From: Hysterium pulicare CBS 123377
Lineage: Eukaryota; Ascomycota; Dothideomycetes; Hysteriales; Hysteriaceae
DNA: 64,000 nucleotides
NCBI GenBank assembly: GCA_000467715.1
Contig: AJFK01000295.1
Location: forward strand, 1 to 64,000
Direction of reading: 5' to 3'
The stretch's first letter is position 1; each line of letters begins with the position of its first letter. Both the position numbers and the translations under genes were made by a program. The notes below the pieces were generated by a model that saw only the letters and a list, made by a program, of their open reading frames with translations, was not told the origin of the DNA and made no database searches. Positions 1 to 64,000 of the stretch are shown one piece after another.

Positions 1-2611
1 TCACGTGACACCATTTGGCTCCAATCTCCGAAAAAAACAAATAAACCAACTATAGATGGTGGCTCGTTGTGTGCATTCGGAGCTATGGTTATTCAGTCTG
101 CGCTTTCTATATAAACATGCCGATGTCTTAGCTCTTTGCTTCCGAGTTCATGAAAGCAAGGGCTCTGGGACCGTTCTCGGACAGATCAATCATGAAGAGC
201 AACTCGAATAATGGAGTTCTTTTCGATACATCAATGCTTCAGTTCCGATCTCAAGGAATTCATGCGTCGGACAACATGCTCCCTTGCGGTCTGCGAAATC
301 TGGGTACGACTTTAACATGGGTGTCATGGGACATCGTATCATATGACAGTGATCCCCGCCAGCTATGGTACCGGTTTGTCGCAATTCCTATACCATAAGC
401 TTGAAAAGACTATTCTCAAAACCTCTTCATGGGACCACCCCTGTGGAAATCTGAGGCTGTTAGATCTTACCACAACCATCAACGCCATGTTCCCAGGGAT
501 CTCAAAGAGACGAGCTTCGTATGAACCACCTCTTCCAATGTAGTGTCTACGAACCACACATATGGCACCAGACCTCTTAGTGGCAACGATCTAATGCGGA
601 AGCTGGCAATCTTTTTAAAACGCGAAAGCAAGCCAGGGCATGTGCAGCTTTCTTACAAACCCGTTCACCCAGATGCTATATGGTGGAAGCGTGTCAGGCA
701 CTCTGAGCGCTGCCAATCATGGACTAAGCTGCTGTTCTGGTCAGAATGATAACTTATATCCTCCATCGTATGGATCAGAAGAAATATGTCGCCGGAACCT
801 TTTCCACATTGATCAGATGCGGAAACTGGCAGTCTTTTAAAATACCTCAGTAGCTTCGCTTGATGTCATAGAAACTACAATCGTGCCCACGATTTTGGTG
901 GAAGCTTTTCATTCATGCAAACAATGCCGCGCTATGCTGCTGTCCTGGTCCGATGGCATATATCAGCGGCATGTGATTTTATAACACTACAACAACCGTC
1001 ACTATCACATCGAATATTGTCCAGGACATGAGTACGAGGACGATGTAATACTCAACAGCTGACAAACGAAAATTGAATGAGAAGCCTTCATCATCAAGCG
1101 AAAATGGATATCATGACCTGTTCCTGTTCAAGATGCTTAACGACCCACCAATATGGGGATCGGATGCCTTTGTCAATGGTGCTCATGCATGTTTCCAGAG
1201 AAAGAGGGAGTCTATCCGCGCGGAAACAAAAATAACTGGCAAAACTACTTATGCTTCTCTGGCAACTCCAGGTGACCTTACATGTAAAGATATTATACCT
1301 ATTTCTACCATCACTGATGCTGCAAAGCTTATCAAATGTGCTCTTCGCGCCGCATGGGATTTTATTGAACTTCTTCTGCAACAAATAATAAGTGATGAAG
1401 AGGAACATGGATCAGTGCGGTGTCGAGACGGAACGCTATGAGAAAGTGGGTGATAAGCCTAGCTGGTCTTTGAACATGAATGATGACTTTATGTACAAGC
1501 TAAGATATTGAAATACTTGTAGTGTTTAGATAGTAATACTGCCGAGAACCAAATGATCGTGGAGAGATACTCATAGTTGGTAAATGGTTACTCTGCGGGG
1601 AAATGCCATGACTATGTGGAAACCGAAGAGGCTTGTAAATGCCTGAGAAGCTTGTTGCGAGAACTGAGATGGTACCTAGTATCAAGGGACGGTGACTAGG
1701 CAGCGACTCTAGGCTTAGGTGGGGTTTGAAATGTACGTGACTGCTTTTTCCTGTTCTGATGGTAAGGAAGTGACGTGCGTGTGACTGTCAACATAGGAAG
1801 TTTAGGGGTTAGGGTTCAAGGCCTAATAGTTAGAAGACGTATCTTCGATAGCGTGCAGCAACGGAAACGCAAGAATAGTGAAGGCAGTTGCTGATAGTAT
1901 GTGATAGCAACCAATATTTTCTCGAGGCTGTCACTTCCAAGTTTCGGTCCTGACATCCGTACGCCTGAGCTTCCGTGAGAGTTGAGTTGCGATGAAAGAG
2001 TGAAGGCGGCAGGCGAGGTCTGGTTTGACAGGAAATGGCGAAATCTCTGGCAGGGCATCGGGAGAAATTCTAACACTGGAAGCTGAAAGTATTTGACCCA
2101 AATTGGCTAGCATTTGGGTTTCGGTAGCTATGAACCACGGGCAAAGTACAAGAAAGCAACCCAAATTTGAGCCCTGCAACTCAACTCAAAACTGTTTCAA
2201 GAACAGCTATCGGAGTCATCCGCTTCCAGGAAGCAGAATACCTAAGACTTAGAAGATGATCTCCAGAGAAATAAACCATAAAGCTCGCAATAGGAAACTA
2301 ATGTGTGTAGAAAAGGATAGAAGGGGAAAATCGGAAGATTGGTGATCATGAAAGGAAAAGGAAAAGAGAAGAATCGAAAACGCCGCCAGACCAAATGCCA
2401 ATGTTAAGAATACCTGGATGGAATGCTCGAAATGCTGTTCGGTGTTCCCGGATCGCCTAATGCAGAATATTAAGAGCTAGATATGTCTCTACAATCATCC
2501 TAGAGCACAGTGAGCAAAAGGAGAAGATATCTTGTAGAGGTAAATTATTAGGTATACCTTAATTCTTATTTAGCCCTTGTCCAGGTAGAACAACTCCCCT
2601 GCTAACCTTAT
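1..2611. other. Gene-poor left edge, no supportable gene
   Basis: I see only short open frames on both strands, none with a recognisable domain or a convincing intron chain. The longest plus frame (1073-1441) has no ATG at its start. A weak direct duplication lies at about 594-965. The stretch may be intergenic DNA or a decayed gene. Confidence 0.5.
594..965 (+). repeat. Weak, diverged tandem duplication of about 220 bases
   Basis: The segment at 594-623 (starts ATGCGGAAGCTGGCAATC) reappears at 817-846 with a few changes. The segment at about 682-765 (GGTGGAAGC, later GCTGCTGTTCTGGTC) reappears at about 897-965 (GGTGGAAGC, later GCTGCTGTCCTGGTC). The offsets are 223 and 215 bases, so this looks like one old duplication with indels. 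The copies carry no shared open frame. Confidence 0.4.
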
Positions 2612-3101
2612 TTAGAGCATCATTTCACTGAAATCGTTATAAGGCATCAACGGTGCCCCACTAAGGCTACGCCAATGCTCCAGGTACTCCTTCATTATCT
2701 CTAATGTCTGCTGTACTGTCCCCAAGTCGATAGGACGACGGGATGTTGGCGACAGAAGCTGTGCATCGATTCTTGGGACACCTGTATGACTGTCCACAAC
2801 CACTTCGAAGATCACTGCACTCTATAATGCGAAAATGTAAGTGATGAATGATTTGAAGGAGGTGAATGGAATGACTTACGTTCATGTCGGCATTGAACAG
2901 ACTGGATGGGCGACGAGGCGGTGAAGTAGGCAAGTAGGGAGACAGAGCCATGTTCCCAGTTCGCTGAGGTCCATTGCCGAAGATAGGGAATAGAGCGGGC
3001 GCTGGCACACTGCCGCCTTGTGCTGAGGTGGATTGCATAGGTAAGCCGTGCGGAATGCCAGTGGCACTAATACGGGCATTTGGAATTATGCTACTTAGCA
3101 T
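2612..3101 (-). CDS. Small two-exon protein of unknown function (143 aa)
   Basis: Exon 1 runs 3101-2880 and exon 2 runs 2821-2612. They are joined across a 58-base intron with a GTAAGT donor and a TATAG acceptor, keeping phase 0. The N-terminal half is rich in Pro, Gly and Ser and looks disordered. The C-terminal half (from about residue 75) is more regular, with a hydrophobic strand (IFEVVVDS) and a predicted helix around residues 107-125. I do not recognise a family. An orphan Lys-rich coding-like exon lies just upstream on the same strand (3197-3357), so this could be the 3' end of a longer gene. I could not find a frame-consistent join between the two. Confidence 0.55.
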
Positions 3102-3196
3102 AGGATAGGAGGGGAGATTATTAATACTTCTTTTATAGATGTCTGAGGTTCACAATCTACTAAAATCTTTCCTTAAGAGGTATACTGATGTATTAC

Positions 3197-3357
3197 CTAG
3201 GTTACATTAGAAGAAGTTTCCTTAAACACACCATGTCTACCCGGCTCCTTGCCCTTCTTGCGCCGTTTTTGGTCTTTCGGTGCTGGTCCTTCAGTATCCA
3301 GGACAAATTCATCATCACTAACCGCAACGGTTACTGGACGCTTGGCTTTGTGATTAG
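3197..3357 (-). CDS. Orphan Lys-rich coding-like exon
   Basis: On the minus strand an acceptor (GTAATAG, ending at 3358) is followed by about 53 open codons to a TAG at 3199-3197. The residues have a strongly coding look: an acidic patch (SDDEF) followed by a basic stretch (KDQKRRKKGKEPGR), like a nuclear-localisation segment. The exon has no ATG of its own. I found no upstream exon with a donor in the matching phase. It may belong to the gene at 2612-3101 or be a relic. Confidence 0.3.
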
Positions 3358-3399
3358 CTATTACAATTGCAAATTTCCGTTAATGAAAGATATGCCAAA

Positions 3400-4037
3400 G
3401 TAAAGGATTGAGTGGACCAGAGTGTGGTGTAAGAACGATCAAGCAAACCAGCAATCGAAGCCCATTTATATCTATTCAGACCGCTCCAACTTCACTTATT
3501 TTACCTCACCTCCAGCCAGATCAGTGGCCTGATCCAGACCGCTTATCAATCTTTAAGTAAGACGCCCTCTCACCTGTCCAAAACTCCAGCACGAAAGCCT
3601 CACTATTTAGAATGGACTTTGCGGGCTGAAGACGCCTGGAAGGCGGTATCTTTATCACTGATAGTTATGGTACGAGCATGGGGGCGGTGAGGTTTTTAGG
3701 CTCTTGCGCTCAGATTACGTGTCTACAGCTTGCATGATGAGTGAGGTTTTGCTATAGAGGTTGAATTTTTGATGTGGACATATTAGTTTGATGATCCTCC
3801 AGCATGGTCAATCATGAGACCGTAGTATACAGTACCGTTCTGGATGCTTTCACACTCCACCGCTTCGTTGCCCATTACCGCCTCGCTCAACACCTCATAT
3901 CTTCCGGACCTAGCACACGACCCACGTACATATGCCCCAAAGCACATGCTCCAAGTCCTCGACTCTCACATCTTGCAATCTAACACCCTTCAATCTCGAC
4001 CACCAAATCCTCACTCCACCGCCATTCTCTGAACCAC
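3400..4037. other. Intergenic, nothing recognised
   Basis: Short antisense frames only. The 3' part is C-rich and lies just beyond the stop of the minus-strand gene that follows. Confidence 0.5.
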
Positions 4038-5654
4038 CTACTCCCTCGCAGCTCTCACACCGGCAACCCAAGCCTTCCAAGTCAAGCCGGATTCCTTCCC
4101 CTCTTGACTCTCCTTCCATTTCAAATACTCCACAGCATCTTGCTGGACATCGGGTTTCAAGTCATCGAAATCGAGGATGAGCTTCTTGGTGCCTTCGTCC
4201 GTTATGAATCCAGCCATGAAGAAGTCACAGTTGACTTTCAGCGGAGGAGCGTTGGCTTGAGCTGATTGCGTACGGACGGTGGTGCTGATGGTGGTTTCTG
4301 GTCTTGGAGCAAGATCGACTGCCGGAGAAAGTCGGACTGGAGCGCGCTGGAGGTCGACGATTGAGCGCTTGGAGTTTCCCGGCACCATTCGAATGCCATC
4401 TTTCTTGGGCCTAGGCGTAGCAGCTGGGGATGCAATATAGCCAAACCTAGGAGGCGTGCCTGATAGAGTTTTATATTTGGTGCCGGTAGGAAATCCAGCA
4501 TTGATCAGATTCATGCCATCGAAGGGGCGCGAGCATACATCACGCGCCGCAGTCCCTGAGAAATCGAACGAAAGAGAACGCTGATTTGAATCGATTGTAC
4601 CGGGCTGATTGATATCAGATGTCGCAGAGGGGAGGTGAACAATAGATCCTGGATGCTCCGGAGTGATGCGTCTTGTCAATTCGGTAGACTGCGCTTTATC
4701 CGCTGGGGCTTGATCTTCCGGACGGATACGTTTGGCCGGATTGGCAGGCGGTGCTTCGTCCTCCGCTGGATTCTCTATGTGGCCCCGTTTCGCCGGTACG
4801 ACAGGCTCTTGTGACTTCCCAGTGAGAACGCGTCTAGCCGGTATAACATAGCGTTGCGGCTTCGGCTCATCATCGACTTTTGCTTTCTTGGAGATGCTGG
4901 TGACTTCGGGACTCTCTCCAACCAGCCCTTCTCGATCCATCTGTCCTTGACAGAACTGTCGCCAATAGCACCGCACCAACTTCCACTGACTCTCAGTCAA
5001 TCTCACCTCTCCCTCCCCAAACAAAGCCTCCGATGTCTCCACCCACCCTAACACCGCAACAGCCGCCTGTGTCAAAGCTATATCATTCGGAGCATCGGCA
5101 GTGCGCTGCAGGATATCTGCGACGAGGCACGCTTCGCCAGGGTAAAGAGGGCGGTTAGGTGGAGTCATGAATTTGCTCTGCACCATCCCCGCCCAGTCCT
5201 CGACATCTGACTTTCGGTAAACTTCATCGTTAGGCGTAATGTCTGAATCCATTAGTGTAGTCATGATCGTTTGGAAGCCGGAGGAACTCACCTTCTTGAC
5301 CAGGGGCAGGGAGCCGCAAAGACGGATCCTTCTCTTTACTCTCCCTCATCTCTCGTGGCTCACCCTCAACCACACCTCCAGCTGTACGCAAAGAACCTAA
5401 ATACTCCAATCAGCACAACTCAAGCAAATCAACACATCTCTCAACTCACCACGTCCCTCAATGTCCCCACTCTCACCATCCCCTCCCGCCAAAGCACCTT
5501 CTCCCACCAAAGCACCTCCCACCAAAGCACCTCCCACCAAAGCACCTTCTCCCACCAAAGCACCTTCTCCCACCAAAGCACCACCCCCTCCCACCAAAGC
5601 ACCATCCCCTCCCGCCAAAGCACCCTCACCAACCCCACTATCCGCCCTCTCCAT
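4038..5654 (-). CDS. Unknown fungal protein with Gly/Ala/Val/Glu-repeat N-terminus (504 aa)
   Basis: Proposed exons are 5654-5450, 5396-5292 and 5242-4038. Both introns have GTGAGT donors and TTTAG or TTCAG acceptors, and the joined length is exactly 505 codons. The third exon alone is an open frame that could start at an internal ATG (residues MTTLMDSD), but that ATG would sit inside the second intron. Exon 1 is a low-complexity repeat of GALVGEG-like units, encoded by a minisatellite. Exon 3 opens with a compact segment (DWAGMVQSKF to about YWRQFCQGQ). It then has a long disordered middle with repeated PAKR-like basic motifs, and a conserved-looking C-terminus with a WKAWVAG motif. I do not recognise a function. 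Confidence is good for exon 3 and moderate for exons 1-2. Confidence 0.6.
5485..5640. repeat. Minisatellite, units of about 12-18 bases (CACCAAAGCACC core)
   Basis: About nine copies of a CACCAAAGCACC core, separated by TCTCC or TCC spacers, follow one another. All spacers keep the reading frame, so the tract is open in several frames on both strands. The minus strand reads GALVGEG repeats, within exon 1 of the gene ending at 4038. The plus strand reads TKAPSP repeats. Confidence 0.85.
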
Positions 5655-6256
5655 CCTACCTCCCGAAAAACAGAAACTTACTTTCAGAGCCCCAAGGCAC
5701 AAGCCGCAAAGGCCGCAAAGCGCCGAACCCAGACGGAAACACACGAGATCAAGCACGAGGCTTGCGAAGAAGGGAGGAGGCGTTGGTCGAGAAATGAGGC
5801 CGGGTTGGAGGTGGAAGGTAGTTGTTTTTTTATTAGGATTGGGTAGAGTTATGGTGGAGCGGGAGAAAGGATTTTCCGCGCCGGGGTGGGTGGTGAAGGA
5901 GGGAGGGCACGTGGGTTTAGCTTCATTGGAAGTACCAACGCAACGGGCATAAGGTGGTATTGCACATAGACAGTGCAAAGAGAGGTCCCAAGTTCAGAGA
6001 GGAACAAGTGTCACATTCCGAGACTAGAAGGAGGTAGATTATGAAGAGAAAATGAGAAGTCATTAATTGAGGCCGTAGAAAAAGTACCAAGCAGGTTAAG
6101 CATCGCGTCATGAGTGAGTGAGTGAGTGCAAAGCATCTGAACAAGCAAAGACCAAAGCTAAAGCAAAAGCATCGCCAAACCGAGTCGTGTATTCCCAATT
6201 CTGTCAAGCCCTATTATCTCCATCTTCCCAGGTCCTTGTCTTCCCATGTACCCATT
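5655..6256. other. Intergenic between two minus-strand genes
   Basis: An uninterpreted plus-strand frame (5461-5952) continues out of the minisatellite into here. A GAGT microsatellite-like run lies at about 6111-6127. No supportable gene. Confidence 0.4.
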
Positions 6257-7886
6257 TTAATACCCAATCTCTCCCAACCGCGGGCTTCCTCCCTTCCAGT
6301 CGTCCCTCTCGTAATACCGGAACACAAGGTCATACCCATCCAAGTCATGAACGATACGATCAACCCTACGATATCCCTTGATACTCTCCATACGGCTGGA
6401 CTTCTTGGCTGCCGCGCCGAGATGCGCTTCATCGGTGCGAGGAGTAGCTTCGAAGATGGTGACGCTGAAGCGGCCGGGCTTGAAGATGCCGACCACGTGC
6501 TCAACGACTTCGGCGGTCTCACGGCCGGATTGGCGGGCTGGAACGTTCGTTTCGAAGCTGGCGTAGCTGCATTGGGGCTCTGGCGTCACGTGGACGGTGA
6601 AGTAGTGGGTGCCGTTTGTACCGTCGACAACATCGATGTCACCCGATGGAGCAGGGACAACACCATTGGCTGAGAAACCACATGGAGTGAACAGATAGGA
6701 ATCGATACGAGAATCCGGATACTTTGAGGTTGGATACACATCAGCAAGACCGCAAGACTCCGAAACAACGGTCCCGAGTGTATGCCCTTCTGTGGTGAGT
6801 TCCTCAGGGAAGGTTAGGTCGTCATCGTCAGAGCTAAAGCCAGAATGATCGGAAGAGGTCTGCTCAAAGACATCGAAGCTATCCTCGGAGTGGCGACGGA
6901 CTGTTCCGTTCGGGGTTTCATCTTCTTCAGGGATGGCACCAAGGCTAATGATTGCCTCCTTGCGGGCTTCACGAGCCTTTTGGAAAAACCGACCTTCCGC
7001 GACCGCACTCGCGTCCTCGAGATAGAATTGACGTGCATTCTTTTCATCGAGATCAGTCATGAGAATTTCCATGGTCTCGTCCGCTCCGCCATCAGGTCGA
7101 CTCTCGGGTAGCAGTCGTTGAGGATGATCCAAAAACTTCGTCTCAGTTTCGTGGATGTCAAGCTCTCTCTCCGGGCTAGGGGGTGGAGTAAGACGAGTGT
7201 CAGGCCCAGTAATGTAGAGGTACCAATGCTCGCCGTTCATCTTGCCAATCATATAAGCACTGCCACCTTGGAATCGCTGGTCTAAAAACTTGACTTCATC
7301 GCGCCAGCTACGGTGGGGTCCACGTTGTTGATCGGGGTAAAGGAAGTTCTTCCTACTGTAGAAGACACGATACGGAGTGGCGGCAGCTGCAATGCCTCGG
7401 GTAGGCTGGGCGGCAACATGAGGAAATCCCGCATCGAGTGCAGCAATCTCCAACAAGCGCGGAAGTCCCCAAAGCAAGGTTGTAGTACCGCATGTCTTGA
7501 GAACAACCTTATGAGGAAATACAAACAGGCTGGACTCAGAGAGAAGGTAGGCATCTACATGCTCAGACTCAATGACAGACAGGACCTTGCAGTTGACGAG
7601 ATCCAACATCTCCTTCCAAGTATCAGCGGAAACGGCCTTGAGCCCACGAGACCCGGCGGTGCCTGGGAGATCGGCCGCAGTTGCAGCGAACCATACTTCT
7701 AGTAGCTTCTCTGGTCCTGTGGTGATGTTAGCTTAGCAAAATTGTGTGTCCAAGTATGTATATACCTTCGAAGGCATTGGAGGAATCAAGGTCGATAGTA
7801 GCCTCACGATTGATTGTCAGATGTGGTGTTCCACTATAAGAGGACGGTGAAGCTGTGTAATGTTTTGGGATCTCAGTAATGACCAT
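6257..7886 (-). CDS. SPE2 / spe-2: S-adenosylmethionine decarboxylase proenzyme (526 aa)
   Basis: This enzyme converts S-adenosylmethionine to decarboxylated SAM, the aminopropyl donor for spermidine and spermine. Exon 1 (7886-7766) and exon 2 (7716-6257) join across a 49-base intron (GTATAT to CACAG) inside the conserved FEGPEKLLE stretch. The self-cleavage site LSESSLFV lies at about residues 99-106. Glu101/Ser102 is the cut that makes the pyruvoyl group on the new alpha chain, and the conserved Cys of KTCGTT is near residue 116. An acidic, Ser-rich insertion sits in the middle (around DSFDVFEQTSSD), usual for filamentous fungi. The ATG at 7886 is the first one after the two upstream ORFs. 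The 5' leader is long and holds two overlapping uORFs, which suggests translational control by polyamines. Identity is very secure. Confidence 0.96.
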
Positions 7887-8310
7887 CTCCGTGGAAATCG
7901 TTGATGCAAGCACCGAACAACTACCGACTATTGACTTTGACTGGTATTGGCTGGTGATTTGTGGTTGAGGCAGTGAAGCACAATCTGCCACTCAGACGAA
8001 CAATGCGGTGTCCGCCTGAGAAGAGAAGGCCCACGGAGAGTGGGGTATCTTTGAAGGCTGGCGTTTGCCAGCAGCAGTAGGGTATGTAATGGAACGTCCC
8101 AGAAGGGCGTTAGGGAGGTCTCGCGGAGAGGGGAATGAAGGAGGCTTTTCGCCGAGAAATGGTGACTATCGTTTGTGGTCCTCGAGCGACTAGATTCCGA
8201 TACCCTGTGAAAGTATCGGGTCCAGCAGACGAGGATATCTGCTTATTGGGTTTTGGATTTGGGAGGGGTAAGAGCGCAAGTAGCTGGTGTTATCTGGGCC
8301 TGTGTGGAAG

Positions 8311-8340
8311 TTAGACGAGGCAAACCGCACGGAAAATCAT
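8311..8340 (-). promoter_or_regulatory. uORF-B in the spe-2 leader (9 codons, MIFRAVCLV)
   Basis: This short ORF begins inside the stop of uORF-A (ATGA overlap) and ends with TAA 424 bases before the main ATG. No other ATG lies on this strand between it and 7886, so the main start would be reached by reinitiation or leaky scanning. Confidence 0.5.
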
Positions 8341-8441
8341 GTTGAGCTGGAGTTTGTTCGGGAGAGTTTATGATGGGAAAGGATAGTTGCTACTGACTTC
8401 GCAGGCTTGGATAGGAATCGTAGTAGGTCCTCTCGACGCAT
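8337..8441 (-). promoter_or_regulatory. uORF-A in the spe-2 leader (34 codons)
   Basis: In the presumed leader of the decarboxylase gene this is the first ATG for more than 400 bases. It encodes 34 residues starting MRREDLLRFLSKPAK. Its TGA overlaps the ATG of the next uORF as ATGA. No intron is evident. The role is inferred from known uORF control of SAM decarboxylase in plants and animals. Confidence 0.5.
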
Positions 8442-9734
8442 GGAAAGACGGTTGTTACGGCGAGTGAAAAGTCTGCGGGCTGTTCAGAGCCTGGCAGTGG
8501 TTTAATTATTTCGTATAGACTGTAATTCTGCCAGCTTGATAAATGGTTCGAAGAATAAGGTCAAGTTTTGGTTCGGTGTGCAGGAATTTCAATTGCTGTT
8601 CGAGGAGGTGTGTTGGTGTGGTTGGGAAAGGCTGTTCTGCGAAGGTGGGCAAGCAGCCGAAAATGATGGTAAGAAGGTGTCAGACCACGCTTTGAGGCGA
8701 TAAGGGAATTGATGCTGTAGTCTCACTGTAGGGATGGAGAGTGTTTAGGTGTTTTTGTTGTTGTTTTGTTGTGAGGAAGTTGAGTGCTGTGGTGGCAGAC
8801 GAGGTTGAATTTTGAATGAGGGATATTTTCGCGGCTCAGCCCAATTGACGCAACTCTTGAGTGGCGGACACATGCCACCCAACGGCTTGCGCTCGGAAGG
8901 CCGCCTTTCCTTCCAGGGCGCAACCTTAACTATCCCATGCCATAATGGCGGTCTTAATTCCTTAGATTCCACCTTCTCTTTTCCTACACACTCAACAATA
9001 GAAGTTTTGGTGGACAACTACTGTAACATCGGCTAAGGCCTAGATACTCCGCTAGAAACATAACACTGAGTTCCACTATATATCCCTCCAGCCCCGAAGA
9101 GTCGTTGCGAGGTTGATGCGCAGCCCAAATTTGATCCTCTCACCGCCATCAATACATTCATCTATTAAGATACCGCTCGACCTCTATGCATAAACCTCAC
9201 TTGGCGCTTACGTCCCCCACAGCCATCCTCCATCTCTGGCAAGAAAGCAAGCAAGAAAGAAAACAAATGTGTACATTATTACACGTTACATTACCCCTTC
9301 CTCTCCCCCGTCCCGAAGTTCATAATTCGTAAATGGATATAACCCTCCCAAGAAAATATCCCAGTGTACTGTACTCTGCCCCGGATTCTCCCAAGCGCGG
9401 CGCAACCGAATTAGACTAAATCCAAACTCCAAAAAAAGAAATCTAACCCATATGTGCTTTACAGTAACTAATACTTACTCCCGCAACCCACGTCCCCGAG
9501 CCCAACCGTTAATTAAATCCACATATCCCCCATATCCCCCATATCGCCGAGTACACATGCCGGAGCCTGCAGCACGTGCAGCAATACCCTTTCCTACGTA
9601 CCATCATGCGGCTAGAAGACCTTTGCAGCGGCTATGCTCCATCCCAAAGCTTCTCAACTCTGGGACTGACTTCACCACCCCACTATATCTGCATATCGGC
9701 ACCCTCATATACCTATATCAGAAATCAATCCTTT

Positions 9735-12002
9735 TTAGTTTGCCGTTTCTGCCTCTCTGGGAAGGAGGACGACGCCCCGTTCGAGCATGCTACCGAAGCA
9801 TTCTCGAAGATCCAGCACTAATAAATCCGGCGCTTCCCACGTGGGCCACCGCGCACTGCGTTGGTGTCGCTTGACCCATTGTAATTTGTTCACGGCTTCT
9901 GCCCACATGAGCGGACTCGTTGCGCCTAATTCTGTGCGGGACCTGAACTGGCTGATGCCAAGTGGGACACGGGAATAGCTTGTTTGCAGGTAGGAGGAAG
10001 GTGAAGAGTCGATGCATGCTTGGCGGAGCCATCGTAGACCAGCTTCAGGCCCCGGAAGCCACTGCATCATCGTCCAGGACAGCACTTCTGTGGGTGTCCA
10101 TGTGTATCGTGGCCCGTTCGTTTCGCTCTCATGCGGGCTGAGGGGCGTTTGTGTCTCTTGGACTGGCTGGATCTCCTCTTCGACAGCCGATAGAGGCGAA
10201 CGGGTTGAGCTCTGGGAAGCGGACCCAAGTGCTCCCGTTGGCCTGGAACCCGCTCCGCTTTGTTGCGATTCTTGCTGCGATAGTTCGGTTGGTGACATAA
10301 AAGGTGACCGAGAGCGGGACGAGTGAGGACTACTAGTAGGGATGGATCGTGAGTGGACAGCATCAAGCAAGCATGCAAGAAGGCCAATTGGCGAGTCACA
10401 AAGAGAGTATGCTGAGGTTTGCGGCCGATGGCTATACTGCGACGCTAGTGATGCTTCCGAAGAGTCTGCCCGTATTATTTCCTCTAGCCCTCGACCTTGC
10501 TGTGCGTTCCGTGGCTGATTGTCGCGAAGGTCAGATGGGGTGTAGCCGAAGCTGAGGAATGAGAGGCGTGCTCTCGTGAGACGTGCCACATTATACTTAA
10601 GATAGCTAACTGGACTTCGTACTAATGTAGGCGCCTCGAAGGTCGGGTTGGTGGTGTGGATCGCAAGGCAATCGTGCGGGTGATAGAGCGCTAGTGCTCT
10701 ACATATCTTGAAACCCCTAGATTTGATCAGCATTAAGGCTCTTCCAAATAGGTATCAAGCAAAGGGGGTGTCATGATTCGTCGTTCTCGGAGGATGAGTC
10801 TGCGCCTATCGCCTTCTTCACTACCAGTCTATAAGCCGATTTAGACTCTGAGAAAGGCATCAAAGTAAGGTGACATCCTTGAGATCATTCGGAAAGAAGC
10901 ATATAGAATAAGATCTTTCTGGACTTGTACAGCGAAAGGAGTTCGCAGTACGACAAATGATGACACCCGCCGTGAAGCGACAGCTAAGTAAAATAACCTA
11001 CCATCCTGCTCCATGCACAACGTAACCACCGCTCTTGCCACCTCGATTTTCGTAGCCCAGCCTAACCATCACCTCGTGGAACGCGTCTGCCGTCTCCTTC
11101 AGCCCAAATGTCTCGGCAGGACTTGCATCGCTGAAGCCAAAGCCCGGAATACTCGGGGCCACTACGTGAAATGCTTGCTGTGCGCCGGATCCGTAGCTAG
11201 GTAGACTGACTGGGTCTGTAAGCGCGTCGATGATCTTGTATAGTTCGATGAAGGAGCTTGGCCAGCTGTGACAGAAGAGCAGTGGAATCGCGTTGCTGTG
11301 TTTCGATCGCTTGTGGACGAAGTGAACGCGAAGGGATTGTGTGTTTGGTTTCGGCGGGCTGTCCTGGGTTTCGGTATCTTTAGTAGGTTGATGGTCCTCG
11401 CCTGCAATTGGAGCTGGGGATGGGAAGTGGACGACTGTGCGGAATTGAGGAAGAGCGTTGTTGAATAGTGACTCTTGCGTGCGCCAATCGTACTGATCGA
11501 GCCTAAATACTTATAAGTAAATCGTACAAAAGGACAAAAAATTAGAATGCATGTTTGCGACTGCTGTCGCATGTGCCCAAAGGCACCAGCTAATGTCCTG
11601 GGGTATGGCAGAGCATACTCATACCGATATCACGACATTAATGATCTCGACCCATTGCTGAGTCTGCAACACTCTTCAACGTCGTTTCGAGAATGGGGGA
11701 TGGGCCCTGAGATGATGTTTGAGAGGAAACAGTCGGGCATACCAGAAGTCTATAAGCGGTTCCAGCACCGTTTTCGGGGTACCATATTCCCATCGTCGAT
11801 GATCCGGAAGTTGGATTTCGCGTGGAAGTCTTGTCAACTGAAGCTTTCTCTTGGTTAGTTCTAAGTAGCGAGAAGATACCTGCGACTTTATCAGCAATGC
11901 GCTCAGCAATGTGCAGAGGGTACCTACGTGCATGCCATATGGTTGAATAGGCTCCGGGTCCTGTTCTCCCTCGACTGTAATACTAGCCATCGTCTTACCC
12001 AT
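9735..12002 (-). CDS. Epoxide-hydrolase-like alpha/beta-hydrolase, catalytic residues replaced (564 aa)
   Basis: Exons are 12002-11928, 11879-11743, 11502-11002 and 10716-9735, which sum to 565 codons. The N-terminus is an epoxide-hydrolase N-domain (RRWEYG, then DWRTQE after the second splice). An oxyanion-hole segment HSWPSS (residues 149-154, HGWPGS in typical members) and the APSIPGFGFS motif follow. At the nucleophile motif, usually GGDWG, the sequence is HGAGWG, so residue 237 is Gly instead of Asp. At the C-terminal GGHFAxxE motif the sequence is SARWPTWE, so about residue 527 is Arg instead of His. Between the halves of the cap region lies a disordered Ser/Gln-rich insertion of about 70 residues. 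The frame is intact and conserved-looking throughout, so this is more likely a pseudoenzyme than a decayed gene. Starts at residue 1 or Met5 are both possible. Confidence 0.85.
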
Positions 12003-12511
12003 AGGAATGTATCAACTTGTGCAACATGAATGAGAGGTCCATGCTGCGACCAGGTATAGATACCTGAGGAGAACTACTCGAGCACTTATCAGTAGACGCG
12101 ACATCACAGCAGGAAAATAAGCTTAGTTCAGAAGCGAATCGATAACGTGATGAAAGGATTGCGCGGACTGCATCAAGTCAACGAAGTCTAGAGTGCTGTT
12201 CGGATACTCGTTGGCCGAAGATTGATGGCAGAGAAATTGCCACGCAGAGAAATGTACACGAGCACTCGGCGAGCACAGCCACCGATGTGGCGCGAAAGCG
12301 AATCCGTCAAGGAGTAGCCGAAACGATCTGCACCACCAGCATCAAACAAGGCCAACGGCCCAAGGTGCAGCAACTAGGCACACCAATCAACGCCCCGAAG
12401 CCAGCAGCTATTAAAAGAAACTAGGAGAGCCACAGGCCCTCACCCGGACTCCCCTGGAGAGTTCGCTCGACTACTACCACTGCGGTACTGATCAATCTTT
12501 AAGCGCTACCG
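12003..12511. other. Intergenic between two minus-strand genes
   Basis: This is the promoter side of the epoxide-hydrolase-like gene and the 3' flank of the HID1-family gene. No coding frame is supported. Confidence 0.5.
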
Positions 12512-15500
12512 CTACACCTCGCGCACCGTTGCCGATTCAGTGTTGCCACCGGTGCTTGGGCCTCGCTGCCCAGTTTGAGTGGTTGTGCCTCGCAGATTGA
12601 GGCTGCCAATTCGCTGCACGAGGTTGCTCCCCACAGCGTCCACTGCTCCACGCGGAGCCAGAAGGGAAGGTGTCTGTGCCGCCGCCTCTTGCACTTTGAA
12701 CAGCCTAATGCTAGTGCCATTCCACACGCCAGCTGTACCTTTGGATACGAACATCTCGCCCGCAAATATGAAGCTCCAAAGTAGTGATTCGTACCAGCCC
12801 AGGGACAGGGCTGACCACTCAAACAGATGGACCCTGATCGGCGACGGTTCAATCCCACGGACCTCTGTTTCTCGAATGGCGGTTAGGGCTGCCGCTGTGT
12901 CAGATGAGTCGGAGGGGCTTGGGATTTTAGGGGCCAATTCTGTAATCAGCATCAGAATCGTATGCAGGGGGAGTTCGGGAAGCCAGCTGTCAATCTATCT
13001 GATAGTTAGCCTGCCGAATCGGATTCAAAAACGGCAGAGTTCCTTACCCATGCAGCTGATGGCGTGAAGAACTCATTCGAACCCAAGGTGGGGGTCGAGA
13101 TACTGTTCAGGCTGGTGGTACTGTTTTGCCTGGAAAAAGAGGGCTGGCCGACAGGCATCTTGCCACGGGCTTTCTCCGACATACCACGTAACTGGAGAGG
13201 CACAGCATCATCGACGGATGATGAGATCGACGCAGTCCTTGATGCGCCTGATTGAGAATGGACAGGTGACCGGGCATCCCCATGTTGATCGGCCTCGTCG
13301 GACTCTTCATCATCTCCAATTGCGAATGCGCTATTCTCTTCTGGCACATTGCTTAAAACAGGAGTCCTTGAGCTAATTGGGCTCCTTAAGCTATCGATGG
13401 AGTCTGGCCTTCTGGCTATTCCAGCGTCGCCATTATTCTCCTTGCGCAGCTGGTTCTGACGCTCTATTTCCTCCTGAGCACTCTCAAGAGTGAAGTTTCT
13501 CAATGCTTGGAATCTCTTCCTTGACCGAATGATTGCAAATATGAGGTTGGTGTTCTCTACATCATCCATGTTTAGTAAATGGTTGATATGGCAAAGGTGG
13601 AGATCCTTACTAGAATACTGGTGCTCGATCATAGCGTTCAGAGCTTCCAGTAACGATTGAAGCAGGACGTGATTGTTCTCATTCGCAAAAAGAAAGCTCG
13701 GAGAGGACATCGAAGCAAAGAGTTGGACGAGCTTTGAGCTGGTGGCTCTGCCCAGGTTCTGTATGTATGCGGCGATATTATTTATGATGGCGAGTAAAGC
13801 TGGGTATATGGCATCAAGCTTCCCCTTACTGGTTGTGAGTAAAGTATAAATGGACTATGATCAGGTTAGTGTACGCTCGTCACAATTGTGTCCTCACACT
13901 GACTGTTATTAGATAGTCGGCATAGGTGCCATGGAAGTTGAGGATACGAATGCTCGCTGGAAGACTCTCTTGTCCCTCAAAAACTTTGTTCAAACTTTTT
14001 CCAAAGTTCGGTTCCACGCTGAGAGTTTGAAGAACAAATATGCACATCCTGATTAAGCCTTGTTTGGTGGGGTCATTGCGCTGGTCAATTGCATAATAAA
14101 GAAGCAAGACCACGAAATCATGAGCACGATCAGTGTCGATAATGAAGGACCGGAATCGCTTGTTGCACTGAAGAGCTTCCCAGAAAAGCATGATCATCTC
14201 CGGCGCCCATGTTAAGGACTTGTGGCTACCTGGAAGGTATGATGTTGTGGCTTGCATCTATGAATGGTGAGCAATAGATCCGAAAATCCAACATGATGGA
14301 CTATGCTTACCGGCTGATTCAAAATCCTTGTCATTCCGTCGACAAGAAATTGAAAGTCCTGCGGCCGGTGCAGTCGTCCTAAAAAGTGACGAAAGTAGTT
14401 CTTCGGAGGCGGACCATTGCCTGACTCCGGTATTGGATAGAGCACCAACACTAGGAGCAATTGGAGGCAATAAGTCACGAGTATTTGTTTTGAATCCTTA
14501 AATACGACGTGATCATAAGGAACGCGCCATGAGGCAGGATTGTACTTTAGCGTCTACTCTTGGTTAGCATGATGACTTGCGCAACCGTTCATGGTAGCCT
14601 CACTGTGTTGAGCATTGAGCATAAAACCGACAGAACGACCTGCTTGTCTGGGCAGGTTGCGATGTACGTGATCGCTCTGACACCCTTGACGGGTAAAACG
14701 TCTTTGGTGCAGTTAGTGTAGGTCCAATGGCCAGAGGCAGGAGTACCGCTTACTCGCCGACATATACATTGACTTGCTTGCCAATGCCAGCAACAACCGT
14801 AGAATCTCCGTCCTGTTACTCTCAAACTCTTTCGTAGAAGCCACAGGTGTATTACACCCAACTCCGCTCTGCCATATTGCATAAGTAACTTTGTTCTTCC
14901 CTACGGCTGACTTTGGTAGGGTAAACTCTGAGTAGAAGAGGAGGTCGATCAATGTGTCGATAAGCTCTTCGGCGAGAGGCTTAGCCTTCTCAAATTCAGG
15001 CTCTCCCTCCGTGGGAGTTCGTTCTAGATCGGCTTCATCGAATATAATCTCTGACCGGAGTTGCCCTCGCCGGCTTCGTTTGCGCCTCTCTGCCCAAAAG
15101 AATCTGTCCTCCCATGCTTCCAAAGAATCAGCTTCGTGGATAAAGGGGAGGATCCGCGTCAGGACTCTTATGCAATTCAGCGCGTCCTTTTCTGGTGCGA
15201 GCTCAGGGTCCGGGAATGAAGGGTGGTTTCGTAGGACGCATAGTCTTGAGGTTACGGCGAGGATGAGGGTTTCGAGGTTCTCAAGGTTGTTATCTCTGGT
15301 TCGTCGGATATCTGAGGGGGAGAAGAGAGAGAAGACATCTTCTGCAGACTCTGGAAGTTCCCAAAACTGTAGAACAAGAGTCAATAGCATTACAGAGCTC
15401 AACAACAAGATTGTCTTACACCTGTCCAGTATGGATCATCTGCCCGTATCTCGTTGGGCTCCGACAGGCGGAAGATGCCTTGCTTGAAGGTGAGTTTGGA

Positions 15501-15515
15501 ATCTGAAGCACCCAT
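12512..15515 (-). CDS. HID1-family protein (897 aa)
   Basis: Seven exons: 15515-15420, 15366-14754, 14701-14604, 14553-14311, 14257-13904, 13854-13048 and 12994-12512. All are joined in frame by 48-69-base introns and total 898 codons. The protein begins MGASDSKLTFKQGIF and continues with the DDPYWTGFWELPES block, as in HID1 and its fungal homologues; MGAS fits N-myristoylation. Other family blocks are IWQSGVGCN, the PEDFQF-like RPQDFQFLVDG and the final WLPELPLHTI and W-rich ends. A Ser-rich disordered loop lies at about residues 600-730. In animals HID1 acts at the trans-Golgi in dense-core vesicle formation, and the fission-yeast homologue Ftp105 anchors Ubp5 at the Golgi. A Golgi role here is inferred from family. 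The gene is divergent from the XPB gene. Confidence 0.93.
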
Positions 15516-16051
15516 CGGAATTCATCTCAGGGCATTGTTTGGCAATAACTTTGGGGGTTGTTGTTGTGGACACACGATCGTTGCTGTGAAAGCCAATTGG
15601 GATCCACAGCCTTGTGAAAGGTGACGGCCCGAGAGCCCCTCAGCAAACACTGAAAAGTGAGGCGGTGCAATATGAGAGAATGCCGGTGAGATAAATTCCT
15701 CGAGTTTCCTAGAAATGTCGATTCAATACTGAAATATACGTGAACGTGATTTCGTATTCCATTTCCCGACGTGTTCCTGTACTGCGATCAATTGCACCTC
15801 TCCACCACTAACTCTTCTAAAAATCGTGGCGCGGAAGAAGTGGCTTTGCTTAGCTAATAGACTAGAATTATTTCGGCTAGGCACCTTGGCGTTCGAGGAT
15901 TGAATCATCTTTGACTTCGCCTTCATCGAGTCTTGTCGCAGTCAACTCCAGGGCCTGGCCAACCCAACATCTTACCTTGCGCATTCTACGATCGATTCAC
16001 CTCCGAGTCAACTTCGTCTGCCTTCTCAACGGCCTCACGACTCCGTCGACG
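15516..16051. promoter_or_regulatory. Shared divergent promoter of the HID1-family gene and XPB
   Basis: The two ATGs are 536 bases apart on opposite strands, and nothing else is coded between them. An in-frame extension of the XPB frame back to 15911 exists, but it has no homology feel and is better read as leader. Confidence 0.5.
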
Positions 16052-18457
16052 ATGCCTCCGAAGCGAAAGGCAGCAGCAAAGGAAGCCGACAGCGATGAAT
16101 ACCCATCTGAAGAAGAGGCTGCTTTGAGCGATCAGGAAGTGATCGATAGGTTAAAATCGAAGTATGATGTCGTAGCCCAGGCTAAGAAGATTCGTGCGGT
16201 GCACGCAAACGACCCTGCCTCTCATTTGTTCCGAAAATGTGATGCATGGGATGCACAGCTCAAGCCTGATCATGCCAGCCGTCCTCTGTGGGTTGACGAT
16301 GCTGGACGTATCATCCTAGAGTCATTTAGTCCCGCCTTCGCTGATGCCCAGGTATTCCTCATCAACATTGCCGAACCGCAGTCTCGCGTGTCTCGCATGC
16401 ACGAGTACACGTTGACACCCCATAGCTTGTTCGCCGCAGTTTCTGTAGGGCTCTCGACGGAAGATATAATAGGACAACTAGATAGATACTCCAAGACAAT
16501 TTTGTCTCCAAATGTGCAGTCCTTCATCCGCGACTCGACTTCGTCGTTCGGGAAGACAAAGATCGTCCTCAAACGTACCCTATCCTTCATCGAAAGTGAC
16601 GACCCAGCCATCCTCCGCACTCTCCTTCGAGACAAAATTATCGCCGAATGTCGTGTCGATAAGTCAGATGATCTGTTAAAAGAGGCTGCCCCAAAGCTGG
16701 GCGGTCTGGCTATTCCTGGCACAAAGATGGCAGCTGGAGCCAATCAAGTTGCGCAGCCGGCACTCCCCCAACAGCAGAGCGATATTCTGGCATCTATACG
16801 AGAAGAGGATGATGACGAGGAAGTTGCGCAAGTTCATGCCTTTCAAATCAGAAGCGAGGATCGAGAAGTGGTGATCAAGAGATGCAAAGATATCCAACTC
16901 CCTCTCACCGAAGAATACGATTTCCAGAATGACGAGGTTAATGCCAACCTGGAGATAGATCTGAGACCGAGTGCTCAAATACGAGACTACCAAGAACGAG
17001 CTCTGGGGAAAATGTTTGGAAATAGCAGAGCGCGATCGGGCATTATAGTCCTACCTTGCGGTGCCGGTAAGACTCTAGTAGGCATCACCGCTGCTTGCAC
17101 CGTCAAAAAGTCTATCATTGTATTGTGTACAAGTGCCATGTCTGTGGTACAATGGAGAGCAGAATTTATCAAATGGTCTAACGTCGACCCGAATGACATC
17201 GCGGTGTTCACATCGGAAAGCAAGAACAAGTTTCCTCGGAATGCGGGTATAATCATCAGCACGTACACCATGATTACTTCTTCTCGAAACCGCTCCTACG
17301 ATTCTGAGAAGGTGATGGAGTTCATTCGATCTCGGGAATGGGGTCTGCTTATCGCTGACGAAGTGCACGTTGTACCCGCGAACATCTTCAAAAAAGTTAC
17401 CTACTCTATCGCCTCGCATTCGAAGTTAGGCTTGACTGCCACTTTGCTTCGTGAGGATGACAAAATTGACGACCTCAACTTTCTCATCGGTCCGAAGCTG
17501 TACGAGGCGAATTGGCAGGAACTTGCAGAGCAGGGCCACATTGCTAAAGTCCAATGTGCTGAGGTGTGGTGTCAGATGACTCCTGAATTCTACACAGAAT
17601 GGTTGAAGCCCTCCTCCCAACAAAAGAAAGCTCTACTTTCCATCATGAACCCGAGAAAGTTCCAAGCCTGTCAATTCCTCATCGACTACCACGAACGGCG
17701 AGGTGACAAGATCATTGTCTTTTCCGACAATGTGTATGCCTTGGAGAAATACGCCAAAAAGCTCAACAAAGCCTACATTTACGGTGACACACCTCAAGCC
17801 GAACGATTGCGCATTTTGGAGAACTTCCAGCATAACGAACTGGTAAATACGATCTTCCTATCCAAGATAGGTGACACTAGCTTGGATCTGCCGGAAGCGA
17901 CATGCCTTATTCAGATATCTTCTCACTATGGTTCTCGTCGCCAGGAAGCCCAACGACTTGGTCGTATTCTTCGGGCTAAACGGCGTAACGATGAAGGTTT
18001 CAATGCCTTTTTCTATTCGCTTGTTTCAAAGGACACGCATGAGATGTACTATTCCTCGAAACGTCAAGCCTTTCTGGTCGACCAAGGATACGCGTTCAAG
18101 GTCATTACTCGCCTTGAGGGTCTAGAGCAGCGGTCAGATCTCGCGTTCTACACGCCACAAGATCGCCGTGAACTTCTTATGGATGTTCTACTCGCGAAGG
18201 ATGCAGATGGGGAGGAAGAAAAGATCAACGGTGACATGTTTGGAAGTAGATTTGCTTCTGGATCCCGCTTCAAAAAGAAGAATGGTGCACGAAGGATGGC
18301 TGGTACTTTGTCCGAGCTAAGTGGTGGGCAGGATATGGCCTACATCGAGTACAACAAGAGCAGGAACAAGGACTTCAAACGGAAGGGCATCAAGAACGAT
18401 TTCATTAGGAAGTTGCAAAGGGGTGCTGTGAATGCAAAGAAAGCGGCAAGGGAGTGA
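16052..18457 (+). CDS. SSL2 / RAD25: TFIIH core helicase XPB/Ssl2 (801 aa)
   Basis: This is the 3'-5' SF2 DNA helicase/translocase of TFIIH, needed for promoter opening by RNA polymerase II and for nucleotide excision repair. The gene has no intron. I chose the ATG at 16052 (MPPKRKAAAKEAD), which starts the usual acidic and basic N-terminus, over an in-frame ATG 47 codons earlier. Visible motifs are the N-terminal LWVDDAGRIILESFSP domain, Walker A PCGAGKT (about residues 335-341), DEVH box (about 436-439), TATLLREDDKI containing the RED motif of XPB, and motif VI QRLGRILRAKR near residue 633. The length is close to that of yeast Ssl2 (843 aa) and human XPB (782 aa). No residue looks damaged. 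Confidence 0.97.
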   Translation: MPPKRKAAAKEADSDEYPSEEEAALSDQEVIDRLKSKYDVVAQAKKIRAVHANDPASHLFRKCDAWDAQLKPDHASRPLWVDDAGRIILESFSPAFADAQVFLINIAEPQSRVSRMHEYTLTPHSLFAAVSVGLSTEDIIGQLDRYSKTILSPNVQSFIRDSTSSFGKTKIVLKRTLSFIESDDPAILRTLLRDKIIAECRVDKSDDLLKEAAPKLGGLAIPGTKMAAGANQVAQPALPQQQSDILASIREEDDDEEVAQVHAFQIRSEDREVVIKRCKDIQLPLTEEYDFQNDEVNANLEIDLRPSAQIRDYQERALGKMFGNSRARSGIIVLPCGAGKTLVGITAACTVKKSIIVLCTSAMSVVQWRAEFIKWSNVDPNDIAVFTSESKNKFPRNAGIIISTYTMITSSRNRSYDSEKVMEFIRSREWGLLIADEVHVVPANIFKKVTYSIASHSKLGLTATLLREDDKIDDLNFLIGPKLYEANWQELAEQGHIAKVQCAEVWCQMTPEFYTEWLKPSSQQKKALLSIMNPRKFQACQFLIDYHERRGDKIIVFSDNVYALEKYAKKLNKAYIYGDTPQAERLRILENFQHNELVNTIFLSKIGDTSLDLPEATCLIQISSHYGSRRQEAQRLGRILRAKRRNDEGFNAFFYSLVSKDTHEMYYSSKRQAFLVDQGYAFKVITRLEGLEQRSDLAFYTPQDRRELLMDVLLAKDADGEEEKINGDMFGSRFASGSRFKKKNGARRMAGTLSELSGGQDMAYIEYNKSRNKDFKRKGIKNDFIRKLQRGAVNAKKAARE

Positions 18458-18884
18458 ACGGATTGACCAAGTCGAAAGTCTTTTCTTAATATTTGCAAAT
18501 TCATTGCCAACTGCAAAGGCTTAGAGCTCATAGGCGTTTGGGTTTGGCGCATAGGCGGCGTTTGGAATGATAGCGATATTGATTCTCGCCATCAAATTGT
18601 AGAATGGTTCAATTTTGGTCTAGTATTAGGTCAGCACGGCATGTTATAGAATCGAAATTGGATACCTAAGTACCTATCGATTAGAGCCTTATGACGTACT
18701 GTCCCCCCAATAATCCCAACGAGTTGGTACAACTATCCCCCAAGTTCCATGCCCCAGGATCTGTGCTCCAGAGTATTTGGCCGTTGAAAACCTAGAAGGT
18801 GAATCTAGAATACGCCTGTCCCCGCACCCCACTTCCGCGATTAGATAGCCTCGCCTGTCAACGAGCGTCCAAAGAGTCTAACCC
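18458..18884. other. Intergenic, nothing recognised
   Basis: This is the 3' flank of XPB and the promoter of the next plus-strand gene. No coding frame. Confidence 0.5.
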
Positions 18885-19809
18885 ATGTCTTCACTATCCC
18901 TCGACCTCGGACTCAAAGGCACTCACGTTCTCATAACAGGGGGCGCAGGCCTTATCGGTCGAGTCGTCGTCGAGCATCTCATAACCGCCGGAGCCAACGT
19001 CTCATCCCTCGATATAAGTTACAGCGACGAGAAAAACAAACCAAAAGACCATCCCGCCAAAGACAACTGCACCTTCATCTCATGTGACATAGCCTCTGAA
19101 TCCGCAGTTCAGAAAGCATTCGAAACAGCGGCTAGCAAGTACGGTCCCGTGGAAGTCTGCATAGCCCTAGCATCTCTCGACCTCTCCGTCCTCTCCCACG
19201 CCTCCTTCACGGACGCTTCCTTCATCCAACTAAAACGCGTCCTCGATGTCAATATCGCAGGCACGTGGCTCACAGCCCGCGAATGGCTTCGAGGCCTGAA
19301 GAGCGCGAAAGAGCAAGGGAAGCAATTGAAAAATGTATCGCTTATCCTCATCGGCAGCGAAAGCGGACATTTTGGCGAAAGACTCAACGCAGATTATAGT
19401 CTGGGCAAGAGCGCGGTGCAAGGCGGCCTTCTAATGAGTCTGAGAGCTGAGGTGCCGAGGGTTTGGCAGGGAGCGAGGGTTAATGCTGTGGCTCCGGGGG
19501 CTGTGGATACGGAGAGGTGGGTGGAGGAGTGTAGGGAGGATCCGGAGCAGTTTTGGATGGAGGCTCAGGCTACGGTATTTATTCTTCTTTCATTATTGTG
19601 CTTTCCATGTCTGGTTTTGGGTTTATGGGAGTTGTGCTAATGATTGTTTGTAGACTGCACTTCGGCAACCGATACCCCGTGATGCGGTCGCAAAGAGTAT
19701 ATTGTTTCTTGCGAGCGAGAACTTTAGCAGTCATGTTCATGGGCAGATTGTCAATGTTGATGGTGGGAAGCAAGGGAAGGTGATGTGGACAAAGGAGGAG
19801 TGTACGTAG
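18885..19809 (+). CDS. Short-chain dehydrogenase/reductase (281 aa)
   Basis: Exons 18885-19574 and 19654-19809 join across a 79-base intron (GTATTT to TTGTAG) in phase 0. The N-terminal Rossmann motif is TGGAGLIGR (about residues 19-27). The catalytic Ser is in LIGSESG and the YxxxK pair is in YSLGKS. VNAVAPGAVDTER follows, then the usual C-terminal FLASENFSSHVHGQIVNVDGG block, which lies in exon 2. This is a classical NAD(P)H-dependent SDR. The substrate cannot be told from sequence, and no pathway partner sits beside it. Confidence 0.92.
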
Positions 19810-22395
19810 GTGATCCATACGCCTCGTACATGCCATGAAATCAAAGTGATGGGGTGTGGAAGCTATTTCCTTCTATGAGTGTATAGTATTACAAAGTATC
19901 CCTATCTTATTTGTGTCTTACGCCATTGAGTTTAGATCATGCTGAGGTTCAGCTTCAACGCACAATATAAGACCAGGTTTCCGCTGCTTTTGACTGACAT
20001 GACTCAACATCTCAGTGAGCTTTACAGCTTCATTTGGAGTTGCTAGATCCTGAATATAGTTTTGTGAAGTGAATCTGCAACGTGCATAATATCTCCCAAA
20101 CGATGTAATAGGTGCGGAATTAAGCCGAGTATCCAATCGTTCATCGCGGAGATCTTTTCCGATGCACAGATGTAAGTAGACGATTACGAATAAGTTGACG
20201 ATTACGAAGTAACCTGTAAGACGGCGAGCCTAACTACCGTTGTCATGACGCTACCAACGGCTTTTTCTTCTATACCAACAATGCTGTATCAGGTCATCCT
20301 GCCCTTTAAACAGTGTTTTGCGTCTTACACTTCGCTTACATACTTCCGACATTTTCTATGATTGACTTTATTGCTACTTCTCCCCTTTAAAGCCATGCGA
20401 AGTTTGTCTAGCGACGGGAGGCGCCCATCGACCAGCTTCCGCGCGCTACAGCCTGCCCCCACCGATTACCAAGATGTCACTCCACAACTGATAATACCTT
20501 TGGATCTTAAAAAAGCCGAAGCGTACTCTCAATCTGTGAGCCTTTGTAGCCTGTCGCAAACGGAAATCAAAAGTATGGCTGTTTACTGTGTCATCTAATA
20601 TTGATATTCCTGCTGAGATCTTCGTCTGAAACGAGTCGAGTGTACTCAAACTTGCAAATCAGACCATTTCTTCTGAATTGGCCCCAACATCATTCTCGAA
20701 GCGGCTGACTCGAAGCTTGCTGCTGCAAGATATTGAACGACAGTCACTGACAGTGAAGCGTTATTGCCCCACCTGATGTCCGTGTGGCATGCATGGGATC
20801 CCGCTATTATCACTTCTTTGACTGGGACATCTTCATTGAAGATATGGTGGCTGGTGGAAAAACTTTTGCTCATCTCTCCTCGTCAATGCTTTACTTGCTT
20901 CTGCGTGTGTAAGTGAATTTGCTTTACGATGGACGATGCTTTGTCTCAAGGCTATCATAAGTTCTCCGATATTACGGCACTGCCAACCTGACAACTATAC
21001 TGGCAGTTTTCATCTCCATTAATAATGGATCGGTCGAAGCCATTCACAGATAATATTATGACAATGTTGTATAATGAATCTAGGAGGCTCTGGCAACTCG
21101 AAGAAGGCCAGGATAACCTACCACGTCAACAACGGGCCATTCTCCTCTTCCCATTTCTGAGGAAGCAAGGTAGAGACAAGTTGGGCCAGTGCTTCCTCGC
21201 TGAATCTTGCGGAATAGCAGCGGACTGGGATTTTTCTGCCTCTCCACTTCGCCATTCTTGAAGAAGCCAAAAGATGTGTCTGAAGAGAAATGGGATAGAG
21301 CCCGTGCAGTATCCGCATGGGCATTCATGAGGGCGAAAGCGAGATTGTTCGGCTGCTACGAAAGAACTGCGCCATCTCTTAGCACTTCAGCATGATAAGA
21401 ACGGCAGGTCTTCGTGTGTTTTGCACTCTCTCATGGTCACCGGGTTTGTATGCATCGAGGAGCTCAGCAGCGGAAGTGGCAAATATCGGGGCAGCATAAG
21501 ACCGAGCTATATCGCGGCTTACTCACATGCCTGAAAGGTTTGAAATCGTTGTCGAGCAGGATTTATTGTGCACAACCTTTATTCCGCATACTCACGCAGG
21601 CATCTCAAGGCCTGTCCATTGATTTGCCTCCAGAAGCCAAAAGTACTCTCGACATGTTTCGCAGCGAAGAATGGACACATCACGCCGCGGCTATAATCAG
21701 CAGTCAGTACACTGCCGATATTAGAAAGATGGCACAGATGACGCCCGTATCGATCATGATCGTATGGATGCTATCGTCAAGTAGCGGGATCACATGAATC
21801 TGCAGGACGAAGCTTCCAACGGGGTCAATGATGTCGATGAAATCGCATCGAAGGGATCTATTCCTCACACCGCGAGCGCCAATCTCTTCTCTTCGTTCGC
21901 CTAGACTCGCTTCTGCATCCAGTTGAAAATTAAAGAACTATATCGTCAAGCTATCATCTAAGCAAGCCGGAGCGCGACTGAGGCAGGGGGATTGCATAAC
22001 CTTTACGTTTGGCAACATTTAAAGATTGTTGCCTGATCGTGCACAGCCTCAAGCAGTCCCTTCCGTAGTTGAGGCGACTGAGAAAGAGCACTGGGAGTCA
22101 AGGTTTTCCATGTACCCGTCCCAAAGGAGAGAAATACACTCAACACTCGAAGACAGCCTATCAATATTCGGTGGCTCTATGATTAAAATTCGGAGTGGTG
22201 TTCGATGAGAATGAATAATTTACGCATTTGGACCCTTTGACTTCGTTGGTCCTTGGTTCTGACATGACTCTATAAAAGTAGTCTGGCAGATGATTGACGA
22301 TGGCGGACGTAGGACTCTCAAAGATGATGAAATATATCCGTCAAGCTTTGAAAACTTACCTCATGCTCGAAACCAGCCTCTTGGTTGGAGATTTT
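19810..22395. other. Gene-poor stretch, no supportable gene
   Basis: About 2.6 kb with many short frames on both strands, none longer than about 127 codons and none matching a family I know. A small direct repeat (TTGACGATTACGAA-like, about 20177-20207) is present. It may be a decayed gene region or plain spacer. Confidence 0.45.
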
Positions 22396-22403
22396 TATAA
22401 AAG
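22396..22403 (+). promoter_or_regulatory. TATA box (TATAAAAG) of the gene at 22830
   Basis: A perfect TATAAAAG is followed by a C/T-rich initiator-like stretch (about 22418-22470), as in many filamentous-fungal promoters. It lies upstream of a candidate 5'-UTR intron and the ATG at 22830. Confidence 0.5.
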
Positions 22404-22485
22404 GGGGTTCGCACTGCTCCCATTCCCTCGCAACTTCTTCGAACAATCACCGCATCGCTCCCTCCGTGAAACTGCCCCAATTTTG

Positions 22486-22549
22486 GTAAGTTTCCATTTT
22501 CAAAGCAGCTATTCTCATCAACATTCAACCCTCTCTATTCATCATACAG
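22486..22549 (+). promoter_or_regulatory. Candidate 5'-UTR intron (64 bases)
   Basis: TTTTG is followed by GTAAGT at 22486, and an ATACAG acceptor ends at 22549. The spacing and sites match the coding introns nearby. The intron sits between the TATA box and the ATG at 22830. Confidence 0.4.
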
Positions 22550-22829
22550 CAAGCGACAGAAGTTCTTACGCCACATTCAATACACATATCGCTTTCACAA
22601 CTTACTAAATTCCATCTTTACAGATAGCGTGTCCGCCGACAATATTGCTGTCAACTTTTGAGTAAAAGAACAAACGTCCCGACTTGTCTCCACGTAACCA
22701 TCGCGACTTTCGACTTCTGTCGACTTTTGAACCATCTCAACCACACCGACGCCAGCATCAAGCGGCAACGAGCGGCATAAACAAGAGAAACACTGCTTAT
22801 CAAAGTTTGGATTTTGAACTTTACTGAAA

Positions 22830-23738
22830 ATGAACCAAAACGATCAGAAGCGTGATCAGGAGTCTGAGCTTTGCGGCTCATGCAGCAGTTGCCCCACTGT
22901 TATCCACGGATCGGATCCCACTTATATCGGAGCCCCTCCAGATAAATGGGATCTCCAGGAGCATGTGCCTCTCCCCCGTTTCGGAGATATGTTTGGATCA
23001 GCTCCTCTGCGTGGGGATAGCGGTTCAACAGTCAACGATACTCCTGTACACGGTGAACGGGTTGATATTGATGTTTCCCTTGCATATCTTAAACCCACCC
23101 AGCATACTCGTCAGGACCAGACTGCTCTTCCCTCGCCGGACCGGTTCTCTTCATCATCTGGTCGCAACTCACGCGAGTCCCCACCTAATTCGCAAGACAT
23201 CGGTCTGAACAACAGCGGCAATCGCACCGGCTATGACCTCGCTACCGAAATTCACGACGGGTATGAGTCGTTGGACCGCAAGGTGCATTCTCTGGAGGAA
23301 GCCCGTCGCAAGATTCGCCGTACCCCAGAGCCTTACTACTCCCCCTACTACTCCCCGGGCTCCAATAACCGCCGGTTGAACGATGACACTCTCGTCCCTT
23401 ACCGCCACCCAGACCTTATTCGAGACATCGCCGTCGACCTTCCCGCCGCAACCCCAGAAGACTACTTCCGCAAAGATCCAGATCGCAAACCCGTCCAATT
23501 CATCCTCACGGCCATCATGCGCGACGAAAATGGCACACCGACCCGAAAGGACTTCCGTCTCGACCATCGCGATGACAAGAACTTCTCTCGCCAGATGAAG
23601 GCCGCGGCCATGTATTCCGAATATCTGACTGGAAAGGGCCGCAACATCGATATCTCGTTCGAGGAGTTCCAAGATAGGGTCTTGAGCGGTGCGGACGAGG
23701 AAATAATGCAGGAGCTTCGTGCTTGCTCGCCCTCGTAA
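22830..23738 (+). CDS. Unknown protein, 302 aa
   Basis: A single open frame starts at an ATG in a good context (GAAAATGAAC). The N-terminal 30 residues hold a short Cys cluster (CGSCSSC). The middle (about 75-185) is Ser/Pro/Arg-rich and probably disordered, with a tandem YYSPYYSPG. The C-terminal third is compact and charged (from about RHPDLIRDIAVDLP to ISFEEFQDRVLS) and may be the folded part. I do not recognise the family. The TATA box and 5'-UTR intron upstream support a real gene. Codon choice is C-ending biased, as in an expressed gene, in contrast with the flanking DNA. Confidence 0.7.
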   Translation: MNQNDQKRDQESELCGSCSSCPTVIHGSDPTYIGAPPDKWDLQEHVPLPRFGDMFGSAPLRGDSGSTVNDTPVHGERVDIDVSLAYLKPTQHTRQDQTALPSPDRFSSSSGRNSRESPPNSQDIGLNNSGNRTGYDLATEIHDGYESLDRKVHSLEEARRKIRRTPEPYYSPYYSPGSNNRRLNDDTLVPYRHPDLIRDIAVDLPAATPEDYFRKDPDRKPVQFILTAIMRDENGTPTRKDFRLDHRDDKNFSRQMKAAAMYSEYLTGKGRNIDISFEEFQDRVLSGADEEIMQELRACSPS

Positions 23739-25130
23739 TGCTGATGCTCAAGCGTCCTTCTGGCTGCGAGCTTTCCGACTGCTCGTTCATGCAACGCGTT
23801 TCGCTCGCTCGGATCGCTCGCTGTTGTAGATGCTGTATATACAGCTTTACATACCCTCATGGTGGGCATTTGGATCCTGGTTTGCATGCTCACGTCTGGT
23901 CTGTTATGGTAGGATGAATAGATGGGTAGATTGTTCTCTTCACTCATTCGGATAAATAGATAGATAATGGTATCGTCGATCAAGTTCTATTCCAACTTCC
24001 ACTTCCCTCTTTTGCTGTTCTTTCACTCGTCCGCAGAAACCCACACAATCCCGAAAATGACGTTCTGCATTTAAGGCTTGACTTTTCCCGATGCTTGCAT
24101 ATGTGGCGGCGATCCACACGGCGTCGTTTCCCCCCTTTATATAGAAATGGGAGTATTCTATTCTCATCACACTTTTCTTTTCTTCTTTGATGCCTGAGTG
24201 ATCGGCTCGATGGTTGTGATAAGCACGTTAACAACCGTTTCTAGAGCCTGGTTTAAGGGGGCTGTTCGACCGGTGCGCCGCCCCAATACTACAGCGGTGG
24301 GGGCTCTTCGAATCTGTGCAGCAGTGAACTAAGCGGGGTGTTCCATAACACTTTGAGACCTCCGCCCATGGGAGAGCTTGAAAGGTGATGTAAGTGTGAG
24401 ATATGTATTCATCGTATAGCATGACGACTCTTTTGCTCGCTTAAGGTGACTAGACCGATCGAAACACAGATCGAGTCATATTGGACCCTCGGTATGTATT
24501 CTGGAATCTTGCTGCATTTAGCAGGTTGGGTTATTGCAGATTTCGAAACTTCGATTGCAGTTTGTGTGGTATGATGGATAAGCATGATATGTATGCGTAA
24601 ATGGGGGCGGAACTTGCTGACTTGGCCTACGGGTCGTCACGCCCACTTGTGTACACGGCTCCTGCGGTATCCTCCCGAAAAGGAGGGAAGATTCCTTCGC
24701 TTGGTTATCAACATCAAATCATAGGTTGCTGAAGCATGCTGACTGGCATGGAATCCCATGGGCCGGACCGCGGATCGTGCGGCGGGCTTCGGGGAACGTG
24801 GGAACTATTGTGCTGGTCCTGAGGCGTTCAGCAACATCACTTCGTTCGCTTCCCCTACTATTTCGAGAACATATCCTGGTTTGGTGTGTCGTATGTCAAG
24901 CCATTCATCGTCTCGGTTATTATGTTCAGGGCATTTTTGAGCGATTTGTTCTGCAGCGGTAAATTCATTTCTTGGGTAGGACTCTTCAAAATTGGAAGTA
25001 ATGTATCTGCAATCTGATTCACGCCAACACCGCGGATCTGGAAATTCACCAATGCTTTCGGCCCCTGACAGTCTATCAGCATGGCTTCCTTCGCCGACGC
25101 AGATTAGAGGACATCTACATAGGACCCTGG
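23739..25130. other. Intergenic, mostly empty
   Basis: Nothing is supported on the plus strand. On the minus strand 25082-24858 reads as a coding-like frame, listed separately. Confidence 0.45.
24858..25082 (-). CDS. Possible small protein or relic (74 aa)
   Basis: The ATG-started frame begins MLIDCQGPKALVNFQIRG and has a natural-looking composition. It ends at a TAG, and a second open stretch in another frame continues to about 24725. No family is recognised. It could be a relic of a longer gene or chance. Confidence 0.2.
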   Translation of the reverse strand: MLIDCQGPKALVNFQIRGVGVNQIADTLLPILKSPTQEMNLPLQNKSLKNALNIITETMNGLTYDTPNQDMFSK

Positions 25131-27331
25131 ATGGATAGATCGGAAGGTTTAGTAGAAGATGCCAATATCACCATTACTTCCAACCATGCTTCGGTTCTGG
25201 TAGCCTTCCTGGCCATCTTTATCCAATTCGCTAGTCAGCATCTATGGGGGATCGTGTGCTTCACTTGGCACCAATACCGCACCAGAAACCAGGTGAAAGG
25301 GGCACTGCAGCATCAACCAGACATATTACTCAGAAACAACAGCAGTCCGAGACAAACATTATGGGACTTTGCGCACGTTTCGTGGACCTGGCGGCATGCG
25401 TCACCAAATTGGTGGAAACATTCTTCATTGCCTCTAATGATACCTCTTCTAGTACTGAACCTTGTGATAAGCGCTGGTATCTCCTCCCCCGCTATCGTTA
25501 ACTCTTCAGATATTGAAGTTTTAGTACGCGGTGGCAAATGCGGACCATGGATGCTTCCTCAGAAGTGGAACAGTCAATACCAAAATGAGTACATGTATGA
25601 GAGCAACGAATGCATTCGGCGTCTTACGGAATTTAACAAGATGTATTCTCGGACCTGCTATAACAAGACAACAAACCAGCAACAGGCAAACTGCCGTTCA
25701 TTTACATTGCCAGCTATAGCATACACGACTTCGACTAATGCTTCTTGTTCTCTTGCTTCCGAAACATGCGCAAGTGCGGAAGCGGATGGCCTGCAAATGG
25801 ACACTGGTCTTATGGATTCCAATACCGTCTTCGGTATCAATACCGGCCATGATAATATCGAACTTCGAAAAGTCACTACGTGTTCCGTTCTGAAACCTGA
25901 TCAATACACAACTACTGGCCATCAGTATTCAAAAGAATTCCCGCTTGCTAATCAATCCGTCCACAATTTTACCCGGTACCACTATGGCTTTCAAAGAAGC
26001 TACAACGATAGCTACATATTTGAAGCTGACCAGTACCACGCCGAGACTACCGCGTCGTATGGGATCGAGTAAGTTAGATCATTAAAAATGTTATGAACGC
26101 CGCTTCCGAATTAACCTGACACCAAGAAAAGTGTTCAAAGCTGGTGGGCAAACGAGCCCTTCCCATTATATCTCGATCAAAACCTGTTCGACCCCCGCCC
26201 GGAAATCAAAAGAACCGATGGAGATATCAAAATCATGTTTCTACAATTGAATGGCGTTATTTTCATGGAACCATGCGATGATCCTTGGTTCTCTGTACAC
26301 CGACCCTTCAAGCAACCGCTTCAGCGCAATAGCACCTATTATCACGCCGACCATCTCGCAAATGTGCTTGGCTGTGTAGAACAGGTAATACCCAGGTGTT
26401 CGGATAGAGTCTACTGGCCGCTAATGGCAAGTCTTTCGCAGTACCAGTTCTGCAATCCGCATCAAAAGACTAACTGTACAGCCCTAGGCGGCATAATCCA
26501 AGCCGTCAATTTCGCCAAGCGAGATCTCAAACTCAGTCCAGTTCAATCCGCGACCGTGGATATATTCCTAAACGTTATCTTCATCCTCGATGCAGATATC
26601 CAGATTCCCGTCTACCAGGGCACGAATTTCCTCGCGGAACAAAGCCAAATGAAGCTCTGGCAACTGCCACTCGCGAGCAATCAGTGGATATTAGAGCTCC
26701 AGGATATGCACAGCACAGTGCTGGCTATGCTTCAACGGGAAATCGTGGACTATGCTCGCGGTCCAGATACACCGGGGTCTCGACAATTTATAGCGACGGC
26801 GACGGATCCGGCGGCGAAGGCGCTTTGCGGTATGGTGAGAGCGAGGACGGATGGCCGATTCAGGTACGCTCTCCTTCCATCCCCTTCCCATACGTACTTA
26901 CCCATCCCCACAGCAACGTAAACACCTATGGCCTATCCATCGTCCTCGTCCTGGGCGGCCTCATAATCATCACAAACATCTTCCTCCCAGACCTAATAAC
27001 CTACCTGCGCGAATGGCGCGGTATATCAGAAAACAACACCTGGCTCAACGACGGTTTGCTCCAACTGCAACGCACAGTGTTTGAGACACAGGGACAGGGG
27101 CATTGGAAATATACCACTGGTTCTGTGCCTGTAACTGCAAGGGGAGATGTCCTGGCGAGGGATCCCGGGCGCGCGAAACGCTTTTGGCATCGCAGGTTTA
27201 TGGGGACGGGGGATGCTTTGACTGGGTTGAGTGATTGGGGGAGGAACGATGGAGAGAGAAGGAAGGGGGAGGAGAAGGAGAGGGATGTTGAGAAGGGGAG
27301 TTTGAGTGAGGGTCTGAGGTCTCGTGGTTAG
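25131..27331 (+). CDS. Three-exon membrane protein with large ectodomain, unknown function (695 aa)
   Basis: Exons 25131-26068, 26132-26863 and 26914-27331 are joined by 63- and 50-base introns (GTAAGT/AAAAG and GTACGC/CCACAG), totalling 696 codons. Hydrophobic segments lie near residues 21-45, 100-125 and about 562-585. The long stretch between the second and third is rich in Cys, Asn and Tyr, with many N-x-S/T sites, as expected outside the cell or in the lumen. The tail after the last segment is charged and basic. The layout matches a fungal-only class of three-TM proteins of unknown role. Just past the stop another frame stays open (27337-27459), so the true C-terminus may differ. Confidence 0.8.
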
Positions 27332-28473
27332 CTGATGCGCCTACTTTGACGGAGCAGCAGCGGGAGAGAGCGGTGGAGGTAAAGAAGCCGAGACGGTCTT
27401 CTTGGCGGGGGTTGTCGAGGGAGACGAATGTTCATTTTCTTTCTCACGATTGAATATATATTCTTAGCGTCCTCGTTGGATAAGTCTATCCTCTTTCTAA
27501 TGACAAGGCTTAGTAGTAATGCTCCTTGAGGATCTCATTCGTCTTACTTCACGACAATGTGGGAATAAATCGGAGAATATATTCCTTGCTGACGATTCTA
27601 TATCTTCAAAGCGAGTAATAGGATCTTGTAGGCGCTGTTCATATGAAGCTTACTATGCGAAGTCAGATCTCATGCATGTCTCGCTAGACTAACTCCCTTT
27701 CAGTTAGCGCTTTCCACTGGATCGTAGATGTCGGACTTGTGCATCTATCACTTTCACACATCACCTTTGATTCTTACTACATGCAAATATGTGGCTCCGA
27801 AAGTATACAGTATTGCGACGCGATACAAGTTGTACTTACGCTCACCAATAATCGACGCGCTGCACAAGATCGGTATAACGAGGCGAGTCCAAGCCCATCA
27901 AAAGCCCATGGACGCCTCAAGCGATCTGGAACGAGCGCCACGACCCATGCTTTTCCCTTAACCGCAACATCTTATGCTCCTCAATTCTTCATGACTTGCC
28001 TTTCTCGTCCCTCTGCCAGATAAGCTTGGAGACAACCGTCTTAGAATTATTGGTCGCTGAACTCCTTCGCCCCGCTTCTTGTAGGATTCCGAATCTCACA
28101 TGCGCGGCCAGGACTCGTAAGACGACCCCAATATCGTCAGCCCCGAGCAATCCCACGTCCGGTACTTAGATGACAGCCCGCCCTGATCGCTGACGTTGGG
28201 GCATTCACGAATCATCGTCTAGCTCCAAGGGACCGGTTCTAGAAGGGGGCATGTCAGCTCGCGCTACATAAGCGGATGGATGAGGCGCATGCACAACTGC
28301 AGGCGTGCGGCTGAAAGTGGGACCACGCATTTTTGTTTAAAGTTGAGGTTTTGCCCCGTAAAGGTTCCATGTTCGAGACGTCTGTCCTTTTGCGAAAAGT
28401 TGGGTTACATTGTGTGAGGTCGGGGAAGAATCTGCTCCGAAAGTTGGAACCATCTCGGAAACGAGTTTAGAAT
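27332..28473. other. Intergenic, nothing firm
   Basis: The first 120 bases hold a coding-like frame out of phase with the preceding gene. The remainder has only short chance frames. Confidence 0.45.
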
Positions 28474-30400
28474 ATGGCGCCGAACTCAGAATTTGGAGGC
28501 TTTGGCACTGATAATAGCATGGAGAAAGAGAAGGAGAGTTATGATTTGGTCATCGTGGGAGCTGGTATGTCAAATACTCGGATTTGGAAAGCATGCGCGA
28601 GCATCTATTGACCCTCAATCTCAAGGCATCCACGGCCTCTCCGTAGCCAAAACGTACAAAACCGTTGAACCCTCGACCTCAATCCTCATTCTAGATAAAG
28701 GCTCCTCGGTCGGCGGTGTCTGGGCTAAAGACCGCCTTTATCCCGGCCTGAAAACGAACAATCATTTTGGAACGTTCGAGTTCTCTGATTTTCCTATGGT
28801 CCAGGAGGATTTGGGGAAAGATGATCATATTCCTGGAGAGGTTATGCAAGAATATTTGGAGGCGTACGCGGAGAAGTTTGATTTGTTACAGCATATGCGC
28901 TTTCGCTGCAGTGTCGAATCTGCGAAGGACGAAGGCGACAACGGATGGTCATTAACCATCCTTGATGAATCATCTGAGCGAGCCTCAAAGAGCATCATCC
29001 ATGCAGCGAAACTAGTCGTAGCTACAGGCCTCACCTCCGAACCCTTCATGCCTAAATTTGACGGCGAAGATTCCTTTTCTGCGCCCATCTACCACTCCAG
29101 CGAATTCGCAAAAGCATCTCACGGCCTAGGAACCTTCCAAAAAGTCGTCCTTCTGAGCGGCGCTAAATTCTCTTGGGATATCGCTCTCGCCTATGCCTCC
29201 GCCGGCATCCCCGTGAATTGGGTGATTCGCGCGTCCGGTCACGGCCCTTGCTGGATGGCGCCGAATCGACTCACACCTCTCAAGATCGTGCCGGAATTCC
29301 TCATTCAAACCCGCTTTATCGCCTGGATCAACCCTTGTATTTGGGGTAATTCCGACGGGTATACTTGGATCCGATGGTTTCTGCATCAAACGTGGCTTGG
29401 GAGAAAGATCGTAGACGGGTTCTTTGCAATGATGCGACATAACATTCTAGACCACAACAAGTACGAATCTCACCCGGAAACAGCGAAACTAAGACCATGG
29501 GACGACGGGGTATTTTGGATCGGGACGAACAGGGGATTGTTAAACTACGACCAAGACTTCTTCGAGTTCGTTCGAAACGGAATGATCAAAGTACACATCG
29601 CAGATATAACGCACCTATCCCCCCATACCGTCCACCTCTCCGACGGCAAATCCTTAAATGCAGACGTCTTAATCTGCGGAACAGGCTGGAAAGACACACC
29701 ACCCATTAAATTCCTCACATCCAAAGACCTCGGTCTGCCCGGCTTCTCCCACCCAGCCGCATCCCAATACATCGCGCGCGCCGAAAACGAAATCTTCTCT
29801 AGATTCCCTAAACTCGCGTTTCAGCCACCACAACGCAAAGCCATCAAACCAATGTCGGATAAGGAGTCGATGACGAGACAGGAACCGTACCGGCTCTATC
29901 GATTTATGGTTCCGCCGTCTTTTATAGAGGCACGGACGCTAGCGTTTGCGGGGACTTATCGAAGTCCGTCTGTTTCGATCATTAATCAGGTTCAAGCGCT
30001 GTGGATTACGGCGTATCTTACGAACTCCATCCCTTCTCTCTCTTCCTCGAGCTCACGACCTAATGGGAACAGTTCTCCTTCCACTTCATCGACTCCTCTC
30101 CTCAAACCCTCACCATCCTCCCTCACAGACCACATCACCTACGAAACCGTCCTCCACACGGAGTTCTGTAAGTACCGTTATAGCCAAGGTTTCGGGGGCC
30201 GCTTCCCGGATTTCTGGTTCTGCAGCTTGCCGTATGTGGATTTGTTGCTTAGGGATTTGGGAGTGAAAGTGAGGAGGAAGGAGGGGGAGGTTAAGTGGTG
30301 GAGTTGGAGGAGGGAGTGGTTGCGGGTTTATTTGCCGCGGGATTATAAGGAGATTGTGGGGGAGTGGATGGGGAAGAGGTCTTTGAGGGGGAAGGGGTGA
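28474..30400 (+). CDS. Flavin-dependent monooxygenase, FMO-like (621 aa)
   Basis: Exon 1 (28474-28564) ends inside the FAD-binding motif and exon 2 is 28626-30400. The 61-base intron (GTATGT to CTCAAG) joins GAG to IHG, giving DLVIVGAGIHGLS. The frame can also be read from an internal ATG at 28493, but that version loses the FAD motif. Further features are GGVWAKDRLYPGL after the first Rossmann strand, an ATGLTSEPFMP segment, the conserved IYHSSEF, and ADVLICGTGWK near residue 390. The protein belongs to the FAD/NADPH monooxygenases that hydroxylate small nucleophiles or carry out Baeyer-Villiger oxidation. The substrate is unknown. A Ser-rich insertion lies near residue 520. Confidence 0.88.
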
Positions 30401-30783
30401 AGGGTGAGGTGTTTGTTGTTGTGGAGGTTGTTCTTTGTGACGGTGTTCAGCCTCTAAGGTCTAAATTTCTGATTGACGTAAAAGCGGAGAATTGTAGATT
30501 ATATATATCTTATTCCGATGTGTTGATGAAGTGAACTTGATCAGATCTGGTCTATCAGCCCCACTAACAAGCATTTTAAAGAACTAAGCGAGCCGCTTAG
30601 TTTCACTATTGCAATGCCGCCACAGGTAGTCACATTATACAAGACGTATAAGACTTCTTGGAAGTGCAGCTTTGCTGCGGAACTCCATGCACCATCAAGG
30701 AATCCGTGGTCTTACTGAGGCCCTTAAAACTCCCACTCCATTCTCTTTCCTCAACACCACTTCATAATGTCCATAGGCGGATA

Positions 30784-30960
30784 ATCTCCGCCGCCTTTTC
30801 AGCCTTCCATCCATGGTTATTCGACAACGTCCATTGAAAGGTCATCGCCGCCCCCGTTTCCACATCTCATGCATTGCTCTTCGAGAAGGGCCATGGAAGG
30901 GTCATCTCCGCTGCCCTTTCCGCCTCGCTCGGTATGGTTTCGAAGTTCATGGTCACCTTT
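30784..30960 (-). repeat. Three diverged tandem 60-base units
   Basis: Units start at 30784, 30844 and 30904 with ATCTCCGCCGCC, ATCGCCGCCCCC and ATCTCCGCTGCC, so the period is exactly 60. On the minus strand each unit encodes about 20 residues with a shared GGGDD(P/L)SM pattern. The first two units as read on that strand are open and the third has stops. It looks like the worn end of a repeat-bearing coding region. Confidence 0.5.
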
Positions 30961-31166
30961 AAAGCCGTCGGATATTTCGTTCCGAAATTGATGCTTCATT
31001 TTTGGGCGAGAAGGGCGAGTGGAATGGACTAATATAATGAGGCATGGTTGGTAAACGAGGCAGCTTAGTAAAGAGGCTGGAATGCCCGAGTACCGCCGTG
31101 TTCGAAAACGTGTCGATGTATTCAGTGTAGTTTGAGTTACTTGAGTACGTTTTAGGGCGCCGCAAA

Positions 31167-31390
31167 TCATTGCTGAATGAGAAGGACCCTGTGGGAGCAA
31201 GATATGTCACCGGAAGTGCGCCCCTGTGAATCGCGAGAGGATGCGGGGGAGGGAGTTTGAGGTCAGAGTGCAGATTGCATACCTCGTATGGCTTCTCAAA
31301 GACTGGCCAGGAGTGGACAGTGAATTCGCCTTGACCGGTCAAGGCAGACTGCATTTTAAGCACGCTAGCTTCATCCGCGTCAGGCTTCAT
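31167..31390 (-). CDS. Possible small two-exon protein (54 aa)
   Basis: ATG at 31390; exon 31390-31283, a 59-base intron (GTATGC to TTCACAG), exon 31223-31167. The product starts MKPDADEASVLKMQ and ends in VLLIQQ. No family is recognised, and the unspliced frame also stays open. It is weakly supported. Confidence 0.25.
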
Positions 31391-31704
31391 GCACTGCCTT
31401 CAGCCTTGCAGGAAAGATTTGATGAACACTCCTTACACTGCTTTTCCTTGGACAGTCATGCTGTCCTATCTCTGGCGAGGTGGAGGCCGTTGGGCATATT
31501 ATCGGGCTTCGCTCATTGTCATCCAAGATTGAGTGCGGCTAATCGTACGATAATATTGCAATATATGGATACCACTTCAGATCGATATCCTCACGATTAG
31601 TTGAATGATTCATGACTGCGGATCTGGCCTCTAGAGCAGCAAGATATGGAATTGTCAAAGTCCCATTATTCTACTTTTCGCTACTGTATGAGCCAGTGAT
31701 ATCT

Positions 31705-33756
31705 TCACGGACCCTTGTTGATATCGAGGCATTTGATCATGTCTTCCAGCGGACGTACGACATCGTTGTAGAGCGAGTCCTGCATTTCAGGCTTTTGCAG
31801 ATCTTTCCCGCACCCGAAGTCGCAGTCAAGACATTTCTCGACGATTTCTTGGTACTTCGGCCCCAGTGGTGAACGGCCGACCGCAAGTCGACGCGCATTG
31901 GTCAGATCATGGGGATCCACTGGCTCCCATTGTCCGATTGAAAGAAGTGCCACCCCAAGGTTATAGAGTGTAAGATTACGAAGGCCATGCGAGAGGTACG
32001 GATTCTGTAGACTGCTAGGGGCAATATAGGCTTGTGAGCCTTGAATATCGTCCATTGAATTAGTGCAGAGTTGTGCGCAGCTATCCGGAAATGAAGCACT
32101 GATATGAAGTGTTCTGACAGAGTCCTCGGAGAGTTGCATGCGAGAGCCGAAAAACGCGACGTGGTGTAGATTCCAATCTTCGCAAAGCCAGGATGTTGAA
32201 TGATATTGAAGGACACCCGTGACCATTCGGTGAGCGAGTTTAAGTTGGCCCACCAAATCCAAAGTATCCAGCATGGTAGGTTGTAGTATTTCGGCAACTG
32301 ATACCAATTCAGCCATTTCCGGATTCATTCGTCTAGCCGGATAAAAGGTGTGCCTGTACTTTTGGGGTGTTTCAAGAAAACCCAAAGGTAAAGTTTCTAC
32401 ATCTGGACTTGAGCTAGGTGAGAAGTTTGCGCTGAGTAGGTGCCGACACATATTTCCGATTTGGCGTAAGTCTACAAAAGTAGATAGTTGGCAGCCAAGC
32501 GTGGATGGAGAGGTAATGGTAAATGGTCTGGTCGATGCATGTGATGGTGACAGTGGAGAGGTCGCGGCATGAGAAGGTAGCCCGTCGCCCATCTCCATAA
32601 ACTGAACCCGCTTTCGTTTCGTCAATTTCTTTGCCGTTCGTTTAGATGTAGCTTTGATATGCAGATTAATATCACTCTCTTGAGCATCGGCAAGCTGCTC
32701 TTCCAATACTCTAGTAAGTTGTGCGGCTTCGGATCCGGGAGAGGCTTGTGGTGTCGGTAACATGGAAGTAGGTGACTTTGACGATTGCACGAGTAAACGT
32801 ACGGGACAATGCAAGCTATTTTGCCTGAGAATTGAAGAACATTAAGTCAGTTATTCTCGCACACGTAGCTCATGAGGATCACAGACCTATGAGCCACAAC
32901 GTTATCATTTTGATGATACAATATTGCCAGATCAAGCCGCACAGTGTCTTGAACTTTTGCGTCTAGAAACAGCTTTGCATAATGACGTGTGTGAGCTGCA
33001 TCAGAGCAGCACCACGAAGACGTGATATCATCGTAGAGCGTTTGAGAAGCATGTCGAACTGCATTGTACTCTGACGGAATGGCCAGGTGCTTTTCGCAAG
33101 CTTTTGGAATGCAGGTGGATGAGCGGAGGTCTGACAATTGAGAAAGTAGCAGCCTTAGATCGGCATTGTAAGCTCGCAGACGCTCTAGTTTCCTATCATA
33201 ACTATCTTTTTCGAAAGCAACTTTGACGGACCTGCGGAGGCGGCGTACTGTGTCTTTGAGTAATTCTTTCTGCACGCTGTCAATAAAAGGATCTTTTTCA
33301 TGTGCGCATGTGTCTGCTTATGTAAGGTCCGGCTAATGCGGAGTTCAAACTCACCTCGACTTTCTTTTCGCTCAGAACATCGAAACATCTCAGATCCGTC
33401 AATACTTCTTCAAGAAGCTCTTTAGTGTCTTCTACGACGACCTTACAAGTGCCATAATTCGATGTGAGGAGTTTGCTCAGACGGCGGTCAAGGTTCTGGT
33501 CACTCCAGAGGTGATGAAAGGCATTCTCCATCATCTCATCCGCCTTGTGAGTCTCAGAGGGCATCCCTAGACGCAACAAGAGATGGCAATCATTCCTAAA
33601 TACCTGTCTCTGCAGTTCGTACTGTTTCCATAGTCTCCCAACCTCTCTGGAATAATGTCGAAACGTCGTTATCTTGTCAAATGTTGATTCGTACGCTTTG
33701 ATAGCTTCAATGACTATGGGTAAGACACCGAGAACTAAGCCGACAGTCTCCGCCAT
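31705..33756 (-). CDS. DUF7580-type protein with HeLo-like N-terminus and kinase-like C-terminus (634 aa)
   Basis: Exons 33756-33355, 33269-32887 and 32824-31705 sum to 635 codons. The N-terminus (MAETVGLVLGVLPIVIEAI) is the hydrophobic start seen in many fungal DUF7580 proteins and resembles that of HeLo-type cell-death domains. A helical region follows to about residue 265. A low-complexity linker (about 270-370) then leads to a C-terminal domain with degenerate kinase features: LCEDWNLHHVAFF in the catalytic-loop position, then AYIAPSSLQNPY and LYNLGVALLSIGQWEP. No intact HRD or DFG is seen, so kinase activity is unlikely. The family is thought to act in fungal nonself or stress responses, which is inference. 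The second intron has an unusual GTCTGT donor. The gene is divergent from the zinc-finger gene at 34074. Confidence 0.82.
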
Positions 33757-34073
33757 TGCAAATGCTTGATATGAAAGAGGTACTAGCCAGTGCGCTTTGT
33801 GCAGTATATGTAGAAATTTCCGTGCAGACACCGAAGCGCTCTAATATGCAAGGCTGAAGGCAGTGCATGCATCCTTGGTTGATTCGCCTACCGTCCGGTG
33901 AGCGCTCCAGTTGACGAAAGCGCTGTGCTACCCCACCCCCGAGCACCTAAATTGTTGAAGGGTGCTGAACTTTCAATACTTTCCATGACCTGCGCTTTAC
34001 GCAGTTTCGTCAGTCTTCTTCGTACAACTATCTCTTACGATTTCCTGAAATATCAAGTCATACCCAAGAAGGT
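33757..34073. promoter_or_regulatory. 317-base divergent promoter
   Basis: This lies between the ATGs of the DUF7580 gene (minus) and the zinc-finger gene (plus). No clear TATA box is seen. Such a short shared region suggests that the pair may be co-regulated. Confidence 0.4.
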
Positions 34074-37000
34074 ATGGAGATTCATCCCGTAACAAATGAT
34101 ACTGCTTCTACTTCAGAAGCGCAGATCATCGCAGCCCAGAGCCAAACGCAATCGTCGTTTGGGAACAGAGTTGACTTTGCGGGTGCTTCGAATTTGGGTC
34201 AACCTTGGCTTGCATCCCGTATATGATCCTACTTCCATTTCTATATCCCTCGGTGTTCACTAACTAATACGCTAAGGATCTGCTGCGAATCCTACAGCCT
34301 CGGAGGACGAACCCCAGGGAAAGAATCCTCAAAGATTAACATCGCTGGCTGATAAGGATGATGGCTTTTTTTTCATAACGGCTAATAGCCCGGTCGGGTT
34401 CAAACGAAGGAATGTTATGCGGGTAGTGCGCAAGAAGGCCATGAACAACTACTTAGAAAACAGGCCAAGACTAGTATCGAGTACTGGCCGACTTAAGAAC
34501 GAAGCGAGAGATAGAAAGTCGGGACCTGGACCTGGACTTCACAGCAAAGCCGTTACCAGTTCCAGGATAATAGAGACAGGTGACCGGGAAGACGAAGATG
34601 ATACGACTCATAGGGAATCCTTAAAACCTCACCCACACGAAAGTAGGAGACATCACTCCTCGCTTATCAGATCAGCAATATCTAGTGAACCTAAAGAACC
34701 TCAGATATTAATCCCCGACCGATTCGGAGTTGAAGGATGTGCCCCGGGGGATGCCCTGCTGGCCAATCCAGTTGGTAGTACTTTGGCGTTTGCTGTCCTG
34801 AATAGTAATGCGTCTTCGAAGTCTCTAACTCAATCTAATGAAGCCGGCGATGATCTCGGTGGTTCTAGGGTAACGGAAATCACCCACCAGCAAGGGGAAG
34901 CTATCCTGTCTCATGAAGAAGCATTGAAGACATACAGAAACCAAAGCTTTCAGCAATCCCCGGAAACCCGGGTCCAAACCAACCGTCACAAGACCATTAC
35001 TGAAACCTTTCACTACTGCCTTCAACGTTTTGAGATTAATTTGGAAGCAGCCGAACAGGGCATGTGTATACCATGGGCGATCGTTAAGAAATTGCAACGA
35101 AGTCATGGACTTCTCAAGCTATGGGGAGAAGGATATGGAGCTTGCAATGATTCTCTGGATCTTCTTGTCTCGAAAGCGACGAAGGTTAAATATACTGCAC
35201 TCTCGTTCTTGCGATCACTCAGTCGGACATTGACGAATAGTACGTATGACAACCTGGCTGTGGCTTAACACATGATTAATGCTGCATTAGGATTGTTGCC
35301 ACTTGTCCGCCCCCACTTAGACATCCAACCGCACGGATCGAATCCTACGCTTACGAAACCGATGCTTCGTATTAAGCGTGATGATGTTCGAGAAAGTAAC
35401 AGCGGCGGTTTTGGCGCATACGACAGCGATGAATCACTCGACTACCCGGATGACAGCATCGATGATATCATTGAAGACATTAAAACGGATGTACAGTGCC
35501 TCATGGATCTGGCACCTATTCTCAAATCCCTTGGGCAGGAAGAGGTAACTGAGGTCAACCGCACGCCAATCGTAGCCGAATATTTAAATGCTTCGCAATT
35601 TTATGCTCGCTCGATATCCGAGAAGTATCCAAAGGCAAGGTTTGATATTGTCAATAAATTGGGCGAAGCTAATTGGGATCGTTTCAAACGGTTGGCGGAA
35701 GAACGAGCAGCCGCCGCCCAACGCACCGAATACACTGCTTCAAACGATCGTGGAGTGGCCCAAACCATAGCGGCCTCTTCGCAGTTCGACGATTCGGGTC
35801 TTGGAAGCTCAGTTCCCGGCCAATCGCAATACACTGCGACAATGTTCTCTGTCTCATCGAGTGTGACCACTAGAGACCAACCAAAATTACCTCCGCTACC
35901 AGATGCAGCCAAGCAAGGGAAGGCGTTCGAATGCAATGCTTGTGGAAGATTGATTAAAGTCACTCGGTTCCGAGAATGGAGGTAAGTCATCCGTTTCCTA
36001 TGGTCCATCACTGTGCTAACCGTTCCAAAGGAAGCATCTCATGACAGATCTCCAACCATACACGTGTCCCTTAGAGTCATGTGTAGACGAAAAAATGAGT
36101 TTCAAACAGCTTGACCACTGGCTCGCGCATCTACAGGTACATCATCAGTTCATACCGGATAACCCCAGCTTGATATGCCCACTGTGTTCAGAAGAGACCG
36201 GAGAAGGTCTCGGTACCATTGGCATGCATATCTCAAGACATTTAGAAGATATTGCGCTAACTGCTATACCTCCAAATGTTGACTCGGAAGACGAGGAAGA
36301 AACCGATGCTAGTTCCTATTCACAGCAGTCACAAGCAAAAAATGAAAGCGTTCAGGGCGTATTGCAACCATCTCCTGCGCCTGAAGACCCAGACGGACTG
36401 TTGGAAGATTCCATCAATGAGTTCCAGAAAAAGGCCCAAGCAGCCTTACGAGACCTCAAGTGCTTCAGCCTCGATCAACTCGACGAACTGCTTGAGGAGG
36501 GCAAAGGCTTGAACGTTGATATTCCTGAACTTAAGCTCCTGGATCGAGTTGTGCAGCAACTCAAGTGGCTTCAGCAAGCAGATAATATAATGAAAAAGAA
36601 AAAACTATTAACCCTCCAGGACGTTGATAATCTCATCCAGCACGGTCTAGAACTCGGCATTCCGGATAAACACCCCGACATTCTCGCATACCAAGAGAGG
36701 AAGGTTCAAGGAGAGCTTTGGGAGCGTAAAGCTAAAGAACTCATGTCGGTTGAGAATGCTCACGACCAAACTGCTCACTGCCAGCTGCTGGATGCGCTGT
36801 CCAAGCAGGCCACTACCCTATCAATTTCACCTGAAACACTCGCTAACGTCCATGCGATTCTCAAGAGGCAACGAGACGCTCAAATCTATGAGCCATACAA
36901 TCACGAAAATCATCACCAATCCTCTCTTTACCTCGAATGCCGCGAGTGTGACGGTCCATGCACTAAGGACAATCACCAACCAGTCTCTCTCGACTCTAGG

Positions 37001-37762
37001 TCCTTATTGTTCGATGACTTTTCAAAGGAGCAAAATACAGAAACAACTAGTAAGCTTGAAGGTAGAAATACTCAATTACCTTCGGCGACTCTCGTGTGGA
37101 ATGATATTAAACCCGCATCCAATCTCACACAAGCTCGGTCCAATATTCAAGAGAAAAGTAGCAAGGTACCTGGTCTGAAGGGTATCGACGACATGCAGAG
37201 CAACGATATGACATCGGAAACGTTTGTCTGGGATCATGCGAATGGCGAAACCGTCAGGCAGAGAGGCCGAAAGGGTTTAACCGGTGAAGACCGTGAACAA
37301 CTTTCCGAGATGAGGAGGGCGAGCGCGTGCATGGACTGTCGACAGAAGAAAAGGAAGGCACGTAACACTGCTAGATTGTGTCTGAATTATAACAGTGTTT
37401 CTAACACTCCCTAGTGCATCCACGCTCAATCGGCAGCCAACCTTCCAACCACTAGTGATAGGGAAGCTCCTAATATCATTGTGCAAGATAGTAGGCCTAA
37501 AAAGGACAGACGCAAGGTAAAAGAGGTGACATCATGCATTGATTGTCGGCGGAATTTCATGGTGGTACGTCACACTACCAGATGATGTCTAAAGTATAAT
37601 ATTGTCTCTAACCCTCTCTAGTGCACTCACATTCGGTCGGCAGCCAACTGTTCAACCAAAAGTAGCATGGAAGCCCCTAGCGGCATTGTGCAAGATATCA
37701 GGACTCAGGAGGACGAACGCAAACAAGGAGAGCACGGTGGTTTGACCCCCCCTTCCAGATGA
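34074..37762 (+). CDS. Large fungal zinc-finger protein with duplicated C-terminal finger (1138 aa)
   Basis: Six exons: 34074-34218, 34277-35239, 35291-35981, 36031-37357, 37415-37564 and 37622-37762, totalling 1139 codons. Near residues 70-100 the motif FFITANSPVGFKRR plus basic helix resembles the N-terminal element of many fungal regulators. At about 585-630 there is a C2H2-like pair (ECNACGRLIKVTRFREWRKH, then CPLESC) of the type common in fungal multi-domain proteins. A helical region at about 720-840 (CFSLDQLDELLEEGKGL) recalls PLU-1-like repeats. The C-terminus begins RGRKGLTGEDREQLSEMRR and then carries two copies of a C-x2-C-x6-C-x-H motif (CMDCRQKKRKCIH and CIDCRRNFMVCTH). Each copy is split by a 57-base intron before its third Cys. 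The intron in the first copy would be GC-AG (GCACGT). If it is not spliced, the protein stops 19 codons later. Confidence 0.78.
37328..37740 (+). repeat. Tandem duplication (207-base period) of a zinc-finger exon and its intron
   Basis: Unit 1 starts at TGC 37328 and unit 2 at TGC 37535. Aligned features are the C-x2-C codons, a 57-base intron with CTAAC branch and CTAG end, then TGC-x-CAC and a TCGGCAGCCAAC block. After these come GAAGC(T/C)CCTA and CATTGTGCAAGATA. The donors differ: GCACGT in unit 1 and GTACGT in unit 2. Confidence 0.85.
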
Positions 37763-38200
37763 GAACTTTATGGGATTGATCTCGTCATCGCCTCCACCAT
37801 CCTGAGTATTCTCCATGGATTCCGCATCCGTCTAAATCACGTTTTAAATTATGTTTACTTTTACATGAACTGAAAGTGACCTGAGTTATTGGACTCAATT
37901 ACACTAGAATATTAAGTTTTCTAAGATTATAAAGTCGACCAGAATGGTCAGGCTCTACGGTGCTCGCAGCTCATCGCAACTCGCTACTTGCTGGACCCTA
38001 CGGACACTTTCAGCGACCTCCAGTATCTTAAATGCTTAAAAAAACGATCAAAGGAACTATTGTTTTAGCTACAGATAATTAGTCTCACAAAACCGTTCAC
38101 GATATAAAAAGGGACGAGTTTTCACTGTCATATCTTCTTCAGTAGCAGTACCTAGCAGCACCGAAACCCATCAGCGAGAATACGTTGTAGGTTCATAGAA

Positions 38201-38551
38201 ATGCTTCCAAAAGCTTCACAGCAAAGCGCTTGTTTCAGAAGTTACGTGATACCAGAAGCTCCATCTCTGACTCCTCATCTACATAGCCCAGCATGTATCA
38301 AATTCAGGCAGTTAACATTCTCTTACCGTTCACTACTCCGGTCAGAAAGAACAATCTCGTTCAGCTCTGCCCTCGCCACTGTGCTTACACTACAATCCAT
38401 CCAACTTGCGAATCATCACCGCAAACTTTGTCGTCTCATCAATGATCACTATCCTCAGCGATCGCAAGTATGCATCCAAGATGCTATCGAACTCTTCAAT
38501 CCTATAGAGTCGATTGGAAATCGCGAATATACTTCCTTTTTGGGCGCGTGA
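38201..38551 (+). CDS. Possible small protein (116 aa)
   Basis: The ATG-started frame lies 91 bases after a TATAAAAA at 38103-38110, a plausible promoter spacing with a C/T-containing leader. The product is basic and Ser-rich, without a recognised domain, and could be chance. Confidence 0.25.
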   Translation: MLPKASQQSACFRSYVIPEAPSLTPHLHSPACIKFRQLTFSYRSLLRSERTISFSSALATVLTLQSIQLANHHRKLCRLINDHYPQRSQVCIQDAIELFNPIESIGNREYTSFLGA

Positions 38552-38573
38552 CCATCTAGTAAGAGGTCGACAG

Positions 38574-38813
38574 ATCAGACATGTGATGTAATCTGGGTAC
38601 CGCTTCCACATCCAGCTCGTTCGATCTTATCATTTTCTTCATCATCGCACCCCTGCTGGCCATACTCAGCGAGACATATCGGACACTTCTCATCTTCAGA
38701 AGCCATAACTCCCTCAGCTACCGGCGTCTTGAGATCCTCAATCCTCAGAGCCGGTATCGGGTATAAATAGGATGGAAGGACAGGACGATTGAGATCTTCA
38801 GATTGTGACCGTG
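38574..38813 (-). pseudogene. RING-finger-like relic
   Basis: On the minus strand an acceptor (TCTTCTAG, ending at 38814) is followed by an open frame. It contains ALRIEDLKTPVAEG and then EKCPICLAEYG, the first two ligands of a RING finger. It continues to IERAGCG and then stops before a complete CxH...C...CxxC half is made. A CLICR motif is present a little further on in another frame. It resembles the two intact RING genes in this window, so it is probably a worn paralogue. A spliced non-RING product is also possible. Confidence 0.45.
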
Positions 38814-39181
38814 CTAGAAGATCAAATGGATGACGAGGCTTCTAGAGACAGCTATTGATCTTGATGAGGGACAGCTTTTGCGAAAATGCTGAGGTAACGA
38901 GAATTTTCCAGTAAAGTCGCGTTTGTAGCATGTGACAGTACCCGAAATTGCGCGAAGTGAAGATGGTGAAGGACGCTGAGACAGCGAGACCTGTTCACCG
39001 ATAAGCCACGACAAATTAAAGCTTGGCACCTAGACTCGTGAACTGTAAGTATAATCGTGCTACGCTTTCAAACTTTGTACCAAGCCAACTCTTTCGACTT
39101 TGTCAACTACTTGTCCATAACCAGCAATCGGTTCCGCTTTGAGATATCACGCCAAGGAGCAAGAAGATTGTGCGAAACAAC

Positions 39182-40443
39182 ATGTTCAGAATTCCGAGGA
39201 TAGAATCCGCGCCTGCTTCGACAGCTGGTAAGTCTCTGTCATGCTCCAATACACACCTGCCGTATCAAACATCCTTCGGGAAACCAACGGAAGAGTCTTA
39301 TCTGCCAAGAATATTTACGTGACTGAGGGAACTACGTACTAACATATCACAGCATACAGCGAAATTCAAGCGCGCGTACGACGCTTAAGAGAAGTCAGAG
39401 AAGAAGTCTATCGCCAACGTCAGAACCCGTCTTCCAGCGGACCACCCTACACGTCCAGTCTTCTCCAAGTTGAAACGATTCTCCGCGCCTGGGGAAGCCA
39501 CGAAGTCAGAGCAGTAAATCATCAGCAACTGGATACGCCTCAAGCGATTGTCTCTGCTGCAGTCGAAACGCGAACTTGGCTTATGGAGAGAATCCAAGAG
39601 ATCGAGGATATGCCACATCAAGCACTTATGCGACTGCTGAGAAATGGTGTCGAGAACCCTGATCGGAGCGAGTGGGATGATGGGCAGTTTCTGCTGATGG
39701 CACTATCGGACAACACCGCGTCGGTTGAGGTAAGTCTTGACTTTGGTTTTGCGGTTGCTTTTGAGAGGAACATGGCCCAGCGAAATGTTGAGCATAGCAA
39801 CTGGAATGAGGGTGAATTGGCCCAAGCGGTATCTGTCCGGCACCTAAGAGATCGGGGGTCGTGGCAGAGGTCTATCGCGAGGAAAGTGAAGGTGCATGGT
39901 TTCACGGTTCCAGTTGCTCCGGATGTTCTAAAGAAAGAGGAGGAGATGTGCCCTATCTGTCGAGAAGACTATCTTTCCCATGAGCGCCCGGTGGCAGACA
40001 TTATGTTGGACTATCCTGTGAGGATCGTATACTGCGGTCATACCATTGGAAGATACTGTCTGAGTGAGTGGGTCAATTCGGGACTGGAAAACAGCGGGAC
40101 CTGCCCCATGTGTCGCGAGGGCATTTACCCGCGGAAAGGGCCCAAATTGTCGCATGAGATGAAACAGTTTTTGTTAAATGACGGTAAGTTCACCGAGATA
40201 TGGCAGAGCACAGGATTCGGCGGAGACATGATCATCCAAGAGTTAAAGCGGTTGTTGGCGGATTGCATTATTCTTCAGATCTTGGCGGAATGGGTTGCCA
40301 CATCGTGGAAGGATCAAAGCATCCAGAACGAGATACATCGACGCAGTGAGGAGGCCAAGGAAGAGGTTGGTAGATTCGGGGTACCCCAAGATATTTGGGA
40401 TCGTTTTCTGGAGAGTTGGCAAAGCTATCGCGAGTCTAGATGA
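39182..40443 (+). CDS. RING-finger protein (378 aa)
   Basis: Exon 1 (39182-39227) codes 15 residues and exon 2 is 39353-40443. The 125-base intron has GTAAGT, CTAACATATCACAG, and the join keeps frame (379 codons with stop). The N-terminus is helical and charged (ARVRRLREVREEVYRQR). The RING lies at about residues 213-265: CPICREDY, a long loop, CGHTIGRYC, then CPMCREG. The fifth zinc-ligand position of a usual RING (H or C) is Gly here, as in many fungal members. Helices follow to the end. The protein is likely an E3 ubiquitin ligase of unknown substrate, and one of two intact RING genes of similar design in the window. Confidence 0.85.
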
Positions 40444-41568
40444 TAGAGTCAGTCTCAAGTGAACAACGAAGGCGGCGAGGTGGACTCGAACGAGACGATT
40501 GCCATTCAATCGTTCTACCGGTACGTTCGGCATTGACTAGACTACGCACTCGGCTGCTGATACTGACTTTCTAGGCCTTTAATCCGCCTGACGAAAAGGT
40601 TGAAGGTGAGAGAATTTGTGCTGAATAGTTTGAAAGTATGGAAGGATCGCTGCAGAGGTAGGCAAATCAGGGTGGTAATGCGTGTACATTTTGAAGTCGC
40701 TCCTACCTTGGGCATCAGCGAGGCCTCCCCAACGCCTGCCACCCGAACTCACCTGTCTTTAACCGTCTCACAAAAAAGAAACACTCCAGTGATGGTTTTA
40801 CTATTCCTATCGCTTGATGTGGTATATACTCACCAAAACACCTTTACCGCCATTGTCAACATCCTCACCGATTCAGAGCCTCTATTAATTGGCTACTAAG
40901 TCTTGCTTTATTCCCCTAGTACAACCAGCAAAATGATGAGCCTGACTGGAACTCTTATGGCCGAGCTCGAGTTTGAAGTCGAAAGACTTGTCGAAGAACT
41001 AGAGAACAATCGTGATACCTTAAAAGGACTGGCTGATGCTGGAACGAGGTTATACTCAAACAGAAGCGACCCTCATTTGGTGCGACTATATGACATCATC
41101 CGAGAGGTCGTGTAGTTGGACTCCCAATGATCCACGGGAGAATCAAGACGTAGCGACCACGACGAAATCAGTGTTGATCGGATTCAGGTAGTGAATGATG
41201 TTGTGCGGCTAAAGGTGAGACGTTGGAGGCGATGGTTTCTGCAGGGGGTCGCCGGAGAAACCCAAACGCCGGTTTGTTGACATCCGAGCGAACACAACAA
41301 ATCGTCACCACCAACCTGCCCAGTCACTCTCCACTGCACCACCATTGACGGTTGTATTCTTTTGTTTCGATAGGGACTCTGCTCTTCTTGCACCGAAGGC
41401 ATACTCCCTTCACTCTCGCTCATCGCCTCCACTTTTCTGCACGTCGCCGACCGGCTTGGCTCTTCCATTCGTTTTCGCATAGCAACCGATGTCTTTCCGT
41501 CTGCAAAAGCCCGCTGGATGACTGGTTTCGACAAACATCCAAATCCCAACTACAACTAAACAGCCATA
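40444..41568. other. Intergenic, with an intron-like segment and one small frame
   Basis: Just after the RING gene stop, GTACGT at about 40520 and TTTCTAG at about 40575 could bound a 3'-UTR intron. One small ATG-started frame is listed separately. Confidence 0.4.
40933..41115 (+). CDS. Possible small protein (60 aa)
   Basis: The short frame begins MMSLTGTLMAELEFEVERL and ends in LVRLYDIIREVV. Its composition is balanced and helical, unlike most chance frames here. No family is recognised and no intron is evident. Confidence 0.28.
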   Translation: MMSLTGTLMAELEFEVERLVEELENNRDTLKGLADAGTRLYSNRSDPHLVRLYDIIREVV

Positions 41569-44500
41569 ATGGTAGCTGTTGCCCAGTCATTGCCACCTCG
41601 ATTTCCTTGCTGGTGCAAGGCCGTTTATTCCTGGGGTGGAGAGGTATGTTAAACCCAGCGCGAGACGGGCACTGGATGCTGAGCTCTTTGATTTAGACAA
41701 AACGCGATCTCGGCTTTATCGAGGGCGATCTAATAGAATGTCTCAATGCAGGCGATGGGTCATGGTGGATGGGACGGTTGAAGAGGGACAGGCGCATGGT
41801 CGGGCTGTTCCCCTCGAATTTCGTCCAAGTCCTGGATGAGAGCTTTCAACCTGGAAGCCGAAATCCGAGTCCACTGATAAAGCCAAATGGAGGGGGAAGC
41901 ATATCAAGAGCAAACAGTCCAAATCCAACTAAACAGCCTCCGCAGAAGGCGAAGAGCATGTTCCGAAAACCCTTCACCGCATACGCTGCTGCAAGCTCGC
42001 CCAATCCCGCCGCCGCAGCTCGAGAGAGACAACAGAAGACTGGTGGATTGTCGCCGAATCCGAACGGCAGTCTTTCAAAGCATAGACCGTATTCGTCCAT
42101 GAAGCGGTCCTCGACAGAGAGTCGAGAAACGCCATCTCCAAATACATCTTTAAATAATCTATCACAGCTTCGGGCAGTATCTCCAGCACCTCGACCGAAG
42201 TCTATGCTTCAAACCTATTCCCGCGCAGCTTCGCCAGCTCCACCAATGCAAGCCCAAACACACTCCCGAGCAGTCTCACCGGCGCCGTCGTTCCAATACC
42301 AAGCCTACTCGCGAGGCCCTTCGCCATTGCCATTCCGCGATCGTGACTCCCCACCTCCGCCTCCACCTCCTCCACACAGGGTCGCATACAATCCAAGCAG
42401 AGCTCCTTCGCCAGCACCCTTCCGTGAACCCGAATACAGTAATGGATATCATACTCCTGCTCCGCGCTCTCCAGCACCGGAATCGCCCGTGAGAGGTGGA
42501 TTTACACCTTCACCGCTGACGAATGCGATGAACGATGTGATGTCTTCTTTGCAGGATATGGGCTTGTCGGGAAGCGGGAACTCTACAGATGAACCGACTA
42601 CTCCTCCGAACGTTTGGTCTCCCGAGGCATTTGATCAAGTGTATCAAGCATCAGCGAAGAAACTCAGACCGCAGACCTCCCTTGGAATTGGAAGTCAAGT
42701 TGCCTATCAAGATGACGACGAGGAATTCGCAGGTTCACATCAGCACCCTTCTCAATACGACGAGGGTCCACCGCAAGTTCATAACTATGTTCAGCGAATG
42801 GAGAGCCGCCTACGAAAGATGCAACAGCAAAGCAGTCCGCGGCCACCTGATGAATTGTTTATACCTCCAGATTCGATGGGTCCGCCTCCAGCTGTTCCCC
42901 CCAAAAGCCCTCTGTATCAAGGACGACCAGCTTCCTCGATGGGTGATGTGCAACCTGATGTTAGTAGAAAAGGCTCCAATCCACGGACATTGAAACATCG
43001 GAAATCTGCATACGAAATAGGGCGTGGAATGCTGAATCGGACTTTTACAACCAAGACAACATCTACCACAACGACTCATAGCAGTAGCACAACGCATCAC
43101 AGCCTGATGTCCGGACATTCGGCAACCAACATGAGTGCAACAAGTGCAGGCAGCTACTATCGCAAGAAACTTGGTGGAAAGAGTCGACCTTTCAGTGTTA
43201 TGGACACTCGAGACACAGCCGGAAAAGGTTATGGTTTTGATGATGGACGACCTGAAACACCTTTCACAGGCATTTCATACCACTCCAGTCATGACTCTCA
43301 TCAACCTAGACCTGCTACAAGCGCGCAAGGTGATTGGTCTGCGAATGTTCCGGATGGAAGAGATCCATTAGGAGGGTTGATGGCGCCAAAGCCTAAGAAG
43401 AGCGGTTTCTTTCGGAAGGTCATCGAGTCTGCTAAAACGTCGGCTGCTACAGCCCGGAGTACTATTGCTTCTGGTCAATCCAGCAGGCCTGTTTCAAGAC
43501 AAAGCAGAACGCTTCCGAATGGTGTCACGTCGATATCTGGTGGGGTTCCTTCAGACTCAAGCGCAGCTAGAGATATGGGTCTAGGTGGTGCGGTAGACTG
43601 GGTTCAAGTACGACGAGACGTGAACCGATCGAATTCTCTGAGCAAGAACGAGAGAGTTGAAAGGGCCGAGCGCTGTCAAATGATGGACATCCCAGTCATC
43701 AATCCTATCGATGCGCTCTATGAATCCGCCGAAGGTGATGAAGGTCTTGACGGACTGCCCATAGCGGAGCCGACAGACTTCACCGCCAGCAATCTCACAC
43801 TTGTCGACAAGAGCGCACGTTTTATCAACAATATTCCCCTAGGCACCACTGCAGCAAGCTTAGCTCAGGGTTATGTGTGCAGACCTTACAGGAGCGATGT
43901 GCAGCGTCTTCGAGCTATATTCACTTGGGTCAGTGAGCGGGTATCCTGGGAAGAGGACTTCGAGGGTGAGGTCGATACTCGCCATGTTATCCAGACGAAA
44001 CGCGGGTGTTCTTCTGAAATCGCGATGCTGGTGGCGGAAATGTGTGCCTCAGTAGGACTCCATGCTGAAGTAGTCAAAGGATATTTGAAGACTCCAGGCG
44101 AGGCTCTAGACCTAGACATGGTCGCTCGTCCTAACCACTACTGGAACGCAGTCATTGTGGATGGCGAATGGCGAATCATGGACTGCTCCTTGGCCGGCCC
44201 GACAAACCCGAAACGAAATCAGTACTCCAGCGTGGGCTCGCAAGTTGCGGAATCCTGGTATTTCCTAGCTCGGCCCATGGAGATATGCTTTACGCATGTT
44301 CCACTTCTGCCAGAACAGCAGCATATCTGTCCCCCACTCCCACATGATATCCTCATGGCTCTTCCCTGTGCATGTCCACCATATTTTAAGAACGGTATGC
44401 ACGTGGTTGACTTTGACACCAGTTTGCTGAATCTCGAAAATCTCGAACTAGCCCATGTCTACATCAATGTTCCAGAAGATGTAGAATGTGTGGCGGAAAT

Positions 44501-45340
44501 TGAAGCTCGCGCCTTTGCCCAGGATGTTGATGGAGATTACTTTGAAAGCGGAGACGTCATTCGAAAACCAGCACTTGCTCAAGCTGAATGGATAGGGGGC
44601 CAGAAACGATACACAGTGAAAGCACTATTGCCAGGAGACGAAGGACATGGGGTGTTGAAGGTCTATGCGGGAAAACGTGGATTGATGGTAAGTTCATATG
44701 CATCTTAGCTTTCTCTCCTAATCAATGATATCGGTACTAATGAATGATCCAGCACTCCATTAAATCCAACCCTCACCCTCTTGCCTTTGGCCTCCCCCTA
44801 ACGCACACTGGCACTAATCCCCCCTACTCCTTTTTGACCCTCCATCCAACTCCACACGCTCAACGTCATGACCTCTACGTCGCGCAACCTCAATGCTCCC
44901 GCTTGGTCCTCAACAACACCTTCGTATTCGCCATCCGTCAACACCCGTCCTCCCTAAACCGTTCTCCAGATCTCTCCTCCAACCCCTCCACGACCGGCCG
45001 CGCATCTCCGAACCCGTTCGCCCGCCCAGCCTCCGCCATGAGCATGAACAGTATCTCTATCTCTGGTTCCGCTTACTCAAACCCGAGTTCGACGTCGAAC
45101 ACAAGCTCGAATTCGAGTAGTAACCCAATGAAACCTGCCAAACTCGCCGTTCAGACGCCCTCGGGGAAGATTATTAGACTGCTGCGGAAGAGCGAGCATA
45201 TGGGTGGAACGTCTGAGAACGCGGACGGGAGTGTTTGGGAAACTGTTATCAAGATTGGGGAGCGAGGCATCTGGAGGGGCCTTGTGCTTGCAGATAGGAG
45301 TGCTAGATGGTGTGTCTTTGGGGAGTGGGAATGTGTTTAA
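41569..45340 (+). CDS. CYK3: Cytokinesis protein 3 (Cyk3) homologue, SH3 and transglutaminase-like domains (1217 aa)
   Basis: Exons 41569-41643, 41697-44687 and 44753-45340 total 1218 codons. The SH3 domain is at residues 8-70 (FPCWCKAVYSWGGE, split by intron 1, then GDGSWWMGRL and GLFPSNFVQVL). A long Ser/Pro-rich disordered region (about 75-650) has repeated SRAxSPAP motifs and a proline run that could bind SH3 or profilin. The transglutaminase-like domain (about 700-850) has NHYWN and WRIMDCS, matching the His and Asp positions. The Cys position of the usual GxCxxxA motif falls on Ser (RGCSSEIA), so it is probably not an active enzyme, as known for Cyk3. In yeasts Cyk3 promotes septum formation at the division site through chitin synthase. 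A matching role at septation here is inferred. Confidence 0.93.
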
Positions 45341-46975
45341 AGGCTCAAGAGATGGGATACATTCGAGGATTGAATATACAAAAGCTGTTGCTTCCTTCGA
45401 TTCATGGCGAGGGTCCCTTGCTATTACGACTTGTAATGCTGTACGGTCTAGTTTTCATCTTGGCATTTTCTGGTGTTGGATCGGTTTCTGGGTGTAATAC
45501 TTTCAACGGGTATATTTGGCTATGAGACACTTGCCTAAAGGGTGCTGGAGCGCGCTTTCTTGGATAGATGCTCAATATAAGAGAACATTTGGTACATTTT
45601 ATCGTGAAAGTCTGAACTGGAAAATTGGTGAAGTGACGTTGATGAAACCGGGAAGCATTTCAATTATCGCATCTCTTATGAGAATAGTTGGATTGTCAAC
45701 GTTATGGCAGAATTGTCTCAATAGTCTAGTTCGAGACTATCTTCTTTCGTTTGGGGACTTGTGCCAGTTTGACGTGGTTAGGTATCTTTGAATATGAACA
45801 TGAGGACATACGAGCCCTCAAAGCCGCAAATTTTGGTCCACTCAGACATGGATGTTCTTGGTTGTAATACCTCCATTTTGCCATGACCCGCTGGGTATCA
45901 AGTACAGTCAACGACCTGTATTCTCCATGTCGAGCTGTTGCCTTTTTGAAGTCTTGGCTCTGATAGGAATGAACTCTCTTGTTCAGAAGCTCATCCATAT
46001 TTGTAGTGGGTGTGTATGCATCTTCTCCATGGTTTACCTTCTGGTCGTGGACCTGCCACTTCTTAATCGGATAGTCCTGGCTAGAGCCCTCATATTGTGG
46101 TTCTTGGGTTATATTCCACGGATTTATGAGCTCTGATCGACATGGTTAAGAATACTTGTATTCCCCAATCACCCTAGTATTATAAAGTAGGATGGAGAAG
46201 GTCCTCGTCCGTAATCGTCAGCCTCCTTAATACTTGCGAAGGTCATTCCGCGTACATTTATCTGTAGTCAGCCTTTTGGTCATCGGAGTCACGGCTGTTA
46301 ATTGTCGTGATATCGTTCCTAGTGAATTATCTAGCTATTAATCACTTTTAGCTATTGATACTGGATCACAATCTCGCTTGGAAATGTTTTCTACACTTAG
46401 CCTCGCTTTCCGACCGCGGCGCGAAAGGGTGGGGGTATTTCTTATCATGATCTAAGTATATATCAAAATTCTAGATATTTAGGACGATTGATATCAATAC
46501 GAGAAATAATTAGGGCGGAAGCCTTATTTGCGGAAAACATACTGTGAAATCTTGAAAAGGTTCAACCTCTCTATACTATTATCGCATGCAAGTTGCATAT
46601 CTGCTTCTGATGTATCACTTCTGTGTTCACCCGGTGAGGAATATGAAGAGATTACGGAAGTTTGAGAAGAAGATCGTTTCCCACAATCAACTACTTATAC
46701 ATCAGTCGCCATTTGCATTGTCCTCTTACAATTCGGACATCAAGTTTCGGATCTGAACACCTGAAAATTGAACTACCCATCTCCGATAATTGGGAGAATT
46801 CCAAACGTGCGGGGGTCATAGGGAGTGGTTAAATGGAAATGGTAAATCGAAGTACGGCGTTACATACACAACGGCAATAACGGAGAAGAACGGGATTTTC
46901 ATGTACGAAGTTACTATTTCAACCTATCAATGCAAATTCAAGTTCGACTAGCCCGGCAAACTCAGCCCACTGTCG
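45341..46975. other. Spacer with an orphan coding-like exon; AT-rich from about 46.1 kb
   Basis: The only coding signal is the minus-strand open exon at 45726-46132. From 46140 to 46970 the DNA is AT-rich and has no usable frame. Confidence 0.45.
45726..46132 (-). CDS. Orphan 3' exon, unknown protein (135 codons, no start)
   Basis: A CTTAAC branch and GATCAG acceptor (ending at 46133) precede an open frame that runs to TAG at 45728-45726. The residues look protein-like (for example LINPWNITQEPQYEG, then SLTVLDTQRVMAKWRYYNQ, with a basic KRKK end). The first Met comes only 44 codons in. I could not find an upstream exon with matching phase in the AT-rich DNA beyond. It may be the remnant of a gene or the last exon of one with a long intron. 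Confidence 0.4.
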
Positions 46976-48187
46976 TCACTGCTGGTTGTCAGCGGACGGC
47001 TCAGCAATAGAGACATCAACATCATATGATTTCCACCATTCGTGTAAGCTCATATGATCGTCGTACAGCGCGTCTAACAAGCCTAGTTGTTGTTGGAACC
47101 GGGGTCGGTACTCGTTGATGAGATGCTGGATACCCTCTGGCGTCGTATCATACAGGACTCTTAAGAGCATAAGAATACTGTAGTAGCTACCCAGTACCAT
47201 GCGGGTATGATCAGCATGATTGTCAATCCTGAAATTGAGTTCAGCAAGATTTGCTGAGGTGCTAGCGTCCGCAACTGGGACGCGACGCCGCTGCTCAAAC
47301 AGCACATGTCTACAGTAAGGACATGTGTTGTTATTATTCTCGGTGGTGTTGATATATGAGGCCATGCAGGGAAACCCTACCAAATGTTGGCATGATAGGC
47401 GCACCGGGCGATGCTCATTTTCATCGTACTCCTCCCGACATATGCAGCAAATATCTCCCTGGGGAACCTCTGATACTTGCACGATCGAGGCGATATCTTC
47501 AACTTTAGTATCGGGACCGGCATTTTGGAGTGGAACATCTGAGAAGAAAGACTCCTGCGCCCGCCGAAGCGAGCATGCCTCCCGCATGAGATCGGAGCGT
47601 GCCACCTCCAACATAAGGACTGACCAGGCCATCCCGTCCAGAAAATGATGCTTGTCCATTTCTGCAATGATAGCGTTGCGGTCTCCAATGATCGCGGGAT
47701 TCAAGAGACACTTGATGGCGCGCCTACGCATGTTAAGAATTCTAGCCTGAGCTTCTTCCATCATAGATTGAAAATTAATATCCATGAAGTCAAGATACTC
47801 CTCGCTAGCGTAATCTGCCACCTCCTGAGCATCTGACATGGCTTGAACCAGTTCTTTCTCATCATCTGAGACTTCATCTGCGCCGCATGTCTCAAGTTTC
47901 GCTAGGACGGCTTCGGGTGTGGTGCCTTGCGCTCGAAGTCGAGCTCCGACTTGGAATAAGTTTTCCAAAACGGGTGTCTGATCATCTTCAGGCGAAATTG
48001 CAATCGGTGTGCGAGCCAGTGGCGCTGGCTCACCGGTCATAGGTGGCGTGTGAGATGATGGCAGTGGCTCTCTTGCTGAGGGTGGTAAAGGAGATATGGC
48101 AGAATTTTCGCTAACCGTCTCCACTTGATTTCCTCCGGCCTGTTCTGACTGACGGTCTTCCATTCGGTCGTTCATTTTGGTTCGCAT
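46976..48187 (-). CDS. RING-finger protein (403 aa)
   Basis: A single open frame. The N-terminal 70 residues are Pro/Ser-rich and acidic. Helical segments follow (about 85-230), then the RING at about 245-290: CCICREEYDENEH, SCQHLVGFPC and CPYCRH. The position of ligand five is Gly, as in the RING protein at 39.2-40.4 kb, and both have a helical C-terminus. The two may be distant paralogues. The start could also be Met5 or Met9. The protein is likely an E3 ubiquitin ligase. Ten bases upstream ends a short frame on the same strand (48197-48442). Confidence 0.8.
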   Translation of the reverse strand: MRTKMNDRMEDRQSEQAGGNQVETVSENSAISPLPPSAREPLPSSHTPPMTGEPAPLARTPIAISPEDDQTPVLENLFQVGARLRAQGTTPEAVLAKLETCGADEVSDDEKELVQAMSDAQEVADYASEEYLDFMDINFQSMMEEAQARILNMRRRAIKCLLNPAIIGDRNAIIAEMDKHHFLDGMAWSVLMLEVARSDLMREACSLRRAQESFFSDVPLQNAGPDTKVEDIASIVQVSEVPQGDICCICREEYDENEHRPVRLSCQHLVGFPCMASYINTTENNNNTCPYCRHVLFEQRRRVPVADASTSANLAELNFRIDNHADHTRMVLGSYYSILMLLRVLYDTTPEGIQHLINEYRPRFQQQLGLLDALYDDHMSLHEWWKSYDVDVSIAEPSADNQQ

Positions 48188-48196
48188 ATAAATTGG

Positions 48197-48442
48197 TTAT
48201 GTCGTGGATGGGCGTAAATTAGAGTTGAGGTAATGTTCAAATATATCTTTTTTTTGTATATGAGTCAAATCGAAAGTTTGGGTCAGAAGGTAGGAACACT
48301 GGTCAACGGTGTCGAGCATGGTTGCTCTTATAAAACCGCCAAGAGTGATTTTTGAAGTCACATCCATGGTTCCCATCGCAGATGCGTACATTTTGAATGC
48401 TGATGCGTGATTTCGAAATTGTGAGCGATCGAGTGTGGTCAT
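48197..48442 (-). CDS. Possible small protein or upstream ORF (81 aa)
   Basis: The ATG-started frame begins MTTLDRSQFRNHASAF and ends ten bases before the RING gene's ATG. It may be a separate small gene, an uORF in the RING gene leader, or an exon whose splice I missed. No family is recognised. Confidence 0.35.
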   Translation of the reverse strand: MTTLDRSQFRNHASAFKMYASAMGTMDVTSKITLGGFIRATMLDTVDQCSYLLTQTFDLTHIQKKDIFEHYLNSNLRPSTT

Positions 48443-48877
48443 CCTAGAGTCATTGAGATTGTGATGGAACGATGATTGGATATACTAAAAATTTGCGAAC
48501 GGTTTATACGAAAGAGGCGCTGCTACAAGGTGCAGAAGCATGCTTGGGAGAATCATTGGAAAGTAAGATTGAATAATGACCGAAAAGAAATCATCGCCTT
48601 ATATCGCATCAAAGAATGGTGGTCTGAAAACCGTGCTGAACACGTGTCTCATTGCGAACAAACGTGTTTAAAGCAACGACAAAGAACTTGGAGTTTGAGT
48701 AACAATGTTAAAAACATGCAAGGAGTTGAGAGGTCAAACGAAATGCCTCTGGGAAGGACGTCTGTGAGTTTACTCACGTGATCATCCAACCAACATCACA
48801 CCGCCCATCGAAGCACTCACCTTCACCACGACTGTCTACCTCCGATTCCATGCTTCGACTCTCTCTCAAGTTTCACA
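48443..48877. other. Divergent intergenic region
   Basis: It lies between a minus-strand and a plus-strand gene. A C-rich leader-like stretch precedes the ATG at 48878. Confidence 0.4.
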
Positions 48878-49541
48878 ATGGTCCTCCAAGACCGTGGCAC
48901 CAAAGCCACCTTCAACCTATCCACCCTCCTCGCAATTGCCCAATACCTCCGAGCAGATTCAGACAAGACCACCGTCGGCGATTCTCTCTTCTTCGATTTC
49001 GTCGAGCTGCACCACGAATCATGCATCAGCGGACGTCTTCGCGACTTCCGCGTAACTTACGATCCGGAGACTGTCAAGTTTATTGAGAAGCAGTATATCT
49101 GGGCATGTGAGAAACATGGTGTGAATGAGGTTGGACCGCTTTATGATTACTGCGAGGAAGAGGGTGAAGGTGAGAAGAATGAGATGGGAAGATGAAAGGG
49201 GGCCCAATGCTGATGAAGAAGTAGAAGATCGCGCGAGACGCTCTCCGACTCCGGCGCCAGACGCGAAGAGCGACAAACCTCCCACTTTTACTATCAAACT
49301 CACTGTTGCTGAAGAAGGCATTTCGGGGCATGCGATTTTGCCTGATGGATCCGAGATGGCTCTTCCTATGAGAAACAAGTTCGGCGAAAATTTGACCGAG
49401 CAGATGGAAAGTATGCAGGCATATCTGAAGTGGCTGAGGTTGGCCGATGCGGATGTGGGAGACCGGAGCTATCAGGACTGGCATAAAGAAGAGGTGCTAA
49501 AAAAGCTGAGAGAAATGAGCGTGGCCGAGGGTGAGACATGA
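48878..49541 (+). CDS. Unknown two-exon protein (202 aa)
   Basis: Exon 1 is 48878-49169 and exon 2 is 49225-49541, with a 55-base intron (GTGAGA, GCTGATG branch, AGTAG). The join gives 203 codons. Without splicing the frame stops at once, so the intron is well supported. The N-terminal half (about 1-98) is compact, with LSTLLAIAQYLRADSDKT and an acidic end (CEEEGEGE). The C-terminal half has a PTFTIKLTVAEEG strand and a helical, charged tail. I do not recognise the family. Confidence 0.7.
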
Positions 49542-49998
49542 ATTGAAGGAGTTGCGATCGGAAAGTGGATGAGACTGGAGTTTGAGGAAATCGGGCCCAT
49601 GGAAGATGAGGCTTTTTTGGGCACATATGAATTGAACCAAGGGAATGAGAAGTGCCGCCTTGGGAGGCGCATTACGGCTCCTGCGGGTATGCAAATCGGT
49701 GCCATTATGATAACTCTGCCCGAGCTCACTTCTGCACTTCACGTAAAATTGAGAATAATTACAAAATAACTACCTTGCTTGATAGTCCCTGTAGATGCTA
49801 TTTCCGTTCGACGTCTATGGCCACTCCCCTTTGGCGACGACTTTGATGCCTTCAGAACGCGACTTGGCAAAGACGATTTAGGAATTAGAAGCCCCGTGAT
49901 ATATTTCTGTTAGCACAAAGAGGCGTTGATGACTGGTGAATTGTTATTCATCACGGCATTGAACGCGCGCTCTCCTCTTCTTCCTCGCTGCTGGTCAG
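49542..49998. other. Convergent intergenic region, nothing recognised
   Basis: The 3' flanks of two convergent genes. Only short chance frames. Confidence 0.5.
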
Positions 49999-51156
49999 TT
50001 ATACCCACTTCACAGCCTCACTTCTTTCCACGCCAATCATCGCGGTAGTATCTACGCTATCCTTCTCCAACACCCCAGCCTTCGTCAATACATTTACAGT
50101 CTTGTCCACGACCCCTTGATCAACGCCCCTTACGTCTTGCGCAAATCTCACGGTTTTAATCCACTCCCTAGCATCTGCTTCCGAATAATCCAGCTTGGTG
50201 TAGATGTATTCAATTGCCTCTTCTTGGTCGTGCTCGAAATGTCTTATACCATCATTGACCTTCCGCAACACATCTTCCAGCTCTTCTTTCATCTTCGGTT
50301 TGGTAGCTTGCGGTCCCGAAGACCAGTTCGATGGGTTCAGTAATGCGTTCGCGGCGACGATCTTCCATGAACTCCAGGGCGTGTAGATTTCGCCTATTCT
50401 CTTAATCTCGCCATTGTCGTAGTATCTTTTCGATGTGAAATGTTCCCACATGAAAAAGTCAGCTGTACCATCGTTCACCGAGAGGCGGAGATTGGCGAAG
50501 GTATTGAGGGGTTCGACGGGGAATGGAGGTTCAGTCGAGGCAGGATCTAGCCATCCTTGTTGATCAGCGAGAACATATGACATTATGTATGAGCCGCTTT
50601 TCGACAGTTAGCCCGAGTCTCAGACTGCCCTTATACCAAAGGATGGGGCGGGAAGCTGCAGGGACGAGCCAACACGCACCTTCCAATCCTACTAACTCCC
50701 ACATTCTTGCCCTTGAGATCTTTGACCCCCTCCAGCTCTCGCTTGCTCCCCGTACTTATCGCCCAACATAATGGTGTCTCAACGTACGTTCCTACTATCC
50801 TGAATCCTGCATCTTTCTGTGCCGATTGTGCTTTCCCAAGCGCCGCTATCCATCCTTCTGTTAGACCGACGCCAATATCAATCTCGCCAGCTTGCAGAGC
50901 AGAAACCATGTGTCCTGTACCGGAGGGGTATGGAAGAAGGACACTGGTGAGACCGTAGTGTTTCTGGGCGAAGTGGAGGGGGGTTGAGAAGTGTTCTTAT
51001 AATTGTTAGTTGATAGTTTGATCAGGTCTACAGCGTAAGAATCCTACCAGGCACAAAACCTATCCGAAGTGGTGAGGCCATGTTGCTTGTCGTGGACAAG
51101 CTACGGCGGCATTGTAAAGAGCGGAGGATATGTGAGGGGCGTAGTGTGCGTATCAT
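49999..51156 (-). CDS. Ca3427-like substrate-binding-fold (PBP2) protein, probably mitochondrial (340 aa)
   Basis: Exons 51156-51048, 50995-50680 and 50596-49999 total 341 codons. The first about 26 residues (MIRTLRPSHILRSLQCRR, SLSTTSN) look like a mitochondrial targeting peptide. The mature part begins ASPLRIGFVPEHFSTPLHF, then SGTGHMVSALQAGEIDIGVG and KGKNVGVSRIGSGSYIM. This is the PBP2 fold of periplasmic binding proteins, in the group named after Candida Ca3427, related to NMT1/THI5-like pyrimidine-binding proteins. The ligand is unknown. An internal ATG (residue 26) would give a cytosolic form. It is divergent from the flavin monooxygenase at 51593 with 436 bases between. Confidence 0.85.
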
Positions 51157-51592
51157 TGCGAGCTCAAGACTGAGCTTGTCGAGGAGGAGAACACGGGTGG
51201 TGCGCACAAGGGAAACCAATTGAGAACCAATTGAGACTCATCCCAGCTGAGGACTAGTCGCAAGGAAAAAAAGTACTGAGGAAGAGAACCAGAGTGCGAA
51301 TGTTTGGAGTTAGTGGCAGTCGTAGGAATCACGATGGATGATGTCCGACACGCCGGGCAGGCGGGGCGGAGCGGAGAGACGCCAAGACCCAGAGTGGATT
51401 ATTGCGCCATCTCGACAACTCCAGAGCCATCGATCTCCATCACCTTTCCTTCTCATTCATGATACTATAGACTTCTTCTTTTCCAGTTTCTCGTTTTTCA
51501 TCTTTAACATTTTGCCATGATCTACTGTCTCTAGTTGTTGGATTTTCAATAATAAGTACTCGATAGAATTAGACTCAACATATCACGTAATA
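51157..51592. promoter_or_regulatory. Divergent promoter of the PBP2-like and FMO genes
   Basis: 436 bases between the two ATGs. A polypyrimidine stretch (TTTCCTTCTC, then CTTCTTCTTTTCC) lies at about 51440-51490 on the FMO side. No TATA box is evident. Confidence 0.4.
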
Positions 51593-53215
51593 ATGGCTTC
51601 ATTGAGAGCTAAAAGTATAGCAATTGTAGGCGCCGGTCCCTCTGGACTGGTTGCAGCAAGGTGTTTCTCACTAGTTCGACTTATTGGTTGTGGGTCTGAC
51701 TTATTCTATGCAGGTATTTCCTCGCGGAGAAGGCTTTTGATAGCATCGTTATCTTTGAGCAACGTAGCACGATGGGCGGAATATGGAACTACACTCCAGA
51801 TGACCGCGATGAAGAAATCTTTTCCATACCCCAGACTAATCCGACCGGCAAGATCGGCGACCCGGTATGGCGACCAGCATATCAAAACTCGGACGAAGAA
51901 AAAAGTGTAAACGGCTCAAACAATGCCAAGACGTTGGCTTCATTCTTATCACCAATTTACGAAAAGCTCGAGACGAACATCCCGCGCGGACTGATGGGTT
52001 TCTCAGATCTGAATTGGCCTCAAGATTCGCAACTGTTTCCGAAGCATGAGACGGTATTAGAGTACATTGAGAGGTATGGAGAAGATGTGAAGCAATTAAT
52101 TAGATTTGAGACGCAAGTCGTTGATATCCAGACTAAGGATGAAGAGGGAGAAAATGACAGATGGAAGATCAAATCTCGTGATCTGAGATCTGGTACCGAG
52201 AAAGATGAACAGTTTGGTGCTGTGGTGGTTGCTAACGGGCATTTCATTGTGCCATATGTGCCAGATATCGAAAATGTTCGAGAATGGAATGAGAAGTACC
52301 CAGGGACCATCACTCATTCCAAATATTTTCGAAAGATAGAGGATTTCAAAGATCAGGTAAGTTTATTGACAGCACTATCCATCTTTCCTTCACGATTCGG
52401 CCTTGTTAAAGCCGCACCAGAAAGTCATAGTGGTTGGGAACTCGGCATCTGGACTTGACATAAGTTCCCAAGTGGCGAGCGTCTGTAAGCTTCCGCTTGT
52501 GTGGTCTACAAGGTCTGCATCACAATTCGGTCCTGGTTCCGATACCCGAAAGCGTGAATACCCTCCTATTTCGAAGTTTGTTCCAGATCAACGGACGGTG
52601 GTATTCGAAGATGGCAGGGTAGAGTCTGATATAGACGCTATAATCTTTGCGACCGGTTATTTCTACTCACTACCGTTTCTTAAGAGCATAAAGCCTCCGC
52701 TCATTGACGACGGCAGCCACGTCCAACACACCTATCAACATATTTTCTTTGCGCCGCGTCCAACACTATCTTTTCTAGTGCTAAACCAGCGTGTAATTCC
52801 TTTTCCCATGGCAGAAGCCCAGAGTGCCGTCCTCGCCCGCGTTTATTCCGGCCGCTTGTCCCTACCTTCGTATGATGAGATGCAGAAATGGGAAGAAAAG
52901 GCCATCTCAGAGCGGGGAGACGGTCGTAATTTTCATCTTCTTCCTTTCCCGAGGGATGCTGGTTATCTCAATGAGATGTCGAATTGGGCATTGACGGCAC
53001 CTCCTAGAGTCGGTCTAGAGAATGACGGCAAAGGAATGATACCGCCGATCTGGAAAGAGTTGGAGTATTGGACGCGGGAGAACTTTCCCAGTATCCGAAG
53101 GGCGTTTGGAGCGAAGGGAGATGAGAGACACAATATCCGAAGTATCAAGGAACTTGGCTTCGACTTTGATGGATACTTGAAAGAAAAGGCCATGAATGAA
53201 GGGAAGTTGATCTGA
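51593..53215 (+). CDS. Flavin-containing monooxygenase, FMO family (501 aa)
   Basis: Exons 51593-51660, 51714-52356 and 52421-53215, totalling 502 codons. FAD motif GAGPSGL is at about residues 13-19. GGIWNYTP follows, then the FMO fingerprint region (ITHSKYFR). The NADPH motif VVGNSASGLD is at about 239-248, right after intron 2, and FATGY lies near residue 315. The length and order fit the FMO proteins that oxidise N or S in small molecules; in fungi many act in amine or sulfur metabolism. The substrate is unknown. The 3' end faces the coiled-coil gene with 29 bases between the two stops. Confidence 0.93.
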
Positions 53216-53244
53216 AGTGTGCTGGTTCTATAAATAAGAAATGC

Positions 53245-53898
53245 TCATTCCTCTGAGAGCTCATCAGGTGTTGATTGCCCGTTATTCAGCTCAACGATTC
53301 TCTGCTGTAGAAATGCCATTCTCTGCGCCAGTTGCCTGTTTCGGGCTGCCAGCCTATCCACCTCATCTTTTCGTTCTTGTAAGTCTCTTGCCAGTCTCCG
53401 CTGCTCGTCTCGCATTTCGCCGATGCGCTGGCGCAAGCCTCTCGCCTCGTCAGCCATCGGTCTCATCCTCTCTACTTCCTCGTTGGCGACTCTGACTTCT
53501 TCCCGCAGGGACCTAATAACAAGTTCAAGTTCTTGAATTCGGTCTGCCTTCTCTCTCGCTTCGGCGTCCAGATGTGTGACTTCTTGTCGTTGAGCATCAA
53601 TGGTACCCTTCTGTCGATCGATCAACTGGTCTCTTTGTGCAATGGCCTGGTCTTTGTCATTGAGACCTCTCGTGAGGAGCGAAACTTGATTGTCCCGATC
53701 ATCTTTGTATTTCTTTGCTCGCTCCACGGGATCTCCGACTATTCGATTTCGAATCGTATTTACTATTGAGAGGAAGCAAAGACCAAGTAGGATTCCTAAG
53801 CTCATCCATAGAAGGTCTTGCCGTCCCTCGGGTGTTATTGAGTTTCGAGCTGAAAGTGACCGTGTGGGGAGTGTAGGCATCTCTATATCTATATCCAT
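53245..53898 (-). CDS. Single-pass membrane protein with long coiled coil (217 aa)
   Basis: A single open frame. A short polar N-terminus is followed by one hydrophobic segment (about residues 30-46, LLWMSLGILLGLCFL). The remaining about 170 residues are strongly charged with heptad spacing (for example RQEVTHLDAEAREKADRIQ), hence a long coiled coil. The C-terminus is acidic (PDELSEE). It may act as a membrane tether or spacer. No family name can be given. Confidence 0.75.
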   Translation of the reverse strand: MDIDIEMPTLPTRSLSARNSITPEGRQDLLWMSLGILLGLCFLSIVNTIRNRIVGDPVERAKKYKDDRDNQVSLLTRGLNDKDQAIAQRDQLIDRQKGTIDAQRQEVTHLDAEAREKADRIQELELVIRSLREEVRVANEEVERMRPMADEARGLRQRIGEMRDEQRRLARDLQERKDEVDRLAARNRQLAQRMAFLQQRIVELNNGQSTPDELSEE

Positions 53899-54506
53899 AG
53901 TCCATTATTAGTCCAACCCTATCACTCTATGTTTCATCTTTCCGGTTCGCATCGACTTACTATCTCGAGCATGGAACTCCACTCGATTTCGGAATTAAAA
54001 GGTCGCATCTGGTCCAAGCAACAACGTGCGATGCACCAAATAAAAACTTTCAAAATGCAAACCACGACGCTGATTCTACGCAGTTTTTCATACCGAAGCT
54101 GGATCTAAGGCAGCTTTGGAAGAGAGAAAGAAAAAAACGTTCAGCCTAGTTACTAGGTGAACACGATTTAACAAGGGTGGTTGGCGCCCATTGCAAGGCA
54201 TCATCACGCGTCACGCCCTCTTCGCAAGCACACAGCCTCATGCAGGTTGACAGGCTATGTTCCATGATTTGACCACGTTCGTCGGTCGTGCAGACGCCAC
54301 CAGGCTGAGTTAATGCGCCTGAGGCCGAAACAAGGTTGCCAAGGCAAGGCTGAAATATTGGGAACACCCTAAAAGTCTTCAGCCTCTGCAGGTGGATATT
54401 GAGTTGCAAAAGGTGCTGTTATTCTTTACTCCATATCATATTAGCAACATTCTAATCATGGCCGGTTTGTAGCATGACCTCCCAATAAACTTTCGCCATC
54501 CTCACA
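53899..54506. other. Intergenic with a Cys-rich coding-like stretch on the minus strand
   Basis: Apart from the orphan Cys-rich frame listed separately, I see nothing. Confidence 0.4.
54146..54391 (-). CDS. Orphan Cys-rich frame, perhaps from a secreted protein
   Basis: A minus-strand frame without ATG at its start ends at TAG 54148-54146. It has several Cys in a pattern (PCLG, VCTTDE, STCMRLCACEEG, KSCSPSN) that looks like a small secreted or lectin-like fragment. No upstream exon could be joined. It may be a remnant. Confidence 0.25.
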   Translation of the reverse strand: MQRLKTFRVFPIFQPCLGNLVSASGALTQPGGVCTTDERGQIMEHSLSTCMRLCACEEGVTRDDALQWAPTTLVKSCSPSN

Positions 54507-55706
54507 ATGGAGTTACTTCTGCGCAGGACAAGCCCACCGGGACCGACCGCTAGCGGCATAGCTGCTAATTGCAACAATTTTGTCCAGATTCAGCAGGATA
54601 ATACTTGCAATGGAGTTGCTTATGAATACAACATCTCGCTCCAACAGTTCTACCAATGGAACCCAGAACTCCAGGACAGCTGTGATTCTTTATTGCCAGG
54701 GTACTATTACTGCGTCGGAGTAACTACTACCACAACAGCCGGGACGAGCATTACGATACAAGTAACAAAAACATCTTCGGCAGTCAAATCTTCGATAGTC
54801 CGACCATCAACGGTGACACCATCCACAGTAACAATATCTACCGTACCTTTCAGCACGCCAACAAATACTTCAGATCCACTCTCCTCCCACCTGCTCTGGC
54901 AGATTCACCAAGAGAATGGCGAGTGCCAATCCCTGACCGCGATATCGCTCTGGTTCACCTCCTTTTGGGTCTTTGCCATACTATGGTCTCTTGCCCTCGG
55001 ATCATCCGATTTCCAAAAGTACATGCGCAAGAAATTCAACTCCCCGCTACAAAACTCACCCGAGACCCGTCTTATGGTCAATGTTTTCGGAAGTACCTCG
55101 CTCAACATTTGCTTGACGGTGGTCACTGCTATACTTTTGCGACGATCGAATTCTTCGAACGTACCACCGCCTACTCTATGGCGAGTAGTCATGGCATGGG
55201 TCATCCGACCACTTCCAGCAACCGCCGTGTCATTCATTGCACTCATATCACCTTCCATATACCTTCGGAATGCAGCTATTCATCATATTAGCGAGGCAGT
55301 ATACGGTCTCTTATCCATTGGCCCCTACGCAATACTCGCTCAACAGCTCCACACCAAATCACACCTAGCCTCGTCTCTTCCTGACGCTACATCGCGCAAA
55401 GGTCTTAGATTACTCCGAGCAGGCGCCTTTCTTGGAATGGCTCTTTACTTTCTGTGTCTTCTTGGTGGCATCATGATTGCGCTGAAAGGATACCCAGACA
55501 ATTCCAAGAAGAGATTTCGGTATGCAGCCGCTGTGGTGGCTGTGTTCAATGCCTGTAGAGTTTTCATTGGATTTCTGATATGGAATGGCGCTGTTATGTT
55601 AGACCCACAGAGTTTCTGCGTGGATGGAAAGACGGTGGGGAATGTTACTGCAATTTGGGCTATGTTGCCGCTTGTGGACCACCTGTGGAGGGCTGTGCTG
55701 AGTTGA
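54507..55706 (+). CDS. LysM domain fused to a multi-TM membrane domain (399 aa)
   Basis: A single open frame. Residues about 20-70 form a LysM-type module (CNNFVQIQQDNTC, LQQFYQWNPELQ, LLPGYYYCVGV). A Thr/Ser/Val-rich linker follows (about 72-120), then about six hydrophobic helices (from SLWFTSFWVFAILWSLALG near 148 to RVFIGFLIW near 350). No signal peptide precedes the LysM. The sequence before it (SPPGPTASG) is the kind of linker usually found after another domain. A CTGCGCAG acceptor lies inside the first codons (at 54520-54527), so an unseen upstream exon is likely. LysM modules bind chitin or related glycans, and a membrane-anchored wall sensor is a plausible reading, not proven. Confidence 0.72.
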   Translation: MELLLRRTSPPGPTASGIAANCNNFVQIQQDNTCNGVAYEYNISLQQFYQWNPELQDSCDSLLPGYYYCVGVTTTTTAGTSITIQVTKTSSAVKSSIVRPSTVTPSTVTISTVPFSTPTNTSDPLSSHLLWQIHQENGECQSLTAISLWFTSFWVFAILWSLALGSSDFQKYMRKKFNSPLQNSPETRLMVNVFGSTSLNICLTVVTAILLRRSNSSNVPPPTLWRVVMAWVIRPLPATAVSFIALISPSIYLRNAAIHHISEAVYGLLSIGPYAILAQQLHTKSHLASSLPDATSRKGLRLLRAGAFLGMALYFLCLLGGIMIALKGYPDNSKKRFRYAAAVVAVFNACRVFIGFLIWNGAVMLDPQSFCVDGKTVGNVTAIWAMLPLVDHLWRAVLS

Positions 55707-56073
55707 TGTAGAAGGGTGCATGCTATTGGTTAGGCTTTCGCTGAGGCAGGTGGACAGGTTCGGCTAGCGTGAGATGGCTTAGACGTCAGTTGTTCAGCCT
55801 TCCTCATTTTCTCCATCCTTTCCCCACCTCCTCAACTCCATTCATACCGCCAATCATTCAGTTACTGTCATCGTCTATACACCCTTTAATCAAGTTTCTC
55901 AATGAAATCAGTCCTCTTAGTACTTCGGCTCGAGCTCATCCCGATATTAATTGAACGAGCTTCCCAACGCCCTCAGCCTTGCGGCCGTCAGGATACCTGG
56001 AAAATTCTAGGCATTTCAAATCCCAATTATCTTCTTCAATTGATCTTAGGGAGAGAGTTTTCTCGAAACAACA
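55707..56073. other. Promoter and leader of the HET gene
   Basis: C/T-rich tracts at about 55797-55870. An upstream ATG frame (55902-56156) overlaps the HET start in another frame and may be an uORF. Confidence 0.35.
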
Positions 56074-57792
56074 ATGGAGAATCGTCGGCGCTTCCAGTAT
56101 CGCAAACTGAAGCACCCTCTGGAGACTCGGATGCTTCGCATACTACCAGGGAATGAAGCCGATGAACTTAGCTGCGTTCTAAAGCATGTTCGAATAGGAA
56201 GGCGATTTCTCCGCAGAAGAACAGTGTATAAAGCAATATCGTACACATGGGGAGATCCAGAAGACAAAACAACGATTAGGTGTGAAGACATCAACTCATC
56301 GAAAGGATACGTCAAGATCCCAACCAATCTGTGCAATGCACTCGCTCAATTCCGGAAAACTGATTTCAAGAACCAATTGATCTGGGCAGATGCTATTTGT
56401 ATCAATCAAGAGGATCTCGAGGAGAGAGCCGCACAAGTGCAGATCATGAGACAAATATTTGCCAACGCCTCCTCGGTTACTATCTGGCTCAGCAAACAAA
56501 ACGAAGAATTACGAGAAGCTTGCAGGATTATAGATACTCTTATTCACTATTACAAGTCTGAAGAGTTCGACAGAACTGACGCATATCGCACACGACCAAA
56601 ACTCAAGCCGTCTGAGTGGATCCTTTGCGCAGAATTTTACAAAGCGACATGGTTCTCTCGTGCGTGGGTGGTTCAGGAAGCCGTTGTCGCTTCGAAGCTT
56701 GAATTTTGCATGGGAACATGGGCTAAGGCTTGGGCTGATGTAGTGCTCGTAGCTGAATGTACAAGACGATTCGAAAATTCTGCGAGACAAATTTCTCACT
56801 ATCTCAAAGTTCTCAACTTGCTCACGCTCATTGCAGTGGAGAACCATGGGTTCATAAATCGCCACAGTCCCCATTCGTTGGTGTATTTGGTATCCTGGTG
56901 TCGGCACCTAGAGGCAACTGATCCACGAGACCGGATATTCGCGCTCTTAGGTCTGAGCAGCGAACGAGATTCTGCATTAATGAAGTCAAATTATTCGAAG
57001 AGTGTGGAGGAGGTCTATCGAGATTTTGCAAAATATGAACTGCTCAAGCGGAAAGACCTTGAGATTCTCTCCTCTGCAACGGAATCTTCCATGTTTGATC
57101 TACCTTCTTGGGTTCCGGATTGGACCTGCCTACTACCAGAGGGCATTCCGCTAGCCTGTCGGGGTGTTTTTGCAAATGTCTTGATTGTTGCGGGATATAG
57201 CGGTGAACCAGGTCTCTATCTCTCGAACGAGGAAAACACATTGTACGTCAAAGGCCTAATTTTTACAAAACCGATCGCCCTGGGAGAAGTCGTCCTGAGT
57301 GGAGACGATAGTGATATATACGCTGAAAAACTACGAAAGAACTATGAAGTAGCATGCCAAGGTCCAGATCCCTATCCAAATGGCGAACCGCGCATAAATG
57401 CATTTGTCAGAGCCCTGACATACGACTGTATGTCCTGGAGCGAGGAACTCGACCAAACGCATATCACAATGGAAGATACTTTGGCCTATCTTGCTGCTTG
57501 GCATATTGGACCTTTACCACAATCGTCAGATTACGGCCCGAAACAATATTATATAGCGACTCTAATATGGCCTGATCGTCGCTTTTGTCTGACCGAAAAC
57601 GGATACGTTGGCTGGGTATCACAAGCGACGAAACTCACCGACCGTATCGCAATGTTCAAGGGAGGCAAAGTCATGTATGTCCTTCGACCAGTGGGTGATG
57701 GGAATTATAAACTTATTGGCGAATGCTATTTGTACGCCGCGAACGGATCATGTGTTGAGGGGAAAGAGTTGGAATATATACCCCTTGTTTGA
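56074..57792 (+). CDS. HET-domain (heterokaryon incompatibility) protein (572 aa)
   Basis: A single open frame with no intron and no damage. The HET domain is at about residues 50-205: YKAISYTWGDPED, then ADAICINQED and SVTIWLSKQNEEL, and the third block RAWVVQEAVVA (about 200). The C-terminal part has DPRDRIFALLGLS and YRDFAKY, usual in this class, and PSWVPDWT. Such proteins mediate cell death after fusion of unlike mycelia, or act in related immune-like responses. The specificity partner is unknown. No NACHT, WD40 or lipase partner lies next to it. Confidence 0.93.
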   Translation: MENRRRFQYRKLKHPLETRMLRILPGNEADELSCVLKHVRIGRRFLRRRTVYKAISYTWGDPEDKTTIRCEDINSSKGYVKIPTNLCNALAQFRKTDFKNQLIWADAICINQEDLEERAAQVQIMRQIFANASSVTIWLSKQNEELREACRIIDTLIHYYKSEEFDRTDAYRTRPKLKPSEWILCAEFYKATWFSRAWVVQEAVVASKLEFCMGTWAKAWADVVLVAECTRRFENSARQISHYLKVLNLLTLIAVENHGFINRHSPHSLVYLVSWCRHLEATDPRDRIFALLGLSSERDSALMKSNYSKSVEEVYRDFAKYELLKRKDLEILSSATESSMFDLPSWVPDWTCLLPEGIPLACRGVFANVLIVAGYSGEPGLYLSNEENTLYVKGLIFTKPIALGEVVLSGDDSDIYAEKLRKNYEVACQGPDPYPNGEPRINAFVRALTYDCMSWSEELDQTHITMEDTLAYLAAWHIGPLPQSSDYGPKQYYIATLIWPDRRFCLTENGYVGWVSQATKLTDRIAMFKGGKVMYVLRPVGDGNYKLIGECYLYAANGSCVEGKELEYIPLV

Positions 57793-58520
57793 GCGTTTTC
57801 CTTTCTCAAATGTCCAATTTCGCGTTCCAGTTTTCTCCTATTTCATTTTTGTGTTCCTTGACTTCCATAGATCTTAGTTTTTCGATAATAAGTACTTGAC
57901 CTACTTCGTATGAGGACTCGATGTTTCGATGAATTCACTGTATTCAACTTACAATCACGTGGAGAAACATGCGACGCTCCTCTCCAGCACCTCAGCCCAC
58001 ACATTAACGCTATCTTCAAGGGAGTTCTCGGCATATTTCGGATGGAATACCTATTTTCTTTCATTATTAAAAAGACACCGTCTTCTGTATGTGTACCGCG
58101 ACTTTCGTTGTAAAATCTCAATCTTTTTAATGCACCTCCACTAATACACCATCTCGCTTGCTACATAAGACAAACTTCTTTCCTCAATGACTATATATAC
58201 TACTTTCTTGAATCTCCAAAATCTTTTGGATGGCTAGATCCAGCCTTTTCTCCTGTAAGATTCGTACCCGATCTCCTGGTCTTCTCTAGCATTCACTTGT
58301 TTAAGCACTAATACCTTATTCAAAATACATGAAGTATCGCAAAGTGTGATGTTTTTAAGTAATGTCTCAGAATCTAGCCCTCGACCAACCTACCCCGTTA
58401 ATCCCCGCCCCTCACGCCGCCCATTCTTACACATTCGGCCTACTATTCGTCACACACGCGGACATAGCGTACTGCATCATCTACCCAATACATGCAAAGA
58501 ACCGTAAAATCTAAGTAGTG
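57793..58520. other. Convergent intergenic region
   Basis: The 3' flanks of the HET and CorA-like genes. Only short chance frames. Confidence 0.5.
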
Positions 58521-60648
58521 CTAAGGCCCGTTAATATTCCCCATTTCATGGTCTTCTTGAAGCGATGTTTTCTTCCTCTTCGACTCCCGGTTATTCCACG
58601 AAAAGTAGAAGGCAAAGCACAAGGTTGTCGAAGGAAGGGTAAGCACAATCCAAACCCAAAACTTCTTGATGCCCTCGAACCATGGATCCTGAGCGAAGAA
58701 CGGCATAGCTAGGATGGCCTACGTTTCGATTAGTATCCGGCTCGACCTCGTGATGAGTCTCAGAATCCAGGTAACTTACTGCAAACGATGTTCCAGGCAG
58801 GAAGAAAGCGGTGAGTAATGCGATCTGTGGGCGCGGATTAGGATGAATCTTACGGGGTAGTTCAAGGATTTGTGGTTTACCGTTTTCATCGCCACGCTAT
58901 CTTTCATCATCTCTTCAGTCAATTTCTGTGACTGATTCGCTAGTTGACGTGACAATGCACTCTCTTTTTGCGTCTCTTCAAGTATCTTGGTCATTTTCTC
59001 GGTCAATTGGCGGTTCTGATCTGCCAGCCGTCGAGACTGCTCAGCTTCAGAGTTGGTTGCTTGGAGTATGTTCGTCATTTTCTCCGTGAGTTCGCGACTC
59101 TGGATGGCAAGCTGGCGGGATTGCTCGGCTTCTGTGTTGGTTGCTTGAAGAATGTTCGTCATCTTCTCCGTAAGTTCGCGGCTTTGGGCAGCTAGCTGGC
59201 GGGACTGTTCAGCTTCAAAGTTTGTTGCTTCCAATATTTGTGTCATTTTCTCCGTAAGTCCGAGGCTTTGAACAGCCAGTTGGCCAGACTGTTCGGCTTC
59301 CTTGTTGACGATCTGATGAATGATGAGTTAGAGTAGAGTATATTATGATATGTATAGAGGGTCAAGAGTTACCAGAGCCAACAGGTTGTTAAGTTTTGAT
59401 TGTATTTCATCCCGGAAAGTTAAAATCGTTGTGAGCTGTGATTTTATTTGACTTAAATCTCGTATATATAACGGGAGTGAGTCGTGTGAACGAACTCGTT
59501 GAGCTACAAGCCATTTGTCACAATTTTGGTTGTATGAAATGATATCGTCAACAATATCTGAGAGTAGGCCGAGCTCTGAGCCATAGCGATCGAGGTGAGC
59601 GGTCATGTAATGAAGTGTTAGATTCGTCTCCGAGTTTTGTCGAAAAGATTCGGAATCAGTTGAGTCTTGCAGAAAAAACATCCTTTCCTTAAACGACAAA
59701 TCGATTGTCAGTAATTCTACATAGAAGGTTTAAAGCTAGTTTACTTACAAATGTAATTAGCTGATCATTGAAGCTGTTGAGCGAATTATTCCACCAACGG
59801 AGGGCACACTTGAGGAAGATGGCCTGCAGATGGATCGGGTCCCGGGAAATCTTACGTTGACCACAGTTTCGAAAGGCCTCTTTCAATTTGAGAATGGGCT
59901 CTTCAACAATCTTTTTCCATCGACCATCCTGAAAGTTGAAGATAAGAGCTGAACTCGGCGGACCATACACGAAATACACTGCTATCTTAGATCCTCGAAT
60001 GTCGACTTTCGAAAAGGGTAGATGGAGAAAAGTCAGGTGGTTGGTTTGACTCTTGCCTCCAAGTCTGGCTGCATGACCCCTTTTCATGTCGGAACAATTT
60101 ACTTGAACGCGTATGGGTAGAAACGCCCAGAAATCGAGCTTTGATGTAGATCGTAATTCTTCGATTGGGAAGTCGCGCGGAGAAGGTTGATGAATGTTTG
60201 CTAAGGAACTTAGAAAGACAGGCGATAGCTGAATATGCGAGCTGAGCAGTCTAAATGCTTGTGTCGAAAGTTGAAATTTACTCGCATCGTCCGGCCATGG
60301 AGTGCCTGGTTTGACTAGATACCGATTGACGAAGCTAAAGGGTGTAAGCACCCATGAGAATTCGTACGGAAACAGCCAGATTCTTACAAGAAGACGTTAG
60401 GACGTTCATCAAGGAAATCGAACGCTGACCCATCCAGATACGACTCTAGCAGGCCGTCATCGAGAGTCATGTCAGAGACAGCTACTTCCACGATCAATCA
60501 TGTATCTTTATGCACCGGCACATCACATACCTCCACCAGCGTTAGCATGGGCAATCATTCTTACTGAGGTATTTGCTGCCAGCATGGAATTTTCAAAGCC
60601 CAGCACGTCCTGACCAGATGCAGTTGCAGAATTTCTAGGCAGAACCAT
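58521..60648 (-). CDS. Fungal CorA-like membrane protein with repeat coiled coil (596 aa)
   Basis: Seven exons: 60648-60531, 60484-60388, 60334-59749, 59687-59373, 59312-58881, 58824-58780 and 58718-58521, totalling 597 codons. The N-terminal domain carries NVFFVNRYLVKPGTPWPDD. A helical part follows (LQDSTDSESFRQNSETNLTL, LHYMTAHLDRYGSELG). Exon 5 is five 28-residue repeats of a heptad pattern. Two hydrophobic segments close the protein: IALLTAFFLPGTSFAAILAM (about 517-536) and a segment at about 552-572. The FLPGTSFA stretch stands where the GMN pore motif of true CorA Mg2+ channels would be, so transport cannot be assumed. This layout is common in Pezizomycotina. The start is the first ATG of the open exon. 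Confidence 0.85.
58890..59309 (-). repeat. Five in-frame 84-base (28-residue) repeats inside one exon
   Basis: The units begin VNKEAEQS, TNFEAEQS, TNTEAEQS, TNSEAEQS and TQKESALS, and most contain QLAxQSRxLTEKMTxILxA. Twenty-eight residues equal four heptads. The outer units are more diverged than the inner ones, as expected from unequal crossing-over. Confidence 0.9.
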
Positions 60649-60962
60649 TAGAATGGAATATAACAGTGGAGATACGGTCGCCTACGGGTACTGATGAAAG
60701 CCATCACTGGACGTCATGATTCAAAGATTACTCTCAGTTTTATCTCTATGAGAAGTTTTGCCATTTTATGTATGACCGGCTCAGCCTGATCGAAGCGGCT
60801 GACCGGTCGCACGTGATACTGCATGATCACGTGTCTGCGTACATGCTTATCGGAGCTCAGCCTCGTAATTGAAGTCTCAATCTCACTCATCGCACTCGCC
60901 AATGACGCATAGTTACACCTAACAATTAATACCTATTGTGCGTGCGAATATGCTTCCTATAG
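60649..60962. other. Short divergent intergenic region
   Basis: 314 bases between the CorA-like gene (minus) and the unknown gene at 60963 (plus). A CACGTGATACTGCATGATCACGTG pair of CACGTG-like sites lies near 60811-60834. Confidence 0.35.
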
Positions 60963-61655
60963 ATGCCTCTTCCTACGCCTACCTCATCGTCTTTCCCAAC
61001 CTCCTTCCCCCTTACATGGAAGGTTGAACCAAGCGATACGAGGACAGAGACTCCAGTCTCAGGGTCTGCGCTTCCTGAATCCCTATATCGCTTCCCTATC
61101 GTACATGATCCATCGGAAAAAATCGTCGAAACCAGCGAAGTTAAGACCACAACGGCGGCATACATGTCCGAGTTCCCTCCCTCGTGGGTAATTACAAGGA
61201 CTCAGGCCGAACAGTCTACGGCTAGCGCCAAACTATCCGATAGAACTCCTACGACCACACCTCCTCTCGACTATGGATACACAAACTCCACGTTTGACTC
61301 GCAGTCGACGATCCGTCCTACCTTGACCAAATCATCCCAACCCTACGGCGGCACGGCGTTGAAAGAGAGGCTCCTCATGCAGATAATACACTCTGAGAGT
61401 AATGGGGCATCGATTACACAAGGATCATGGTCAACAAGGGATAGCGATGATAGTGGCGGGGCTGAGGACTCATATATGCACCAAAAGAAGCAGGATAATG
61501 GCACCACCACTACCAGAGTAGTGCCGCATGATGGTGATGATGTAGGCTCTGAGTCTGAATCTGGTTTGGGGGAGGCACCGTATCGGCCTCTAGATAATAC
61601 AGATACCTATTCCGTTTTCACTACTTCATCGGCGGTCACAAATCAAAAGCCGTGA
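60963..61655 (+). CDS. Unknown Ser/Thr-rich protein (230 aa)
   Basis: An ATG-started open frame. It is Ser, Thr and Pro-rich throughout with no hydrophobic segment and is probably disordered. One helical patch (ALKERLLMQIIHSES) lies near residue 130. An acidic cluster (GDDVGSESESGLGE) precedes the C-terminus. No family is recognised. It could lack an upstream exon. Confidence 0.5.
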   Translation: MPLPTPTSSSFPTSFPLTWKVEPSDTRTETPVSGSALPESLYRFPIVHDPSEKIVETSEVKTTTAAYMSEFPPSWVITRTQAEQSTASAKLSDRTPTTTPPLDYGYTNSTFDSQSTIRPTLTKSSQPYGGTALKERLLMQIIHSESNGASITQGSWSTRDSDDSGGAEDSYMHQKKQDNGTTTTRVVPHDGDDVGSESESGLGEAPYRPLDNTDTYSVFTTSSAVTNQKP

Positions 61656-61882
61656 TATAGCGAGGTTGGTATGTTAAAAGGCTAATAATTCTTCCCGAAA
61701 TTTCAATTTGATGGAGCTATAGCATGCAGCCACTTAAACAATGAAATCTTAGAATAGAAACGTAATGATTGTTGACTCATGGGGGATTTAAACGATAGCA
61801 AAAAAGACCTGATGCGTACAAGAATCCGCTCTGTCTACCTAATCCATCGATAGAATAAGTTCACGGCCGTCTCCTACTCAAC

Positions 61883-64000
61883 TCACATTTGAGAAATCAG
61901 ATCCGCTGCTAGCCCTTCTTTCACGGCCAGGGGAGTCAACATCACTTTTCTCATCGCTGGACTAGCCTTCATGGCATTGAAGCAACCAATCGCGGAAGCA
62001 TAGACGCCTCCATATCTGGAGAGGTGGTGTAGGAACACTGCAATAGCTGGCCCCGCATAATTCTCGATATCATCAAACTCGCCGGCATTTCGGAATGAGG
62101 TCAGGGTTGTTTCATCAATGCAATCATGATTTCCTAGCTCGCCAATGGAGATACTCGTAGCCAAATTTCCTGACGCCGTTGCGTGAGAATCTTCGGTCTC
62201 ATCATGAGTTGAAAGATTGTTCAACAGAGACTCGATGCCCGGAGAATCTTCACTGCTGCACTTTTCGAAATAGCCCTCCATGATATGGAAAAGCAACCTC
62301 TGGAATAGAAGCTTTTGGATCTTTTCCTTGGAGGCCCCTTGTTGTCGCAATAGTCGACAAAGAACCAAGAACCCGGGAACTGGATATCTGAGAATGAAAA
62401 TGTCGGTATTGCCAGCGTCTCCAGGATCTGCGAAGTTGTGTCTGCGAAGTAGGGCGCCTAATGGCATTGATCCCTCTTGACTCTTCGCAGTGGCAAATGA
62501 TGGACTCAACGTTAGCGGAACTTCTGTGATCTTGAGCAGACCATGAACAGCCCACTCGGCACAACTTGCAAATAGGTTCTTGTCACTTGAGTTCGCGTCT
62601 CTGTGCGTGTTCTTGACAAGCATGCGGTCTAGAACAGCGGTGAAAACCGTCAACAGATTCGCAATATCAAAACGGCCTTTGAAAGCAGTTTCGAGTACCT
62701 CAAGCCACTTCGCCTGATTGTCGCAGATAGCGACCAGACAAAGAGCACCAATAATCGTTTCCCCATAAGGAGAGGTGCCATTGTGGACGAAGTAAAACGC
62801 ACAGGAGTCACAACAGACGAATGGAGATACCATATCTAGCTCTGCAAAGCTGCCCATAGCTAGGGGGAAGACTAATTTGGAGTAAGAACCCATGCGAGGG
62901 AAATCGGGTGTTGTGATGTCTGGTGGCGACTTGAGTAGTATCGTTAAGACAGTCGTTCTTTGACACAGCATGCAGCAGCCGGTATGATCCTCTCCAGTCT
63001 TGCTTTTCTTGAACCCTGGCAAAAAGGTTTGGTCTTGCTTGGTCATATTGTTATAGTGTTTCTCTTCTTCCATGTAAGTATGATCTGGTTCTGCCATTCG
63101 TATTCCGACTTCGCGTGTTTTCCAGGCGTTGGCACTTTTGGTTTTGAACATCACGCCGCCATTGCGCATACCCAGATTCCGACCATGCAAATCCCTCCAA
63201 GCTACCTTTCGTTCTTCCTTTCGTGCATTACCAGATTGCCAGTTTTTGTCGTGAGCTGAAGCGAGAACTTTTCGAAGCCTAAGGATCTCCGTTTGATGGG
63301 CATTATCATTTATGGCGTCTAGTACTTGAACAAAAGCATCCTGGGCGTGTCCACCGACATCTGTCGGCTGAATCTGAAGCTCTGGCAAGGCTTTCTCCTG
63401 ATCTTTTAGCCATTTCTCCAAATCTTTCCCAGTACCCCTTGTCATTGATGCTATAACAATACTTTTAAGATCGTCTTCGTTTTTACTGATCCTCTCAACC
63501 ATTGAAGGATCTATGTTTCCAGCTAAGAGGCTCGGTATAGCGACGGCTGTGCCATCTTGAAGCGCAATTTCGTCGCTCTTGAGTTTTGAGACAGACAGGA
63601 GCTGGACTCTTGATAGATCCTCGTAAGAGATTTGAGGCAGTTCGGCCCACGAAGTAAATTTGTTCAGTACTGGCGAAGAAAACATGCCGTTTACCATTGG
63701 AAGAATGTTCTTAAATCTGCCTTTGGCAAGCATCACCCTCACTTTTCCCGTGGAAAGGTCGTGGAATAGAAATAGGCTGTCTGGTGCCACTGCATATGCT
63801 GCAACTCCGACCGAGATATTGCACTGTGCTGGAGTGCCGTGGCTTGAATAATCGAATACAATGATAACGCAGGCTTTGTTGTGGACACCGACCTCGGCCG
63901 TCTTAAGCGCAAATTTTTCGACTATGTTGTCGTATATCTGACCATCGGTAAGGAGAAACCAAACTCCTGTATCTTGAAGAGTCTTGAGGCAAGCTTCGGA
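61883..64000 (-). CDS. vWA-like protein, partial at the window edge (at least 705 aa seen)
   Basis: The frame is open from the right window edge down to the stop at 61883, so the start lies outside. The first residues seen (GVWFLLTDGQI) look like the middle of a von Willebrand A fold, with VIIVFDYSSHGT following as another strand. The apparent start at 63790 is a GTG inside the frame and is not the real one. Further on are possible zinc-binding Cys pairs (CCMLCQRT and CCDSC, about 57 residues apart) and a long helical C-terminal half. Such proteins are known in fungi but have no firm function. The annotation is limited by the missing N-terminus. Confidence 0.75.
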   Translation of the reverse strand, partial: SEACLKTLQDTGVWFLLTDGQIYDNIVEKFALKTAEVGVHNKACVIIVFDYSSHGTPAQCNISVGVAAYAVAPDSLFLFHDLSTGKVRVMLAKGRFKNILPMVNGMFSSPVLNKFTSWAELPQISYEDLSRVQLLSVSKLKSDEIALQDGTAVAIPSLLAGNIDPSMVERISKNEDDLKSIVIASMTRGTGKDLEKWLKDQEKALPELQIQPTDVGGHAQDAFVQVLDAINDNAHQTEILRLRKVLASAHDKNWQSGNARKEERKVAWRDLHGRNLGMRNGGVMFKTKSANAWKTREVGIRMAEPDHTYMEEEKHYNNMTKQDQTFLPGFKKSKTGEDHTGCCMLCQRTTVLTILLKSPPDITTPDFPRMGSYSKLVFPLAMGSFAELDMVSPFVCCDSCAFYFVHNGTSPYGETIIGALCLVAICDNQAKWLEVLETAFKGRFDIANLLTVFTAVLDRMLVKNTHRDANSSDKNLFASCAEWAVHGLLKITEVPLTLSPSFATAKSQEGSMPLGALLRRHNFADPGDAGNTDIFILRYPVPGFLVLCRLLRQQGASKEKIQKLLFQRLLFHIMEGYFEKCSSEDSPGIESLLNNLSTHDETEDSHATASGNLATSISIGELGNHDCIDETTLTSFRNAGEFDDIENYAGPAIAVFLHHLSRYGGVYASAIGCFNAMKASPAMRKVMLTPLAVKEGLAADLISQM

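Follow-up and report, generated by a model that had tools for sequence, protein, structure and literature searches.

In the 64,000-nucleotide stretch of DNA analyzed here (the window; C232:1-64000), the 3' end of what reads as a chimeric gene carries a tandemly duplicated, intron-bearing exon. Our best explanation, to which we assign a probability of about 0.62, is that the tandem duplication was followed by a GT-to-GC change at the donor of copy 1, that the resulting intron is probably spliced as an ordinary GC-AG intron, and that the gene consequently ends in two half-fingers. The host gene would combine a Cys/His-rich segment, a helical piece captured from the PLU-1 domain of KDM5 and, at the C terminus, a motif resembling half of a Zn2Cys6 cluster, the third cysteine of which is predicted to lie just past a phase-0 intron. 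The locus is ordinary in kind: a chimeric gene ends in a tandem duplication, one copy of which has a probable GC-AG intron. The KDM5 piece is more unusual than the GC-AG intron and is the part worth following. The window belongs to a genome that comprises 37.2 Mb in 596 contigs.

The duplicated exon and its probable GC donor

A direct-repeat search identified one repeat family at this site, consisting of two head-to-tail copies at 37328-37515 (copy 1) and 37535-37722 (copy 2), both on the plus strand, which align over 188 nt without a gap at 72% identity and a spacing of 207 nt. The duplicated intron-bearing exon described in the initial annotation is borne out by this pair, and the common 57-base intron, its shared branch site and acceptor, and the donors GCACGT in copy 1 and GTACGT in copy 2 were all confirmed. 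The copy 1 intron (37358-37414, plus strand, 57 nt) has a GC donor (AAG|GCACGT), the branch site CTAAC and the acceptor CTAG, and the copy 2 intron (37565-37621, plus strand, 57 nt) has a GT donor (GTG|GTACGT) with a score of 7.75; both introns have TCTAAC near the 3' end and an acceptor that reads CTAG|TGC. With both introns removed, the pattern C-x2-C-x6-C-x-H appears twice, as CMDCRQKKRKCIH in copy 1 and as CIDCRRNFMVCTH in copy 2, and the spliced tail reads RRASACMDCRQKKRKCIHAQSAAN...KEVTSCIDCRRNFMVCTHIRSAAN..., its frame staying open until the TGA at 37760-37762. The unit that was duplicated in tandem is a 207-bp segment across a phase-0 intron. Since 207 minus 57 leaves 150, the frame survived the duplication, which created one new exon of 50 codons; this middle exon (37415-37564, plus strand, 150 nt) joins the right half of copy 1 to the left half of copy 2, and the frame is also kept if it is skipped. 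As a point against our explanation, 146 of the 1437 overlapping windows in a downstream stretch presumed to be noncoding also have an open frame of 150 nt.

Donors were scored with the base frequencies at 2022 Fusarium introns (from an excerpt of PMC5677156), and as these weights come from another species the scores are approximate here. On this scale the GC donor at 37358 scores 2.83. With the cognate acceptor at 37414, introns of at least 30 nt and donors from 37313 onward, none of the 5 GT dinucleotides keeps the frame into copy 2; 4 of the 6 GC dinucleotides do so, and among them only 37358 scores above 0 and restores the motif. The earlier statement that only the GC donor keeps the downstream frame open thus stands for the cognate acceptor but not when any AG up to 37500 is admitted, since 32 of 117 donor-acceptor pairs then keep the frame, albeit with weaker donors (the best is again GC 37358 at 2.83, the next scores -0.92). 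GC dinucleotides scoring at least 2.83 are rare (3 of 13,682 in 113,204 bases, comprising both strands of the window and L024-L028), and only the one in copy 1 is followed by a branch site and an acceptor in range, although this count overstates independence because a GC site that descends from a GT donor has partly inherited its context.

The copy 1 intron resembles fungal U2-type GC-AG introns in that its GC and AG ends are accompanied by a strong remaining consensus (G at -1, A at +3, G at +5, T at +6), a CTAAC branch site, a TAG acceptor and a normal length of 57 nt, whereas it differs from them in having a homologous neighbor, copy 2, with GT. An excerpt of PMC7072748 puts the share of GC-AG introns among annotated fungal introns at 1.009%, and we consider it probable that copy 1 uses an intron of this rarer but well-known type; the corresponding proposal of the initial annotation is supported to this degree, GC 37358 being the best-scoring donor and, with the cognate acceptor, the only one that restores the motif. 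The ancestral donor would have been GT, as suggested by copy 2 and by GT being the common donor, and copy 1 would later have changed from GT to GC. Because the other favored donor bases are kept (AAG|GCACGT), the GC most likely serves an ordinary GC-AG intron, possibly at reduced efficiency. The pair of homologous introns, with GT in one tandem copy and GC at the corresponding position of the other, could serve as a clean natural experiment on the effect that one T-to-C change in a donor has on splicing. Furthermore, predictors that accept GT only would misannotate this gene, and GC-AG introns are a known trap for euascomycete gene prediction (Rep et al. 2006, as quoted in an excerpt of PMC8703528).

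Identity of the half-finger motif

Zn2Cys6 clusters have six cysteines in the spacing C-x2-C-x6-C-x5-12-C-x2-C-x6-8-C, and neither copy has all six. Copy 1 (CMDCRQKKRKC) contains C1-C3 and a histidine after C3 with no further cysteine, and copy 2 contains C1-C3 and, eight residues further along, one more cysteine that might represent C4, with no C5 or C6. The basic first half of the cluster is present in copy 1, including the KRK of related motifs; this KRK is lost from copy 2, in which C-x2-C-x6-C-x-H itself is kept. By inspection, the tail motif appears to be the first half of a Zn2Cys6 cluster and is a putative zinc binder. The zinc finger of the initial annotation holds insofar as C-x2-C-x6-C-x-H is found in both copies, but it corresponds to the first half of Zn2Cys6 only and has no significant match in Pfam or the PDB: PF00172 scored 8.9 bits in the tail, below the cut-off of 21, no other Pfam domain exceeded its cut-off there, and a PDB search with the tail gave matches to Leu3 and Lac9 at E values of at least 3, none of them significant. 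An NCBIfam search returned chance-level matches only. A complete zinc finger was consequently rejected, with C1-C3 alone in copy 1, at most C4 in addition in copy 2, and no significant match in any of these libraries.

Within the same genome, the segment around copy 1 has two weak matches, one to a half-finger gene on C248 at E=0.0016 and the other to a Zn2Cys6 protein on C14 at E=0.043. With the Pfam Zn_clus cut-off at 21 bits, the C14 protein passes (26.7 bits) and the C248 protein falls below (14.6 bits). The likeness to Zn2Cys6 (Zn_clus, PF00172) lies in the C-x2-C-R-x2-K-x2-C first half of copy 1 and in the weak match of the preceding segment to C14, in contrast to which stand the histidine after C3, the intron before C3, the missing C5 and C6, and the score below cut-off.

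In the C248 gene (L027), an intron may interrupt the corresponding K|C site in the same phase, with a similar continuation past the cysteine; its GT donor would fit GT as the ancestral state in copy 1, were the gene model less ambiguous. As first placed, this intron spans 5760-5814 (55 nt, phase 0, GT donor). As proof of an ancient K|C intron the gene is weakened by its ambiguous model, in which 129 of 154 enumerated donor-acceptor pairs are open, the donor as placed scores -2.48 and better-scoring donors lie elsewhere. Additionally, two tandem Zn2Cys6-like clusters in one frame (CTKCRQNKKKC... and CLNCRRRKRKC...) were noticed by eye at C161:61834-61914 (L038, minus strand).

Splice products and rival explanations

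The early stops that had been claimed for the absence of splicing and for a GT donor four bases on were both confirmed by frame analysis. Left unspliced, the frame runs into the TAG at 37412-37414; when the competing GT donor (37362-37363, plus strand, CAC|GTAACA, score -1.22) is joined to the acceptor at 37414, the frame is shifted and stops after base 37452. The copy 1 intron contains 18 open codons up to its own final TAG, and since it holds no earlier stop, its retention would add an 18-residue tail, whereas the copy 2 intron reaches a stop after 6 codons. When the GC donor is joined to the second acceptor at 37621, the middle exon is skipped in frame and one complete hybrid motif results. 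In the fungi surveyed in PMC6176087, as far as an excerpt of that survey shows, intron retention is the commonest alternative pattern and exon skipping accounts for less than 1%. The main product would accordingly be expected to carry two half-fingers, with intron retention, ending at the terminal TAG of the intron, as a likely by-product.

The most likely alternative to a functional GC-AG intron is a crippled intron with a relic tail beyond 37414: the T-to-C change would have broken the copy 1 intron, the gene would end at the TAG at 37412-37414, and copy 2 would be a decaying 3' untranslated relic. We regard this as unlikely, while giving it serious weight. The two copies diverge almost neutrally overall (dS 0.51, dN 0.36, dN/dS 0.71, bootstrap 0.28-1.85, over 43 shared codons); 22 of the 43 residues are identical, a level reached in 16% of neutral simulations (P=0.16), the differences are spread over the codon positions as 11/15/13, and conservation is no lower in the intron than in the exons (44/57 against 92/131 identical positions). 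These observations are those expected of a relic, and the open frame through the copy 1 intron to its own TAG, together with the prevalence of retention in the excerpted survey, points the same way. They are opposed by the intact context of the GC donor, by the absence of indels over 188 nt in which 52 positions differ (P of about 0.006 if 0.1 indels per substitution are assumed), and by the preservation of all four putative ligands and of an open frame in both copies, which neutral simulations reproduced in 1.0% of runs (2.9% for the ligands, 30% for the absence of a stop); as the ligand test was chosen post hoc, with the data already seen, the retention of the metal ligands in both copies is weak evidence.

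A further rival is a regulated choice between donors, the switch proposed in the initial annotation, in which the GC donor would give a long form with two fingers and the GT at +4 a short form lacking any complete finger. As in GTNNGT tandem donors spaced four bases apart, a second GT lies at +4 and would shift the frame; unlike in such pairs, the first donor here is GC and the second is weak. A GT at this distance is part of the normal donor preference in an excerpt of PMC1449888, the donor set of which is reportedly from mouse, and one is present in copy 2 as well (score -5.77). In copy 1 it has no G at +5 or -1 and falls about 4 bits short of the GC donor (-1.22 vs. 2.83), and the skipping product, overlooked earlier, would retain a complete hybrid motif. 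The proposed switch is therefore not supported, and we consider it very unlikely. Even less credence is given to the reading that the whole finger tail is an artefact or does not code, with the end of the gene lying elsewhere and the matches to C-x2-C-x6-C-x-H arising by chance. The motif is indeed short, no Pfam domain exceeds its cut-off, and the PDB Zn2Cys6 matches have E values of at least 3. However, a single 464-codon frame holds the left half of copy 1 together with the Cys/His-rich and PLU-1 parts, and the segment around copy 1 has the weak matches to C248 and to C14, the latter a protein that itself passes Zn_clus.

Host gene, KDM5 fragment and neighboring genes

In the exon model, the host gene begins with three 5' exons on the plus strand (34074-35981, i.e., 34074-34218, 34277-35239 and 35291-35981), which are open frames joined by GT-AG introns; the donors of the GT-AG introns in this 5' part score 0.81, 6.79 and 9.0, and the start codon and the first intron are uncertain. 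Exon 4 (36031-37357, plus strand), carried by a 464-codon stop-to-stop frame at 36020-37414, contains, without a break in the reading frame, the Cys/His-rich segment, the PLU-1 fragment and the left half of finger copy 1. The model closes with the middle exon and a last exon at 37622-37762 (plus strand) that ends in the TGA stop. As modeled, the host gene is a chimera, with exon 4 uniting three unrelated pieces in a single frame. The Cys/His-rich segment has a paralogue on C107 (41% identity, E=8.9e-21) and by eye seems to resemble C2H2 fingers; no C2H2 family exceeded its Pfam cut-off in this segment, the best finger-like match being zf-C2HC_3 (12.7 vs. 24 bits).

The PLU-1 fragment occupies 36413-36883 (plus strand, 157 residues) and matches PF08429 with E=3.1e-39 and about 135.5-136.2 bits, far above the cut-off of 28.5, over profile positions 113-268 of 338. 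This cut-off is passed at two places in the genome, the window fragment and a gene on C230 that covers all 338 positions and has the higher score (165.9 bits); a C240 match reaches 20.1 bits and stays below it. The open frame on C230 contains PHD, JmjC and C5HC2 domains above their cut-offs, which identifies it as a KDM5-type demethylase gene. In contrast, none of JmjC, PHD and C5HC2 was found in the window protein at E values up to 10, so that it is not itself of the KDM5 type. The fragment is like the KDM5/JARID1 PLU-1 domain in sharing 115 of 150 aligned residues with the KDM5 gene of its own genome, and unlike KDM5/JARID1 in standing alone between the Cys/His-rich segment and the half-finger.

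At the DNA level, the fragment and the C230 gene are 76% identical over 479 columns, with gaps that keep the frame and differences of 23/18/50 by codon position. The dN/dS ratio is 0.22 (bootstrap 0.12-0.37) in this pairwise comparison; because free drift of the captured fragment along half of the divergence would give a ratio of about 0.5 or above, it has probably evolved under constraint most of the time. Assembly error is an unlikely source of the chimera, given the divergence of the fragment from KDM5 and its position within a single open frame. A PDB search found no real relative of the PLU-1 fragment (best E 0.4) or of the KDM5 PLU-1 domain (0.01), the matches being unrelated proteins, and a literature search on the fusion gave no paper that matched four or more of five terms; in another search, the titles among the matches listed concern KDM5, other histone modifiers or fungal regulation. 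The KDM5 fragment would represent a dateable domain capture in which the reading frame was kept and which looks selected. On a bolder reading, which we consider quite improbable, the gene encodes a new chromatin-associated or DNA-binding protein, in which a selected PLU-1 capture is combined with the Cys/His-rich segment and half a Zn2Cys6 cluster and the number of half-fingers (0, 1 or 2) is set by the efficiency of the GC donor. If this were true, the chimeric protein could compete with KDM5 or share its partners, and the half-finger number would vary via retention, skipping or full splicing.

A Pfam scan of the neighbors covered 10 frames. Near the 5' end of the chimeric gene lies a DUF7580 frame on the minus strand (31708-33840, with 31.9 bits for 31708-32841), and a minus-strand frame at 33298-33837, without a Pfam match, contains MAETVGLVLGVLPIVIEAIKAYE, which is typical of such fungal proteins. 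A HET frame is located at 56050-57789; the HET and DUF7580 families are linked to ascomycetes, and their presence, together with the short introns and their CTAAC-type branch sites, suggests that the DNA comes from a filamentous ascomycete. Downstream of the chimeric gene, two RING-finger frames lie on opposite strands (39343-40440 and 46979-48196), and the window also contains a transglutaminase-like frame with SH3 (41697-44705) and an XPB-type helicase frame (15881-18454).
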